Source of the DNA: Lepraria neglecta
Lineage: Eukaryota > Ascomycota > Lecanoromycetes > Lecanorales > Stereocaulaceae
Direction: 5' to 3'
DNA length: 64,000 nucleotides
Assembly: GCA_033220425.1 (NCBI GenBank)
Contig: CM065649.1
Location: 4,650,001-4,714,000, forward strand
Part shown: piece after piece, positions 1-64,000 of the stretch
Layout: the number at the start of each line of letters is the position of its first letter
Position numbering within the stretch: position 1 is the stretch's first letter
Notes under the pieces: generated by a model
What the model was told of the DNA's origin: nothing
The model's database searches: none
Seen by the model: only the letters and a program-made list of their open reading frames with translations
Position numbers and translations under genes: made by a program

Positions 1-1
1 C

Positions 2-568
2 GACGACTCGAACACGACACAAGTGCCGTTTAACATCAATCGGTACACGGATCTTGAAGCCACACTGATCGACTACACGCTGTCACGGGCAGTTATCGAA
101 GAAGACGAGGTTCTCGCAAACTCGATGCAAGAGCCGGGGCTGTTCAATCAAGAAAGCAAAGCCAAGAACAAACGCGAAGCCGAGAACGACCAGCATCAGT
201 ACGAGACATACGATCGTATGCGTGAACTTGTAGAGGGTAGCTCCCGGGATCGACCAAAGCATTTGGACACAGCCACGCTCTGGAAGAGATACGTCCCTGA
301 GACAAACTTGCTGTGGCTGCACCATCTTCTGTTCATCCTCCTTAGAGATACACAGAAATGCCGGACGGTTCACATGGATTACATTCAGGACAAATTAGTC
401 AGAACTTTGGTTACAATCCGTGATGATTTGGATCCCAAGAAGGTTGATGACTGGGTGTACAGATCCGCTAAAGATCTAGTGAACGAGGAACGCGCTGCGG
501 AAGTGGAGAGGAGAGCGTTCTCTAGAGAGGGAATTGGAAGGTATTGCGACATGATACCCCGGCATTAG
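2..568 (+). CDS. Haspin-like protein kinase, C-terminal part (5' end outside window)
   Basis: Frame 2 is open from the window edge to TAG at 566-568, giving 188 residues of a C-terminus. The segment 'LIDYTLSR' near residue 22 matches the haspin family, where DYT replaces the DFG motif of ordinary kinases. It is followed by 'YETYDRMRELV' and 'ETNLLWLHHLLFILL', which correspond to the haspin C-lobe elements (D-Y-Q-F-D-I-Y-R-L-M and S-N-V-L-W-L-H-Y-L in animal haspin). Haspin phosphorylates histone H3 Thr3 at mitosis; that role is family knowledge, not shown here. The acidic-basic loop after DYTLSR (about residues 30-75) is longer than in animal haspin, as in other fungal members. The ATP-binding lobe and the catalytic Asp lie upstream of the window, so activity cannot be judged. 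No intron is needed in the visible part. Confidence 0.85.
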   Translation, partial: DDSNTTQVPFNINRYTDLEATLIDYTLSRAVIEEDEVLANSMQEPGLFNQESKAKNKREAENDQHQYETYDRMRELVEGSSRDRPKHLDTATLWKRYVPETNLLWLHHLLFILLRDTQKCRTVHMDYIQDKLVRTLVTIRDDLDPKKVDDWVYRSAKDLVNEERAAEVERRAFSREGIGRYCDMIPRH

Positions 569-990
569 AGATGGAGTTCAGGGAATCAAAGATGCATTAC
601 AAAGTACTATGGCCGTAGCATGGACCAACGTACTAGCGATTTTATCAGCAAAATTTTCTGGCAAAGCCCCTCTACTTTGTCCCAAACATGAGCGTACCAA
701 GACCCAGAAGACGTCATACACAGCAAAGACCAGGTCGAATAGTGGACCAAGCTTGTAATCATTTGAGTAAGCACTTCCAAGCGTTCTTTGAGAAGCACTA
801 TTCTGGCCAGGCATCTGCCACTAGCGTATTCTGCACCTCGCGACATTCCGCTGTCAGCGTCACGACACCAGAGACATCTGCAAACATATCATCAGACATC
901 TTTAAACTCCTCTCACCATGAGAGAACCCCTCTTTACAAAACCGCCTTGAAATCTGGCCGACCCAGCAGCTCCTACAGCAATAATACAAC
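569..990. other. Intergenic, haspin 3' end to ENT transporter promoter
   Basis: About 420 bp between two plus-strand genes. The ORFs that cross it have no recognisable content. It must hold the haspin 3' UTR and the promoter of the ENT gene; I see no clear TATA box. Confidence 0.5.
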
Positions 991-2394
991 ATGGACCGCC
1001 TCCGCAAAGCGCTCAACCAGCAGCCCTCCTCGCCTGCCTACGAACCTCTGGACAATGATCCCGATGGCGATACTACCCATCGAAAGGCGCCGCATCACCG
1101 CTTCTCATGGCTCGAGTACTCCATTTTCCTCCTCCTCGGCATCTCTATGCTATGGGCATGGTAAGCTCCTCCCTCCCCACCCTCCCACAACTATCTATCT
1201 AATCGCCCTAATAGGAATATGTTCCTCGCCGCCTCCCCCTACTTCCAGCACCGCTTTCGGACCTCGCCCTCCCTCCTCACCTCATTCCCCTCAGCCCTTA
1301 TCTCCGTCTCCTGCATCACGAACCTCGTCTCCATGCTCCTTCTCACGCACCTCCAATCGCGCGCCAATTATCCCAATCGCATCATCCTCTCTCTAATCCT
1401 CAACATCGTCGCATTCACCCTCTTGGCTCTCTCGACTGTCATGTTCCGAGGTGTCTCACCGGGCGTCTACTTCGGCTTTCTCATGGCCATCGTCTTTACG
1501 GCTAGTTTGGCAGCGGGGTTTTGTCAGAACGGTGTCTTTGCCTACGTGTCTGGCTTTGGGGTAGGGGAGTATACGCAGGCTATCATGACTGGACAAGGCG
1601 TGGCTGGTGTGCTGCCATGCATAGCACAGATCGTCTCGGTGCTGTCTGTCAACGAGCCAGATGCTGATGCAGGAAAAGATGGGGGAACAGTCCCACAAGA
1701 GAGTGGGAAGTCTGCCTTCGCATACTTCCTCACCGCTACGGCTGTTTCGGTGGCTGCACTACTCGCCTTCTTTCTCCTCTTACGAAGGCATCTGGATGCT
1801 AGCACAGAGGCCAAATCCCCCATCTCAGACGCAGACGACTCGGAACATCCAACCCCACGGAAGGTAGTGGGCATGTGGACTCTCTTCAAAAAACTCCACT
1901 ACCTCGCCGCCGCCGTCTTTCTTACATTCGCCATCACAATGGTCTTCCCAGTCTTCACACAGCAAATCACCAGCGTCCGCCCCGCAGACACAGCACCACG
2001 AATACTCCAACCAGCATGCTTCATTCCCTTAGCCTTCTTACTTTGGAACGCCGGCGACTTGGCAGGTCGACTCGTCACTCTCAACCCCAAATTGACTCTC
2101 GTTCGATGGCCACGCACAATCTTCCTGATGGCTTTGGCCCGAGGCGTTTTTATACCACTTTATCTTCTTTGCAACATTCATGGCCGAGGCGCCGCTATCT
2201 CGAGCGATCTTTTCTACCTTGTCATCGTGCAATTTCTCTTTGGGTTGAGTAATGGGTACTTGGGATCTACATGCATGATGGGCGCTGGGGAATGGGTCGA
2301 TGTTGAGGAAAGGGAAGCGGCGGGAGGGTTCATGGGACTCATGCTTGTGTTTGGGCTAACGGCTGGGAGTCTGTTGAGTTTTTCTGTTGCATGA
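991..2394 (+). CDS. FUN26: Equilibrative nucleoside transporter (ENT/SLC29 family, Fun26-like)
   Basis: Two exons, 991-1160 and 1215-2394, joined over a 54-nt intron (GTAAGC...AATAG), give 449 residues. The splice restores the ENT hallmark 'LLGISMLWAWNMFLA' (about residues 44-58) at the end of TM1, which is the best evidence for both the family and the intron. About eleven hydrophobic helices follow, with a hydrophilic loop (about residues 250-270, 'SDADDSEHPTPRK') in the middle as in ENTs. The late segment 'GLSNGYLGSTCMMGA' matches the conserved ENT TM8-9 region. Yeast Fun26 moves nucleosides and nicotinamide riboside across the vacuole membrane, and that location is inferred here. The ATG at 991 lies 5' of the signature in frame. 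It is convergent with the ABC transporter gene. Confidence 0.9.
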
Positions 2395-2733
2395 TATCAG
2401 GTTAGTTATCTGGAGTACGAATGTCATGGATGAGCGACGCATAAGCATTTTGGGAGTCGGCATTGCATACATGGGATGCATCGCAGGGTAGAAATGATGA
2501 CGGACACTGTTTGGTGCAATTTACATTTTGATAGTGAAGAGTACATTCTCTAGACCTTAGACTTGCCTCCTTCCCTTTGATCCATCAACGCCGCGAGTGG
2601 GGGTAATGTGTCTATCGATGAATGACCTCGAAGCCTTGATTCTCATGCCAGAGATTGACCAACGCCAGTGACTACGCTTTTGCGCTTCAAAATGCTCATG
2701 TAAAGATCTCACGGAATCGCCTCCAGTCAGCGC
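2395..2733. other. Convergent intergenic region
   Basis: About 340 bp between the 3' ends of the ENT gene (+) and the ABC gene (-). It should contain both 3' UTRs. I see no further gene or repeat. Confidence 0.5.
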
Positions 2734-5180
2734 TCATTTTTGGTCCTTTTCAGACTTTTGAACCACAGTCTCAGGCATTGCTTCATCGCCTGCTTTCGCC
2801 TCCTCCGCCATTCCCTCCATCACGTCTTCATACTCAGCCAATTCTCCTTCTGGCTCGTGCGAGACAAGATCTTCCTTCTTTTCCTTAGTCTCACCACCGC
2901 TCATCTGCCACTCCATTAGCTTCGCAAAGGCCCCATTCGGGTCTTGACTGAGCTCGCTGTAAGAGCCTTGCTGAGCGACTTTGCCGTCGGGCGAGAGAAC
3001 GATGACGCTGTCCGAGCGTTTGATGGTGGAAAGACGATGGGCGATGGAGATGGTGGTGTTGTTGCCTTTAAGAAGAGCAGCGAGGGCAGCGTTGACAAGG
3101 GTCTCGGATTCTGCGTCGAGGGCCGATGTTGCTTCGTCGAGGATCAAGATGTCTGGATTCTTGACTAACGCTCTTGCAATCGCTATACGCTGTTTCTGGC
3201 CACCAGACAGCATAGCTCCTCTTGGACCAACGGACGTGTCAAGACCGTCTGGGAAATCCTCGATGAATCGGCAGTTTGCTTTTCGAGCAGCTTCGATGAT
3301 TTCTTTGCGACTGGCGCTCGGTTTTGCGTATGCGATGTTGTCGGCGATGGTACCGGAGAAGAGTACAGGCTCCTGAGACACGATTCCAATCTTGCGCCGG
3401 AGTTGCTTGACGTTCAAAGTGGATATGTCGACGCCATCAATCTTAATGGTGCCTTGGGTGGGTGAGTAGAAGCGTAGAAGGAGCGAGGCTATCGTGGATT
3501 TGCCGCCCCCTGATGGGCCGACGACTGCGATGTTCGAGCCTTGAGGAATCTCGAAGTCTAAGTCTTTGAAGATGTCGACTGCCGGCCTAGTAGGATAGCT
3601 GAAAGATACGTTCTCGAATCGAATGGGTCCTCGAGCAGATTTGACTGGAAGACCCACGGTTGGCGAGATTGAAGGCTTCCTGTCCTGAAGTTCGAACAAC
3701 CTGGTAGCTGCTCCAACACCCTTCATGAGTTCAGACCAGAAGCCCGATAATCCAAAGAGACTTGATCCAGCGTAAGCGGTATACATGAGGAACGAGGTTA
3801 GTTCGCCGATACTGATGGCGCCGGATTGCACCATTCCTCCGCCAACGTAAAGCAATGCAAGTATTGTCATATTGCCCATCATGCCAGTCTGAGTCAAATT
3901 AGTATGCTGGAGCGAGAGGCGCAGAAGAGTCTTACAGAGCTGAAGTACGTAGCTGAGATGAAAGCCTCCCTCTTCCCGAGAGCGAAGATCTTCTTGACTT
4001 GCTTGTTGTACCTTGCAACTTCTAGCATCTCGCCTGCGAACGCTTGACTCGTCCTTACATTACCCAATCGCTCTTCTGCAATCTTGGTGAGAGTTCCAAG
4101 ATTTTTCTGTATCTTGCGGCTGAGGTCCCTCATCGCTCTACCAAAGAGCACAGTACCGATTGCAACAGGTGGAAAGCAAAAGAACAGAACGCTTGTGAGT
4201 TTTATGCTGACGTAGGCCATGAGTGTGAGTCCGGCGGCCCCGCTGACCAAGGACCGCAGCCCATCCGAGAGATTCTGCGTAATACTCTTGCCCACGATGA
4301 CCGTATCCGAGCTGAGACGTGATATCAGATCTCCCACCCTGTTGGCGTCGAAAAACTCCGCATTCTGTACGAATGTCCTCCGGAAAAGCTGAGACCGTAA
4401 CCGTGCCACAATTCGCTCTCCCACAATCCGAAGTATAAGGATGCGGCCGTAGTTTGCTGAAGCTCCTACAATGAGAATCCCACCTAGGGCTAAGTAAAGA
4501 GTCGAAAGATCAAAACCGTAAAGCTGGCTTCCCATTTCTGGCTTTGTGGCGACATCCAGGAATTTTCCAATCGAGAATGGTATGGACATTGATATCGAAG
4601 ACGATACGAGTAGGAAAAGAAATGCCCACCCTAGCACTCGTACTTCTGGCCGTGCGATCTTCACCAGTCGCCAGGTCTCTTTCAATCCACCAGCTCCCTG
4701 GTCCTTAGGGTCTCTCGCGAGACGTGCGCTGAGGTTGACTTGAGAAGCCTGGTTCGCTTTCTCAGACCGCGAGAAGCCCCGCTCTTCTTGTTCATGATTG
4801 AGCTCGTCCTCTTCTAGTTCTATAGCCGTTTCTGTATTATCCTTTGCCGGGACATTTCTCTCCTCTGTTATCACAGTCCTGGTTTCCGACGTTGAAGGCT
4901 TCCCCTCCCTGAATTGCGCTGATGTGGCCGTAAACGGACGTAGGTGTTGTAAGATCGTAGGACGAGTGTAAATTGGTCCGAGACGAGAGGCGCTGCTCGG
5001 GCTGGATTGAGCACACCGCGCATAGCTGCTCAGACTGGCTTTCGATTCTGGGAGATGCGTCGAAGCTCTCCATTGCAGCGAATTCGACAGTGCATTGCAA
5101 TGCGTTGAAGGCGGACGATGGGCGGTGCTCAGCGCTGGGGCTTTGCTCAGTCGCTGAAAGAGCAGCTTAGAGCTGCGCAT
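2734..5180 (-). CDS. MDL1: Mitochondrial half-size ABC transporter (ABCB10/Mdl1 type)
   Basis: Two exons on the minus strand (5180-3936 and 3888-2734) flank a 47-nt intron with a perfect TACTAAT branch site. The product has 799 residues. The first ~190 are Ser/Arg-rich and low in acid (residues 1-90), typical of a mitochondrial presequence. A six-helix membrane domain follows (about 195-480), then a complete nucleotide-binding domain: Walker A GPSGGGKST (about 540), Q-loop SQEPVLF, signature LSGGQKQRIAIARAL, Walker B ILILDEATSALD and H-loop IAHRLST. A single NBD makes it a half-transporter that should work as a homodimer. Yeast Mdl1 exports peptides from the mitochondrial matrix. The acidic C-tail (last ~60 residues, Glu/Lys-rich) is an extension beyond the NBD. 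Mdl2-like or Atm1-like function cannot be fully excluded, but the presequence and domain order fit Mdl1/ABCB10 best. Confidence 0.88.
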
Positions 5181-5856
5181 GTTATGGAGGGTTGGCTTCC
5201 ATCTGTTTGAGTAGAAGCATTTGTCCGGGTCTTAAAGATTTTGTTCTGTTTTGGACTGGGGGTGAAAGTGCACTACAAGCATGACGTGTATTGAGTGGAT
5301 TAACTTTACAAAAATTACGTGTAGAACCACCAAGTCTTACGAATACTTCATGCCCAATAGTAAAAGGCTGCTGCAAGTCACTTGAACCCTTGACATCTGT
5401 ATGGATTTGGTGCTCATTTTTACTGTCCCAATTCGAGTCCTCGCGAGTCGGGCTGGGCTCAATTCGTGGCACGAATCTCTCTACAATTGACTGTAATGCT
5501 GGAAAAGCCTTGAAACAAGCACCGAAGCTGGGGTAAGAATACCCTAGACAATGGAAATTAGATGGAGACGGTATCCTTTTAAGAGGCAGCCTTCAAGCCA
5601 TCCAAAATGGTTAGAGTATCAATATTCTCCGCCTAAAAGCTAGATGCAAGTCCTATAGAAAATTGTGTACGAAACGTGAGAGGAGGCTGTGTCCCAAAGA
5701 ATATGCATTTCGCAATGCTCAGCATATCGTAGGTACAGCATGTCTTCTTGCCCAACCCCTAGCGTTCTGCCCATCAGTGTTTGTAGCTCCTGTAAGGAAT
5801 CAAATCCTCGTCAAAGCGAGGAGCTGGCAAACTAGCCATGACCCTCCAATGTGCCT
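5181..5856. other. Intergenic, ABC transporter promoter and calmodulin 3' region
   Basis: About 675 bp between two minus-strand genes. It should hold the ABC transporter promoter and the calmodulin 3' UTR. Small ORFs here are unconvincing and nothing else is recognised. Confidence 0.5.
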
Positions 5857-6663
5857 CTATTTCTGCATCATAAGCTGCACAAACTCGTTGTCTAGCCGTC
5901 GTTAGTATTCGACCCTCTCAAGTAAGGCGATGGGTGGCATACAATCGATTCTCCCATCTCCATCCTGGTCGGCTTCGTGGATCATCTCATCAACCTCATC
6001 ATCCGTCAACTTCTCTCCGATGGATGTCATGACATGGCGCAGCTCGGCAGCGGAGATGAATCCGTTGTTGTCGCGATCGAAGACTTTGAATGCTTCCCGG
6101 ATTTCTTCCTCTGAGTCGGTGTCCTTCATTTTGCGTGCCATCATCGTCAGGAATTCTATATCGGAGAAGCGGTCAGTATGAGATCCAATACAGGTGTTCG
6201 TGCTAGGACTCGTCGTACCTGGGAAGTCAATTGTTCCGTTGTTGTCTGAGTCCACCTCATTGATCATATCTTGCAGCTCGGACTCGCTTGGATTTTGGCC
6301 TAGAGATCGCATGACCGTGCCCAATTCCTTGGTGGTGATTTCACCTGTTTCAGACTCGCTGTCAGTCTATGCTGAGACCAGTAGTCTGATAACCGGGCGT
6401 GAATGCGCCCATCGAAGGCAGCAGGGCAGGGCTTACCATCGCCATCTTTGTCCTAAACAAGCCAAGAACGTCAGCCTGATGTAACGACGGAGAGAGGAGT
6501 GTACTCACGAAGAGAGAGAACGCTTCCTTGAACTCGGACACTTGCTCCTCAGTGAGTGAGTCCGCCTATAGAGCGAACATAGTCAGCGTTGTGCTTATCT
6601 TGTGCTTCCAGTCTGAACCTCGAAAACGCGGGGTTCGACTCTGAAGAAGACGGGACATACCAT
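5857..6663 (-). CDS. CMD1: Calmodulin
   Basis: Six exons reconstruct exactly 149 codons including the start: 6663-6661 (ATG alone), 6565-6509, 6452-6437 (16-nt microexon), 6344-6219, 6155-5943 and 5891-5857. All introns are GT...AG (95, 56, 92, 63 and 51 nt) and phases agree throughout. Four EF-hands are complete, with acidic loops beginning [27 protein letters not shown] and DQDGDGRID, each with Glu at the last loop position. The C-terminus is [10 protein letters not shown]. Calmodulin is the calcium sensor for calcineurin, CaM kinases and myosins. Two residues differ from what I recall as the usual ascomycete form (mature numbering): Ser57 for Ala in loop 2, and His126 for Arg before loop 4. 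It is divergent from TLG2, with a 331-bp shared promoter. Confidence 0.97.
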
Positions 6664-6994
6664 GTTGACAGCAGTAATTGCGCTGTCTGAAGAAGGGTAT
6701 CGCAAGGTGATCCTTTGGCTTGTATTGCGAGAAGAGGTTGTAGAGACTTGTAGTGTGGCCGTGGGAAGAGATGTAGGTTGTCGTGGGGTTTATTGTCTGG
6801 AGTTGTGTTCCCCACAAGGCTGATATGACAGGGATAGCCAAGCCTCGCAGGGCATGCTCGGAATGTTCCGTTGTCTTTGAATAGCTCCCCTGACATTAAT
6901 CGCAATGGAGGCAGAAGTACATGCTAAGCCGTGACGACTCGAATTTGACTGCGAAAGGCTGCTAGGACCGCCCTCGAAAGTCTCATAGGCAATT
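6664..6994. promoter_or_regulatory. Shared divergent promoter region, calmodulin (-) and TLG2 (+)
   Basis: 331 bp separate the two start codons. This is therefore the only sequence available for both promoters and 5' UTRs, unless control elements lie inside the long first introns. No specific factor site is claimed. Confidence 0.6.
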
Positions 6995-8356
6995 ATGTGG
7001 AGGGACCGCACCAATTTGTAAGCTGCCAGCATCACGAACCACCCAGTCCTCAATGCTTCCGGTCTACTGTAGGCACGAACTGACGTGGTACCCTTTAGAT
7101 ATATTTCATACCGACAATCATACGCACATCATCCACCTAAGAAACGAAAAGTCGTTGGCCCCTCTGGTAATGGCTTCTCTACGTCCGGCTATGAATCCGA
7201 AGAGCGCCGCGGTCTTATGTCCGCAGGAGCCTTTGAAGATGATGGAGACACTGTCATTGAGATGGACTTACTGCCACCGAGATGGGTTGACATACAAGAT
7301 GAAGTTACAGAGCTCCTTGGAACGATAGCAAAAAAGTCCGCAGAGTTGGAGAAGCTACACGCAAAGCACGTCTTGCCGGGTTTCGACGACGAAGATGTCA
7401 AGAGGCAGGAAGAAGTCGCAATAGAACGCATGACTCAGGAGATCACTCGGGGCTTTCATGATTGCCAAAAGGCTATACAAAGGATAGAGATGATGGTGAG
7501 AGATGCCAGGCATCAGGGGGGCGTGAGCAAGGCGGACGAAACCATGGCACGGAATATACAGATCTCATTGGCCAGTCGGGTACAAGAAGTCAGCGCTGGG
7601 TTCAGGAAGAAGCAGAGCAACTATCTAAAAAGTGAGCGCCTTAGAGAAAGCAGTGTTTCAAGGTTGACTACGAGTTTGCTAACATGGGTGAAGAATTACG
7701 CACCCTTGGTGGCCTCACCATCCCCTTCGAGCGCTCCTCAACTCCTTCGCAAAATCCTTACACCGATCCCTCCATGATGGAGTCTGAAACCGATAAATCA
7801 TTCGGCCAATCAATGCTTCAGCAAACCTCCCTCAAACGTCTCAATACCAACGACGTAGCCATTGCCCAACGAGAGCGGGAGATCAACGATATCGCTCAGG
7901 GCATCATCGAGCTCGCTGATATTTTCAAAGAATTGCAAGGGATGGTCATTGACCAAGGGACCATGCTCGATCGGATAGACTATAATGTGGAGAACATGGC
8001 CGTCAATGTCAAGGCCGCAGATAAAGAGCTCAACGTGGTACGCACTTCCCATCCAACCCCAGGTATTAAGAGTGGTACTGATGGAACCATTGTAGGCAAC
8101 GGGCTATCAACGCAAGTACACGAAACGGAAGATTATGTTTCTGCTCTTTCTTCTCGTCATCGGCATGGTTATTCTTTTACTAGTCAAACCGAAACGATCA
8201 AGCGCTCCAGCAGCACCTCCATCTCCGGACAGCGGTGACCCTATTGGCGGCCTGGGTGTTGCAAATCCCGACCCAGAGGTAGCAGCCTCAGGACCGGACG
8301 TTGTACAGCCTAACGGTGGGAATGCAGGTAATCCAATCAGAGGTCTGCCTCCTTAA
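6995..8356 (+). CDS. TLG2: t-SNARE Tlg2 (syntaxin 16 family)
   Basis: Four exons (6995-7017, 7099-7631, 7694-8037, 8096-8356) with introns of 81, 62 and 58 nt give 386 residues. The 23-nt first exon plus the splice yields the Tlg2/syntaxin-16 N-terminus MWRDRTNLYISYR, the motif that binds the SM protein Vps45. The Qa-SNARE helix spans about residues 243-298, with the zero-layer glutamine at Gln273 (VIDQGTM). A basic juxtamembrane stretch and a single C-terminal anchor (about 313-330) follow. It mediates fusion at the trans-Golgi network and endosomes. Unlike most syntaxins, about 52 residues (Pro/Ala/Gly-rich) follow the anchor and should face the lumen; yeast Tlg2 also has such a tail. An unspliced reading gives a truncated protein starting inside exon 2, which is wrong. 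Confidence 0.95.
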
Positions 8357-8864
8357 TCGGGGAAAAGATTGTCTTTCGTCATTTTTAGGTATATCAATGA
8401 TACCCATTTGCCGCATTGTGCCAACTCGTGATTACAATGCTACTGTTCTTGGTTTTCGATTCGACTACCTCGCATCTCTAGACCAAGAGTGACATTACGA
8501 ATGCCCCTTCGGCGTGTGGTACCTCTAATATCTCATTTCTGAGCATGATACCCAGTAAATTGACTACCTTATTCACTTCTACAATAAGTACATGAGCTGA
8601 ATGATGTCTCAAACCTAAGGAGCGGATAGTGGAGGAGCTACTACGTGAACCCCTTTGAGATGGGCGAGCGTATGCTCGAGGGGGAGAAGCGTATTCGGGA
8701 GCCGGAGCTCGAGCTCAAGAAGCTGCGCTCCCCGACGGTTTGAAGCATATAACAGGGGCGAATACCCGAAGGACAACCAAGCTCTTGGGAAGCAAGCAAC
8801 GCCCCAACGAACAGTTCTGGATAGCAACCCAAACGTGTGTTCATTATTGCTACAATTACCAACC
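8357..8864. other. Convergent intergenic region TLG2/CDC37
   Basis: About 500 bp between convergent 3' ends. The short ORFs on both strands overlap each other and look like chance. I see no RNA gene or repeat. Confidence 0.5.
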
Positions 8865-10499
8865 TCAATTTAGATCAGCAACCTCCACCTCCCCTCCAGC
8901 GGCCCCACCTTCTTTCGCCTCTACTTCCAGCCCCCTCAACTTCGCCTCTGTCTCCTCCTCAGGTACCGACCCCCCAATCTCCTCTGCCTCTCTAGCCTCC
9001 CTCCCTTCTTTCTCTAATTCCTTCAACTTGGCCTTCCCATCCTCAGTGTTGGGATCAATGACGCCTTCCTCGATGCTCAACATGCCGGCTTCACCTAACT
9101 GTTCCACCACTTCCTCAGCCTCTTCGACACTCATCTTGCCTAGCACCTCGTTAACTTTGTCCAGCGACCCACTCTCCAGTGCCCTCTGCAATCCAGGCGG
9201 GAATCGCTCAAATATGATACGAGCTTGCTGCTCCACATCCTCGGTGCTGTCGGGCTGAGGAACGTTGATATGGATTTCCGTGCCTGGTTCAACGGCGTGA
9301 AGTTGGATCTGCTCGACTTGCTCAGAGTCTTTATTAGCGGCACGCTCCTTGGCGAGTTCGGCGGTTCGAGTGCGGATGCGGGCGTAGGTGGAATTGACGT
9401 CGTCGAGGAAAACCTTCTGGGCGTTATGATTTGGTGTTGTGATACTAAAAGGGTATGATCAGCGTGTAGCTTGGAAAACAGATATTGTGCAAGAATCTTA
9501 CCGCTTGAAGAAAAGGCCCACGCCGTCTCTGCCCAGCGAGCGGCAGTATTGGAGGAGAAGAGCTTGGTGCACGCATTGTTTGGCATAGGTTCCCTTGCCG
9601 TCTGTTTGAGCAGTAAAAGCTTCCATCAGTAAACCGTCCGTCTCTCGCTCGGCAACAACTTCATGATGCTCTGAGATGAACCTGAGACATTCTCTATAGT
9701 CCCCAGTCTTGATCTTAGCGAACTTCTTTCCGAGCTCCGTAGGTCGGATGTCAGCCTCGCCATCATCTTCAGCATTCGTTAAAGGCTCATCAACATCTGC
9801 ATCTGCGCCTGATGTCTGCCCTCCACTGTCAAGACGCCGTAATGGATCCTTCTTGGCTGAACCTGGATTGAGCACCTCGACTGTCTCTTTCGACTTAGGT
9901 TTCTCCTTCTCTTTCGACACCGAGGACATGCTGAATCCCTCATGTAAGCTCTCACTCGTAATCTTCTTGCTCTCCTCTTTCTCTAGCCTCTCAAGCTCCG
10001 CCAGTAAACCATTTTGCAGATTTTGGACTTTGGTCTTATGCCCCTCCACGCCCTTGACATAGCTCGCATACCAGTCCTTCGGCTCTGGTTCCGCTTCTTT
10101 CTTCACTTGATCCACCAGCCCGGCTATCATCTGCGAGTACAGCGGCTGTTGCTCTTTGTAGTGTACATCTGGTGGAGGATCTGGGGCCTTGTCCTTGGCT
10201 GGGTCTCCAGCACAATCCATCAAGGCCTGCATCATAAATTCATCTGGATTCGATCCGGCGACCTGATCCGCGTGCTTGCGTAGCGATGCCAGCAGCGTGT
10301 CGATGCGTTCGAGCATGCCATCGTTGACTATACGCTCGTACTTGAGGGTTGAGATTCTATGCTTCCTCTCGAATCGTTGTTGGTGGATCTGGTTCTGCTT
10401 TGCTCGTATGAAGGACCGCTTGTCGACGTTTGGGTGGACTTCTATGTCTGAGTCGTCTGAGAGCTCGAGAGCATCCCATTTGCTGTAGTTTACGACCAT
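8865..10499 (-). CDS. CDC37: Hsp90 co-chaperone Cdc37
   Basis: Two exons, 10499-9502 and 9444-8865, over a 57-nt intron (phase 2), give 525 residues. The start is set by the invariant Cdc37 N-terminus MVVNYSKWDALELSDDSD, whose Ser14-equivalent sits in an acidic CK2-type site; the in-frame upstream Met (10529) is not needed. Kinase-client binding residues follow (VDKRSFIRAKQ), then coiled coil (about 120-210), a charged Ser/Lys-rich linker, the Hsp90-binding middle domain (about 270-390, including TELGKKFAKI), and the C-terminal domain (FPPGLQRALESGSLDKVNEVLGKM). The last ~60 residues are an acidic, Ala/Gly-rich tail. Cdc37 delivers kinases to Hsp90 in the cytosol. It lies in tandem with the clathrin light chain gene, 346 bp downstream of that gene's stop. 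Confidence 0.96.
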
Positions 10500-10845
10500 T
10501 CTGAGGGTTAGTAAGTTTGTGTTATGCAAGTTACCGCCAAGGTTGAAGTTAATGTGTTGCGTGGAGGTTTGAGTAAATAAGTAGTAGTAGCACGAGGCTC
10601 GAGCTCTACTTCAGAATGTTCGAGAACACCAGATGTTCCACGAAGGCATGTTTTACTATTAAGACAAGCTTCCAGAATAGAGCCCTTCTATTTCATAGGC
10701 ATGATAAAAGTGGCTCTCCGAGCCAAAATCAAGCGCTACAGATGCTCAGGTATTTACAGTCCCCAAACGCCTCGGCTAGTCTATCGACTTGCAGCATGCA
10801 GCAGGCTCAAACGTCGCCTTCAAGTCACCGCCCTCAAGCTCTTTT
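10500..10845. other. Intergenic, CDC37 promoter
   Basis: 346 bp between the clathrin light chain stop and the CDC37 start, both on the minus strand. It holds the CDC37 promoter; nothing else is seen. Confidence 0.5.
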
Positions 10846-11754
10846 TTAGTAACCAGTAGCCCCGGGCGCCTTCTCATCCTTCCTCAAATCGAGCAGCATC
10901 TCTCTGAACTTCTCCTTGCCAGTCCCGCTCGCCCCACCCTTTGCCCCCTTCCCGCTTAGGTCAACCAGCTTCGCTATCCGCTCCCAGCTTGTGCCCCCGG
11001 CGGAAGTGTCCTCTCGATTTGCTAAGAACTCCTCGGCTTCTTTGCGGGTCTTGGCAACTTGCTTTTCAGTCTTTTGGCCGTAGTTCTCGTAGAAGTCGTC
11101 GAGATTCTGTCGGGCGGCTTTGATAGTCTCTTCCTTCTTCGAGGCTGACAGTTTTTCACGCTCTGCGAGGCCAAGGTCTCGACGTTCCCGCCATTGACTG
11201 CAAGACAACAAATCAGACCAATTTAGCTCATAATTGGCTGAAAGCAGGACTTACCGAACTGGCTCTGACTCTTCTTCCGGAGCCGCGTAAGTGCTGTATG
11301 ATGGTTGAAATGGAGTGCCTGAACCGGTGATCGTCCCACCAGGTCCCACTTGCTACGAATGCCGTCAGCTTCTTCACTTCACCGCAGTCCCCGTAAGTGC
11401 TTGGCAATTAACTCACCTGGTTTTGAGTATCGACTGCAGGGAAGGAGCTCTCAAACTCCGTGATCTCTTCCCCCCCAGCCTGCCCTCCGCCGTAGCTGCC
11501 ACCTCCTAACAGGTCGTCGTCCCCGTCTTCGACAGTAGCGGCATTGTCACCAGTTGATGCAAATTGTGCCGCATCGTCTCCCAGCGCAGCTCGTTCACGT
11601 GTCAAAAAATCGTCGCCTCCTCCATCGACTTGTGTGCTTGTGGGCTCGCTCTGACCTGGGCAGCATTGTCAACACATGTTCAAATGAAGACGGTCATAAG
11701 GAAGGTTAGCTTGCCCTCATTGAAGTCCTCTAGTGAGGGAAATCGGTCTGCCAT
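10846..11754 (-). CDS. CLC1: Clathrin light chain
   Basis: Four exons (11754-11715, 11655-11417, 11352-11255, 11197-10846) give 242 residues. The start MADRFPSLEDFN and the C-terminal helix with 'QWRERRDLGLAEREKL' and 'FYENYGQKTEKQVAKTRKEAEEF' are typical of fungal clathrin light chain; the latter region binds the heavy chain. The middle is acidic and Gly-rich, ending in 'QQVGPGGTITGS', another fungal hallmark. The first intron (11714-11656) uses a GC donor, G|GCAAGC...CCCAG. No GT donor gives the correct frame, and this splice joins MADRFPSLEDFNE to GQSEP with continuous phase. The other introns are GT...AG (64 and 57 nt). It coats vesicles at the plasma membrane and TGN. It is divergent from RTT103 with 266 bp between starts. 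Confidence 0.95.
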
Positions 11755-12020
11755 GGTTTCTGCTGATTGGAATTGATACAGATCACGTAGATGTCAGCAA
11801 AACTTGCAGGTAGGCGCAGGTATTGTGAAGAATTATGAATGAGAAAGTGAAGGGGTTACTCCTCAAATATATAACCTATTGTCCGTATCAATTTATTTAA
11901 CTAGAGGACCTGCCTAGCGCGCCTGCTGTTTCCGCTATCATCGACTTCCGTATCCAGCTTTAACACCACGACAAACACCCGAGGATTACCTGGCTGCAAG
12001 GAGCTCGTAGAGCAGTAGAC
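11755..12020. promoter_or_regulatory. Shared divergent promoter region, clathrin light chain (-) and RTT103 (+)
   Basis: 266 bp separate the two start codons, so both promoters must overlap or abut here. It contains an AT-rich run around 11860-11900 (ATATATAACC...TTTATTTAA) that could act as a core promoter element; this is inference. Confidence 0.6.
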
Positions 12021-13425
12021 ATGGCGTATACAGACGATGCAGTCAAGGCGAAGCTGTCAGCTTTGAATGAGACGCAGGAGAGCATTGTAACAGTAGCGCA
12101 ATGGGTTATGTTTCATAGGTACGGCTACACCTTTGTTTGTACTGTTCGTACACATCATCTGGGGTCATCAATCTACCATCTGCTGACGCTCGACAAATAG
12201 GAGACATGCAGACCGCACAGGCACGCTATGGCTACAGCGCCTCAAGGATTCCGGATCAAACAAACGCCTCAACCTGATCTACCTTGCCAACGAAGTCGCC
12301 CAGCAATCGAAATCTCGCAAGAAAGATGAATTCCTCCTCGCCTTCTCTCCCATCGTCACCGAAGCCACCGCCATTGCATACAAAGGAGCTACGGATGAAG
12401 TCAAGAACAAGCTTCGCCGTGTCGTTGAAGTATGGAGACAGCGGCAGATTTTCGAGCCAACGATCCAGGAAGCCATAGAAGCACGTATAGATGGTATGTG
12501 GCTCATAGTGCAACCATGATCATAGCTGACTCATTCGATAGAACTCGATAAATCACGCTCCTCAAACAAGAAGCCACTGCTCGGAGGTTCTCTCTTCGGC
12601 GGCTCTTCAGGCCCTTCAGCACCGCCCGAGATTCAGCCTCTCGTACCTCTCCAAATTGCTGTCTCCAAAGCAGTAGCTACAACAACCAGTGCGGTACCGA
12701 CAGCTAACACCGAATACGACAAACTCAACGATCCAAACAAACCCACTCCCACACCGCCAGTCCACGCAGCTCGTCTCAGTGCTCTTGTTAAGAACCTCGC
12801 TAGTGCTGAGAGTGCGGTTTCCGAGAGCATCAAAGCTCGCCGTGACTTGATAGAAGGGCTAGAGAAGATCATTGAAGCGAATCGAGCTGCCCTGACCAAG
12901 GAGGAAGCTCAGAAAGAGACGCTGACGAGCTGCAAGAATGCCATGGAATCGAGGAAACGTGACGTAGAAGACGGCATCATGCGTGGCCTGTCCGCGGAAT
13001 CAACACCTGTTACAGCACATAGCCCAGTCTTTGGGTCAAAAACCAATGGCGCTGCACCGCCTAGCGAGAACGCGTCCGTTGAACCAGAACGTCCTGACAT
13101 CGAAGAACTCACACCACCACCAGAATCACGCCCAGAAACGAAGTCCCCTGCCCCGGCATCCACGATCGAGCAGCGGCCTGCTTCGAATGATCCTCGTCGA
13201 GCCCCACAAGCTCCTTCCGCCCCACCCCAGGCAGGGGCAGACCTACTGTCTAGCCTTTCCATGCCCCAGACACGGCCGTATGCTGGACACACAGGCGGTA
13301 CTACACCAAAGAAACGCAAGTTGGATGATGATATCCCAGACTTTGGCGGCGGTGAGGATGCAATGGCTGACTTGGATGAAGATGTTGCGGAATTGCTGAG
13401 GGCTGAGAGTAGTGGTGGACGTTGA
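12021..13425 (+). CDS. RTT103: CID-domain RNA polymerase II CTD-binding protein (Rtt103-like)
   Basis: Three exons (12021-12118, 12201-12493, 12542-13425; introns 82 and 48 nt) give 424 residues. The N-terminal ~135 residues form a CTD-interacting domain: 'ETQESIVTVAQWVMFHRRHADRTG', then 'LNLIYLANEVAQQSK', then 'KLRRVVEVWRQRQIF', the pattern of Rtt103 and RPRD proteins. A helical coiled-coil stretch (about 245-310) follows, then a Pro/Ser-rich disordered region. The C-terminus has a basic patch, TPKKRKLDDD, that looks like a nuclear localisation signal, and an acidic tail. Rtt103 binds Ser2-phosphorylated CTD and recruits the Rat1 exonuclease for transcription termination; that role is family knowledge. 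It is convergent with the sugar transporter gene. Confidence 0.92.
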
Positions 13426-13817
13426 GAGGTTTTGCACCAGACGTTCAGTGGTCAACAGGGATATTCTTGCGTGGTAGCATGTATCACAGGGCAACTGAAC
13501 CCTTCGATTAACTCTTGCTTATGGCTGAATTTAGTGTTATGGATTGCTTCTAGGGGAACTGAACCCTTCGAGCAGCTCTTGCCTGTGAAATGGGTGTGGC
13601 ATTATGGCGTGCTTTTACGGGATCTTGAGGTATGCATTGCAAACAGATAAGGCTGAAAACCTATGTACAATAAAGTCCTAGTACCCCCAACCAAGTTAAA
13701 TTATCCAAATCATATGGTATCAAGATCTGTAAATGAGTGTTCATTCCCCCTTCATTCCGCTTTGACACTGTGGGTCATAGCCCCCTTAACCCTGCAGATT
13801 AACTGGCCCACATCCCT
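13426..13817. other. Convergent intergenic region with a short imperfect duplication
   Basis: About 390 bp between 3' ends. It contains two copies of a 28-bp sequence (separate entry) and two copies of a TTTAACCCTG-like decamer near 13785 and 13818. No gene is seen. Confidence 0.5.
13491..13582. repeat. Imperfect direct repeat, two 28-bp copies 64 bp apart
   Basis: Copies at 13491-13518 and 13555-13582 share ACTGAACCCTTCGA and CTCTTGC, with a few differences between. They lie just past the RTT103 stop, so they are probably in its 3' UTR. Function is unknown. Confidence 0.6.
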
Positions 13818-16043
13818 TTAACCCTGTACCTCCTTACCAATAGGCCCCACAGAACTATCCTTATGAGCGTCCGGCAACGGCGCATCCGGACTCGGCCTAA
13901 AGACTCTTCCCCATCTTCCATGCACAAGATCACTCATATTCTCCGCAACGCCTTTCATATTCTGCCTCACAAGCTCGCTCGTTGGCTGACTGAACAGGAT
14001 GTCAATCTCCTCGAGTGTCTTATTCTTAGTCTCCGGCATGAAGAGCAATTGGTAGAACCATCCTAGGACGGCAATACCGCCATAGAAGCCTAGTGTCAGG
14101 CCGATACGCGACATAGCTTTCTGCATGTCGCTGAAGAAATAGGTTACGAGCCAGGAACAGAAGAAGAGCGTCACGTCTGAGGTCTCCATGCCGTAGCTGC
14201 GAAGGTAGGTGGGGTAGACTTCTGCGGGTAATACCCATGTCAGACAGGCGTATGATCCGAAGAAACCCTCGTAAATGATGAGGCCTGTGATGTAACACCC
14301 TTCTGCAGCGCCAGTATGTTTCGAGCTATCGATCAGGTAGCTGCAGCCAATAATGAGTAGGCCGATGAAGAAGCCTGGAAGCATGGCGCAAGCCCAGAAT
14401 CGTCGACCGAAGCGCTCCATGTAGAAGATTGCCGGGATAGTACCTGCGGAGATTTCGGAGTCAGCATATCCCTTTTATGGATACAAGACAGTGTTGTGAG
14501 ACATGATTGGGGGGAACAGCCAGAGATACCGCTCCCGCAACATGCGCTAGGGCTCAAACAGCGTTCCTAATTGAGGAAAACCCCCTCCGAGAAGGACGTA
14601 CCGAGAAGGAGAGACCCGCCGCCAACGAGGGACATGAAGACGGATTGTTTCGAGTCGAAACCGACTTGGTTCATTAGGGTTGCCATGTAGTACATAATGG
14701 CATTTATCCCAGTGAATTGACCAAGGAAGATCATTATGTTGGCATAAATGATGGATCGACGGGCTCGAGGCACGGTGAAGAAGTCCAACCAAGCGAATGA
14801 TCCCGAGCGACTGTTCTTGTTTTCAGATTCTGCAGTTACGGCGTGTTTCATGATGAAGAACTCTTTCCTGTTTTCGGGCAACTCAGTCCCACGGATACGC
14901 TTCCAGACGTTAAACGCCTCGAGAGTGCGGCCTTTGTGCATCAGGAAGCGGGGAGATTCGGGCATAAAGAACATGCCGACGAGCATTACTGTGGAAAAAA
15001 CCAGGGAGGAACCCAACATGTAGCGCCAGCTGCCGCTCTAGAAAGCAATATCATGTTAGCAGCCCATTCTTTGCACTGATTTTGGGTAACTTACCTTGAC
15101 ATTAACAAAGATGGCAGCAACCACATAACCAAATACCTCTCCCAAGGCGATGTTGAATTGGTAGAGAGACACCAGATTACCACTGCAGGGATTTCGGATT
15201 CAGCATGCCTCTTTATGGATAGCAGAAATATTTGTAGGACATGTTTAGAAAGCAGAACCAGAGTCATTGTTCCTGAAACATGTCCTAGGACTCAGGCAGC
15301 TCTCTGAATTAGGAAAGAAATACTCGGAAATGCACGTACCGGTATTTCCTCGCCACGGATTCTGCAACATAGACTGGCACAGTCCCACCCTCCAAGCCAA
15401 CGCCCAAGCCCAATATAACACGGCCAGTGACGATCATGCCGAAGTTGATGGCGCCAGCCTCCAGCGCCGCGCCGATGGTATATAAAACGAGGGAGATGAT
15501 GATAGCCATCCTTCGGCCCACTGCCTCATTGGTCGGTCCAAGAAGGAGAGCACCTCCTATAGCCCCAAGCGGGACACCAGATGCCACAAGAGAGACTTGC
15601 GAAGTGTCGAGGTGTAGACTTGCTGGCATGTAGAGATTGGCACCGCTAATGAGAGATTGATCGATTCCAGAGAGCAAGCCTCCCATCGATGCGAAGCCAA
15701 CCAGTAACCAGGTAAAGTGGGCCGGGTTGTTGAAGTTGATGACTGGGCTGAAGAAGCTGTGCTTAACAGGATTCTCTCGCAATTCTATCTCAAGCAATTC
15801 AATCTCCTCGTCGATTTCCACTCCACCTTCTTGGGCGATCCTCATTGCGTCCCATTCGCTCATCCTACGGGCTCCACCAGTAGAGTATTGGCGACCGCCA
15901 TTGGTAGCGACGGACAAGTTGCGCTGGGTGATGGACTGGCCACGACTGGCTGTGGGCTCGACGTGCTCGATCTGGAGTTTGCCATCGACGTAGCGGCCCA
16001 TTGTGCTCTTCTCGCCCGTAGGCGAGTCGCTGTTCTCAGACAT
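13818..16043 (-). CDS. MFS sugar/polyol (inositol-type) transporter
   Basis: Four exons (16043-15340, 15182-15095, 15037-14602, 14443-13818) give 617 residues. The N-terminal ~110 residues are hydrophilic and acidic. Twelve membrane helices follow. Sugar-porter motifs are present: 'DQSLISGA' in TM1, 'NEAVGRRM' in loop 2-3, 'PESPRFLMHKGR' after TM6, 'GQFTGINAIMYYM' in TM7, 'ERFGRRFW' in loop 8-9 and 'PETKNKTLEEID' after TM12. The sequence pattern resembles myo-inositol/polyol or quinate-type porters, but the substrate is not decided. Introns 1 and 3 are unusually long (157 and 158 nt) and clearly related to each other; intron 2 is an ordinary 57 nt. The C-tail of about 75 residues is cytosolic. 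Confidence 0.9.
14444..14601 (-). repeat. Introner-like intron copy B (intron 3 of the sugar transporter)
   Basis: 158-nt intron, GTACGT...CCGCAG, phase 1. It aligns along most of its length with intron 1 of the same gene. Shared blocks include TGAG-CCTAG--CATGTT, CTCTGG, ATCCATAAA and the 3' end ATGCTGA-TCCGAAATC-C-GCAG. Most other introns in the window are 44-99 nt and show no such similarity. Confidence 0.8.
15183..15339 (-). repeat. Introner-like intron copy A (intron 1 of the sugar transporter)
   Basis: 157-nt intron, GTACGTGC...CTGCAG, phase 2. It is related to intron 3 of the same gene. It contains a perfect 12-bp inverted repeat, arms at plus-strand 15235-15246 and 15276-15287 (TAGGACATGTTT and its complement), so the RNA should form a hairpin. 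Predicted hairpins are a reported trait of fungal introner-like elements. Confidence 0.8.
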
Positions 16044-16508
16044 CTTGGTGGCGGCGAAGTCACAGTACCTATCGTAGACAATAGAACCAGATCACAATGC
16101 TCCTGTGGAAGGGGATGGGAGCGAATTTATAAGCAGAGGGACGAGATTGAAGCCAATGCGCGTGACCGGTGCACTGCATAACGTCCATTTCTATTAGACG
16201 TATAAGGCGTGTCACATCGAGATGCTAGAGCTCCTGCATGAAGTATCCGGCCAAAATCTCGGCCATTTTGTGTACATTTTCTCAACGAAAATCAACGTCA
16301 TACCCCAAATTGCGGGGTATGGCGGGAACCCCAGGATGTACTAAATGACTCGACGACCATCCGACTACCCATCATTCGTCCTGTAAACACCAACCAGAAT
16401 TGAGGAAGGCTCTGGACTTTAGACGTTGGAAGTTAACCGAGGCGTGGCGTACCCAAAATAATTAGGTTTCTGAAGCTTAAGCGTTGGCAAGGGTGATCAT
16501 TCCTGACT
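16044..16508. other. Intergenic, sugar transporter promoter
   Basis: About 465 bp between the transporter start and the stop of the next minus-strand (pseudo)gene. It contains a palindromic stretch near 16253-16265 (GGCCAAAATCTCGGCC) and a TACCCCAAATTGCGGGGTA inverted repeat at about 16301-16319. Either could be a zinc-cluster factor site; this is speculation. Confidence 0.4.
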
Positions 16509-18356
16509 CTATCCGGACTGCAGACCGAGCGGCCTTAATCTAGAGAACGTATCGAAAGTAGGGTTCTCTTTGTCAGTTACGTCTTGGAACGCTAGCCGGT
16601 CTCGGCCCTCGTCATCCAGCCGGAGAGACTCTCGGCGTTTATTCTCCCTACGAAGCACTAGGTAAAGCACTATCGCTAAAACGATGATAATGCAATAACT
16701 GGATTGATAATTTAGCTGCACTGGACCTCCTCAATGGAGAAAGTAATGAAGCAATACACACCAAACAATAAGACCGAGCCAAAGTTCTGGATAGTGCCTC
16801 TTGAGCGTCGGCGTTTTTATCAGCTGCGGTCCGATTATCTTCAAATTGTTGAGTAAATGCCTCAGCAATGGCGCGGGCTAGAACATGCGTACATTACCAA
16901 CGCAGTACGCCACAAAGATTGCGGCTGCTGTGCAGCTCTTCGTTGCGCCTGCGACATTGGCCATGCCGATACTAATGATCAAGCTGACCACTGGGCCGAA
17001 AAAACCAATAATCGTGTAGCCGGCAACAGGTGCGGCAGCTCGATGGGTCCAGCTGCTTCGCCATATCATGGCACAGCCAGCGATCACCGGCAGGCAACAC
17101 AGTTCTAGGAGGATAAGACGAATGTTTGGTATCCGACTCGAGAGGTATCCGGTCAGAATGATGAAAATGAAGACAACGCCGCCAAGAGGGAATTGAAGAA
17201 GTATGGAATCGAGGGTTGACCAGCTGCAATGCACCTTGTCAGTCGAACTCAAGTCAAGGCTCAATCTCGCACGAAGGTTTGTCTTACCCAAATGTGGATA
17301 CAATGAGAGGACCAAAACCAGAGACGGCGCCGTTGACAGTATATCTATATTGATCAGTGCATGTTTTCGAGAGGCAAGCGTCTGACTTGCGCGCCAGCCA
17401 TCATGAAAGCCACCAGCCAAATTTTGATGTCTAATGCTGCCTCTCGGATCTGGTACCCCTTGAGCGTCTGACATCTCACACCTGTCTGGCCTTTTCCTCA
17501 GCCTTTCCACCGCGACTACACGTTCTTCTGGTGACAAGAACCGGGCAGTCACTGCCGAGTTGGGCACCGCGAAGGATACTACTCCAAAGATAATTGTTAG
17601 TGAGCTAGTGAGTAGGTAAATGTACTGCCAACGTGCCAGAGATCCTCCAGTGATCTGGGCAAACCCAATAATGGTCCAGCCTCCGGTCGAAGAGAACCAT
17701 CAGCTCTGCCGAAGTGCTTGCTCTTGTTGCTTGTAATAGCCGCTAACGATACACATGAATGCAGTCGGCAAGACACTTTCCACGAAGCCGAGGAAGAAGC
17801 GTTGAGCGAAGAGACCACGCCAGGACGTGACTGCGGCCGTGAGCATGGCAATCATTCCCCAGAGGATTACCAGTATTCTATGGACTCGCCCGATTTGGAA
17901 CCGCTGCAATATGAACGTCATAGGGTAGAGGCCAGCGAGCATGCCAAAGTAGAAGATTGATGTTGCCCAACTCAAAGGGTTTGTGACCGTGGTGGGGGGA
18001 TTCGTTGAATTGTCTACTATGCTGAGAGAAAGGTCCTTCGTCATGCCGAAAAGAACGGCACCGCCCAGAATTGCCTGTTTTGCGTCAACTTCAGACCCAC
18101 AGACTTTTCACATATGAGGAAGGTCCATAGATACCTTGTCATAGTACACAAATCCATAGCCAATCCACATCCATGGTATCAGGAATAGGTCAATCTTGCG
18201 AAGAACACGACGCTCTGTAATACTATCAAATTCTTGTGCATGTTCTGGCACAATCGCTGCAGCAAGGTCCTTATCAAAGGTGTCTAAACTTGAGAAATCT
18301 TCTGGGCTGGGGTGTAAGCCCGTTGCACCCACAGATTTCTCTGGCTGAATGCCCAT
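16509..18356 (-). pseudogene. Broken MFS transporter of the allantoate permease (Dal5/ACS) family
   Basis: The coding frame is traceable over six exons: 18356-18135, 18074-17391, 17344-17288, 17223-16893, 16838-16762 and 16698-16509. It starts with a hydrophilic N-terminus and 'RRVLRKIDLFLIPWMWIGYGFVYYDK', the Dal5-family TM1 pattern. Membrane helices run to a basic C-tail, 'LRRENKRRESLRLDDEG'. Two lesions interrupt it. An in-frame TGA lies at 17702-17700, inside a conserved 'LRQS-stop-WFSSTGGW' stretch. A frameshift near 17488-17495 sits between 'VAVERLRK' and 'QTGVRCQTLKGYQIRE'. No splice choice removes either, since both lie in conserved coding text. Everything else is intact, so decay is recent or the two sites are assembly errors. 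One intron (17390-17345) fits only with a GC donor. Substrate unknown; the family carries small organic anions such as allantoate, nicotinate or pantothenate. Confidence 0.82.
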
Positions 18357-19419
18357 TCTTGTGAACTTTCAACAGTAGCAAAAAGGCAGGCGTCCCGGAT
18401 TTGTGGCTCAAGTCGGCTTGTCGTTGTTGCTGCTACGACGTGTAGTGATGTTCAAGATGGAATTGACTCGATGTCGATTTCTTGGCACGGGAAACAATTG
18501 CTTGTAGCTTCTAAGTCGAAGTATATTAGTTTTGTCCCTCTCTTATGGGGTCCGCTTTTCGGCCATGCGAAGCACCCTGAATGACGTAAAGCGTGTTCTT
18601 CAGGTTTAAACACAAAGTTTCTCGCATTTTTTGAGACTTAGAATGAAACCCGCAATACCGAAGAATTGTTTGAGGTAAATTAAGGATATGAAAACTGTCA
18701 TCGAGAATAGAGAACACAATTGTTAATTAGCACCTTTCTAGAAGGTTAGTAACACCTGACAACAGGTGGTGAAAGCAGTTGATAAAGGGCAAATTAGAAA
18801 GCTAGAGGGATAGCCTCATACTGCATCGAAGAAAAGCTGCGGGGCAGGAATGGGTGATGAAGAAGAATCATCATCTTCATCTCCTTGTCTTGGAGACCTG
18901 TTCTTCACTAACCAGCACGATTTTCGAAGAATTTGGTCTCTTGTGACGTCTTTGCTGGCGTAAAGTGAACAGGAAAGGCATTTTCTGTTGTCAGATCAGA
19001 TCCCTTCGTGGTGGAACACGTGCCGCACATCCTTTTGGGATCGGGTTGTGACGTGATCCTCTTTTGACACTGAACAGTATTGGGAGAGGAGGAGGATATC
19101 ACGATCTATCTTTGGAGTGGCAACTGAGTCTCTTACAGCTTTGCATGACAACCGTAGTGGGTGCTTGCCAGGAGCAAACGAGGGCTGTTTACAGGCAGGA
19201 CCAGGTTGCGAAAAAGCTAGCATCACTAGCGCGACTTTGGTGTGGGGGCGGAAAATTGGTTGACCTCTCTAGGATTCTGTCGGATGAAGGTTCATGATAC
19301 ACGCACTGAAACAACTCTTCAATCATTCCTTCGTTTACTTTCCTTGCCCTTTACGCAACTCCCTAATATCTTCAATGAGCTCCATCGCTCAACTTTCCCC
19401 AATACTCCAGTGACCAGCT
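18357..19419. other. Intergenic, about 1.06 kb
   Basis: Moderately AT-rich. It contains a CACCTG-ACAA-CAGGTG palindrome near 18755-18770 and a GATGAAGAAGAATCATCATCTTCATC quasi-palindrome near 18857. Small ORFs (e.g. 18526-18717) have no supported coding content. It should include the promoter of the broken transporter. Confidence 0.4.
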
Positions 19420-20037
19420 TCAAGACGCTTGTACATCATCAAGCGGAGTCAGGTCCACTACGTTGACATTCCCAGAAATACTTCCATTGGCAAACATCCC
19501 AGGAAATTGCTCGTTCCAAACCCCATCCGCCGCGTACTGCGGCCCCAACAACACCGCCACATTCCCCTTGGCCCCAATGCGCTCAATGCCATAACCACCA
19601 TTCTTTAAACATTGAAAGTAGAGTCTGTTCAGATCCGTCTGCTCGTCTGCCAGGGAAAATCTCTCTAACGCTGTGATGGGTACACCGGGCGTTTGATAGA
19701 GGTCGATTGTCAGATAGCAGGACTGTGATTTTGCTTGGTCCCTTTCGACGAAGACGGCGGGAAGTCGAGATTCGCCGGTAACAAATTTGGACCAGACCTC
19801 TTCTTTGGTATAAGTTGGAAGGTTTTTGAGACTGGTGAGTAGGCGGGCGCAGAGGAGTAGGGTGAAGCCGCCGCTTTGGCGGCTGCACACAGGCACGTGA
19901 ATTGGAGGGTCAGCACCGGCAAGAGTGGGGTTGGTTTGTGAGAGAGCGTTTAGTGGAGGGAGGCTAAGGCAGAGGGATGGAGAGGCCAGGATAAAGGCAA
20001 CAGCTGGGACAAGGAGAGACGCATGAGGAAATTGCAT
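19420..20037 (-). CDS. Small secreted protein of unknown function
   Basis: A single uninterrupted ORF of 205 residues with ATG at 20037. Residues 1-25 (MQFPHASLLVPAVAFILASPSLC) have a short polar start, a hydrophobic core and a likely signal-peptidase site, so the product is probably secreted. The mature part has four cysteines (in VCSR, LLCARL, QSCYL and FQCLK), enough for two disulphides, and one N-glycosylation sequon (NGS) near the C-terminus. I do not recognise the family. Cysteine spacing and size would suit an apoplastic protein. Flanking sequence is a decay zone (broken transporter to the left, relics to the right). Coding support rests on the signal peptide and ORF length only. Confidence 0.6.
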   Translation of the reverse strand: MQFPHASLLVPAVAFILASPSLCLSLPPLNALSQTNPTLAGADPPIHVPVCSRQSGGFTLLLCARLLTSLKNLPTYTKEEVWSKFVTGESRLPAVFVERDQAKSQSCYLTIDLYQTPGVPITALERFSLADEQTDLNRLYFQCLKNGGYGIERIGAKGNVAVLLGPQYAADGVWNEQFPGMFANGSISGNVNVVDLTPLDDVQAS

Positions 20038-21093
20038 GGTTTTTGTTGCTTAGAGAGGCGATGACTACAGAAGACTAAAGCAGTTGACGGAAATTGGGAA
20101 AGAAGATGGAAAGCAAGGGCATCAAATACAGAAGCTGATATTCTTTAAGGCGCCTGAATGCGCAATAGCGACACGCGCTTTTGCGAGAAGTCGCTTTTTG
20201 GACAAGAAGATGCCGTGTTTCGTTTCGAGACATGTCGCATAGCCGATGGATCCAAGAAAAAAGCTAAGGAATATTGCAAAGATCACAAACTGTTGACTAA
20301 ACTTTCCTTAGCGAATTGTATACGAGCCCTGCGATATGGCTTGGCGGGGGCTTCGAAGCATGGCAAAGCGAAAAGCAGCTACCCGAAAGAATTTAGCGCC
20401 AGCCTTGGGCCTCACATAGCCAGCAAATCTCCCCGAAGCTACTGTAGCATTGTAGTCTTAAGCATCGGTGCAGTCATCCATGCATCAGATTGATAGTAAG
20501 CTTTGAAAAAAGCTGATAGAGGAGAATCAGAGAGAGGGCATGGGAAGATAAGATTGGACAAGCCTTGCTGCTATATGGGGAGGACCCACTGACGAAAACT
20601 ATCGTACTGAATGGTAATGTTCCAGTCTGACAATTGTCAAACTCTACCTCCAGGTTATGGGCAATGATTGCGTTGCAAACGGTCTTGGCATCATTTGGCC
20701 ATGTCCACACGACGGCACCGCCGATCTCATTCACTCTCGCGGTTACCACCCATAAAAGTTCGAATGCAACTTCTGCTAGTGACCAGCTAACATGGAAATG
20801 ATACCAGTATCAAACGACTGTCCAGATCGAGAACCAGGCGGTAGTCCCCCTGGCTGCTGACCACTCTCCATACGACCATTTCATCCCTTGGCTGTTCAAT
20901 GCTCTTATGGCGAGGCCATTTCACATTGACACAATTAAACATTTGAGAGAAATTAATCCTGGTCGCGTTCTCTTCCCTCTTCGCTATTAACATAGCGGTC
21001 TCTAATGCCTCTCTGTAAGTCTCGATGGAGCTATATCCGATTCCTTTGCGGCAATCCTTGGGAACTTGGGCTGACACATGGCGTAAAAGCACG
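20038..21093. other. Degenerate stretch with unrecognised ORF fragments
   Basis: Holds a plus ORF (20158-20493, ATG start, 111 codons) and two minus ORFs (21092-20787 and 20749-20474) that could be joined over an intron beginning near 20795. The minus pair has scattered cysteines and could be a relic of a small secreted protein. None has a recognised domain, and the first minus ORF lacks an ATG at its open end. I do not annotate a gene here. Confidence 0.3.
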
Positions 21094-21736
21094 GTATCGG
21101 CCCCCTTTCATCAAATAATGCGATCCACCAGTCCCGTCATCACGACCCTCATCTGTCGTTTGACCTACTCGCGCTCCTATTCAATGACGGCCTACCTCTC
21201 CCTCATACCCTTTTTCCTTCGGCGTTGGACCGGCCACGAACAGCAACTGGTACTTCACCGCTCTGGGCTTCTTCCTTACCCTCTTAAGCGTTGTCCTTGT
21301 CTCCATCAAGACCCTGGCCTCAAATCGCCTTATTGCGGGCAGTCTGGAGATCTCTCCTATTGAACTACTTCTACGGGTTTCACTTTTTGCAGCGTTCTAG
21401 TCCCTTCTCTGTGCCATCTTCGCTGAAGAAGCAAGTGCCTATCCTGCGTGGAATCAGGAGGGCAACCTAACACCGCACAACAGGCTCACGCTCGCCAGCA
21501 AAGGATGCCTCGCTTTCCTCCTCAACGTCTCCTCTTTCTACACGAATAGGCTGGCAGGTGATTCATTCACTGTCGGTGCCAATCCGGACCAGTGCCTGAC
21601 GATCTTGTTGGCACTAGTGGATTTCGATATGCATGTTGATCTATTGAGTGTTTATGGTATGGCGGCTTTGGCCGGTGCTCTTATTTATTGCCAGGTTAGG
21701 CTGGACTCCAAGGGTAAGAAGGAAGTTTCGCCGTGA
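21094..21736 (+). pseudogene. Remnant of a triose-phosphate/nucleotide-sugar transporter (TPT, DUF250 family)
   Basis: The plus strand reads 'VSAPFHQIMRSTSPVITTL' and 'YSMTAYLSLIPFF' in frame 1. After a frameshift in a T-run near 21211-21220 it continues in frame 2 as 'NWYFTALGFFLTLLSVVL' to a stop at 21734-21736. These blocks match the fungal TPT-domain family (VPFHQ...TPV, then FxxFGFFLTLLGVxL, then N...QCLTI). An in-frame TAG at 21398-21400 breaks 'LFAAF-stop-SLLCAIF'. The N-terminal half, with the first helices, is missing: nothing upstream of 21094 continues the domain. Family members exchange sugar phosphates or nucleotide sugars across Golgi/ER membranes. It lies 0.3 kb upstream of a broken UDP-glucose dehydrogenase gene in the same direction. 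Confidence 0.8.
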
Positions 21737-22039
21737 TGATGGGCTATGGACCGCTCTTGCACGAGGAGGAACGGGATAGGGAATTCAAGGGTTCTGTGTA
21801 GAGCAGAGTCTTGTCCAGATCGATGGCCTTTTGTTCGTATAGCTACCAGATCATCAGCGGCGTTTGAGCTCAGAAGACTAAAAACTAAAAAATGTAAACC
21901 ACTAAACATCCGAGCGAATTCTCCTCTGCAACACATGATGACCATCAAGATGCGATAGTTATCCGATCCATGCCTCTGATGGCTGGCAATCCTTGAAAAG
22001 GCGATACTCAACTCTGACAAACGCAACACGAACATTGAT
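21737..22039. other. Spacer between the two pseudogenes
   Basis: About 300 bp with no recognisable gene. It would once have held the promoter of the downstream UDP-glucose dehydrogenase gene. Confidence 0.4.
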
Positions 22040-24001
22040 GTGCATTTGAGGCTAAAGAGCATCAACAAGATCTGCTGCTCGGGTACAGGACATGTAGTAC
22101 GTTGAATTCAATCCTTTCAACTCTTAATGCTATCATCTAACAGCTGACAAAATTGTGGCAGGGAGGACCGACATGTGCCGTCACAGCTAACAGGTGTCAT
22201 GATATCGATGTACAGTCGTCGACTTCAATACATCACGCATTGACGCCTAGCACACCGATCACCTACCTATCTACGAACCCGGCCTTCTCGAGATTCTCAA
22301 GCCAGCCCGCGATGGGGTTCCCAATGAACGTAGACCGAATCTGTTCTTCTCCACAGATGTTAAAGGAGCTATTGCGAGCTCGGACCTGATCTTCCTATGT
22401 GTTCCCACTCCCACAAAGATCACGGGCATCGGTGCAGGACGAACTGCAGATATGGTGTTACGTCGAAGCCGCGGCCCGTATGATTGCTGAGGTTGCTGAG
22501 GATGATAAAATCGTCGTCGAGAAGAGCACGGTTCCTTGCCGTACGGCTGAAGACATCACAAAGACGTTTGCTGCTGTTGGCAAGCCAGACGTCCATTTTG
22601 ACATCCTGTCCAGCCCTGAATTTTTCGCTGAGGGCACTGCCATCAATGACCTTCTCGAGCCACACAGAATCTTGATCGGATCCCTCAATAGCAATAGAGG
22701 ACTTCGGGTGGCTTCTCTGCTCGCTGACATCTAGGCAAGATGGGTGCCTCGAGACTCTATAATCACCATGACTCTCTAGTCTGCCGAGATAACGAAGCTT
22801 GCAGTCAATGCTCTCCTCGCTCAACGCATCAGCAGCATCAACTCTCTCAGTGCTGTATGCGAAGTAACCGGTGCCGACATCGAAGAGGTATCCTATGCTT
22901 GTGGCTTAGACAATCGAATCGGTTTACGAATGCTGAAGTCATCGGTTGGTTTTGGAGGCTCTTGCTTCAAGAAGGATATGCTAAACCTGGTCTACATTGT
23001 AGAATCCTAACATCTGCCGGAAGTCGCGGCTTACTGGAGATCTGTCATCGACATCAACGAATACCAGAAGGACCGCTTCATTAAGCGCATCGTTGCCTGC
23101 TTATTTCGGACCCTGACAAACAAGAAAGTCGCTATCCTCGCGTATGCGTACAAGAAGGATACTGGCGACATGAGGGAGAGTGCGGCTATTAGCATCGTCA
23201 ACAACCTGCTCTCTGAGAATGCTGAGGTTAGCATTTACGATCCGAAAGTCGAGGAAGAGGCAATCTGGCTGAGCCTGAAAGAGGGCAATGTCGACTTTAA
23301 GAGGATCAAGACACGCGTCACTATCTGTAGCAGGTGCGTATGAGGCATGCGAGGACGCTGACGCCGTTGTCATCGCCACCGAATGGGACGAATTCAGCAA
23401 CAAATCCGTGGACAAGCCCAAGCAACCCGTTCAGAGCATGGCCCCTCTGCCTGGTTCCTATGAACCTTCAATCGACCCCAGGGCGAGATATCTCGATGTA
23501 GAAGATGAAATGGACAGAGTCCCTTCCCTTATGGAAGCGATTGACCGTGTTTCAAAGGCAGCTAGGGTCGAAGACAACCCATGGTCATGCCGTACCGGTG
23601 CCAGCTCCAGCAGGTCCCTGAGAGACACTGCCCCTGCTTCCTCATGGGCTCAGCTCAGCTCACGGTCTTCCTTCGCTGACTTGATTTCAGGAGAAAGCGA
23701 ACATGTCCACAGATGATGAGCCAAATCTTACCTCGGAGGAAGTGCAGTCCAGCCTGAAACGATGGCAACCCAAGAGCAGCAGTCCACTCAGCAAGGTCCA
23801 CACCGATCCTGAATTGCTTCGACCACTGACCGATAAGGCTGAAGAGGGTAAACGATTGGATTGGACCCATATTGCTCGACTGATGAGGCGACCCATGTCG
23901 GTCTTTGGCGGACGCAATGTCGTCGATGTCGCCAAGTTGGAACAGCTGGGTTTCTATGTGGAGAGCATTGGGAAGCCTGGTGTTAGCAGCAGAATGAATT
24001 A
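22040..24001 (+). pseudogene. Broken UDP-glucose 6-dehydrogenase (UGDH)
   Basis: Text of UGDH is readable almost end to end: 'KICCSGTGHV' (remnant of the Rossmann GxGxxG), a plausible intron (GTACGT...GGCAG, about 22099-22162), 'GGPTCAVTA', 'LPIYEPGLLEILK', 'VVEKSTVPCRTAE', 'PEFFAEGTAINDLL', the catalytic-Cys block '[12 protein letters not shown]', 'AYAYKKDTGDMRESAA', and the C-terminal 'GRNVVDVAKLEQLGF'. Lesions: 1-nt loss near 22213, 1-nt gain near 22460, stops at 22248-22250, 22732-22734, 22777-22779 and 23008-23010, and frame changes near 23320 and between 23500 and 23850. The enzyme converts UDP-glucose to UDP-glucuronate with two NAD+. A long insert separates 'ATEWDEF' from 'LDWTHIARLM', as I recall for a subset of filamentous-fungal paralogues. 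It cannot encode a functional enzyme. Confidence 0.9.
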
Positions 24002-24122
24002 AGGGCGTCAGTCGCATTGACGGAAGGGAAGGAAATGCTTGTATAGCATTTGGGGGGCTCTTGTAGTGGAGGCGGATACATGTCATGATTGTCACTCTAT
24101 AGCATCAGCTCAAAGACACCTA

Positions 24123-24162
24123 GCAATGCAAGTGAGCATTATCCATGATAGCTCATTGCATT
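24123..24162. repeat. Inverted repeat, about 13-14 bp arms
   Basis: GCAATGCAAGTGAGC and GCTCATTGCATTG pair across a spacer of about 13 nt, with one unpaired base. It lies between the 3' ends of the UGDH pseudogene and the epoxide hydrolase gene and may be a 3' UTR hairpin. Confidence 0.55.
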
Positions 24163-24289
24163 GAAAAGAATTTTCTATCCGTACACACGTTCATATCAAG
24201 ATAAATGACCCATCTTCGTAGTTCCATCTCTAAAACATCTTGATTGTAATATCTCCACCCATTGAGTCCATGAGCAGCAGTTCATAGCT

Positions 24290-25403
24290 TCATGCGCCAC
24301 CCTCAAAGAAGGCTTCCAGCGTTTTGTTCACTTCATCAGCTTTCTCCGACTGCACAAAGTGGCCTGAGGCGATCTCCTTCACAGTCAAATTCTTCACAAA
24401 AGGCTCCATCCCACCCACTTGCATCTTCGGAACCGCGATGTAGTCGTAGCTACAAGTAATCAGCAACGCCGGCTGCTCGATGTGGTAACGCTCCTCAGGT
24501 ACCGCAAACTCATCCTGCGAGTTCAGGTTCGAAATTTGTGCTTTGTACCAATTCAACGGAGGACCGCATCCGCCCTTGCTAGGGTCGAATATCTTGTGCC
24601 AAGTCTCAACCTCCTGAGGCGTGACCCACGACCCAATTGGTCCTTTCTGGCCTTTCTCGATGTAGGTGCGCATAGCGCCAATGGGGCACATGTGGTCGCT
24701 CATGAATTTGGGATCTTTGGCGAAGAGTAAGGCGTTTAGGCTGTCAGGCTGTGTAAGATGATTAGCCAGGAGTTCCACACAATGCACGAGGAGAGGAGCA
24801 CCTTTTCATCCATCATTTCACCGGCCTTGGGGTCGTTGAAGAAATGCCAGTATCCGAAGATAGGATAGCCGACCAATTTCTGGGAGAACTCGTTCACTGC
24901 ATCGACTGAGAAGGGAACCCTGGGTGCGGCGTAGGCAACGTCTAGGAACGCGTATTTGGTGAAGCGCTCCGGGTAGTAGTAGTGGAAGCGAGCAAGGAAC
25001 AAGGATCCCCTACACATTGATCTGTCAGCCTTCATGAAAACTCTCAGTTGCTTCTCGAAATTTAAGCTATTTACCAGTCATGTCCAACACCAATCACCTG
25101 CTCGATCCCCAAGGCATCGAGGATCTGAAGGATCTCTCCAACCATCTTCTTCAATTTGTATGCTTTCAGGTCGCTTGGCTTGCTCGTTCCACCGTAGCCG
25201 AGGAGATCTGGTGCAATGATGCCGTAGCCACGCTCTGAAAAGTATGGGATCTGGTGTCTCCAGCCGAAGGAAGCTTCGGGGAATCCATGCAGGAAGAGGA
25301 TGTAAGGCTTGTTATCTTTTGGCTTGACGTGGACGTAGCTATAGGTTGTGCCATCAGGAAGTTTGGTGCTCGTAGCGATGGAGGGGAAGGCGATTGCTGC
25401 CAT
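24290..25403 (-). CDS. Epoxide hydrolase (alpha/beta hydrolase fold)
   Basis: Three exons (25403-25075, 25009-24802, 24748-24290; introns 65 and 53 nt) give 331 residues. The oxyanion-hole motif HGFPEASFGWR (about residue 40) and the nucleophile elbow GHDWGS identify the family. The nucleophile is Asp109 rather than Ser, which points to epoxide hydrolase instead of esterase. Asp281 (CSYDYIAVP) and His309 (SGHFVQSEK) are the likely acid and base. Lid residue Tyr247 (NWYKAQ) fits an epoxide-activating tyrosine. There is no signal peptide, so it should be cytosolic. It would hydrate epoxides to diols; substrates are unknown. A haloalkane dehalogenase is less likely given the HGFP motif and NWY lid. 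It looks fully intact although its neighbours are decayed. Confidence 0.9.
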
Positions 25404-28400
25404 TGTCGTTCAATTTTGAGGTAGAGTTGAGGATTTTGGGTTGTGGATTGATGTAGATATCTGTCAGGATGTGGGGCGGGGTGCTTCGAATCCATCTGGC
25501 TGATGGTGGGGCAGAGGCTGGTACTTGAAGTGTCGCAAGTGGCCATCCTTAGCGTCAACAACAGCTGCAGGATGATGAGTGAGGCATGGTGATTTGTTCG
25601 ACGTGCCGTGAAGCTCAGCGATCAGACCAATTGGAGGAGCTCTCCAAATGCAAGACTGATCCAACAGATGTAAATGTCCGAAGAGCCCGGCTGATAGGCT
25701 ATCATTGATGTGCTCACGCCACTTGTGCCGTGTTACATGCATAATGCTGCGAACACGACGGGGATTTGTCATGGCAGGCTGGTCTGCCATCACATAAGTA
25801 GCGGCAGTGTTGGATCCTCGTGATTGGTGGGAGGGTGGTGTTCCTGCCAGAATCGTTGGAGATCACTATAGAACTAGAACTAAGGGGGGAAAGACGCAAC
25901 GTCATGTCTTGTATCAATTAGCGAAGCTCGAAGGCTGGAAGGCATTGATCCACTCAAGAGAATCGAAGATGGGCAGGAACGAACGATCAGTTATCCACAT
26001 GAGCCAAGTATGAATCTACTCTGATGATTCTTAACTTGAAGGCTGCGGTCCCCAAAGTGTGCTCGGTATGTACCTGAGTTAGTCTCTCGCTTAGCGCATT
26101 GGCAGACGTAGACATGCGCTGGTCCAGACCCGCAAGGCTACGGCAATTCGAGTTCTACGGAGAGGGGTTTGGGCATAGTAGTAGTCTGCTCGAGACGTTC
26201 TCGTCAAAACCATGCCGAGCTTGAGTACCTTTGTATTTGAGTCAAGAAAAACATGCCAGCCAATCACTTTCTCTGGGAGTTTTCCTGCTACGAGGGTATA
26301 CAATTAAACCCACCTCCCCATATCCTCGCCCATTTTGGAGAGCTACCTGCCGGGTGTAGCATTACTAGTAGTGGGTATTCCAATCAGCATATCATCTATA
26401 CACCATCTTTTTCGGCCTGGCCACTGTGGGAATTGAATCGATATATTGAGCTGTTAGAGTGGAGATATGTAGGATGCTTCCTACATGAGAAATGGCTGCT
26501 ATATACGTCACTTCGAGTCAAGAGTGAGAGAAGTCTTTAAAAAGCGGAGACAATCTGTAATATAGGAGGGAATTGTAGAACAGAAGCACCCAAACGAGAG
26601 ACTTTAATATAATCCCACACACTGATGATTGCGTATGCCGATCCATCTTCAAGAGCTCGTTCGTAGCGCCGATGGACTATTGCCTCCTTCACGAGCCGTG
26701 CGGCAGCTTTCATGTACCCGTGAGATGCAGAGCCGGAATGCTTAAGTCAACAAGAAATGTCTTCGAGTACGGCTCTGGAAAGAGACAGTTATGAAAGACA
26801 GATAAATTTAGCCTCGAAGAAGATAGGCGTTGTGAACTCTTTCTCTGCAATGTGCGGTATGATTGTGGCCCTTCAGTATGCCCAATCTTTCGGCGTCGTA
26901 GTGCTTCAAGATGCACTGCAGCATCCCTGTACTCACAAAGAGCACGTCAGTCCGAGCCTTGATCATCGAAGCCGTGACTGTTCGCTTTCATCGCCATCGA
27001 GAGCTTGGACTTCAGCTCAAAACCTGGGCCTATGCCTCAGTCCAGGACGCGGTCCGAAGGCTATTGGCCAAGCCACCCCACTCCCATCTCGATGAAAACC
27101 CGATGGCTCGAACCCAGCCAGACATGTGTGCTAGATCGTAGTTGGCTCTGAGGAGTGCGGTGCCCCCATAAACCTCGTGGCGCTCACTAGATGTGAAATG
27201 ATGCTGGTGCAGGATGTTCGTTGAGAACTAGGTTATGCGCATGGAGCTTGTGATTGTGTGACCGTGTGGCGGGCTCTACCTGGAAGAGACTTGGACGCCT
27301 GAGGCATGGCATGAGAGCGGCAGTTGGGATCAGGAAAGACTGTACACATGCTTCCACCCGTGCGAGCATGGATCGGAATAGCGCCTGATGGAAATAGATC
27401 GGTCGATGGTGCCTTGGCAGAGGTCAGGGTATAGGATCAAGATTATGGACTAAATCATGATCCTTAGACTATCGTTAGCGGCATCTCCGATCGATTAAGA
27501 GATGAAGCGTATGGTCTCGCTCTGTAGTCGTAGTCCATGATCTTTATCGAAGGAGCTGAAAACCTGCGCAGACTTCCAAAGAACAAGTGTTTTTGACGTG
27601 GTGAGGAGTGGGGGGTTAGGATTGAGAGACCACAAAAGGTAAAAGGAGAATTTTTGGCCATATTCAAAACATCCAATCGCCAACGTGACAGGTTTCCTAC
27701 CAATACTTGCACTGAAGATAGAGGTCGACTAGCAAGATGAAGGAAAAGCCCAGCGTATAGCCTGGTCTCGGTACTCTGTATGCCCTCCAATAGAGGAAAA
27801 TAATGCATGAGAGACGGTAAACCGTCTTGGAGCAGTCCCGACTGGTGGCTTTTCCATTTACCTGCCCTAGGGCCCTGAACTAAACCAAGTTCCGGTTTCG
27901 AGATATTCGACGTTGAACGTCGTGGACAGGGGGTTCTACACTAGGACTTGGACTTCTACCTAGACACGCAGAATGTAACATCCTACGCTAAGGACATGAG
28001 CTACTTTAGAGCTGTTAGATTCGTGAGCAGGGCGAAGGACCCTGGCGCCAAAAGGGGCGCTTGATGATTGAAGAAATGGCACCAATTTCTAGGGGAGTTC
28101 TTGCTGTTGAGCAGCGCATGGAGAAATTCGAGGAAAGAAAATAAATTGAAGACCGCAAGCCACCAGAAGCGTACAGAAATGCAAACTTGATAAGGTGGCT
28201 TGTGAGTGATATTGAGTAAGTACTGCTCCGCGGAAATTCAGAAAAGCAGATCTGCTTTGCTTGAATACATGACTCAGTGGTCGACACTCCCAGACGATCA
28301 CCTTTTAGATAGACGCAGTCGAAGAAGATCTGCCGGATGTCTTCCGATAGTCTGACTTCAGCTCCCCGCCATTTGCCAGTTGCGACCCGAGTATGAGGAA

Positions 28401-31400
28401 AGAAAGGCGCCAAGAAGTATTCGCGGTGCCCCGAGATTACTAGTTTGGTAGTAGACCTATCACTTGGTGTCATTGGTGATCATGAAGCTCGGACTTCGGA
28501 CTCTTTTGCACATGGCGTAGGAGACTTCTTATCTTCATCGTTTCTATATCTGGTCAAAGGCAGCGGAAAAGCACGAGTCGTAGTCCAACGCTTCTAGGGA
28601 TCGTCGAGCTCGTTTCGACTTTCATATAATACCGGCTATCCAAGTTCAGCTCGGCACGGATCGCTCGTGTGGGCGTGGACCCCTAAAAGTTGAGCTAGCC
28701 ACTCAGGGACCTTCTTGCGATACTTCTCAGGGAGGTTACAGCCTCCTCGGATCTGGACTCCCAGCTTCCTTGGAGAAGTCGGTAAGAGATCGTAGCAGGG
28801 TAGTATCCCCTGTATGTCCGCAATAGCTCGGACGTGCCATAAATAGACCGAGGCCGTTGCCTCGTTCTGCGTTGAAGACGCCATTACAATGTGGCTGCGT
28901 GAGATTTAATGCAATATGCAAGATAACCTAACGAGATGTACCCTAATCGTGGCTCACAAATAGCTCACCCAAATTGTGGCGGGGATGCCATGCATGCTAA
29001 TCGAGATCTGATGCATCATCCCGAAACCGATAAAAAATCTGCAGTCGTTGCTTATCGTATGCCGGTTCATTGGGTCGCGCAACGAGGATGGCAAGTCAAA
29101 CAGCCCGATCTTCTGCAAAAGACTTGATCTGGTCAATGAATAGCGAATAGAGCCGGCAAGAGTTGAGGCGACATCCCACAGGTAGCTTGATACATTGCAC
29201 AGACTTGCTCGATTCGGCAATTGAACGTCTTTTAGCCTACAGACAACCAGGTTTCAGAGCGAGATGGTCCCCAAATGGTCGATGGGGAAGCGCGCCTCAC
29301 CGTCATCCGCGTGGGGTATGGCCTAGTAGATATTGAGTGTAACGTAGTCAAGGGGCCTTGAAATGTGGGTGATCTAGACCTCAAAAGACATTTAACTATT
29401 TTTGGCTTTGAGAAAAGATGGAGGCCCGTTTAGGTAAATTGCACGTCATTTGCCTTGATTAGGGGCAAGCGGCTATGGCAACGCTGACAGGTGCCGGAGA
29501 AGGACAACGGTCTTCAAAGCTGCAGTCTCGGAGAATTGGCGCAGATGTAGAGGGGTGGCATCTTTGGTAGCGAGAAGGATGATGGATTCTGACAGCTTCC
29601 AGAATCCAGAGACCCTACTTGTCCGCTTGAACGTCGCAACTCTTCGGCCAAAGGCTCATAGTAGAGATGGAGGCCAGAAGACGAGGCGGTAGCACTATTG
29701 ACCCGTCTCTGGAGTTGAAGTGACTGGCAAATACGACGCTGCTGTCACGCCGGCAAACACCAAGATATGGTTTACAGTTTGGGAGATGAGAGTGTTGGAT
29801 CGGTACTTCCCTAGAAGTCAAACTCGTTTGGTAATGAAAATGATTTGACTGTGAGTAATGCGCTAGAAGTACCCTGGAATGTTCATCAATAACCTTTTCG
29901 GAGGGAGTATTTGGAAGGATGATTTCGAAAATGGATGCCTTTTACGAGGGCAGTGGCCCATGAAGGCCTAGAACTTTGCAGGCATCGTGCCACTACCTGC
30001 ATCGTTAAGCCTGTCATACACGGCGGCGTCTTAGCTTTTCCCGGGTAAGATCGCGCTGTGACAGGCCTTAGGCTGGCTGTTAGGGGCTGCGTTAGGGCGT
30101 GTCCGGGGCAGCCACGGGCTTGGGCTAGTTCAGGAAGCGCTTCCTGGCTTCCTTTGCACCGTCTCCAACACAATTAGTCAAATTCAGCCTCGACGGACTG
30201 CATTGACTAGGGTCAACTAGGTCTACTTGCTACCAGGATGACACCATCTGCAATCTGCAGCCCTGATTTGACTTTCGGACCGCGATCAAGACATTCCTGG
30301 TCGCCGGGTCCCGAGGAAGTGTCATGTCTGCAGCAGAGTCATGCACGATGCCTTCATACCCGAGCTTCCCTCCAACCATCTTCCACAACTCTGTACCTGA
30401 CCTCGCTCTCTCCGCTTTGGTACGAACTTGAGCTAAAGAGTAGAAAATCCTCCGGCCAAGCAACCGAAGTAAACGTGGCGTTTTAGTGCTCGCGGAACAA
30501 ACATAGGGACTGATCGACTAATAATCGTTCTTTTGAACGAACCTTTTGGCTGGCGGCAAAAAGCGCTTGGCATTTGTAGACGTTTCCTTTTGCACCAGAG
30601 AGCTGAGCTGAGTCAGGTCACAAGCACAAGCCCCCCAAGGCCGAATGACTCCATTATTCAATCCACATCCCGCTCTGGTGGGAGGTAATTAAATAAATCA
30701 GAGGGTAGTTCTAACTTGCGCGAATCTGAACGAGGAGGCATGTCCTTCGATGGACACGTTCGAGACAAGCTTTCTCCGGCTAAGTCGGCGAGTCAAGTAT
30801 TTGCTTTCGATAAGGAATTAAGCTCACCACTGTGGCGCTGCGGACCCCAATTTAGAGAGTTAGGTAGTTCGGTACTTGATCAAAGGCGCTCAATGGTTTC
30901 AGATCGTCTAGATCTATTATGGCCATTGAGGCTGTCAAGCGTGCTCGGGCGAGCTCGATTTGAGCTGTTATTCGCCCCTAGCTCTACCCACCTCTGACCA
31001 CTAGACTGGGGAGAGAGCACCATGGCGGTCACCATTGCCGACATTCGTGTTCGCCTTGAAGTATATACGCCATTTGTGATACCGGACAATCCACACGGCC
31101 CATGTATGGAGTACCATTTCGGAAGCTTGTCTCTTGTACTAATGTACTAATTTAGTATGATAGCTCTCGCAGATTTAAAGAGGGTGTAGGCCCTCGAAAC
31201 CATCAGGGGAGACTAGAGACAAGGAGAGTATCTGTCAAATGTCAGACTACTGATAGCTCCACTGTCCAGTGGATGACGATAGCACGCATCTCACCAGGCT
31301 TCCATTATTCCGAACTGTTGTCCGTCTCGAGTTGGCCGACGCTCGGGTCATCCTCTAATCGTCTGTCTTGGCAAATACTTGAATGGTTCTGGTTCTGTCT

Positions 31401-32460
31401 CCATCCAGTACCAGGGGTCCCTTTCAGCTAAGCAAGCTTTTTCACCCTCAAAGAGCGACTCCAGCCCGGCGGCACGCTTGTCAAAGAAGATTTGAAGAGA
31501 AAGTATTTGAAATGTAATGAGATCCATCATTCCCCATCATCCCTTGGCCATTATCCTATTACGCTATTACGCTATTACCCCTCGAACCAGCTCAAAGTCA
31601 CAAAGTGTACCGTGGCTTCCTTTTCGCAAGGTTCCGTGCATCACCTCGGCGACTGAGTGAAGTCAAACATTCTACTTTATCTTCTTCACCAATCACATAA
31701 ACTGCATGAATCCCGAATCCTGCCTTTTCTACCCTCTAACCATCTCTACCTTAAAGGTATGTGACACCCGAAGCACCGTTCTACATACATGTACATGACC
31801 TCACCCCGCCTTGTTCACACCGTTTCATTGCTGCCTATTTCACTCACTTTTGCACAATAGGAGCATGGCTAGAGCAGTCTTGTCTCTTGTACCTACGTAC
31901 CTGCTTGTCTGAATATTATTGACTGATCACCCTACCTTTAGTCCTGTACCAAGTCATCTTTCCTCGCTAGAGGACTTGTTCGGACTTGCCTCCTGTGCAA
32001 GGCTCTGAAAGCCCCGTCCGCCTCACTTTCAACTTCCAATTTCGAACATATCGTGATCTGCGTAATCATAATCTCGCATCCTGCACACTCGAAGGCCCAG
32101 CGCTAGACTATCCTACCACATATCCCATTATAAGCTTTCGACGCCCATCCCGAAGACCACCTCTCCGAATATTCGTTACACTCCAGAAGCAAAGCGTGCC
32201 TTCCCCAACTCGACTTGACTGGCCCCTGACAGTCCTTTCGTAACTTTCCCCTGTAAGTATTTATCCTTCAGACCGAATTTCGCCCTTGGCCATGCATATG
32301 CCGGTGTCAGGTAATCTTTGTTGTACTCATAAAGACCCCAGAGGCTTTCCACTTCGAATTGAGTGCTCATTACCAGTAGATGCTAACGGCTGATGGCAGT
32401 TGTACTAGCAACAATTCAGAGAGCATTCGATCAACGACGATAGGACTTCGGTCGTTGGTA
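25404..32460. other. Gene-poor stretch of about 7 kb
   Basis: I recognise no protein domain, tRNA or rRNA here. ORFs are short and overlap on both strands. Slightly better ones are 26757-27095 (+), 28015-28473 (-) and 28636-28884 (-). The two minus ORFs could be pieces of one decayed gene, but I cannot name it. There is a CTATTACG tandem (about three copies) near 31557-31580, and a pyrimidine-rich region (31660-32250) with many CT runs that is probably the promoter and 5' leader of the homeobox gene to the right. Confidence 0.45.
32253..32399 (+). other. Probable 5' UTR intron of the homeobox gene
   Basis: CCCCT|GTAAGTATTT opens it and GATGCTAACGGCTGATGGCAG closes it, with a CTAAC branch motif 12 nt before the CAG. 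Removing it would delete the ATG at 32380 and leave 32461 as the first usable ATG. The coordinates are my estimate. Confidence 0.5.
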
Positions 32461-33691
32461 ATGCCCTACATGCATTCGCATTCGCCATCGCCAGATACAA
32501 GGAAACGGCGAGAGCGCGAGGTCTCGCTTTCGCCGCGGCCAGACACTCGTCATCCGGCGGCTGGGCAAGATAGGTTGCCGTCTATACGAACCGTACAGCT
32601 CACTGCCAACGAGCTTTCGTGACCATAGCTGACTTGAGCAATATAGATCCTTCCAGACATCCCACAACCTAACACCGAGCAGGAGTTGTCTCAGCTTCGT
32701 TCGCCTTTGCGGCAAGGTCCAGCAGGTCCTACTCGCTCGTCAACCCTTCCAGCTCATCTTTCACCAGGTCCAGGTTCCAGGAGGACCCAGCTACCCCCTT
32801 CCGATAACTCGAATGGATCAGCGAGGAGCTCGCACCAAGTTGATGAGAGACGCTCAAAGCGCACTAGTACCGAGGCGCCATCTGCTCACCAGTTACCCAT
32901 CCATTCGGGCCCACCGCAGAGTCGGGCAGCCTATTCACCCCCTGTATCTGACCCAGCGCCAGTGTCGCCGTATGCGACGCAGCCTGAAGCTCGTCGAGGG
33001 TACCCGGCTACAGTCCCGAACTCCAGAGTACGTTCGCCAGAGACATTGGCCTACCCTGGTGGGACTGGTCAGGCGTCGGGCTTACCTCCACCTCCCATGC
33101 AGTACCCTAGTGGCGTTAACGCGCACTCGTCTTACGAATACGATTCTGGAAGAGAACAACGCAATTCAGGCTACGACGCATACTACGGAGACTCGAGAAA
33201 CCGCGCAGCCCCTGCCTATCCACCGAGCAATGCCCCGTACAACTCTGTCCAGCCTGGTTATCCACTCCCCCCTCCTGGTAACGCCTACTGCCCGGCTCCG
33301 CCGGCGCATCAGTATCAGAACGGCTATCATGCTATGCAATTTGAGGCAGAGGATATTGGTAACGCAGGGCCCAGAAGGCGACGAGGCAATCTACCTAGAG
33401 ATACCACAGATCTATTGAAATCGTGGTTTTCAGACCATCTGGCTCACCCCTACCCGACTGAAGACGAGAAGCAGATGCTCTGCAGGCGCACAGGCCTAGC
33501 CATGACTCAGGTAGGAAGAGACGCCTTTGACGTCTTACTCCAAGCAATCTCCACAGGCTGACTCTCTTGTGTAGATTAGCAATTGGTTCATCAACGCCAG
33601 ACGTCGGCGCATTCCAGAGTTGATGAATCAAGCAACAGCTGAGACGCGGCTGCGTGAAAATTCTGGTGATTCAGCCGGTAGCTCAGAATGA
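32461..33691 (+). CDS. TALE-class (KN) homeobox transcription factor
   Basis: Exons 32461-32592, 32647-33510 and 33575-33691 (introns 54 and 64 nt) give 370 residues. The homeodomain is near the C-terminus (about 287-349): RRRRGNLPRDTTDLLKSWF, then the three-residue TALE insertion region 'HPYPTEDEK', then recognition helix SNWFINARRRR, completed only by the last splice. The rest is Pro/Ser/Tyr-rich and disordered. I chose ATG 32461. An ATG at 32380 is in frame, but it sits within what looks like the end of a 5' UTR intron (GTAAGT at about 32253; CTAAC branch and CAG at about 32398). If that intron is not used, the protein is 27 residues longer. Fungal TALE factors control development; the target is unknown. 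Confidence 0.9.
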
Positions 33692-35264
33692 AGCTTCGGA
33701 TCATTGACGCCTATGCTCTAGATTTTCAAATGGAACGAGCTGCACCCACGCCGGTGAAGATTGGCATGCGATCAATGTATGCTCGGGCGTATTAGCGTGA
33801 AGGAAAGGGCACAGTGATGCGACAAGTGTCCGAGTTCTGTCCAGCAATTTCGATGTCTATTCTTTATGTTCGTGTCTGTACACAAAGCGGGAGGAGTTTG
33901 GCGGTTTGTTTGCTTTACTTCTGCGTCCACAACTGCCGGCTGGAAAGGACGAAACATCGCGACCCGCTGTACAGTATTTTGTTTGTGTTTTTTTCGTCCC
34001 TGTTCTCTTTTCCTCGAGTATCCTCAATGGTGCGGTCTGCTTTCACCTGGGAACGGAAGCAAGCGTATAGACCGCGGCGGCAGTCTCGGGTTATATGCAA
34101 GGCATCACTGCGCACCTGGGAGGTACATGTGGACATGGCAAGGCGCGGACTCTGCTATTGTCATGTTCGATACACGTATGATTAGAATAATATCTGCTAT
34201 CTATCCTTATCCAACAGTATGACACTCATCAACCCCAAGTGGTCTTGACGGTCTTGATGCAGGCACATTCCATCTCGTCCAACTCTTCTATAGTATTGCC
34301 TTGACCCTTTCCAAGTCTCCAATCCCCTCCAATATGTAGCCCGACTCTTTCTCCACTGACCTTCATTTCACACCTCGTCAACAAACGACACGGGCGCAAC
34401 CATGAGATTTGTCAATCAACATCGGCATCTGATCCCAAAGACAATCCAAGATGAGAGAGCATTCATACTTTATTCCAAGAAAGACAAAAAAGATTGATTT
34501 CTCAAGCACTTCCAAAATATGCCTTCCCGCTGACCGGAGATATCTCCATCGGAAATACCCCCTAGGAACTGCCCATGCAGCGATCTGCACGAGGCGCATC
34601 ATGACCTGCATTAATGGCACACCCTAAAAGACACGCTAATATCATTAGAGCGATCCAAATACCGGATTTTCAATCGCGCTTGACAGAGCCAGCTGAAGCA
34701 GGGATCCTGGGATCGGATTTTCGAACAAGGGCCGTGGCGAGGATGGTCATGACTCGTGAGTGATGACAAATTATGTGAGGGTGATTGGCAGTTCCCTCTC
34801 TCGGTTTGTCCGATCCGTTCCTTGATTATTGCTGCTCGTGTCCATCTACTGCATCAGGTAATTTGTTGCGTGTGGGTGGTGATTGGCTACGTTTCGGGTC
34901 GTTTTCCAAAGATCGCCCCCTCGGGGGCCAATCCCCTTGCGCGTTGATCTTTGCAAATAATGTTTCTGGAAGCAGACATCAATCTCCGCATCTTCCAAAT
35001 TCTCTTTGAGGATGGCTTAATGGTCCGTTTTTGGGGGCTTTTGGCTTTTTGGGGTTTGGCGATATGGACGGAATGGGATGATTTGGCGGACGCGTGGCTT
35101 CCATTCTTCATTTCACATGTAGCAATATTGCAGCAAAGTATACTGACTGCAGCAAGTTCAATTGTTGGAATAGCTGGAATTTGGAATTATTGGTGCAATT
35201 TTATAGTAATGGATGAATTGACTGATATTCTGCATCTAAGGTTCTACCGAAATGAAAACGCCCA
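33692..35264. other. Convergent intergenic region, about 1.6 kb
   Basis: Between the homeobox gene (+) and the Doa10 gene (-). It is AT-rich around 34950-35230, with low-complexity G/T runs. No gene is recognised. Confidence 0.45.
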
Positions 35265-35289
35265 CAGACTTCCATTGCATGGAAGTCTG
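35265..35289. repeat. Perfect 11-bp inverted repeat with 3-nt loop
   Basis: CAGACTTCCAT-TGC-ATGGAAGTCTG. It lies about 40 bp past the Doa10 stop codon, so it is probably a stable hairpin in that 3' UTR. Confidence 0.7.
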
Positions 35290-35327
35290 CATGCATGCGC
35301 CTAATCTACGAACCGTTGAAGCTGCAC

Positions 35328-38300
35328 TCAAGCACGTGCGGCCAACTCTCTCCTTGATTCTTTCCTCTTCCCCTTGCTAGCCCTCCGCTTGCTCTCCCCG
35401 AAGTTATGCAATCGCTCCCCAATCAAGTAGACCTCGTCTCTCACTCTCTTCCTCCATCCTGTAAACGCCTTCCCAAGTAGTACTAAGAAGCCTGCTGCGC
35501 ATCCTAATGCCAACACACCAGGGTAGCTGTACCGGTATACGCATGACTTGAAGACTTCGTTGTTGGCGCTTTGGGCGTGTAAGATGGTATTGTTGGCTAG
35601 CCATCCTAATCCCAGTGGTACTGTGAGCGCAATACCCATGACAATGGTTGCAGGCAGGATGAACCCTCTTGTCGCGAGTCGCACATCAGGGTTGAACCAG
35701 CCATCGCGGACAATACCACGTAATGCAGCTGCCGGCCTGGAAGGCGCATTGTAGAGGATGAGGCGGGCGGCCATTTTGAGGTAGAGGACGCCGAGGGTCC
35801 AGTCTTGAATGAGATGAATGATGTGGCGTTCTGGTGGGATACCGTCCAGGGCAGTAAACGCAGTGCTGAAGTAGGTGTGCAGTGGAATGATGAGGTAGAA
35901 CTCCATGAGGAGTGAGAGAAGGGCGGGAACGAGAATCCCGAATGCCGCGTAGGTGTAGATGAGACTAAGAAGGCGAACGGAAAGGGTTGCAGACTTGCGG
36001 AGGTAGGACGTGATAGTGGGTGCATGTGGCGTAACGGTTTCGCGGAGGTAGTCGATGATGCGGCTGCGGCAGAAGAAGCCGTAGATACATCCACCGAGGA
36101 TGTAAAGGCCTATCGAAAAGGCGTATATGTCGTTCATGTGGAGGTGGGGGGGTGCTAGGTTTGCAAAGATGAAGCGGCCGAGTATTAGGGGGATTATGGT
36201 TACGCTGACGCCCGTGGTAGCTGCAAAGAGCCAGATGAGGAAGATGAAGACGCTGATACGCAGCCGGAAGAAAGGTGGTATGTAGACTTTGGTGAACATT
36301 TCGTTTTTACTGCCATGTAGACCCTCGTCTGAGTCTTGCTCCCCGTCGACTCGTTGATTGTCCTCGTTCACTTCGAGAAAGGTGTGAGCTCCTTTGGGGA
36401 TGCGGACTTGATCTGATGCAGGTGCGCGTACGTATCTGCCATCTCGAACGAACGAGATTTCTGTATCCTGAGCTTGAGCCTGGGCTTGGTCATCCTCGAC
36501 AACCTCGCCAACCAAAAGCTTCTGTGTATCGGTTTGCAATCCGTTCACGAAAGTCGTCCAGGTGCGACGCAAATGACTGCCCTCTTCGTCCTCCTTTCTC
36601 TCCCCGAAAAGAAAATTCGTCAATCGTAGTGCCCGTGCACATTTGCGAAACCACCAGCTATACATCTTATTAAGTCCTTTGGAGGGCTTGAAGAATTTGA
36701 CGGCAAGTGGCATCAGGACATTATAGAATAGTAAGTCGACCGGAAACTCCAGGACCGGCTCGTTTGATGACCAGTGTATCGGAAGTACGCCGTCGAATGC
36801 ATACGATATACCCCAGACAACGCCACCAAGGCATACGATGACCAGGCCTCCGTAGACCAATGCACTAAATGAAATCTTCCAAAGCTGAGTGGAAACGCTG
36901 CGCTCAAGTACGTCACGAATAGGGTGGAATGTTGGGTCGTCAGGATCACGAATAAAGTCTAGAAGTTGTCAGCTGCCATGTCTTCCTGACTGTTGCGGGA
37001 AACTTACACAAAACGCCTGTGCGTAGGATCTTTCGACACATCGAGACAAAAAGAGCGAAGTGAAACATATAGCAGGTTCCCACGAACCAATGGACGAAGA
37101 TCGAGGTGTTTGGAGAAGACAGGGTGAAGTTGATTCTTGACATCAATGTAGCATTACCAAAGAGCGGTAGCAGTGCCACATCGAGAAGTAGTCCACAGTA
37201 TAAAGGAAAGGCGATCATCTCGATGCTGATGATTAGCACGACCTTGGAGACTCCGCCAGCTTGGTACAATCCATCAGCAATACCACCATCAATCCTCCCA
37301 GCTTTGTTGGTTCCTCTGATCCAAGTACTAAGGTTGAGGTAAATCACCCCTAGAACAGCGAAAAAGAGATAGCCAAAGATTATCGCCAGAGCTCGATCCC
37401 TCGTGTCCCAGTACGCCAATTCGTAGTCAAGTGGCGTGGTACGCTGCGGTATGCTCAGGTTGACACGTAGAGGATTCATGTGCAGGAGCGAGGGCGCCAA
37501 CAGAACGAGAGACCGAGCATGTTCGGTTGCAAAGGTGACCAAAATCTTTGCACGGTCTGCAATGCCGAATGCCAAAAGTGCCAAGCTCTCTGCAATGCCA
37601 GGGCTATCGTATACGAGATTGAAGTAGTGGATATAGTAATCGCCTGTGACATGTAAAAGCCAGGAAGCATAGGTCTCGAGCCAACGTAAGGACTCATGGG
37701 CAATGAGCGAGAATGTGGGAATGTCAGACCCGGCAATATTGTTTCCGGTGGTAATAAAGTCCTTCGCAAGTCTCTCTAGGGCGCTCTCAGCGTATCCCTT
37801 GGCTATGTTGGCCAAGAGCTTGTTCTGACTGATCCTAGCGAGTGGAGTTATCATCCATCCCACGGGAGTGCACAGCAGACTGATCATGGTATCGATCCAG
37901 TAGAATGCGCATCCAACGGTGAAAGTAAAGAAGTCTATGATCATGTCTGCGCTTGATGCCGCCCATCGCAGGGGAAGCTTCAGCAGCAAAGAGACAGGAT
38001 GGGTGAGGATGACCAGGAACGCTTTACCCGAGATGTAGGGTATCCAGACACCGAAGAGGATGGTCAACGAGACGAGCACAGCGCAGAACATGCCGTTTTG
38101 TATCAAACCAGCCAGGGGTCCTTGCATACCGACCAACTCTAGTATTCCTTCTAGGTCCTCGATGTCGTCCACTGCATCAACTTCATTGGGGTCTATTCCT
38201 GCTTGAATGGCCGCTGCGACGACCTCAGGATCTTGTCCAGCCATGCCGCCGTCGTTCGCCGCTGGCCTTGCAAGCTGTCCATGCTCAACTCGTACAAAAG

Positions 38301-40593
38301 GTTCCTCAGCTGCCTCATCATGCACAATTTGCTCGTCATCGCCAGCTGGCTGCTCCGGAGGAGCTGGAGGCAAAGCCACACCGCCCCAGAGCCAGTGCGT
38401 GATGGTCTCAATGAGAGTTCGAGGCTGTTCAGACTTCTCATCAGCCAGGTTATCTTGTGCTTGCGTATTGCTTGGATCAATGTGACTATCACGCGGCTGG
38501 CTTGCTACTGGACTGTTGGAGGAGTTGTCATCGAGCGCAGCAACATCTACGACGGTAGACGACTCCGGGAGGTCGCCTGCGTAGTCAGGGTGGAACGGAT
38601 TGTCGCGAGAGGAATCAGCTAGGATCGTAGGCGTATCGGCGCCAACAGATGGAACATAAGCCACCTCAGATTGTATATCTCTCTCCTCAGGTGCGTTTAG
38701 TTCCGATTCTTGAGCGTTAGAGTCACCAATCGCAATGCCTGAAGGCGTGCTCGGCTGAGAAGTCCCAATCTCGACGTCGATGCTGGATGTTGGGGTGGGG
38801 ACGTAAAAAGCTGTCTCTTCGTTGGGAGTCATCGTACCCTCCATGTTGGCACTGTGTCCAGCTTCAGCCTCTGGGCTGGGGGTCAATGGCTTATCAAGGA
38901 GGACAAACCCTTCGTCATCGCCAGACTGAGAGCGGCGGATATGAATTTGGTCACGATCTTGGTCTACTACAGAGCTAGCATCTGGACCCTTTTTGGGATG
39001 AGCTGTTTCTTGGTGACCTTCCACATGACGTTTATCTTCGAGCTTCCTCATGGCTGCAATTAGTCCTGCTAGCTCGGCGCTGCGACCCTGCTCCTCAATT
39101 ATCCTAATGACCTCCAGAGGCTCGTTCTCGGATTGACTCCACAAATCATTGAACACCTCTGCAGGGGAGCCTTGGACTCCAAGCATTCGATACTGTTCTT
39201 CGATTGTGCGACGGATCTCAGCAGCTCTTGCTAACGTATCTCTATCCGGCATTGCAGGTCTCTGAGATGAGGACGTAGGATCATCTGACGTATCGTTTTG
39301 TGATGATCTTTGCGTACGAGAGTCGGAGGGCCCTAGGTCCAAGTCTCTAGTCTCTGGACCTTGAGTAGCTTCAGCACCCTGGTCAATGCCTGGATCCGAG
39401 GCCTGCCTGTGAAGCCTGGGGCGTCTGTGTCTAGCTCTTGCAATTATTCTTGCCCTTGGTGCCTGTATTTGTACGCCTTCGTTCGCAGGCTCCGCATCTC
39501 CATCGCCTTCAGGGAACTGACGCCTTTGATCAGCAGGCTCTTCAGGTGCGACCACCTCCGCATTTTGTCCTGCTGCAATTGCAACGTTAAGCTCAGCTCC
39601 GCCGTTGAGATTAGGTTGCTGTTGCACAACCCATTCTCTGATAAGGAAAACGAGGATAAATGCAACGACTACCAGAAGTGTGATCAGCTGTCCTTCAAGT
39701 GTGTCAATTACAACGTTGTTGATCATCGTCGATCGTGTTAGGGTTCTTAAGAACTGGAAGTCTGATAGCCAGGATGATGAACGGGGAATGGAGCCCGAGT
39801 GGCTGGTGACATTGGCCACTGTCGTCGTTGACAGAGTTGTGTTTGAAACTCCACCTGTGAAATATTGTAACATTCTTTTTGACAACCTAAGCCCTAGGGG
39901 CTCACTGCTTGTGAGGGTGAAGAGCTGTCTCATTGGTGACAGAAGGCGAGGCAGGTTTTTCGAGATCTGGGAAACGAATGCGGATGCAAAGGCATCTCTG
40001 GACATGGAGAGAGAGTGGTTGGCTGGGCTTGTGCCTGTTGGGGAGAGTTCAGCGGGCAGCTTGGCCATTATCGATTCGTTCTGTAGTCTTCTCTCAGTCC
40101 AGTTGACCCAGCCACCATCTCCAATCCAGAAAAGCCCTCTCCATACAGTCCGCATACACCACGGCAGCCAAGCCGCCCAAACGAATAGGACGAGGTGGAA
40201 GCGTGACCAAGTTATGAAACTCTTCCACGTATGCACGGCAGCTTGGCGGAGGAAGATGGGCAGAGGAACGGTGCTCGGCATATCTTGATGATAGAGCTTT
40301 GTAAACCGGAATGGCGTCTTGCATAACTCGCAATGTTTCTTTTGCGAATGGGATAGCCATTCCATAAGGCAATTCTGATGTACGAACTTGATGCTGCCAC
40401 TGCATTTGCAAGGATAGAATAGCGGTTCATCCTTGGAGCCTTCGCCCCTACATATCCGACATGTGTCCGCCTCTTCTGTATTGTCTTGTTTGCTTTTGAC
40501 ATTCGTATCATATGCTGGATCATTCATGATATCTGGCTGGGTTTCGGGGTGGGCTGTAGACCCGAGGTCTTCATTGGATTCGGCTTGATCCAT
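35328..40593 (-). CDS. SSM4: ER membrane E3 ubiquitin ligase Doa10/Ssm4 (MARCH6 type)
   Basis: Two exons, 40593-37008 and 36958-35328, around a 49-nt intron (phase 1), give 1738 residues. The N-terminus has a RING-CH (RINGv) domain with C4HC3 ligands Cys45, Cys48, Cys62, Cys64, His72, Cys75, Cys88 and Cys91. Two or more helices follow directly. A long hydrophilic segment rich in Glu, Ser and Pro (about 340-850) precedes many membrane helices in the C-terminal half. The splice restores '[23 protein letters not shown]', conserved in Doa10. The enzyme marks misfolded ER and inner-nuclear-membrane proteins for degradation with Ubc6 and Ubc7. Length is somewhat above yeast Doa10 (about 1320), as I recall is usual in filamentous fungi. 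The C-terminal basic tail (RRASKGKRKESRRE) is cytosolic. Confidence 0.95.
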
Positions 40594-41290
40594 AGTGAGG
40601 GTGTCAATGCCTTGTCAGCGAGACGACTGTCCCAGGAAGAGAAGGGCGAGGTGGATGAGAAGTCCTCATCTCAACCTTGTATCAAGTTAGTCTCATGGTT
40701 GTACGAGAACTATGAGGACTTGATCCCTCTGCGGCGACAGGTGTTAGGTGTTAGGTGTTAGGTGTTAGGTGTTAGATTGGGAGGGTGCTGAGTGAGTTGA
40801 AGATATGACGCTCTAGCGCAACGGCTTTAAGGATGCCGAGCGGGCAGGTCTACGCGACCATCAAATTTCACGTCTTGAGTGTTGAGCAGTGACAGGCGTA
40901 TGAATAGTGATGTTTGAGATGAAGTTGCCTGGAGGACTTCTATTGGACTGTAGAGCTTCTGATAGTTGCAGCTAATCGGTTTATGACCTGTGAACATAGC
41001 GTAGGCGCACGCGACAATCACTTGCATCATCGCGATAGCGAAGCAGGATTGTTTTGAGCCTAACCCTATCTTCCCCGTCCTTCTCCACCGCGATTTTACT
41101 TTCCTTCTCCACGTCTTGAACTTTGGTAGTCCCCTTGATCATCGCCTTTCCTCGTTCACAGTCTGTGAGCACAGACGAGTTGACTTCTTCAAAGAAGTCC
41201 TCTGACCCCGGCACGGGTCCAGAGAGCTTGAATCTACAATTTCCTCCCATGCTTTCCAGCATTGCTACAATACAACCCCACAAGCCTATC
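40594..41290. other. Divergent intergenic region, Doa10 (-) and repeat protein (+)
   Basis: About 700 bp. It carries the heptamer tandem repeat listed separately. A 171-codon minus ORF (41496-40981) overlaps exon 1 of the plus gene and has no recognisable content; I treat it as chance. Confidence 0.45.
40740..40774 (+). repeat. Heptamer tandem repeat, about five GTTAGGT units
   Basis: Five consecutive units of the 7-mer GTTAGGT (equivalently TTAGGTG), upstream of the Doa10 start. It resembles but is not the canonical TTAGGG telomere repeat, and is more likely a simple microsatellite in the promoter. Confidence 0.85.
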
Positions 41291-44200
41291 ATGGCTACAG
41301 AAACGAATGGACGACCGATAGACCCAATGATTACAAAGGGTAGACCGAATGGCCATGTTGTGGGAAAGAGAGCCCCAGTGGGGAAGAGGTCAACACCAGG
41401 ATTCGCAGGTAGAAGCTTCAGCTTAATTTCCAGGTCAGTGATGGGCTCCAAGACTCCCTCTTCCATTCCAAATCGTCTGCTAATACATTCTACCACATAG
41501 GCTACTAGTTTGGTACACCGTCATAACCGCGCTTTTCCGCTGCCCCTCATCCTTCACCGACCTTACCGAGGCATCTCCAAAAGTCTGCAAACCGTACCTG
41601 AGTGTAGGATCACACGTAGCACCGTATGTCGAGCCATACTACAATGCCTACGCGGCCCATCACGTGGACAAAGTGCGGCCCTACGCCGAGAAATTCAACC
41701 AACAGATCTATACGCCTTCAGTGAACTACGGGAAGCAAAGCTATGAAAATTATGCAGCCCCAAGAGTTGATGAACTCCGGGGGTTTGGTCAAGAGAAGTG
41801 GGAGAAGACATTGAAGCCTCAGATTAATGCCGCTCAGACACAGGCTAAGAAGCAATACGACTTCAACTTGGCGCCATACGTCAGCAAAGCTTCTGCCGCT
41901 GCTGCACCCTATTACATCTCCAGTCGTGACACCGTGTCTCAGATATACACTGCCCACCTGCTCCCTGCTTTCGAGGCTTCTCGCCCATACGCCGAAAGGA
42001 CCTACGCCTTGGGCCATGAGCTATTCATCGATACGGGTCTGCCATATGCTCAATCCGCCTGGGCATCGACGGCTATCTTCTTCGACCGAACTTTATGGCC
42101 TAAGCTCCGAATTCTATATGGCGAGAACGTGGAGCCTCAACTCGTTAGAATTGGGGAGAGACTTGGTAGATACCGTGACGGAAAGAAGATCAAGGCTGCT
42201 ATGGAAGATGAGACCAGCACGGCCCTAGTATCTTCGGCTTCGTCTAGCCTCTCCTCAGTGGCTGCTTCCGTTGCTCCCGATCAATCGACCACGACTTCGA
42301 CATCCACAACCAGCGCTTCTCCCTCTTTGACGCCTGAACAAGAAGCCGAGCAAACCCGTGAGAAGATCCAGTCGGATCTGAAGAATTGGCAAGAAAAATT
42401 TGCCAAAGCTGCTGATAAGGGGACCGAGGACCTTGAAGAACGCCTCAAAGAAATTACTGGCCGCCAAATTGAGAGCCAGGTTCTCGGAGTAGGGGAAGCT
42501 CTGGTTGTTCAGCTGGAAGAGACTTCAAAGTCTGAGTTGGCAAAGCTCAAGAAGGATATTCTATACCTAGTCATGAAATTCCCTGAAGAGTATGACGACG
42601 ATGACCTCGGCAAGGCTTCCCTTTCGCTGTCCCGATTCACTAGGAATGCCGGCTTGGCTGTCAAGGAGAAAGCTCAGGCATTGCGGTCGTGGAAGGAGAA
42701 GTTTGACGATGAAACTCAATCACTAGTCTCTGCCGCCTCCGAGTCGACTCTAGAGGTCATTGACAACATTCGCGATCTCGGCTTGCAGGAGATTGGCCTA
42801 AGATGGGCTCAGATGGAAGGGGTCACTTACAAGGACTGGTCCAAATATCATGAGGTCAAGAAGACCTTCGATGAATGGCGGTCAAAGGTTGAAGCCGTTG
42901 CGCAAGAACATGAAGGACTACAAAAAGCGAAGGACGCCAGTGAAGAGGTAGAGTCAAGAGGCATGGCTTCCGCAGAAAAAACCGCTAAAGAGCTTGCTCG
43001 GCTGAAGGAAGTCGGGAAATGGAAGATGGAGGCGGGCGATGTCTCAGATGACTTCAGTACAAAGTATATCCCACCGCAAGCAGCTGCAGCTGCCCAGAAG
43101 GTCGTGGAGAAAGCCAGCTCCGCGAGCGAACAAGCGACCGAGCAAGCTTCCGATGCGGCATCCAGTGCCTCGTCAGTAGTCATTGGCACTGAGCCTGGTA
43201 TGGCTGAAAAGGCAACTTCCGAGGTCGCGGAAGCTGCCAGCGTTGCTTCAGAACAAGCAAGTGTCGCCTCAGCAAAGGCCAGTGAGGCTGTGGTCGGCAC
43301 ACCACAGCCAAAATCAGAGAGACTTGTTTCGGCCGCAAAAGAAAAAGCAGAGCAGGTGGCATCTGATGCCAGCAAAGCTATTATCGGTACACCTCCACCG
43401 CTGCACGAGTCTATCGCGTCAGAAGCGTCGGACAGCGCGGCCTCAGCTGTATCAGCGGTCTCTGAAGCAGTGTCGGGATCTTCCACGCCAATAACAGAAA
43501 GCGTTTCAAGCGCCGCGAGCTCTGTCAGTTCGAGTGCGTCCTCCGCCGCAAGCAAGGCGTCCAAAAAGGTCTATGGAGGTGCAATGGCCCAGAAAGTTGG
43601 CGAACGAAAACCAATCCTTGATGATGTCATCAGCGATGATGACGACTCGACGTACTCCGAAACAATGCAGAAAATGGTTGATCAAGCCGGCGACAAGTAT
43701 GCTGATATCACGAACGCGGTCAGTGAAGCTTTGATGAAGGCAACAAGCACGCAAGGAACCGTTGAATCCGCGTCGTCAGTTGCAGACGAACAGTATTCTA
43801 AAGCACTTGCGGCAGCATCTAGCGTTTTGTACGGTGCTCAGCAAGGTACTGCGGAAAGCGTTACCAGTGCTGCTTCTGAGAAGTATGCTCAAGCGGTGTC
43901 GGCGTAAGTCTGATCATTTCCAAATCCAGGAAGACTACTTACTCTTCTTAGGGCTTCTTCTATCCTATTTGGGACACCAGCACCGGCGACCAAGACTGCA
44001 GCCGATGCAGCATCCTCAGCCTACTCTGATGCCGTCAGTCATGCAGCCATCCAGTACGAGCATGCAAAATCGATCGTCTCTGCGCAAATCACTGGCAAAC
44101 CGAAGCCTGTCCACAAAGAAATGTTTGCTTCAGTCGACAACGCCTACTCCGGAGCTCTCGCCGCGGCTAGTGGACATTTACATGACGCTTTGAGTGCAGC

Positions 44201-46019
44201 CTCCACTGCTGTCTATGGCACACCTCAACAACAGGCGGTGTCTGCAGCCGATGCGAAATACTCGGCCGCAATGGCAGCAGCATCATCCCAATTCGACTCC
44301 GCGAAAAGTGCAGTCGGCGCAGCCTCGACGCCTGGCTATGAGAAGTTCATGTCTGAGGCAAGCCAACGCTATTCAAGCTTGATCGGTGCTGCAAGTGAGC
44401 AGCAGGCATCCGCGACAAAGGCTGCCAGTGAAGCTATCTATGGTCCAAGTCAGGGTGTATTTGAGTCGATCTCAGCAATTGCCTCGTCAAGACTTGCAGA
44501 CAGCCTCAGTGCAGCCTCTGCGCACTTGAACAGTGTCAAGACCGCCGTGGGAGCCACACCAACTCCCGTCCATCAGCAATACCTCATGGAGGGCCAGCGC
44601 CGATATTATGAAGCTATTGGTCTCGCTCACGATCGCTACTCCGAGTTTGTTGCAGCTGCCAAGAGTGCTATAGGGAGTACACCAACGCCTGTACATCAGA
44701 GCCTGGCGAGTGCTGCATCGGAATCTATCTTCGGCACCCCAACACCCGCTTACCAGAGCATGTTGAATGCTGCCCAAGCACAATACAGTCATGCGGTGGC
44801 TCAAGCGTCAGAAAAGCTTCAGTCCGTGATGGGTTCAGCCAGTTCAGCAGTAGGGAAGGAAAGCAAGTCCCCAGCTCAGAAGGTCCTAGATTCGGCGTCT
44901 TCTCAATACAGCTCAGCGCTATCAGTGGCATCAGCATCGTTATTTTCAGTCTCCGCTGCTGCTAGCACGGCGGCCTATGGTACCTCAATGGGTAAGGTCG
45001 AGTCAATCGCGTCAGTAGCCTCCGAGAAGGCTGCTTCGATCTCATCTGCCGCAAGCACCGGTGTCGTTGGTTCTGAAACACCATGGAGCGAATCCGTAGC
45101 CAGTCAAGTTTCTACCAACTGGGAAGCTTTGGTCTCCAAGGCCAGCGAACAGGTCTATGGCGCCCCTACGCCTTTCTCTTCGTCAGTCCTCTCACAAGCA
45201 GGTGCATACGCTTCCCAGGCCACCGATGCCGCCGTAGTCCAGTTCGAGGCTGTCCAAGGTCTCTTCTCCGAACTCATCCGCGGCAGAGAACCAGACTTTA
45301 CGGAAAGCGTTATGAACAAGCTTAGTTCCGCCTACAACACTGGACCCCATGCCAGTGCCGCCGCCTCCGCATCGAGCTATGCAAGCGACGCCTACGCCTC
45401 CGCTTCATCAGCCGTCTCTGCTGTGTTCACACCTCCTGCCACTCTTGAAGCTATTATTGCCGCAGCAAATGAACAAGTGAACGCCGCCGTGGAGGCTGCC
45501 AGCAGCCAATACTACGGGTCCAGCAAAGGCACATACGAAAAGGCAACATCCGCAGCTTCTAGTGCGGCTTCTTCCGTCTCATCTCGTGCTAGCGAAGCTG
45601 TGTACGGCACACAACCAAGCTTTGTTGATTCTGCGCAGGCTAGCCTCAGTGCCGTCGCCGCTTCAGCTCAAGATGCCATCTCCGCCGCACTCTACGGTAC
45701 TACAGCAACTGGAGCTACTGCCAGCGTGACCAGCGTGGCTTCTGACGTATACGCTTCCGTATCGTCTGCCGTGGCAGAGAATGCTGCTGCTGCGAGCTCG
45801 GCCATGGACGCTGCCCAATCGAAGATCAAGGAAGCAGTATATGGGCCGGAGAAGGGTGCAATGGAAAGCGCACAAAGCAGACTCTTAGCTGCTGTGGAGA
45901 GTGCAAAGGCCAGATTAGCCGAATTTGGGGCTGACACACAGGAGGCGGTAGAGGATATGGTCAGCAGTGTGAGCAATGTTGCTGCTAAAGCTACGGACAA
46001 GGTTAAGGACGAGTTGTGA
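41291..46019 (+). CDS. Giant Ala/Ser-rich repeat protein with one N-terminal membrane segment, function unknown
   Basis: Exons 41291-41433, 41501-43903 and 43952-46019 (introns 67 and 48 nt) give 1537 residues. A basic N-terminus leads into one hydrophobic stretch, 'LLVWYTVITALF' (about 50-61). Next comes a Tyr/Pro-punctuated helical part (about 70-250: 'APYVEPYYNAYAA', 'VRPYAEKF', 'SRPYAERTY') reminiscent of apolipoprotein-like repeats, then a Ser/Thr linker (about 285-325) and a charged coiled-coil region (about 325-560). From about 580 to the end there are roughly 20 units of an Ala/Ser amphipathic helix closed by V/I-Y/F-G-T-P-type turns (VYGTP, IFGTP, AVGATPTP). I know similar unnamed proteins in ascomycetes but no tested function. 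The ATG could also be at 41249, adding 14 residues. Confidence 0.85.
43100..45880 (+). repeat. Protein-level tandem repeats (about 20 units of some 35-45 residues)
   Basis: Recurring segments such as VVIGTEPG, AVVGTPQP, AIIGTPPP, VLYGAQQG, ILFGTPAP, AVYGTPQQ, AIYGPSQG, SIFGTPTP, QVYGAPTP, AVYGTQPS and AVYGPEKG, each followed by an Ala/Ser-rich helix. Copies are diverged at DNA level, so the array is old or under selection for composition, not a recent microsatellite. Confidence 0.8.
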
Positions 46020-46698
46020 GGACCATTGGAGGAATGGTGCAAAGGATGGAATAGGGCATGGTCAGTAGAGAGGTGAAAAGTGGAGGGAGACGAGTTGCAC
46101 GAGGGCATGAAATTCATCTTCTGTCTCTTTCAGCTCTCCAAAATTTGGGCGGCATCCTCTCGTTACTAGTGGAAGGTGTTGCTTGCGTACATAGAGGTAT
46201 TCCTTTCTCTGTTACGGTTTTGGCGATATTCCCCTTGGTTCGTTGAGTTAGCGCAAATATGTGAGCTGTACATTATTAGTTAGTAGGCGGTAATCGACTG
46301 ATGACTAAAGATACTATATCAAGTTCCACAAATAGTTCAAATTGTCTCTAAGTCGTAGTCCATAACGCCTAGATCTCAAGAATTTCCCGTTTGAATCATT
46401 TATAAGATCTCGCTTCTCTATCTATACTCACTCATTCCCTTGTCATCTGCTCTTTGGCTCTATGACTGCATCCCCGGTCAAACCCCATCGATCTCTTGGG
46501 AGTCTTCTCTGAGCTCGTTCCATCGGTCCCCGGCACCCAGACCGATTGTCGGCAAGGCTGTCCCACTAGGAACGTGACCACTCCTTCCTTTCCTACTATT
46601 GCATCTCTACAAGCCTGAGTTCTTGCAAGTCGCATAGCAAAAGGGCGACCGGATTCACAACCAATAGCTCTTTACTCATCATAATCCATCATCCTCTT
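46020..46698. other. Convergent intergenic region
   Basis: About 680 bp between the repeat-protein gene (+) and TRS20 (-). Nothing is recognised. Confidence 0.5.
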
Positions 46699-47333
46699 TC
46701 AAAGATACTTCCTCCCCGCCGCCACAACCCTCTGCCTAAACACCAGACTCCCCAGCTTCCCCTCCACACTAGCAAACGGGCTCATAATCGCCTTCATCCA
46801 CACCTCGAAGACCTCTCCAAAGAACGCCCTGATCGCTTCTTCCGTCTGCGGACTGGTGGGATTGTTTGGTATTGACGTGCTCGAAGATGAGGAGGAGCGA
46901 CTAGCTGTAGTCGTGGAGGCAGGCGTAGAGGTGTAGGGTGTGAAAGGCGGAAAGGAGTTGGGTGAGGGCGTGGATTGGGGAGAGGTGTTTGGTGGGTGCG
47001 GGAGGTGGAGGAGCATGAATCGTGTGGAGGTGGGGGTTAAGAAGGTCGAGATGTGGGAGGAGGCGAATTGGTCAACGCGTTTGAGATACCTGATGATTTA
47101 TTAGCCAGGATCATATAGTAATTAAAACATGTCGAGTAGAGGGCGCACATCTGATTGTTAGTCCATTGCAGCTCATCCACAAAGTCCAAACTGCTATGGA
47201 CGATGAAAGGGTTCATATGGCGTGCCTCCTGACTGAAGCGGGCAATACCATCGCCGCCTTGCTTGGAGGTGCCGAATTCGAGCTCGAAGAGAGGTTGGTC
47301 TTGGGTGCCTACTATGCAGAAGTAGTAGGACAT
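46699..47333 (-). CDS. TRS20: TRAPP complex subunit Trs20 (sedlin)
   Basis: Two exons (47333-47149 and 47089-46699) over a 59-nt intron give 191 residues. 'MSYYFCIVGTQDQPLFELEFGTSK' and 'FIVHSSLDFVDE' at the N-terminus, 'MYLKRVDQF' across the splice, 'RFMLLHLP' and the C-terminal 'NPTSPQTEEAIRAFFGEVFEVWMKAIMSPF' match sedlin/Trs20. A Pro/Ser-rich insert (about 105-145) between the last strand and the last helix is longer than in yeast or man. TRAPP complexes tether ER-derived and Golgi vesicles and activate Ypt1. The last ~20 residues extend past the usual C-terminus. It is ordinary in other respects. Confidence 0.95.
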
Positions 47334-48507
47334 TGTCGACCGCTGTGGTTGACCCTCTTCGCCGGTTGAGGCTTTCCTGAGGCCTCAGACCGAGTCACTC
47401 ATAGCCGTATACTCTGGTCCGGGCGAAGGTCACAGCCTGGACGAAGACAGCGTGATTATCGTCAAGCATGCTGTGAAAGTTGAGGCTCGTGAGGCTCTTC
47501 GGCAAGGGTTCTGAAGGCTTGGCGGAGCAAGCCGATAGAAAAGTACCGCGCGGGCGTGGCCGCTTTAGCGATAGAGCCGGGTGAGCAAGGGTGACGCGAC
47601 ACCCGACCTTGGTGATGCAGCTGGCTGATAAAAACTTTTCGCTCACTATGCCCACACCAACCCCTCTCACCGTTCGCACAGCCTGACTTAGGTGCCTCAA
47701 AATGACCAGGGACATAAATTTTGAAAGGGAGTGATGCGCGCCGCCCCCTCCCTGACTTTTCAACTCTCGCCCTGGTAAGCGAACCTGCAATCTTTATACT
47801 GCATTCGTTTTGGACTCTTCGCCTTGTTGGTAAAGGACCATAAGCCAGAAGCAATCGCCTGAAGAACTGTTTAAGAGAGCCAACGCCAACGGCTACCCCT
47901 ATGGAGCCTATCATGAAGAGGACAGCAAGAGGGCCAACATCTAGTACGTGCCGAAGACCATCAGAGATCAGACTTATGTGTTGGACCGCTATGAGATGTA
48001 CGTCTGAACGTTCCATCGAGCAACGAGGCTTGGACTGACCACTCTACATAGGTGGGTGGCTAGTGTCAAAAAAGAGAAAGACAACGAAGGAGTGCCGTTC
48101 CTGAATGGTGATGTGGTCGATGTCTCCTATACCACAGGCGCACAAAGCCTTCGAGTATAGCTACCTCCTCTCGATCTTGCCACTACGAAGGATTTCTCCC
48201 GCTACTATGCCCTTAGCAGTGACGGAACGCTCAACCCCCGGATGACCACGGAATTCCTGAATAGCCAGTACCTCCGGGCTCGAGCAGCTGACGATGACAT
48301 TCGTGCGCATCGCCGGTATTACCAGGCACGAGCCAAGGTTGCGTTGTATGCTACAAAGCTACGGCGCGAGCGCCTACAACAAGTCCAGGCAGATTATGAT
48401 GCTGAAGCTCCGAAACAAGATCTGTTGGCGCGACTGGCCTGCAGCATGGCCCTTGAAATACCACAGCACTAGCGGCAAAAACTCAGTGCCGTTATCCATG
48501 AGTTAGA
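47334..48507. other. Unassigned stretch with possible gene fragments
   Basis: A minus ORF (48016-47462) contains one hydrophobic helix (GPLAVLFMIGSIGVAVGVG). Part of the plus strand (48242-48472) encodes a Lys/Arg/Gln-rich helical piece that continues, in spirit, a frame broken by TAG near 48160. These may be debris of one or two genes. I do not recognise either. Confidence 0.35.
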
Positions 48508-49347
48508 ATGGGCTGGGGGTCAAGAAGCAACGAAAGCTTACCGACGCATCTCTTCATAGCGGAATCAATGGGCGATGAACCAGAACCTGACGACGACTCC
48601 TGGATAAAGTACATCAATGAAGATTGTACAGCTGACGATGGCTGTGAACCCTTTTATCCTACCACGTCTTTCTTCTACAACGAGACTAAACCATCCATCT
48701 TCAAGACAATCAGTGTACAGAATGAAGTCAACACCAACGACTTATCGGCGTCGCTCCAAATATTCAATCCCGACCCCAGTCTATTGGATTTAGTCGTACA
48801 AGGCTTGCCACGCCCCAACCTTCTCGGTTGCCCTCGATATTACTGGGAAATATTAGTTATAAAAGGGATCTTCACCGTACTTACTGGCGAAGTATTCACA
48901 TGGATGTTGGAATACGGTTCTGAACAAGCTTATCGGCTTCATCATCATCTCATCCTCCGACATTTAGCCGTCGACCATGACTTGCTCCAGTGGCGGCCGT
49001 CAACCGCTGAAACAAGAAATCTGACTTGGTATGTGAGCTTCCTGGCCGAAGCTCAGACTCGACAAAAGAGCTCCAAGCATGTCGGCCGACGTGGGGAGAA
49101 TAACAGCAACAAGGCACACACACAATACCTTGCCCACATCTACGCTGATAGGACCCCAAAAGATTACAAACGCGCCAAAGAAGATCCGAAAAAAGACCTA
49201 CGGTATGGAAGACGATGGTCCATACTGAAAGAGAGCTTTGTTACTGATGAGGAGGATGTAGTCCTGGGGCTGGGCTTAGATTTTCTACTACTCTGTGGAC
49301 CTTCCATGGCGAAAAGAATGTCCGGAGCCCGGCTCTACGAGGGTTAA
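48508..49347 (+). CDS. Hypothetical protein, 279 residues
   Basis: Uninterrupted ORF with ATG at 48508. Composition looks coding (varied, few rare residues) and it is much longer than chance ORFs nearby, but there is no recognised domain. The N-terminus is acidic (GDEPEPDDDSWIKYINEDC). The middle has 'RYYWEILVIKGIFTVLTGEVFTWMLEYG', which is hydrophobic but more like a buried helix than a clear membrane span. The C-terminal third is basic (KDYKRAKEDPKKDLRYGRRW). It could be a species-restricted protein, or the 3' exon of a larger gene whose 5' part decayed in 47.8-48.5 kb. Confidence is low because no homology can be tested here. Confidence 0.45.
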   Translation: MGWGSRSNESLPTHLFIAESMGDEPEPDDDSWIKYINEDCTADDGCEPFYPTTSFFYNETKPSIFKTISVQNEVNTNDLSASLQIFNPDPSLLDLVVQGLPRPNLLGCPRYYWEILVIKGIFTVLTGEVFTWMLEYGSEQAYRLHHHLILRHLAVDHDLLQWRPSTAETRNLTWYVSFLAEAQTRQKSSKHVGRRGENNSNKAHTQYLAHIYADRTPKDYKRAKEDPKKDLRYGRRWSILKESFVTDEEDVVLGLGLDFLLLCGPSMAKRMSGARLYEG

Positions 49348-50156
49348 TCTGCTGACTTGCACTCTAGTTACAACACTACACGATACGCAAATCCTTACTT
49401 AAAGGCTCTTGTCAAATAGACCCACTACTCATATCCGCATGTGTCGATGATGTGCAAGATCTTGCAGCCAGCGGCCACAAATCTGGTATATCATCATCAA
49501 CTAGGCTGAACTCTTAACGTTTCAGACAGCGCACAGCCTGCTCCCGGTCAAAATCCGTGGTTCCTTACCCGCATTTTGCGAGGCAACCTACCCGTATCAA
49601 AAATGCCCATCGAACGGAGGCACTTTTCCCATGTTTTCGGAAGGGCGTGGGACTTTCGTTCTCAGAGGACACGGGTTTCCGTTTTCGCAGGACAGGTCGA
49701 GGTGTCAGCACCAGCACCCCAACAGTCAGGGGGACTGGAGGCTGTATTATGTAGTAATTTGAAGGATAAGCGCACCTACGGCGGCTACCCTTTGAGTAGC
49801 CGTCGTAGACACGATATTTATTCTAAGATATTAGAGAAAAGAACTAATCGCTGAGGAGCTCTATACCTGCGGGGTGTGTAAGGTCGTTATACCCCCGCTA
49901 AGCCTATAAAAGCTCATGGAAGCCACACTTTAACTTATTATTGTTTGAACTAAAGATAGGCCGACCTTTAGCGTAAGGTAGGTTGACCTACATACTGTCC
50001 AGCGGCCGGGCGACTGCGTCGACCCCACCCAACCTACCCTGACTTGAGCTGTGTGAGGTGGGAGGTTTTCTTAAGGATTCGAAGGCACGTCTTCCGTCCC
50101 CATATAACAATGGTGTGAAGAGGTTAGCTTCCCAATCTCAACGGAGGCATTCTCCT
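49348..50156. other. AT-rich spacer with an 11-bp inverted repeat
   Basis: 49740-50000 is AT-rich compared with its surroundings and includes ACGGCGGCTAC / GTAGCCGTCGT (about 49777-49807) as a near-perfect hairpin. It also has a GTAGG/CCTAC-like repeated motif (AAGGTAGGTTGACCTAC) near 49975. It could be an eroded transposon; no transposase text is visible. Confidence 0.4.
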
Positions 50157-51570
50157 CTAGACAGAGCGTGGACCTGTCGCTCGGCTCGAGCCCTGCTGGG
50201 GATTCTCGGCGGGGAAGTGCGCTCGCTCAGCAAAAGCAACGTCATAATCGCTCTTGACCACGATACCATTTCCTATGGGAAGGATGTTCTCCTCACTCTC
50301 GCTGCCGCCAACAACTTTTTGAGAAATGCACTTGTTTCCATTTGGTTTGGACCCAGGACCCAATCGAAGTTGCATGCTTCCACCGTAAGTTTCTTTCGAA
50401 ACACTGCCTCCGGTATTGAGTCCGCCGCTGCCTTTGCTCATGCGAGAGTTTTTGATGGATCTGACGGAGCGGAACAACTTGACGAAGAGCGGTCGTAATG
50501 TGGGGATCGTGCCCATGATAATGATCAACCACATCTCCGTTCTAAGATCGAGGCGTTACTTTACTACATCAATTGGAACCTAGCCGGGATTTGACTTACT
50601 CTGCCCACAATACCAAGGGTAGGATGGCGTCTATTAGAAGGGTGAGTGAATGCTAGAGACAATCCAACATTCCATCGCTTACATGTAATGTCATTCGAAG
50701 CCAGAAGGGTCAGAATATACGAAGTCTTGATCGCAGCTGCCGCACCGGCCCTGGATGCAAGCGAGTCACTATGCTGTCATGGACACAAGGACATCTTACA
50801 CTGAACCTCCAGCGAAAAGAGCACTGAGACCGAGTCTTCTCTGCCAGCTGAGCTGAAGATTCCAAAAGATCAGAGCAGGGTAGAATGCGAGGAAAAAGTC
50901 GCACGCTGCCGCCCAACCTGTGATACACCCACGTAAGCACCACACCACCACTGACTCTTAGGTGCGAAAGGAACGACTTACTGCCCTGGAAGACGCCGAT
51001 TGAAAGTATTAAATGCTGTTGGTCGCAAGTTCCTGGGGCTAGTGCATTCCAAAGCTTATCCCTAGGCTTGCACTGAAACCAAACAATGATGCTCTGATTG
51101 ATATTCAGAAGCATTGTCGATGCACCGACGAAATATAGGATCCAGCGCCTGGTTTTGTTGGTTTGCCCTTGAATATGGAGCAAAATATCGAGGATGGCAA
51201 GTTTCCCAAATCCGGTAGAAAGTATGGTGCAGATGTTGAAAATCCAGTCGTACAGAAAGCCAAGCCCAAGATGCGTTGGATCAACCTCGGTTAAGTGGTT
51301 TCCAATGCCGTAGTGAGTGGATAGCACTAGGAATATCTGCGCAAGGAGACCCAGTAACTGTCCCCACGTCTGATTAGCAATATTTTACTCCAGAGGACGA
51401 AAAAGACCTGCATAAGCTATGAGTACCCATAACAAATCCCAAGTCGTTCGCCCGACGAGTTGGAAGCTGGTATATGCCCGGAGTGCCAGCAGAATCGTAG
51501 CGAAGCCCAACAGCGCTGAAGCCACGCCGACGGCCAGCGGCCCTCCGCCGCCAAAGGAATTGGAAGACAT
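50157..51570 (-). CDS. PTH11-like / rhodopsin-domain integral membrane protein
   Basis: Six exons (51570-51412, 51357-50982, 50917-50800, 50750-50683, 50630-50600, 50541-50157) give 378 residues and about seven helices. Hallmarks of the fungal rhodopsin-like domain: 'STHYGIGNHL', 'WILYFVGASTMLLNI', 'VWFQCKPRDKLWN' with a conserved Cys, 'GVFQGSWAAACDFFLAFYPALIFWNL', 'AAAAIKTSYI' and 'WAETEMWLIIIMGTIPTLRPLF'. The C-tail (about 110 residues) is hydrophilic and Ser/Gly-rich. There is no CFEM domain. Intron 1 reads in frame only with a GC donor (TAT|GCAGGT...ACAG); an alternative GT donor after TGG at about 51426 also keeps frame but removes five residues of the first loop-helix. The 31-nt fifth exon is unusually small. 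Members act as putative surface sensors in fungi, but ligands are unknown. Confidence 0.85.
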
Positions 51571-52269
51571 GGGGAATGACAACGCGCGAAAGTTTGCGTG
51601 CTTTCCTACTGTACGCTTGCCATGATGGCCGTGGAAACGTAGTATCGTCAGCGTGAGAAGATTCACATGTTAACGATAGGAATTTTCTCGGATGGCAGAT
51701 GAATCTTTAAGGGAACGAGACGGGATATACAGGGGCAACCACAACATGGCTTGCCATGGACACGCTAAATCTCAGGTGGCGCTGGCGCTGTTCCGCCGGA
51801 ATTTCTGGCGGGGGAGTTGAGCGGTTGCGAATAGCGTCCAAGGCTAGCTTTTCTTTCAGGTACTCTGACACTAGGCCAGCACGCTAAGGGCTGATGCTAA
51901 GGTAGGGGACCTCGCGGGTGACAAAAGAATCGGTTCGCCAGGGCCTCGCTTAGCAGGCCTTGGCGAACCGATTGTCACCCCGCGAGGGGACTCGAGTCCA
52001 AGTGGCCCAACGAGAAGATCTTTTCTCCGACCAGCAAGGCGTTGATGTGACAACGATGCTAATGCTGCATTGATCCTTGTTTGCGAGACCATCTTCAAGC
52101 CACTTTGTCGAGTCCATAATTTTTTTTACGCGAACAACCATTTGGGCATGTCGGGACGATGACTATGCCGCAAACTCCCACACCGTTAATTGTAGAGGGA
52201 GCCCACTCCCTCCTTCCTATCTTGCTTGTATAACTGTCTCCGGCCCCCCCCCCCGGTCCTCCACACATC
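51571..52269. other. Divergent intergenic region, PTH11-like (-) and MFS (+)
   Basis: About 700 bp holding both promoters and the long inverted repeat listed separately. No further gene is seen. Confidence 0.5.
51910..51987. repeat. Long inverted repeat (about 33-37 bp arms, short loop)
   Basis: CCTCGCGGG...TGACAA...ATCGGTTCGCCA.GGCCT on the left pairs with the complementary arm ending CCCCGCGAGG on the right. There is one extra G, a 4-nt bulge and one mismatch. The loop is about 8 nt (CGCTTAGC). GC-rich, so a very stable hairpin in DNA or RNA. Confidence 0.85.
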
Positions 52270-53944
52270 ATGTCGTCAATCACCCCAGACTCGAAAGAAA
52301 AAACTTTCGAGAAGAACGCGGTCACGATTGACGAAAAGAAAATTGCCATTGAAGGCTACATTGTCGGCGCAGATAACTACGATGACCGCTCCAACCTCAA
52401 GAAGACCGCAGACGGGCGCATTGCGCTGATACCCCAGCCTAGCAACAGTCCAGATGACCCCCTCAATTGGTCGCCAGCAAAGAAAGCCATCACTCTCGCC
52501 ATCATTGGTTTCATTGCATTCTTGCCCGATTATACTGCTGGCACAGGCATTGTCACCCTAATTCCACAAGCCATGTGAGTCTCAGCATCTCCAACATCAT
52601 TCTTCCCGCAATGAGCCCGAGCTAATGACAAGTCAAAGCGAATGGAAGGAATCTCAATATAACGTACAAAAAGCCGTCGTCGGCAACATTTTCAGTCTGG
52701 GAATATGTGGTCTCGTTGTCGTAGCTCTCTCCAACTACTTTGGACGACTACCCATCATCTTCCTCTTCCAATCCTTCGCACTGGCGACATGTGCCTGGGC
52801 GGCTGCAGCAACAAGCCTCAAGTCCTTCATCGCGGCACGCATACTCAACGGTCTCGTCGCCAGTTCAGCCCAAGGCGGCGCTTTGATGTGGATTAAGGAC
52901 CTCTTCTTCTTCCACGAGCATCCTCGAAAGATTAATTATGTCGAATTCCCCATCATACTGAGCCCGTATCTGGGGCCCTTGATCACCGCTTTCATTGAGT
53001 ACAAGGTCAGCTGGCGATGGGGTTTCTGGGTGTGCACGATCCTGTGGGGAATCGGCTGGCTTCTGATAGCCGGTCTTTTGGACGAACCATACTATGACCG
53101 CACCATACCAGAAGCGGAGCAGATACCTCGCCAGTCGCGCTGGCTTCGGCTCATCGGCATAGAGCAGTCAAAGGCCGCTCGGTCTGAGAGACGACTATTG
53201 TCCGTCATGTTGCAACCGATCCTGGCCATCACGAAGATCCCAGTCCTGCTGATCGTCATCTACTACTTCTTGAATTTCGCTTGGGTCATCTCAGTCAACA
53301 CAACCATCAGCATTTGGTTGGTCAACTTTTACCATTTCAACCCCAAAAACTTAGGTGAGACCGCATGATTTCTTTCCCGCTCAACGTGCCCTTCACTGAG
53401 ATTCTGCTAACGCTCCCAAGGGTTCTTCTATTTCTTCGGCATTACGGGCGTGACGCTCGGTTGGCTCGTCGGACACTGGATGCACGACGCCTTTGGCACG
53501 TTCTACGCAAAGCGTCATGGCGGCCGAATCCTTCCCGAAGCGCGCCTCACCATCTCATACCCCGCGACCCTCATAATGGTCGTGAGTCTCATCATAATCG
53601 GGTTGGGAGTTCAAAAGCACTGGCACTACATGGTTCTCGCCGTCTTCGCGGCCGCCCAATGCTGCGGGATCATGATTTGCACGACCGCCGTGAACGCGTA
53701 CCTGCTCGACTGTTACCCCGGCAACTCTGGCGAAGTCAGCGCTTGGGTATCCGTTGGTCGCATTTGGGGAGGCTTCATGGCGACGTATATCCAGCTGCCT
53801 TGGGTGCAAAAAATAGGTCCGGCAAAGGTGCTTGGTATTCAAGCGGCTATCACTTTCGCAGCGAGCTTTGTGATTATCTTCCTACAGGTCTATGGCCGGC
53901 GCATCAGGCAATGGCAGGAGAGGAAGGAGCTTGTCGAAAAATGA
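52270..53944 (+). CDS. MFS transporter (DHA1-like drug:proton antiporter group)
   Basis: Three exons (52270-52574, 52639-53354, 53421-53944; introns 64 and 66 nt) give 514 residues. The hydrophilic start includes 'RIALIPQPSNSPDDPLNWSPAKKA', which is typical of fungal MFS proteins of the HOL1/DHA1 set. About twelve helices follow, with a large central loop (about 265-310) containing 'DEPYYDRTIPEAEQIPRQSRW'. Loop 2-3 reads 'SNYFGRLPIIF' (a G-x-x-x-D/G-R-x-G-like motif A variant). The last helices have 'NAYLLDCYPGNSGEVSAWVS', a strong mark of this group. Substrate unknown; efflux of small organics or uptake are both possible. It is convergent with an O-methyltransferase gene, 150 bp between stops. 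Confidence 0.9.
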
Positions 53945-54096
53945 CAGGCTTGACGTTTCAGCTAGAAATAGATCACTTCTAGCGTCTCAAAAAGCCTTAC
54001 AATAGATGGGTATTCCCAAGCCAAAAATAAATCGAATGATTCCCATCTTTCTTTATCAGCGGAACCAAAAAAAACCCAAGAAACTAAAGAGCTACT

Positions 54097-55764
54097 CTAA
54101 ACCTTTCTAGCCTCAATAACAGCCTCATGCTCGGCAATCCCATCAGACCAAATCCTTACTATCTCCAACCCAAGCCCCCTCAACAATTGGCGCCAATGGC
54201 TCTCGGTCCTCTCAATCCCCGCCAAAGAGAAAAGCATATGCACATCCATGGAGGCGGAGCGGTACGTAGCGCCGGTAGAGGGGAGGACGAAATCCTCGAA
54301 GAGAATGCGCGAATAATCCTTGTCCATGGCGGCGATGGTGTGAGAGAAGATTTCGGAGCAGCGCAGGTCCGACCAGTCGTGAGCGATGTTGCGAAAGAAG
54401 TAGATACGTGAGCCTGTGTGGTGGAGAGGATTGCTGGTTAGTAAAGGATATTATGATAGTAAAACCAAATTGTTTGTTTAGGTAAAGGGGGGTGGGGAGG
54501 GGGGAGGGCCAGGACAAGGGTTTCGCTATGTGTAAGGATTGAGATATCGAGGGGTTTCCGACGGACATCATGGAGGGAAAGGGACCTTACCTTTTACGGG
54601 CTGTGGCGTAAAAAAATCATACTCCATCAACTCCACCCCCTGCGGCGGCGTCTTCCTCACCTGCGCAATCGTCTCCGGTAAATCCTGCAAAATACACCTA
54701 CCAGGCAACTGCGGAAAATGTGCCCGAAAGTTCCCAACATCATGGCCGCGCCCACCCGCCACATCAACCAAAAGCACATCATCTTTGCCAGTCTTCAGAC
54801 TGCGTAGGTTGCTTGTCGTAGGCACCAACTCTTGACCAACAGGATAAAGTTGAAACCACTCGGGCACCAGATCACCCTGTCTTCGCGCTGCCATGTACAG
54901 ATCAAAATCCTGTTTACACTCTGGATCCTCTTCGAGGATTTTCCAGAAGGATTTGCCGTTGTGGGAATATTCCCATGGTGCTTGTTTTCCGGGCTCGTCG
55001 TTAAATTGCTCGACGCCTGCGCCTGTGCGCATGTATTCGACCATACGGACGCCGACCGAGGTGTGCAGTTCGAAGCTAGGAGAATGATGATACTATGTTA
55101 AATCTTCGTAGTTGGATTTTGGGGGTTTCTTTATGTGGATATGTGAGAGTGGAGGAGGCTTACTGGTGTTTTTCTGCGCCGATAAAGCCGGGCTGGTTCA
55201 TAAAATGCGTGATGGCGTTGGGTTTGTATGTGTTCTCGGCTACTTCGTCTATGACCCCCACGGCGGCGAGTAATCGCATGAGCCGTTCTGTTTCGTTGGT
55301 GATAAATTTGTTACGCTGAGGGGACCAACTTAAGTGTTGTAGAGAAGATACTCACCTATCAAGAGCTTATCCCCGCCCGTAGCCTGCGACAGCTCCTCAG
55401 CCGTAATTTTCGGATCTCCTTTGGCACATAAAGTTGCAAACGCGCCATTCTCAATGAGGATGCGGATTGCGAATTGTTGGAGGAACTATGAAATATAAAA
55501 TCCATATAAGTCTTTCCTCACAACAAAAATCCGAGGGGAGAAAGAGAAGTTAGAATCAAAATAGAATCCTCTAGAGAAACCTGCCGCAAATCTCATCTTG
55601 AACGTCCTCTCAGCGGGGCTTTCGACCGCACGCTGTAATTGAGCGCTTCTGTCCACGAGACGAGTCCGCGCTGCATGATCGCCTGCTTTGAGCGCTTTCA
55701 CATCTTTTTGGATGATTTCGAGGAGCGCTTCTAGCTTGGTCGGGCCTTCTGAATCTTGCTGCAT
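54097..55764 (-). CDS. SAM-dependent O-methyltransferase (COMT type)
   Basis: Five exons (55764-55585, 55485-55356, 55287-55164, 55075-54591, 54413-54097) give 411 residues. An N-terminal helical dimerisation/winged-helix part ('GAFATLCAKGDPKITAEELSQATG') precedes the Rossmann domain. Motif I is VLLVDVAGGRGHD (about 245-257). The catalytic base is His318 in 'YFFRNIAHDWSD', and 'LFEDFVLP' is the usual post-motif. This architecture is that of fungal OMTs that methylate phenolic hydroxyls in secondary metabolites. Intron 1 is in frame only with a GC donor (GCG|GCAGGT...CATAG). Intron 4 is 177 nt. The gene is otherwise intact. Product and substrate are unknown; the MFS neighbour would suit export of a methylated metabolite, but no synthase gene is seen. 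Confidence 0.88.
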
Positions 55765-58300
55765 TGTTCTGAGATTGAACGTTGTGGTTTACTAGTGAGA
55801 GGGGTCGTCGCTTCGTTGACGATATTGTTGTGCGCACCAAGGATCGGCTCGTGAGTGCTGGACGGCTTATCGGTGCAGCAGTTGAGAGACAGCCATGTGA
55901 TTATTTTCCCACGTGTTGATGCTCTTGTTCAAGGTAGTGTATCGTGTCGAATTTCGGTCATCAGAATGACCTTGAAAGAGGAAACACTTCGGAAATCATG
56001 TGTAAGCGAGGAACGAGCTTAGCATTAAGTTATTCATGCGGATCCTTGCTAGCTAGCCAGCCCCTACGGCAGCTAAGCAAGGACTCCGACCTTAGCCTGG
56101 GTGCGCTTCGAACCAAGCGTGTCAGCGTACGGCCCGGGGTCCCCGATCCTAATATCCATCTAGCAGCCGTCGGCACCATTTTCTGGGAGGCTGACGTCGG
56201 TCCACAATCATCTTTTCATCCATCGCTGATAGTCTTGAGGGACGGAGACACTCCAGAATCGACAAGAAAACCAACGACACAATTGATGGCGTTTCTCGCC
56301 AAGCGGTATCTGCTGTCGTGGATGACGAAATGTCTAGATTGGCGCTGTCTATCAGTTTTCAAATCGCGGTTAAAAGGTGGCAGAGGCCTTACCTGGCTTC
56401 ATAAAGCTAGCACAGAGGTTACTAGGGTACTGGGGGGATACTGTAGCGCGGCCTCCTCCTCAGCTGTCGAGCCAGCATTGTTGACAAAGGCCATAACTGA
56501 CATCGGTGGCCAATGGAAGAATACCACGCTTGAGCTTTTCGCTTGGTGATGCCGAAGAAGTCTCTGAGGCCCATCGACAGGGCGAGAGGCGGTTCATATA
56601 TGCCTAAAGGCTGATGGGCCATCCGCTGCGATCCTCGTCGCACACAAATCCCACTCCTTCCCCTCCACACATCAGAGACCACCAATCGCCGATCTCCTCG
56701 CACCTCAGGGGCCGATCTCGGCGCACCATCCAGTCACTGGAGGCTCGCAGCCAACTATCGCGGGGAGCTGGGCCGCCATTGTACTACTGAGCCCCTCGTA
56801 GCCCTCCCCATCGCCCAGAGGCCGTCGGCTTGAAGCAGTCAAGTCCTTCGATCTGGGGCTGCCAGGATACACCGGCTGCATCGGCTGCACCGCGTCCTCC
56901 ACGATACCCAGCTAAGCTTGTTTTTGCACGTGACGGTCTGCCAAAGTTGCGTCCACGCTAAACCAGGTATTGGAACTTGGAATCTATAGTTTCCTATGCG
57001 CAGCCGTGTATTCTTCCAAGCGTATGTTGAATTCATAGCCTTTCCTTGTCCGTTTCCTGCCAATAATCTTTGTAATATCCTCTTCTCTCTTTTCAATTGC
57101 GGCGTCTCGGCATGAGACTGCGGAGGAGGAGGTGTAGTGATAGGGCTGGAAGGAATTATGACCGTTGTCGCTCCGTAGTTGTCTTGCGAATGACCCGCCC
57201 ATATGGATGCTGGGGCGAACTCACGTCGGAAAAGGCCGGCCGATCAAGAGCTTTGGTAGCACCCAAGCAGATGAGGGTCTTCGGTTGTTCCCTCGTGTGA
57301 AAACCAGGGAGATGCTCAGCACTAACCTTGGACTCAATGCTGGTGGCCTGGGCGGAACGGTGGAACGAGAGCCTCCTCTCGAGATCGCATCGCGCAGTCC
57401 CCAGGGGCTCGTTCCCAGATTCTGGCGCTCCTATGCTCATCCAATGATCCACCTTTCTCTCCCCCCTCCTATGGCTTCGTGCCTCGATCGAGCTTGGCCG
57501 CAGAAGCCCCGTACGAACGTTCACTGCGCAAAATGCTTTGCAAGACACTTGGCAGTGCGCTCGCCGCTCAGAAAGTCGATTTTTCGAGGGCCGCCGCCAG
57601 TGCTCTACCGATCGTGCGAGCCTCAGCATCGGCTCAGCTGGAACCATCGCGCTCACGAGTAACAGGCTCGCCGCTGCAACTGGCACCCTTGAGGAGTGTT
57701 CGGCAAATCGGCCTCGTGTAAGCGTTACACCTCGAGGCACCCAGTTCCCTGTCCAGGCAGCGCTGGGCAGTGCATATGCCCGTCCTCACTATCGAGCCGC
57801 CGCTACGTCAGCAGACGGGCGATATCTGAAACGCAGCTGGCGTGCGTTCGGCCACGGATGCCCAGTCATGGCGCATATTAGACCCACGCAGAAGAGGTCA
57901 GCAAGCCCCCAGGCATCCTTGGTGGGTCGACGCGGCCCCCAGCAACTGTGGCCTCGTACTCGATCCACGTCCCACACGGAAGCTTTCCTGTGGTCTCGTT
58001 GCAGGTCGAGATCTAAGGGGGGTGAGCGGGGTATCTAGGAGCCGATGAGTGGGAAGCGGAGCGAGCAGTGCTTACCATTACTAGAAAAGTTTTGGAGTTC
58101 TTCGGAGAGAGGTCCAAGGCATACATAGAGAAAAGAAGGAGTTGGACAAAGGAAGAGGATAATGAACTCTGTGTGGTGGTGGAACGTATACTCACAATGG
58201 AACGATTTGTTTGTTAATGTGTATATTTCATATTTTTCTATGCTGTCGCCGCTTTTCCTCTGCCACGACTTAGCTGCCGATATTGGCCCACCCACGCCCA
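55765..58300. other. Unassigned stretch of about 2.5 kb
   Basis: Long overlapping ORFs occur on both strands at 57156-58038, which is GC-rich with few stops, and one at 55944-56549 (+) without an ATG. None shows a recognised domain. It may hold the OMT promoter and debris of other genes. Confidence 0.4.
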
Positions 58301-59568
58301 GGCTAGCGCGACGTCCTAGAGCAAATATCTGTCTTCGGTGATGGGCAGGAAGAAATCCTCACAAATTTTAGCGTCTTGATTAGCGAATCTCTAATGATCA
58401 GCTATACTGGTGGCATCGAGCTTCCTCTCGACACGGGCATCCTGTTTCTTGGTGGTGCAGCCACCAACATCACCATACCATACCGAGGTGATCCCATAGA
58501 CGCATACACCCCGTTAGGCGGCCTCGCCTCTCTGGAACAAAACGGAATCCTACCTTCGTCATCCTGGGGACTCCACCTCGGCTCAGCACTTCACCCTATT
58601 CCCGGCTCCCTCTACTTTGGCGGCTACGACCAATCCCGCGTCTTAACCCCTCCGCTGACCTATAATACCACCGCCTTACTCACAAACATAAACCTCAACA
58701 GCACCCTCCCCGCCTTCTCAAGCACCTCCAACGTCCTCTCTGTAGGCACCGACAGCCTAATCTCCTCCAATACCACGGCAATTCCACCGTCCCTGAACCC
58801 GCTCTCCCTTACCTCTATCTGCCCCCAGAAACATGCACAAACCTTGCCTCACCCCTACCATTAGTATACCCTACAACCCTCCAGCTCTACACCTGGGACA
58901 CCACACACCCCTCCCTTCCCAACCTCCTCGCTTCCACCTCCTCCATCCTCTTCGCTTTCACAAACGCCACAAACGCTTCCACCACCATCGCCGTCCCCCT
59001 CGCCCTCCTCAATCTCACCCTCACGTTCCCTCTAGTGCCATCCCCAACGCCATACTTTCCCTGCAGACCCTACGTACCCGGAGCCTCTGGCCTGGCCGGC
59101 GAACTGCTGATACAATACTACCTCGGCCGCGCTTTTCTGCAGGCGGCCTTCGTAGGGCAGAATTGGGGCGCTGGCGTGTCTTGGGTGGCATAGGCGCCGG
59201 GGCCGGGCCCCCCGAATTCTCAGGTTGTGAGTATCCAGAGGGGCAATGTGGGTATCCAAGCCGTGGCGCAAGCACCCGGCTGGCGGGATAGTTGGACTGG
59301 CGTGTTGAATGAGGAGGGGACGATTGCCGTGAGCGCGCACAGTACATCTTCTTCTAGCGGAGGTGGTCTCTCCAAGGGCGCTAAAGCGGGCGTTACGCTT
59401 GGTGAAATGGATGGCCGGCCGCTGGTGCATGAGACTTATGGGCAGTGTTTGATTGAGGTGGGAGGTTCTGATAAAGCTGCCGAGCTGGAAGTTGTGCGTA
59501 GGGCGGAACTGCAAGCAAATTGGGTCGGTGGTGAGTTACAAGGAGATGACGCTAGTGTTCGTAGTTGA
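58301..59568 (+). pseudogene. Remnant of a secreted aspartic-protease-like gene (peptidase A1 fold)
   Basis: The plus strand reads 'VFGDGQEEILTNFSVLISES', then 'GGLASLEQNGILPSSSWGLHLGSA' and 'PIPGSLYFGGYDQSRV' in one frame. That is the flap-to-middle region of the fungal A1-like family (ILPSxSW, GSLxLGGYDxSR). After a frameshift near 58810 it continues as 'YLYLPPETCTNLASPL', 'PYFPCRPY' and 'YYLGRAFLQAAFVG', matching the C-terminal lobe ending. A TAG at 59191-59193 then interrupts, and a Ser/Gly-rich segment ('SSSSGGGLSKGAKAGV') resembles the linker seen before a transmembrane anchor. The first catalytic Asp lobe is missing. No intact open reading frame spans it. Confidence 0.7.
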
Positions 59569-60025
59569 GTATATATATCACGCTGAAAGAGCTTTCCTAC
59601 CTTTCATTGTATCTCGTCCATATATGTACGCCACGTACTTAGGTCAGTAGTTACCGTTTGCGCTCGGGAAAGGGAGTATAGCCGCTCCGTTATTCCTATA
59701 ATATAAGATTCTATATCTCTTATCTTAGTACTTTACCTTACTTCAAGTTCTTATTATTAAATTCTGACATATTTATAGAGCCTAGATCGTAGTCTGGTAT
59801 AGTAAAATTCTTTACGGGAAGACCTTTACCGGAAGGTTCATACTATGGCGACAAAATTCAGTGAACCATCGATAGCATCCGATCCAGGGCTAGATCAAGA
59901 GCACTCGGTAAATTCGAAATCAACCTAGCTTACGTTAGATATAGACACAACCAATCTAACGTCATACGATATATTTATCTTCAAAGAGATATGCAGAGAA
60001 GCTTGCAGCTTTCAAAAGGTTGCAC
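59569..60025. other. AT-rich spacer, possible RIP-affected or transposon-derived DNA
   Basis: About 59640-59990 is rich in TA steps and A/T runs (TATATCTCTTATCTTAG, TTATTATTAAATTC) compared with adjacent coding DNA. No gene is seen. Confidence 0.45.
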
Positions 60026-61272
<1,247 letters not shown>

Positions 61273-63107
61273 GTTGAGGAAGATAGTACCTGGTAGTTAT
61301 CTCACGAAGCTTGGTCCTGGGAGAGCCATGAGTAGGGTTGGTGCCTTGGTGGCTAGGATTGAAAGCCGCTGGTCTGCTCTGCTATGATTCTCCACCAACG
61401 TACAATACCTCGTCAGGCATTCCTCACGCCTGGTTCCTTTTGAGTCGGTCAGAATGTGTTCAATTGTGCTGGTATATTGCTCAGATAATCCTCACGCCAG
61501 GCAAGCCGCATCCAGCGCTCTTTCCGACGGAGACGGGACATACGAACAGTAGGACAGTAATTGATACGGGCCAACTGACGTACATCATCTCAAGCTAGCA
61601 CTTTTGGGGACACTGATGTGGGAGAATGGGTGCGCTATATCCTCGGCAATTGTGAGTTCTTCGAGCATGCAGGCTGATCTTGATGGATGAGACACGACTC
61701 TCCAACAGAAAGCCCGGGCTTGCCAAGACGCTTTGTCATGAGTGGAGTTAAAAACGCGGTGAATCTCACGCAGGAGCTACTGTGCGTAAGACTGCATGAA
61801 CCAGCCATGCGAAATGTAACCGTACTTCGGAGGATTTCCGTTTCATGGCTGACAGGAGAGCATGAGATCTACAGCACGCTATCACGTTCTACCGTTTTCT
61901 TCTGTCAGCCGTGCAGACGCAAGGCCAGGCGGTGAAGAGACGCCAAACCTCGTGTGAATGAGCTCAAAAACCATACGTTCTACTTCCCTGTTGATGGTTG
62001 ACAACACGTATGGTAAATGCAGATCACGAAAGTCTGCATTAGTGCTCTGAAAGTCTGATTCGCCTCGCCACGCAGCTTGCTATATCCTAACTTCGAATAT
62101 GCCGGTTTTGTATTATTGTAACCGCATCGTGAAATAGGTCGTAATTATCAGGTAATTTTCCCTTAATGCCAGGCTTGGCGCTTGGTTGATTATCCCTAAT
62201 TGCGCTAATCAGCTCGGCGCTTTGTCGAAGGACATACATTGTGAATTCTTTCACTTGCTTCAGAATCGTGCAGGTTGTCCAGTCTCAATCTGCTGCATCA
62301 CCCACTTCTGTCCTTCTCCCCAATACCGCACCCCGTTCTCCTCGAATCGGACGTCCCATCCCTTGCATCTACCTTACCACACCTCTTGGATTCCCTGAAT
62401 CGATCTCGCCGCTTGCAGCAGCTCCCTCACTTGCCTTTCCTCTTCCCGCCACCATCTTCGCTATCATTAGCCAGCTCTACCTAAACACCTGCCGAAGGGG
62501 ACTCCAGCTGCAGACTTCGTTACTGTGCGTGCACTCATGCTGCAGTCGACGGTACAAGAGCAGTGGGAGACGTGCATAGAACTAATACTTTTCGCGGGTT
62601 GAGGGAGCTGGACTCCGAAGCTGGAAAGAGAGAGATGACCAACTGATGAGGAATAACGATGGCGCTGGTGTCGACGGCGAGAGGGGCTCGTGCGTGGGGC
62701 GACATACTGAATTCTCTCGACGGCTGTTGCAGCCAGAGGATGGGGATCAGCTCCACCCTCTACAATACTTGATATAGGTAAACAAAATGTTGGACAGAGA
62801 TGGCGATCAATTGATTTTACAAATTGCCTCTTTCCAAAACTGGGAGGCTCTGCTGGAGCATCTAGCTATAACTCAGTGAAGCATTCTTGGCGTCCTTTGA
62901 CTGCAACTGTCGACCGGAGTCATCTGTCTACGAACAAAACTTGCTTGCTCTGACCTCTAGTTGTCAAGTACATCTCTTGGCTACGTTGGAAGATGCCCAC
63001 CAATACTATGTCTGCAGGTAAATTCTTGATTCAACGGCACACCATTTTTCCGTTTGCTGGCTAGCTACATTTCCCGCATTGGCCCACGTTTGCCTTGCTG
63101 GCCAAAA
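61273..63107. other. Intergenic, about 1.8 kb
   Basis: No gene is recognised. A pair of complementary 9-mers (ACCATACGT at about 61969 and ACGTATGGT at about 62006) could form a stem. ORFs at 62241-62579 (+) and 62756-62535 (-) lack recognisable content, and the minus one has no ATG at its open end. Confidence 0.45.
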
Positions 63108-64000
63108 TTATCCCTTACCTAGCCCTCTGAGAAACGTTATGAACTCCATCTCCGCGGTCTTATCCCTCGCGAGCAACCCGCGAAACCACGTCGCCAACGC
63201 CATAACCCTACACTCGCAGACCGGCATTCGGAGCGGATCCCAATCCGCTAAGCCCTCCCCATGCTTTTTCCACCTTACCAACTTCGTGTCCTCATCCTTT
63301 GCACTGAATAGATCAACTAGATCAATCGGCGGGCCGCCAGTACATACAGGACAAACCCGAGTATGGTAAGCGTACGAGCACGTAACGATCGCGCTCTTGA
63401 GTACGCCGGGGATAACGAGAGGGTTGAGTAAGAGGCGGGCAGTGGGTGTGGGGCTGGTAGATTCGTGTGCGACAACGCGGGAGATTTGAGCGGCATTCCA
63501 CACAGCGGTGCGGGCGTCGGAGGACCTACACCAGGCGCGGATACGTGCTTTGTTTTTCTGCTTGGTCATTGCGGTGCCTGTGCGGCACTTGAAGCAGCAA
63601 TCTTGGCCTTGGAGTAATTTTAGAGGGGCATGGAGCGTGAGGGCAGAAACATGCCAGAGTGTGAGGTTGAGAGGGGAGAAGATGTCAGCACTGGAGGTGG
63701 AGGTGGAAAAGTAATTTTGGCGGAGAAGGCAGTCTTTTTCTGTGCTGATCCGCCAAAGATCCAGATGGGTACGCCAGAGCTGGACGGCATCTCTAGGTGT
63801 TGAGTTTAGGACGAGCTCGTCAGACTCGCAGCTGTGAGCTTCGCGTGCTGCCTCCCAAATTCCGACTTGGAGGGAACAGAGACCAAAATGGTAGTCTGCT
63901 ACGGTGAGATGGTAGGGTAGGTGGCTCCGGCGGTCGAAATCAAGCGCATCGCGCATGAGAAAGCAGTGGAAGGCCTTCTCGCGGCCTGCAGGCTCGTTCC
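63108..64000 (-). CDS. Fungal transcription factor, C-terminal part (5' end outside window)
   Basis: The frame is open from the right edge of the window to the stop at 63108, about 297 residues of C-terminus. 'AFHCFLMRDALDFDRRSHLPYHLTVADYHFGLCSLQVGIWEAAREAHSC' and 'LWHVSALTLHAPLKLLQG' fit the C-terminal region of C2H2-type fungal transcription factors that carry a fungal_trans-like domain. The end ('ALATWFRGLLARDKTAEMEFITFLRGLGKG') is the helical close of that domain. The DNA-binding fingers would lie upstream, outside the window, so the class is inferred. Cys-rich spots (CCFKCRTG, CPVCTGG) are isolated pairs, not full fingers. No intron is evident in this part. Methionine 63956 is internal. 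Confidence 0.7.
   Translation of the reverse strand, partial: NEPAGREKAFHCFLMRDALDFDRRSHLPYHLTVADYHFGLCSLQVGIWEAAREAHSCESDELVLNSTPRDAVQLWRTHLDLWRISTEKDCLLRQNYFSTSTSSADIFSPLNLTLWHVSALTLHAPLKLLQGQDCCFKCRTGTAMTKQKNKARIRAWCRSSDARTAVWNAAQISRVVAHESTSPTPTARLLLNPLVIPGVLKSAIVTCSYAYHTRVCPVCTGGPPIDLVDLFSAKDEDTKLVRWKKHGEGLADWDPLRMPVCECRVMALATWFRGLLARDKTAEMEFITFLRGLGKG

Follow-up and report, generated by a model that had tools for sequence, protein, structure and literature searches.

Two introns of a Lepraria neglecta transporter gene are probably separate insertions from a dispersed introner-like family

Why do two of the three introns in one transporter gene resemble each other, and was one copied from the other? 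The gene lies on the minus strand at positions 13818..16043 of a 64-kb window (C4:4650001-4714000), the whole stretch of Lepraria neglecta DNA that was analysed. The genome searched comprised 42 Mb in 11 contigs. A PF00083 match and sugar transporter alignments identified the gene as a sugar/polyol transporter (MFS, Sugar_tr). Its four exons (15340-16043, 15095-15182, 14602-15037, and 13818-14443) encode 617 amino acids once spliced. How new spliceosomal introns originate is a long-standing question, and introner-bearing fungi offer one of the rare settings in which the process can be followed. The best explanation overall, to which we give a probability of about 85%, is that one introner-like family, here called family A, gave rise to introns 1 and 3 through separate insertions.

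Intron 1 (15183..15339, 157 nt, phase 2) and intron 3 (14444..14601, 158 nt, phase 1), both on the minus strand as is the gene, run from GTACGT to CAG. Intron 2 (15038..15094, 57 nt, phase 0) has the form GTAAGT...GCTAAC...TAG. The lengths, coordinates, and GTACGT donors given in the initial annotation were correct on recheck. Its view of intron 2 as unrelated was also correct, as the profile search found no family A match there. It had further claimed that introns 1 and 3 align over most of their length, and BLASTN within the window aligned 136 nt at 70.6% identity (E 1.6e-11). With six end bases trimmed from each side, their local score was 65, and the maximum from 1000 dinucleotide shuffles was 28. 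The two introners have 157–158 nt versus 57 nt for intron 2, which is the single comparison intron. The spliced transporter formed a single 617-aa frame that was ungapped at both introner junctions against the solved glucose transporter GlcP, and its Sugar_tr (PF00083) match spanned both junctions.

At least 71 family A copies of about 157 nt were placed on contigs C1 to C8, that is, on all eight large contigs. This number is a lower bound because the genome search reports best candidates only. It comprises 65 elements from a profile search over 209 kb of DNA, five strong unread places matching the majority sequence, and C8:4236765-4236921, which carries both end patterns. At a threshold of 18 bits, the profile search returned 67 rows, which were merged to the 65 elements; the weakest elements scored 20–21 bits (E about 4e-5). 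Whole-genome BLASTN found at least 24 places for intron 3 and at least 11 for intron 1, queries counted. The family majority sequence gave at least 41 rows, 40 of them with E 2.4e-20 or better. The 3' end pattern GCTGACTCCGAAATNTNCGNAG was found with up to three mismatches at 93 places, versus 9 for the reversed-pattern control, and the 5' end pattern was found at 91 places, versus 50 for its reversed control. The copies are diverged, with a mean pairwise identity of 64% and a best of 91%. They also cluster: among 40 strong copies, three same-gene pairs lay within 3 kb, where 0.23 would be expected if half the genome were available (P 0.002).

The initial annotation had read introns 1 and 3 as introner-like elements, with further copies to be looked for in unrelated genes. 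Such copies exist (at least 71, with 17 genes recognized by Pfam), and the reading was borne out by dispersed related introns, unrelated host genes, and a hairpin-forming consensus. Introns 1 and 3 thus almost certainly belong to an introner-like element family. Introners are a known route of intron gain in some fungi, and family A adds to them.

The reading frames around the copies were then compared. Of 65 copies read, 56 had the flanks and GT/AG ends needed for a frame test; seven were short-flanked and two (rows 12 and 55) had lost a splice site. The sense frame was the longer one in 50 of the 56 copies, and six did not favour it by length. At least 100 nt were open on both sides in 44 copies in the sense direction and in 13 in the antisense direction. 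Among 30 spliced frames, 22 had any Pfam match, and in 20 a Pfam domain crossed the junction, representing 17 genes. Three further scans gave no support. The host genes include those for a short-chain dehydrogenase, an aminotransferase, a sirtuin, a kinase, a helicase, an M49 peptidase, a P450, and a haspin. Pfam domains specific to fungi among the host genes show the DNA to be fungal, and the assembly yielded no match to 5.8S. Family A copies have GT-AG ends, a branch-site motif, and, by protein homology, seamlessly joined exons. Frame and homology together suggest that they are spliced out as introns by their own splice signals. Ends were weak in rows 7, 52, and 57. In two family A relics, C2:3382412-3382570 and C7:3151103-3151258, each with other copies nearby, a usable donor or acceptor was lacking around the expected position.

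Insertion sites were analysed in 40 of the 56 flanked copies, leaving out those below 55 bits and rows 7, 23, 26, 39, 42, 45, 52, and 57, whose ends were unclear. No target-site duplication was detected: in registers of 2–9 nt, chance pairing was exceeded by at most 3.7 of 40 copies. Flush repeats of 2, 3, 4, and 5 nt occurred in 3, 0, 1, and 0 of the 40 copies, respectively. A weak G was observed on either side of the insertion (19/40 and 15/40), and the insertions were in phase 0 in 9 copies, phase 1 in 18, and phase 2 in 13. Repeat-induced mutation was rejected, as CpA changes were just mildly elevated, at 14.4% versus 8–11% in other C contexts.

The family A consensus, GTACGTACWTTTCGGAG ... 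GCTGACTCCGAAATGTGCGYAG, is about 157 nt long and forms an imperfect inverted repeat over its full length. Of the 67 profile rows, 20 showed self-matches in reverse complement (E 1e-3 or better), and in 16 of them the match extended across at least 140 positions. The perfect 12-bp inverted repeat that had been pointed out in intron 1 is real (15276..15287 and 15235..15246, by sequence comparison), but it is just one stretch of this whole-element repeat. Alignment also revealed a near-terminal pair of arms in both introns. In intron 1, the 5' arm is TTTCCGAG (15323..15330; the family A form is TTTCGGAG), and the 3' arm TCCGAAAT (15191..15198) lies between the acceptor and the element GCTGAA (15199..15204). 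The corresponding parts of intron 3 are TCTCGGAG (14585..14592), TCCGAAAT (14452..14459), and GCTGAC (14460..14465). By their resemblance to fungal branch sites, we take GCTGAA and GCTGAC to be the branch sites.

Conservation was measured over 25 copies that searches with introns 1 and 3 had recruited, a sample that favours regions where both are typical. In these copies, TCCGAAAT was the best conserved 8-nt stretch (95.5% versus 78.5% for the body); it was conserved as well as the splice signals, and none of 111 body windows reached its level. The partner arm TTTCGGAG was conserved at 88.5%, which 9 of the 111 body windows equalled or exceeded. At least six of the eight pairs between TTTCGGAG and TCCGAAA(T) were retained in 23 of the 25 copies.

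The consensus folded at -57.9 kcal/mol (z -5.4). A near-consensus copy had a fold z of -3.4, and z was below -2 in 27 of 65 copies, the least diverged copies being stably structured. The further a copy was from the consensus, the worse its fold z (rho -0.39, p 0.001). The initial annotation had named RNA folding as a test of structure shared by introns 1 and 3; the consensus folds stably, but the two introns themselves folded like shuffles (z -0.3 and -0.7). These models suggest a hairpin that belongs to the element as a whole and has largely decayed in introns 1 and 3. Covariation of its base pairs was not above that of shuffles, and RNAalifold over the family alignment gave only four pairs. 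Selection on the hairpin in resident copies was therefore ruled against; the source element seems to have had the hairpin, which is then lost gradually once a copy has inserted. Pairing without covariation is expected if the pairing serves spread and not residence.

Was one of the two transporter introns copied from the other? The initial annotation took their presence in one gene as a sign of introns multiplying by copying. The family has indeed multiplied, but neither intron appears to derive from the other. Among the matches listed, the nearest relative of intron 3 was C7:645461 (82% by BLAST) and that of intron 1 was C2:3381742 (77%), the latter pairing being weak in the tree. Intron 3 grouped with four copies from C1, C3, C5, and C7 at 99/98 support, with intron 1 outside this five-copy group. 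Since these nearer relatives are in other genes and on other contigs, introns 1 and 3 look like two independent arrivals. A local duplication inside the gene, with the remaining copies incidental, would account for the shared host and the 70.6% identity. Forcing the two introns to be sisters cost 21 log-likelihood units with an AU p of 0.103, so separate origin is favoured, not proven. In 14 of 14 same-gene pairs, the partner was not the nearest relative, and we consider local duplication very unlikely. Identity averaged 58% in the 14 pairs and 64% over all pairs, which speaks against recent tandem copying; looser searching of the flanks tilts this sample towards weak copies. A stretch of about 230 bp in C7:643961-647099 recurs at 72% identity and in opposite orientation in C7:1330486-1333636, and is also tandem in the former; by eye it belongs to neither family A nor family B, described below.

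Paralogues within the genome, at about 30% identity, were used to address intron gain. Four paralogue matches (C4:384614, C3:4888353, C5:2236460, and C3:3893529) were unbroken through both introner positions. A fifth, C8:683654, was also open, but it was 30 codons longer than the matched stretch. The unbroken paralogues fit a gain of introns in the transporter gene, but they could also reflect loss in the paralogues.

A second introner family, B, was found beside family A copies. Its introns are 185–349 nt long and contain modular repeats such as CTGCTCCCAAGACA..TTTTGGCA. Copies were located at C4:2670002-2670278, C2:4862475-4862772, C3:1119912-1120096, C2:3119030-3119378, C7:4064280-4064525, and three further loci. 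Among eight B copies, 23 of 28 pairs scored above all 60 shuffles. Homology between the A and B bodies was rejected, as 0 of 8 comparisons beat shuffles (p 0.08–0.47), and the folds of B copies were not more stable than those of shuffles (z -1.8 to +1.5). The ends gave a different picture. The two families have related near-terminal repeats in common, TTTCGGAGTC / GACTCCGAAA. Compared with TTTCGGAGTC, the opening 30 nt of six B introns agreed at 42 of 60 positions; across 2000 shuffle sets, the mean was 33 and the best set reached 40. At the 3' end, B copies have GACTCC-AAA or a near form, and several of them were found or defined by that end. The B-type 3' end pattern occurred at 45 places versus 2 for the control, and B modules were present in all three previously unread places with this pattern. 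DNA searches with two B copies found just one further copy, which leaves the 3' end as the only gauge of how large family B is.

One gene (C4:2668108-2671264, minus strand) contained four introners: an A copy of 157 nt, a B copy of 277 nt, another A copy of 157 nt, and a composite intron of 603 nt. With these removed, 654 codons were open (598 from the likely first ATG) and there was no other break. Its assignment as transglutaminase-like was unsupported, Pfam giving only weak coiled-coil matches. The composite intron (C4:2668584-2669186) consists of sense, antisense, and sense B segments. The antisense segment (C4:2668809-2669004) matched the B profile at E 1.8e-15, and a head-to-head, self-complementary (palindromic) junction was present. 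This intron may have arisen through nested insertion in antisense or through inverted duplication, and its antisense segment bears on strand dependence. A limited literature search found no paper on antisense-oriented fungal introners. Another gene region, C2:3118440-3119904, carried an A copy and the 349-nt B copy, together with a short B-like intron and a weakly A-like one of 118 nt (12 bits).

How do these families compare with known systems? In the part of Collemare 2015 (PMC4457414) available, the introner-like elements (ILEs) of Dothideomycetes are described as many related, seamless introns in unrelated genes that decay to ordinary introns, with several families per genome. Family A resembles them in being seamless, dispersed, and decaying, in a genome with more than one family. 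The same source describes a transporter gene of Passalora brachycarpa with two ILEs flanking an older intron. A difference from Dothideomycete ILEs, with their hundreds of near-identical copies, is that the placed copies of family A, at least 71, are diverged.

In Hypoxylaceae and Xylariaceae, symmetrical sister stwintrons and cropped introns have an inverted repeat over the element, according to the accessible portions of PMC8469720 and PMC12403724. These portions also report insertion into the coding strand, no target-site duplication, and a symmetry that decays with age. Near their termini, the Xylariales elements carry 10-nt repeats whose 3' arm separates the branch site from the acceptor; folding of the interior appears irrelevant (PMC12403724, in part). 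Family A has the same layout, including the position of the 3' arm. The repeat itself is different, TTTCGGAGTC/GACTCCGAAA in families A and B versus GUAUAAAAAC/GUUUUUAUAC in Xylariales. Another difference is that family A copies are apparently canonical single introns and not stwintrons, which in Xylariales have a [D1,2] nested twin-intron structure; in the frame tests and in the splicing of the transporter, frames were restored without any nested donor. Related repeats on two unrelated bodies are also unlike what the consulted sections describe for Xylariales stwintrons. The canonical introns of families A and B may be an independent instance of the Xylariales repeat layout.

The introners of algae and other eukaryotes that come from DNA transposons have inverted-repeat ends and form dispersed, intron-making copies (Gozashti 2022, PMC9860276, as far as its available text goes). 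Family A differs from them: it lacks target-site duplications, and nothing points to co-option of a splice site. The same text describes ascomycete introners as an outlier, without terminal inverted repeats (TIRs) and without target-site duplications (TSDs). Family A likewise has no TSD, but its ends form inverted repeats, a feature of MITE-type introners, and its consensus is an inverted repeat throughout.

How did family A spread? We lean towards an RNA-mediated route. The master element would be a spliceosomal intron of about 157 nt, bringing along every splice signal it needs and forming an imperfect inverted repeat over its whole length. After splicing from a transcript, the near-terminal stem (TTTCGGAG with TCCGAAA) would join both ends and shield the excised RNA. 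This RNA would re-enter the coding strand of transcribed genes through reverse splicing or RNA-templated repair and be copied into DNA. The resident copy would need only its splice signals and turn into an ordinary intron, so its hairpin would decay. Several features noted against this route are typical of DNA transposition, namely the inverted-repeat ends, the related near-terminal repeats on unrelated A and B bodies, and the antisense B segment inside the 603-nt intron. They would suit non-autonomous, MITE-like DNA transposons with splice signals in their inverted-repeat ends, both families being moved through their related ends by a transposase encoded elsewhere. Against such transposons, target-site duplication was not above chance in any register in the 40 copies, no copy was shown antisense in an exon, and frames and homology indicate sense insertion into coding sequence. 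There was also no longer coding relative among the family A matches listed, for which short flanks were read. We regard MITE-like movement as unlikely, though it deserves more weight than the two readings that follow.

Old introns kept by descent could look alike through constraint on splice signals, and splice-signal positions do rank among the best conserved. The likeness, however, covers all 157 nt, including parts without a role in splicing, and related copies occupy unrelated genes; descent is therefore hardly credible. Conserved non-coding RNA genes hosted in introns, such as snoRNAs, would explain the stable consensus fold. Searches of five loci gave no Rfam family at gathering score, and the base pairs lacked covariation beyond shuffles, which makes this reading about as improbable as descent. 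The RNA-mediated route remains the one we prefer for family A.

The related near-terminal repeats of A and B and the antisense segment both bear on mechanism. Tentatively, and at odds rather below even, the near-terminal inverted repeat alone might be the mobility signal, with common machinery reading the ends of A and B and ignoring their bodies. If so, the antisense B segment would mean that insertion is not bound to the coding strand, and antisense insertions in exons would simply be lost by selection. As A and B are alike at their ends only, the mobile part could be tested directly with the same ends and a swapped body.

Two smaller observations concern the family A searches. Four identical 22-nt matches to the 3' end pattern, ACTCAATCCGAAATCTCCGGAG, were found at C2:1527633, C2:3350814, C6:1319627, and C6:4737232; these are probably another repeat. 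A family A copy at C4:4649725-4649882 ends 118 bp short of the window; it lies in a haspin-like kinase gene, the downstream exon of which extends into the window.
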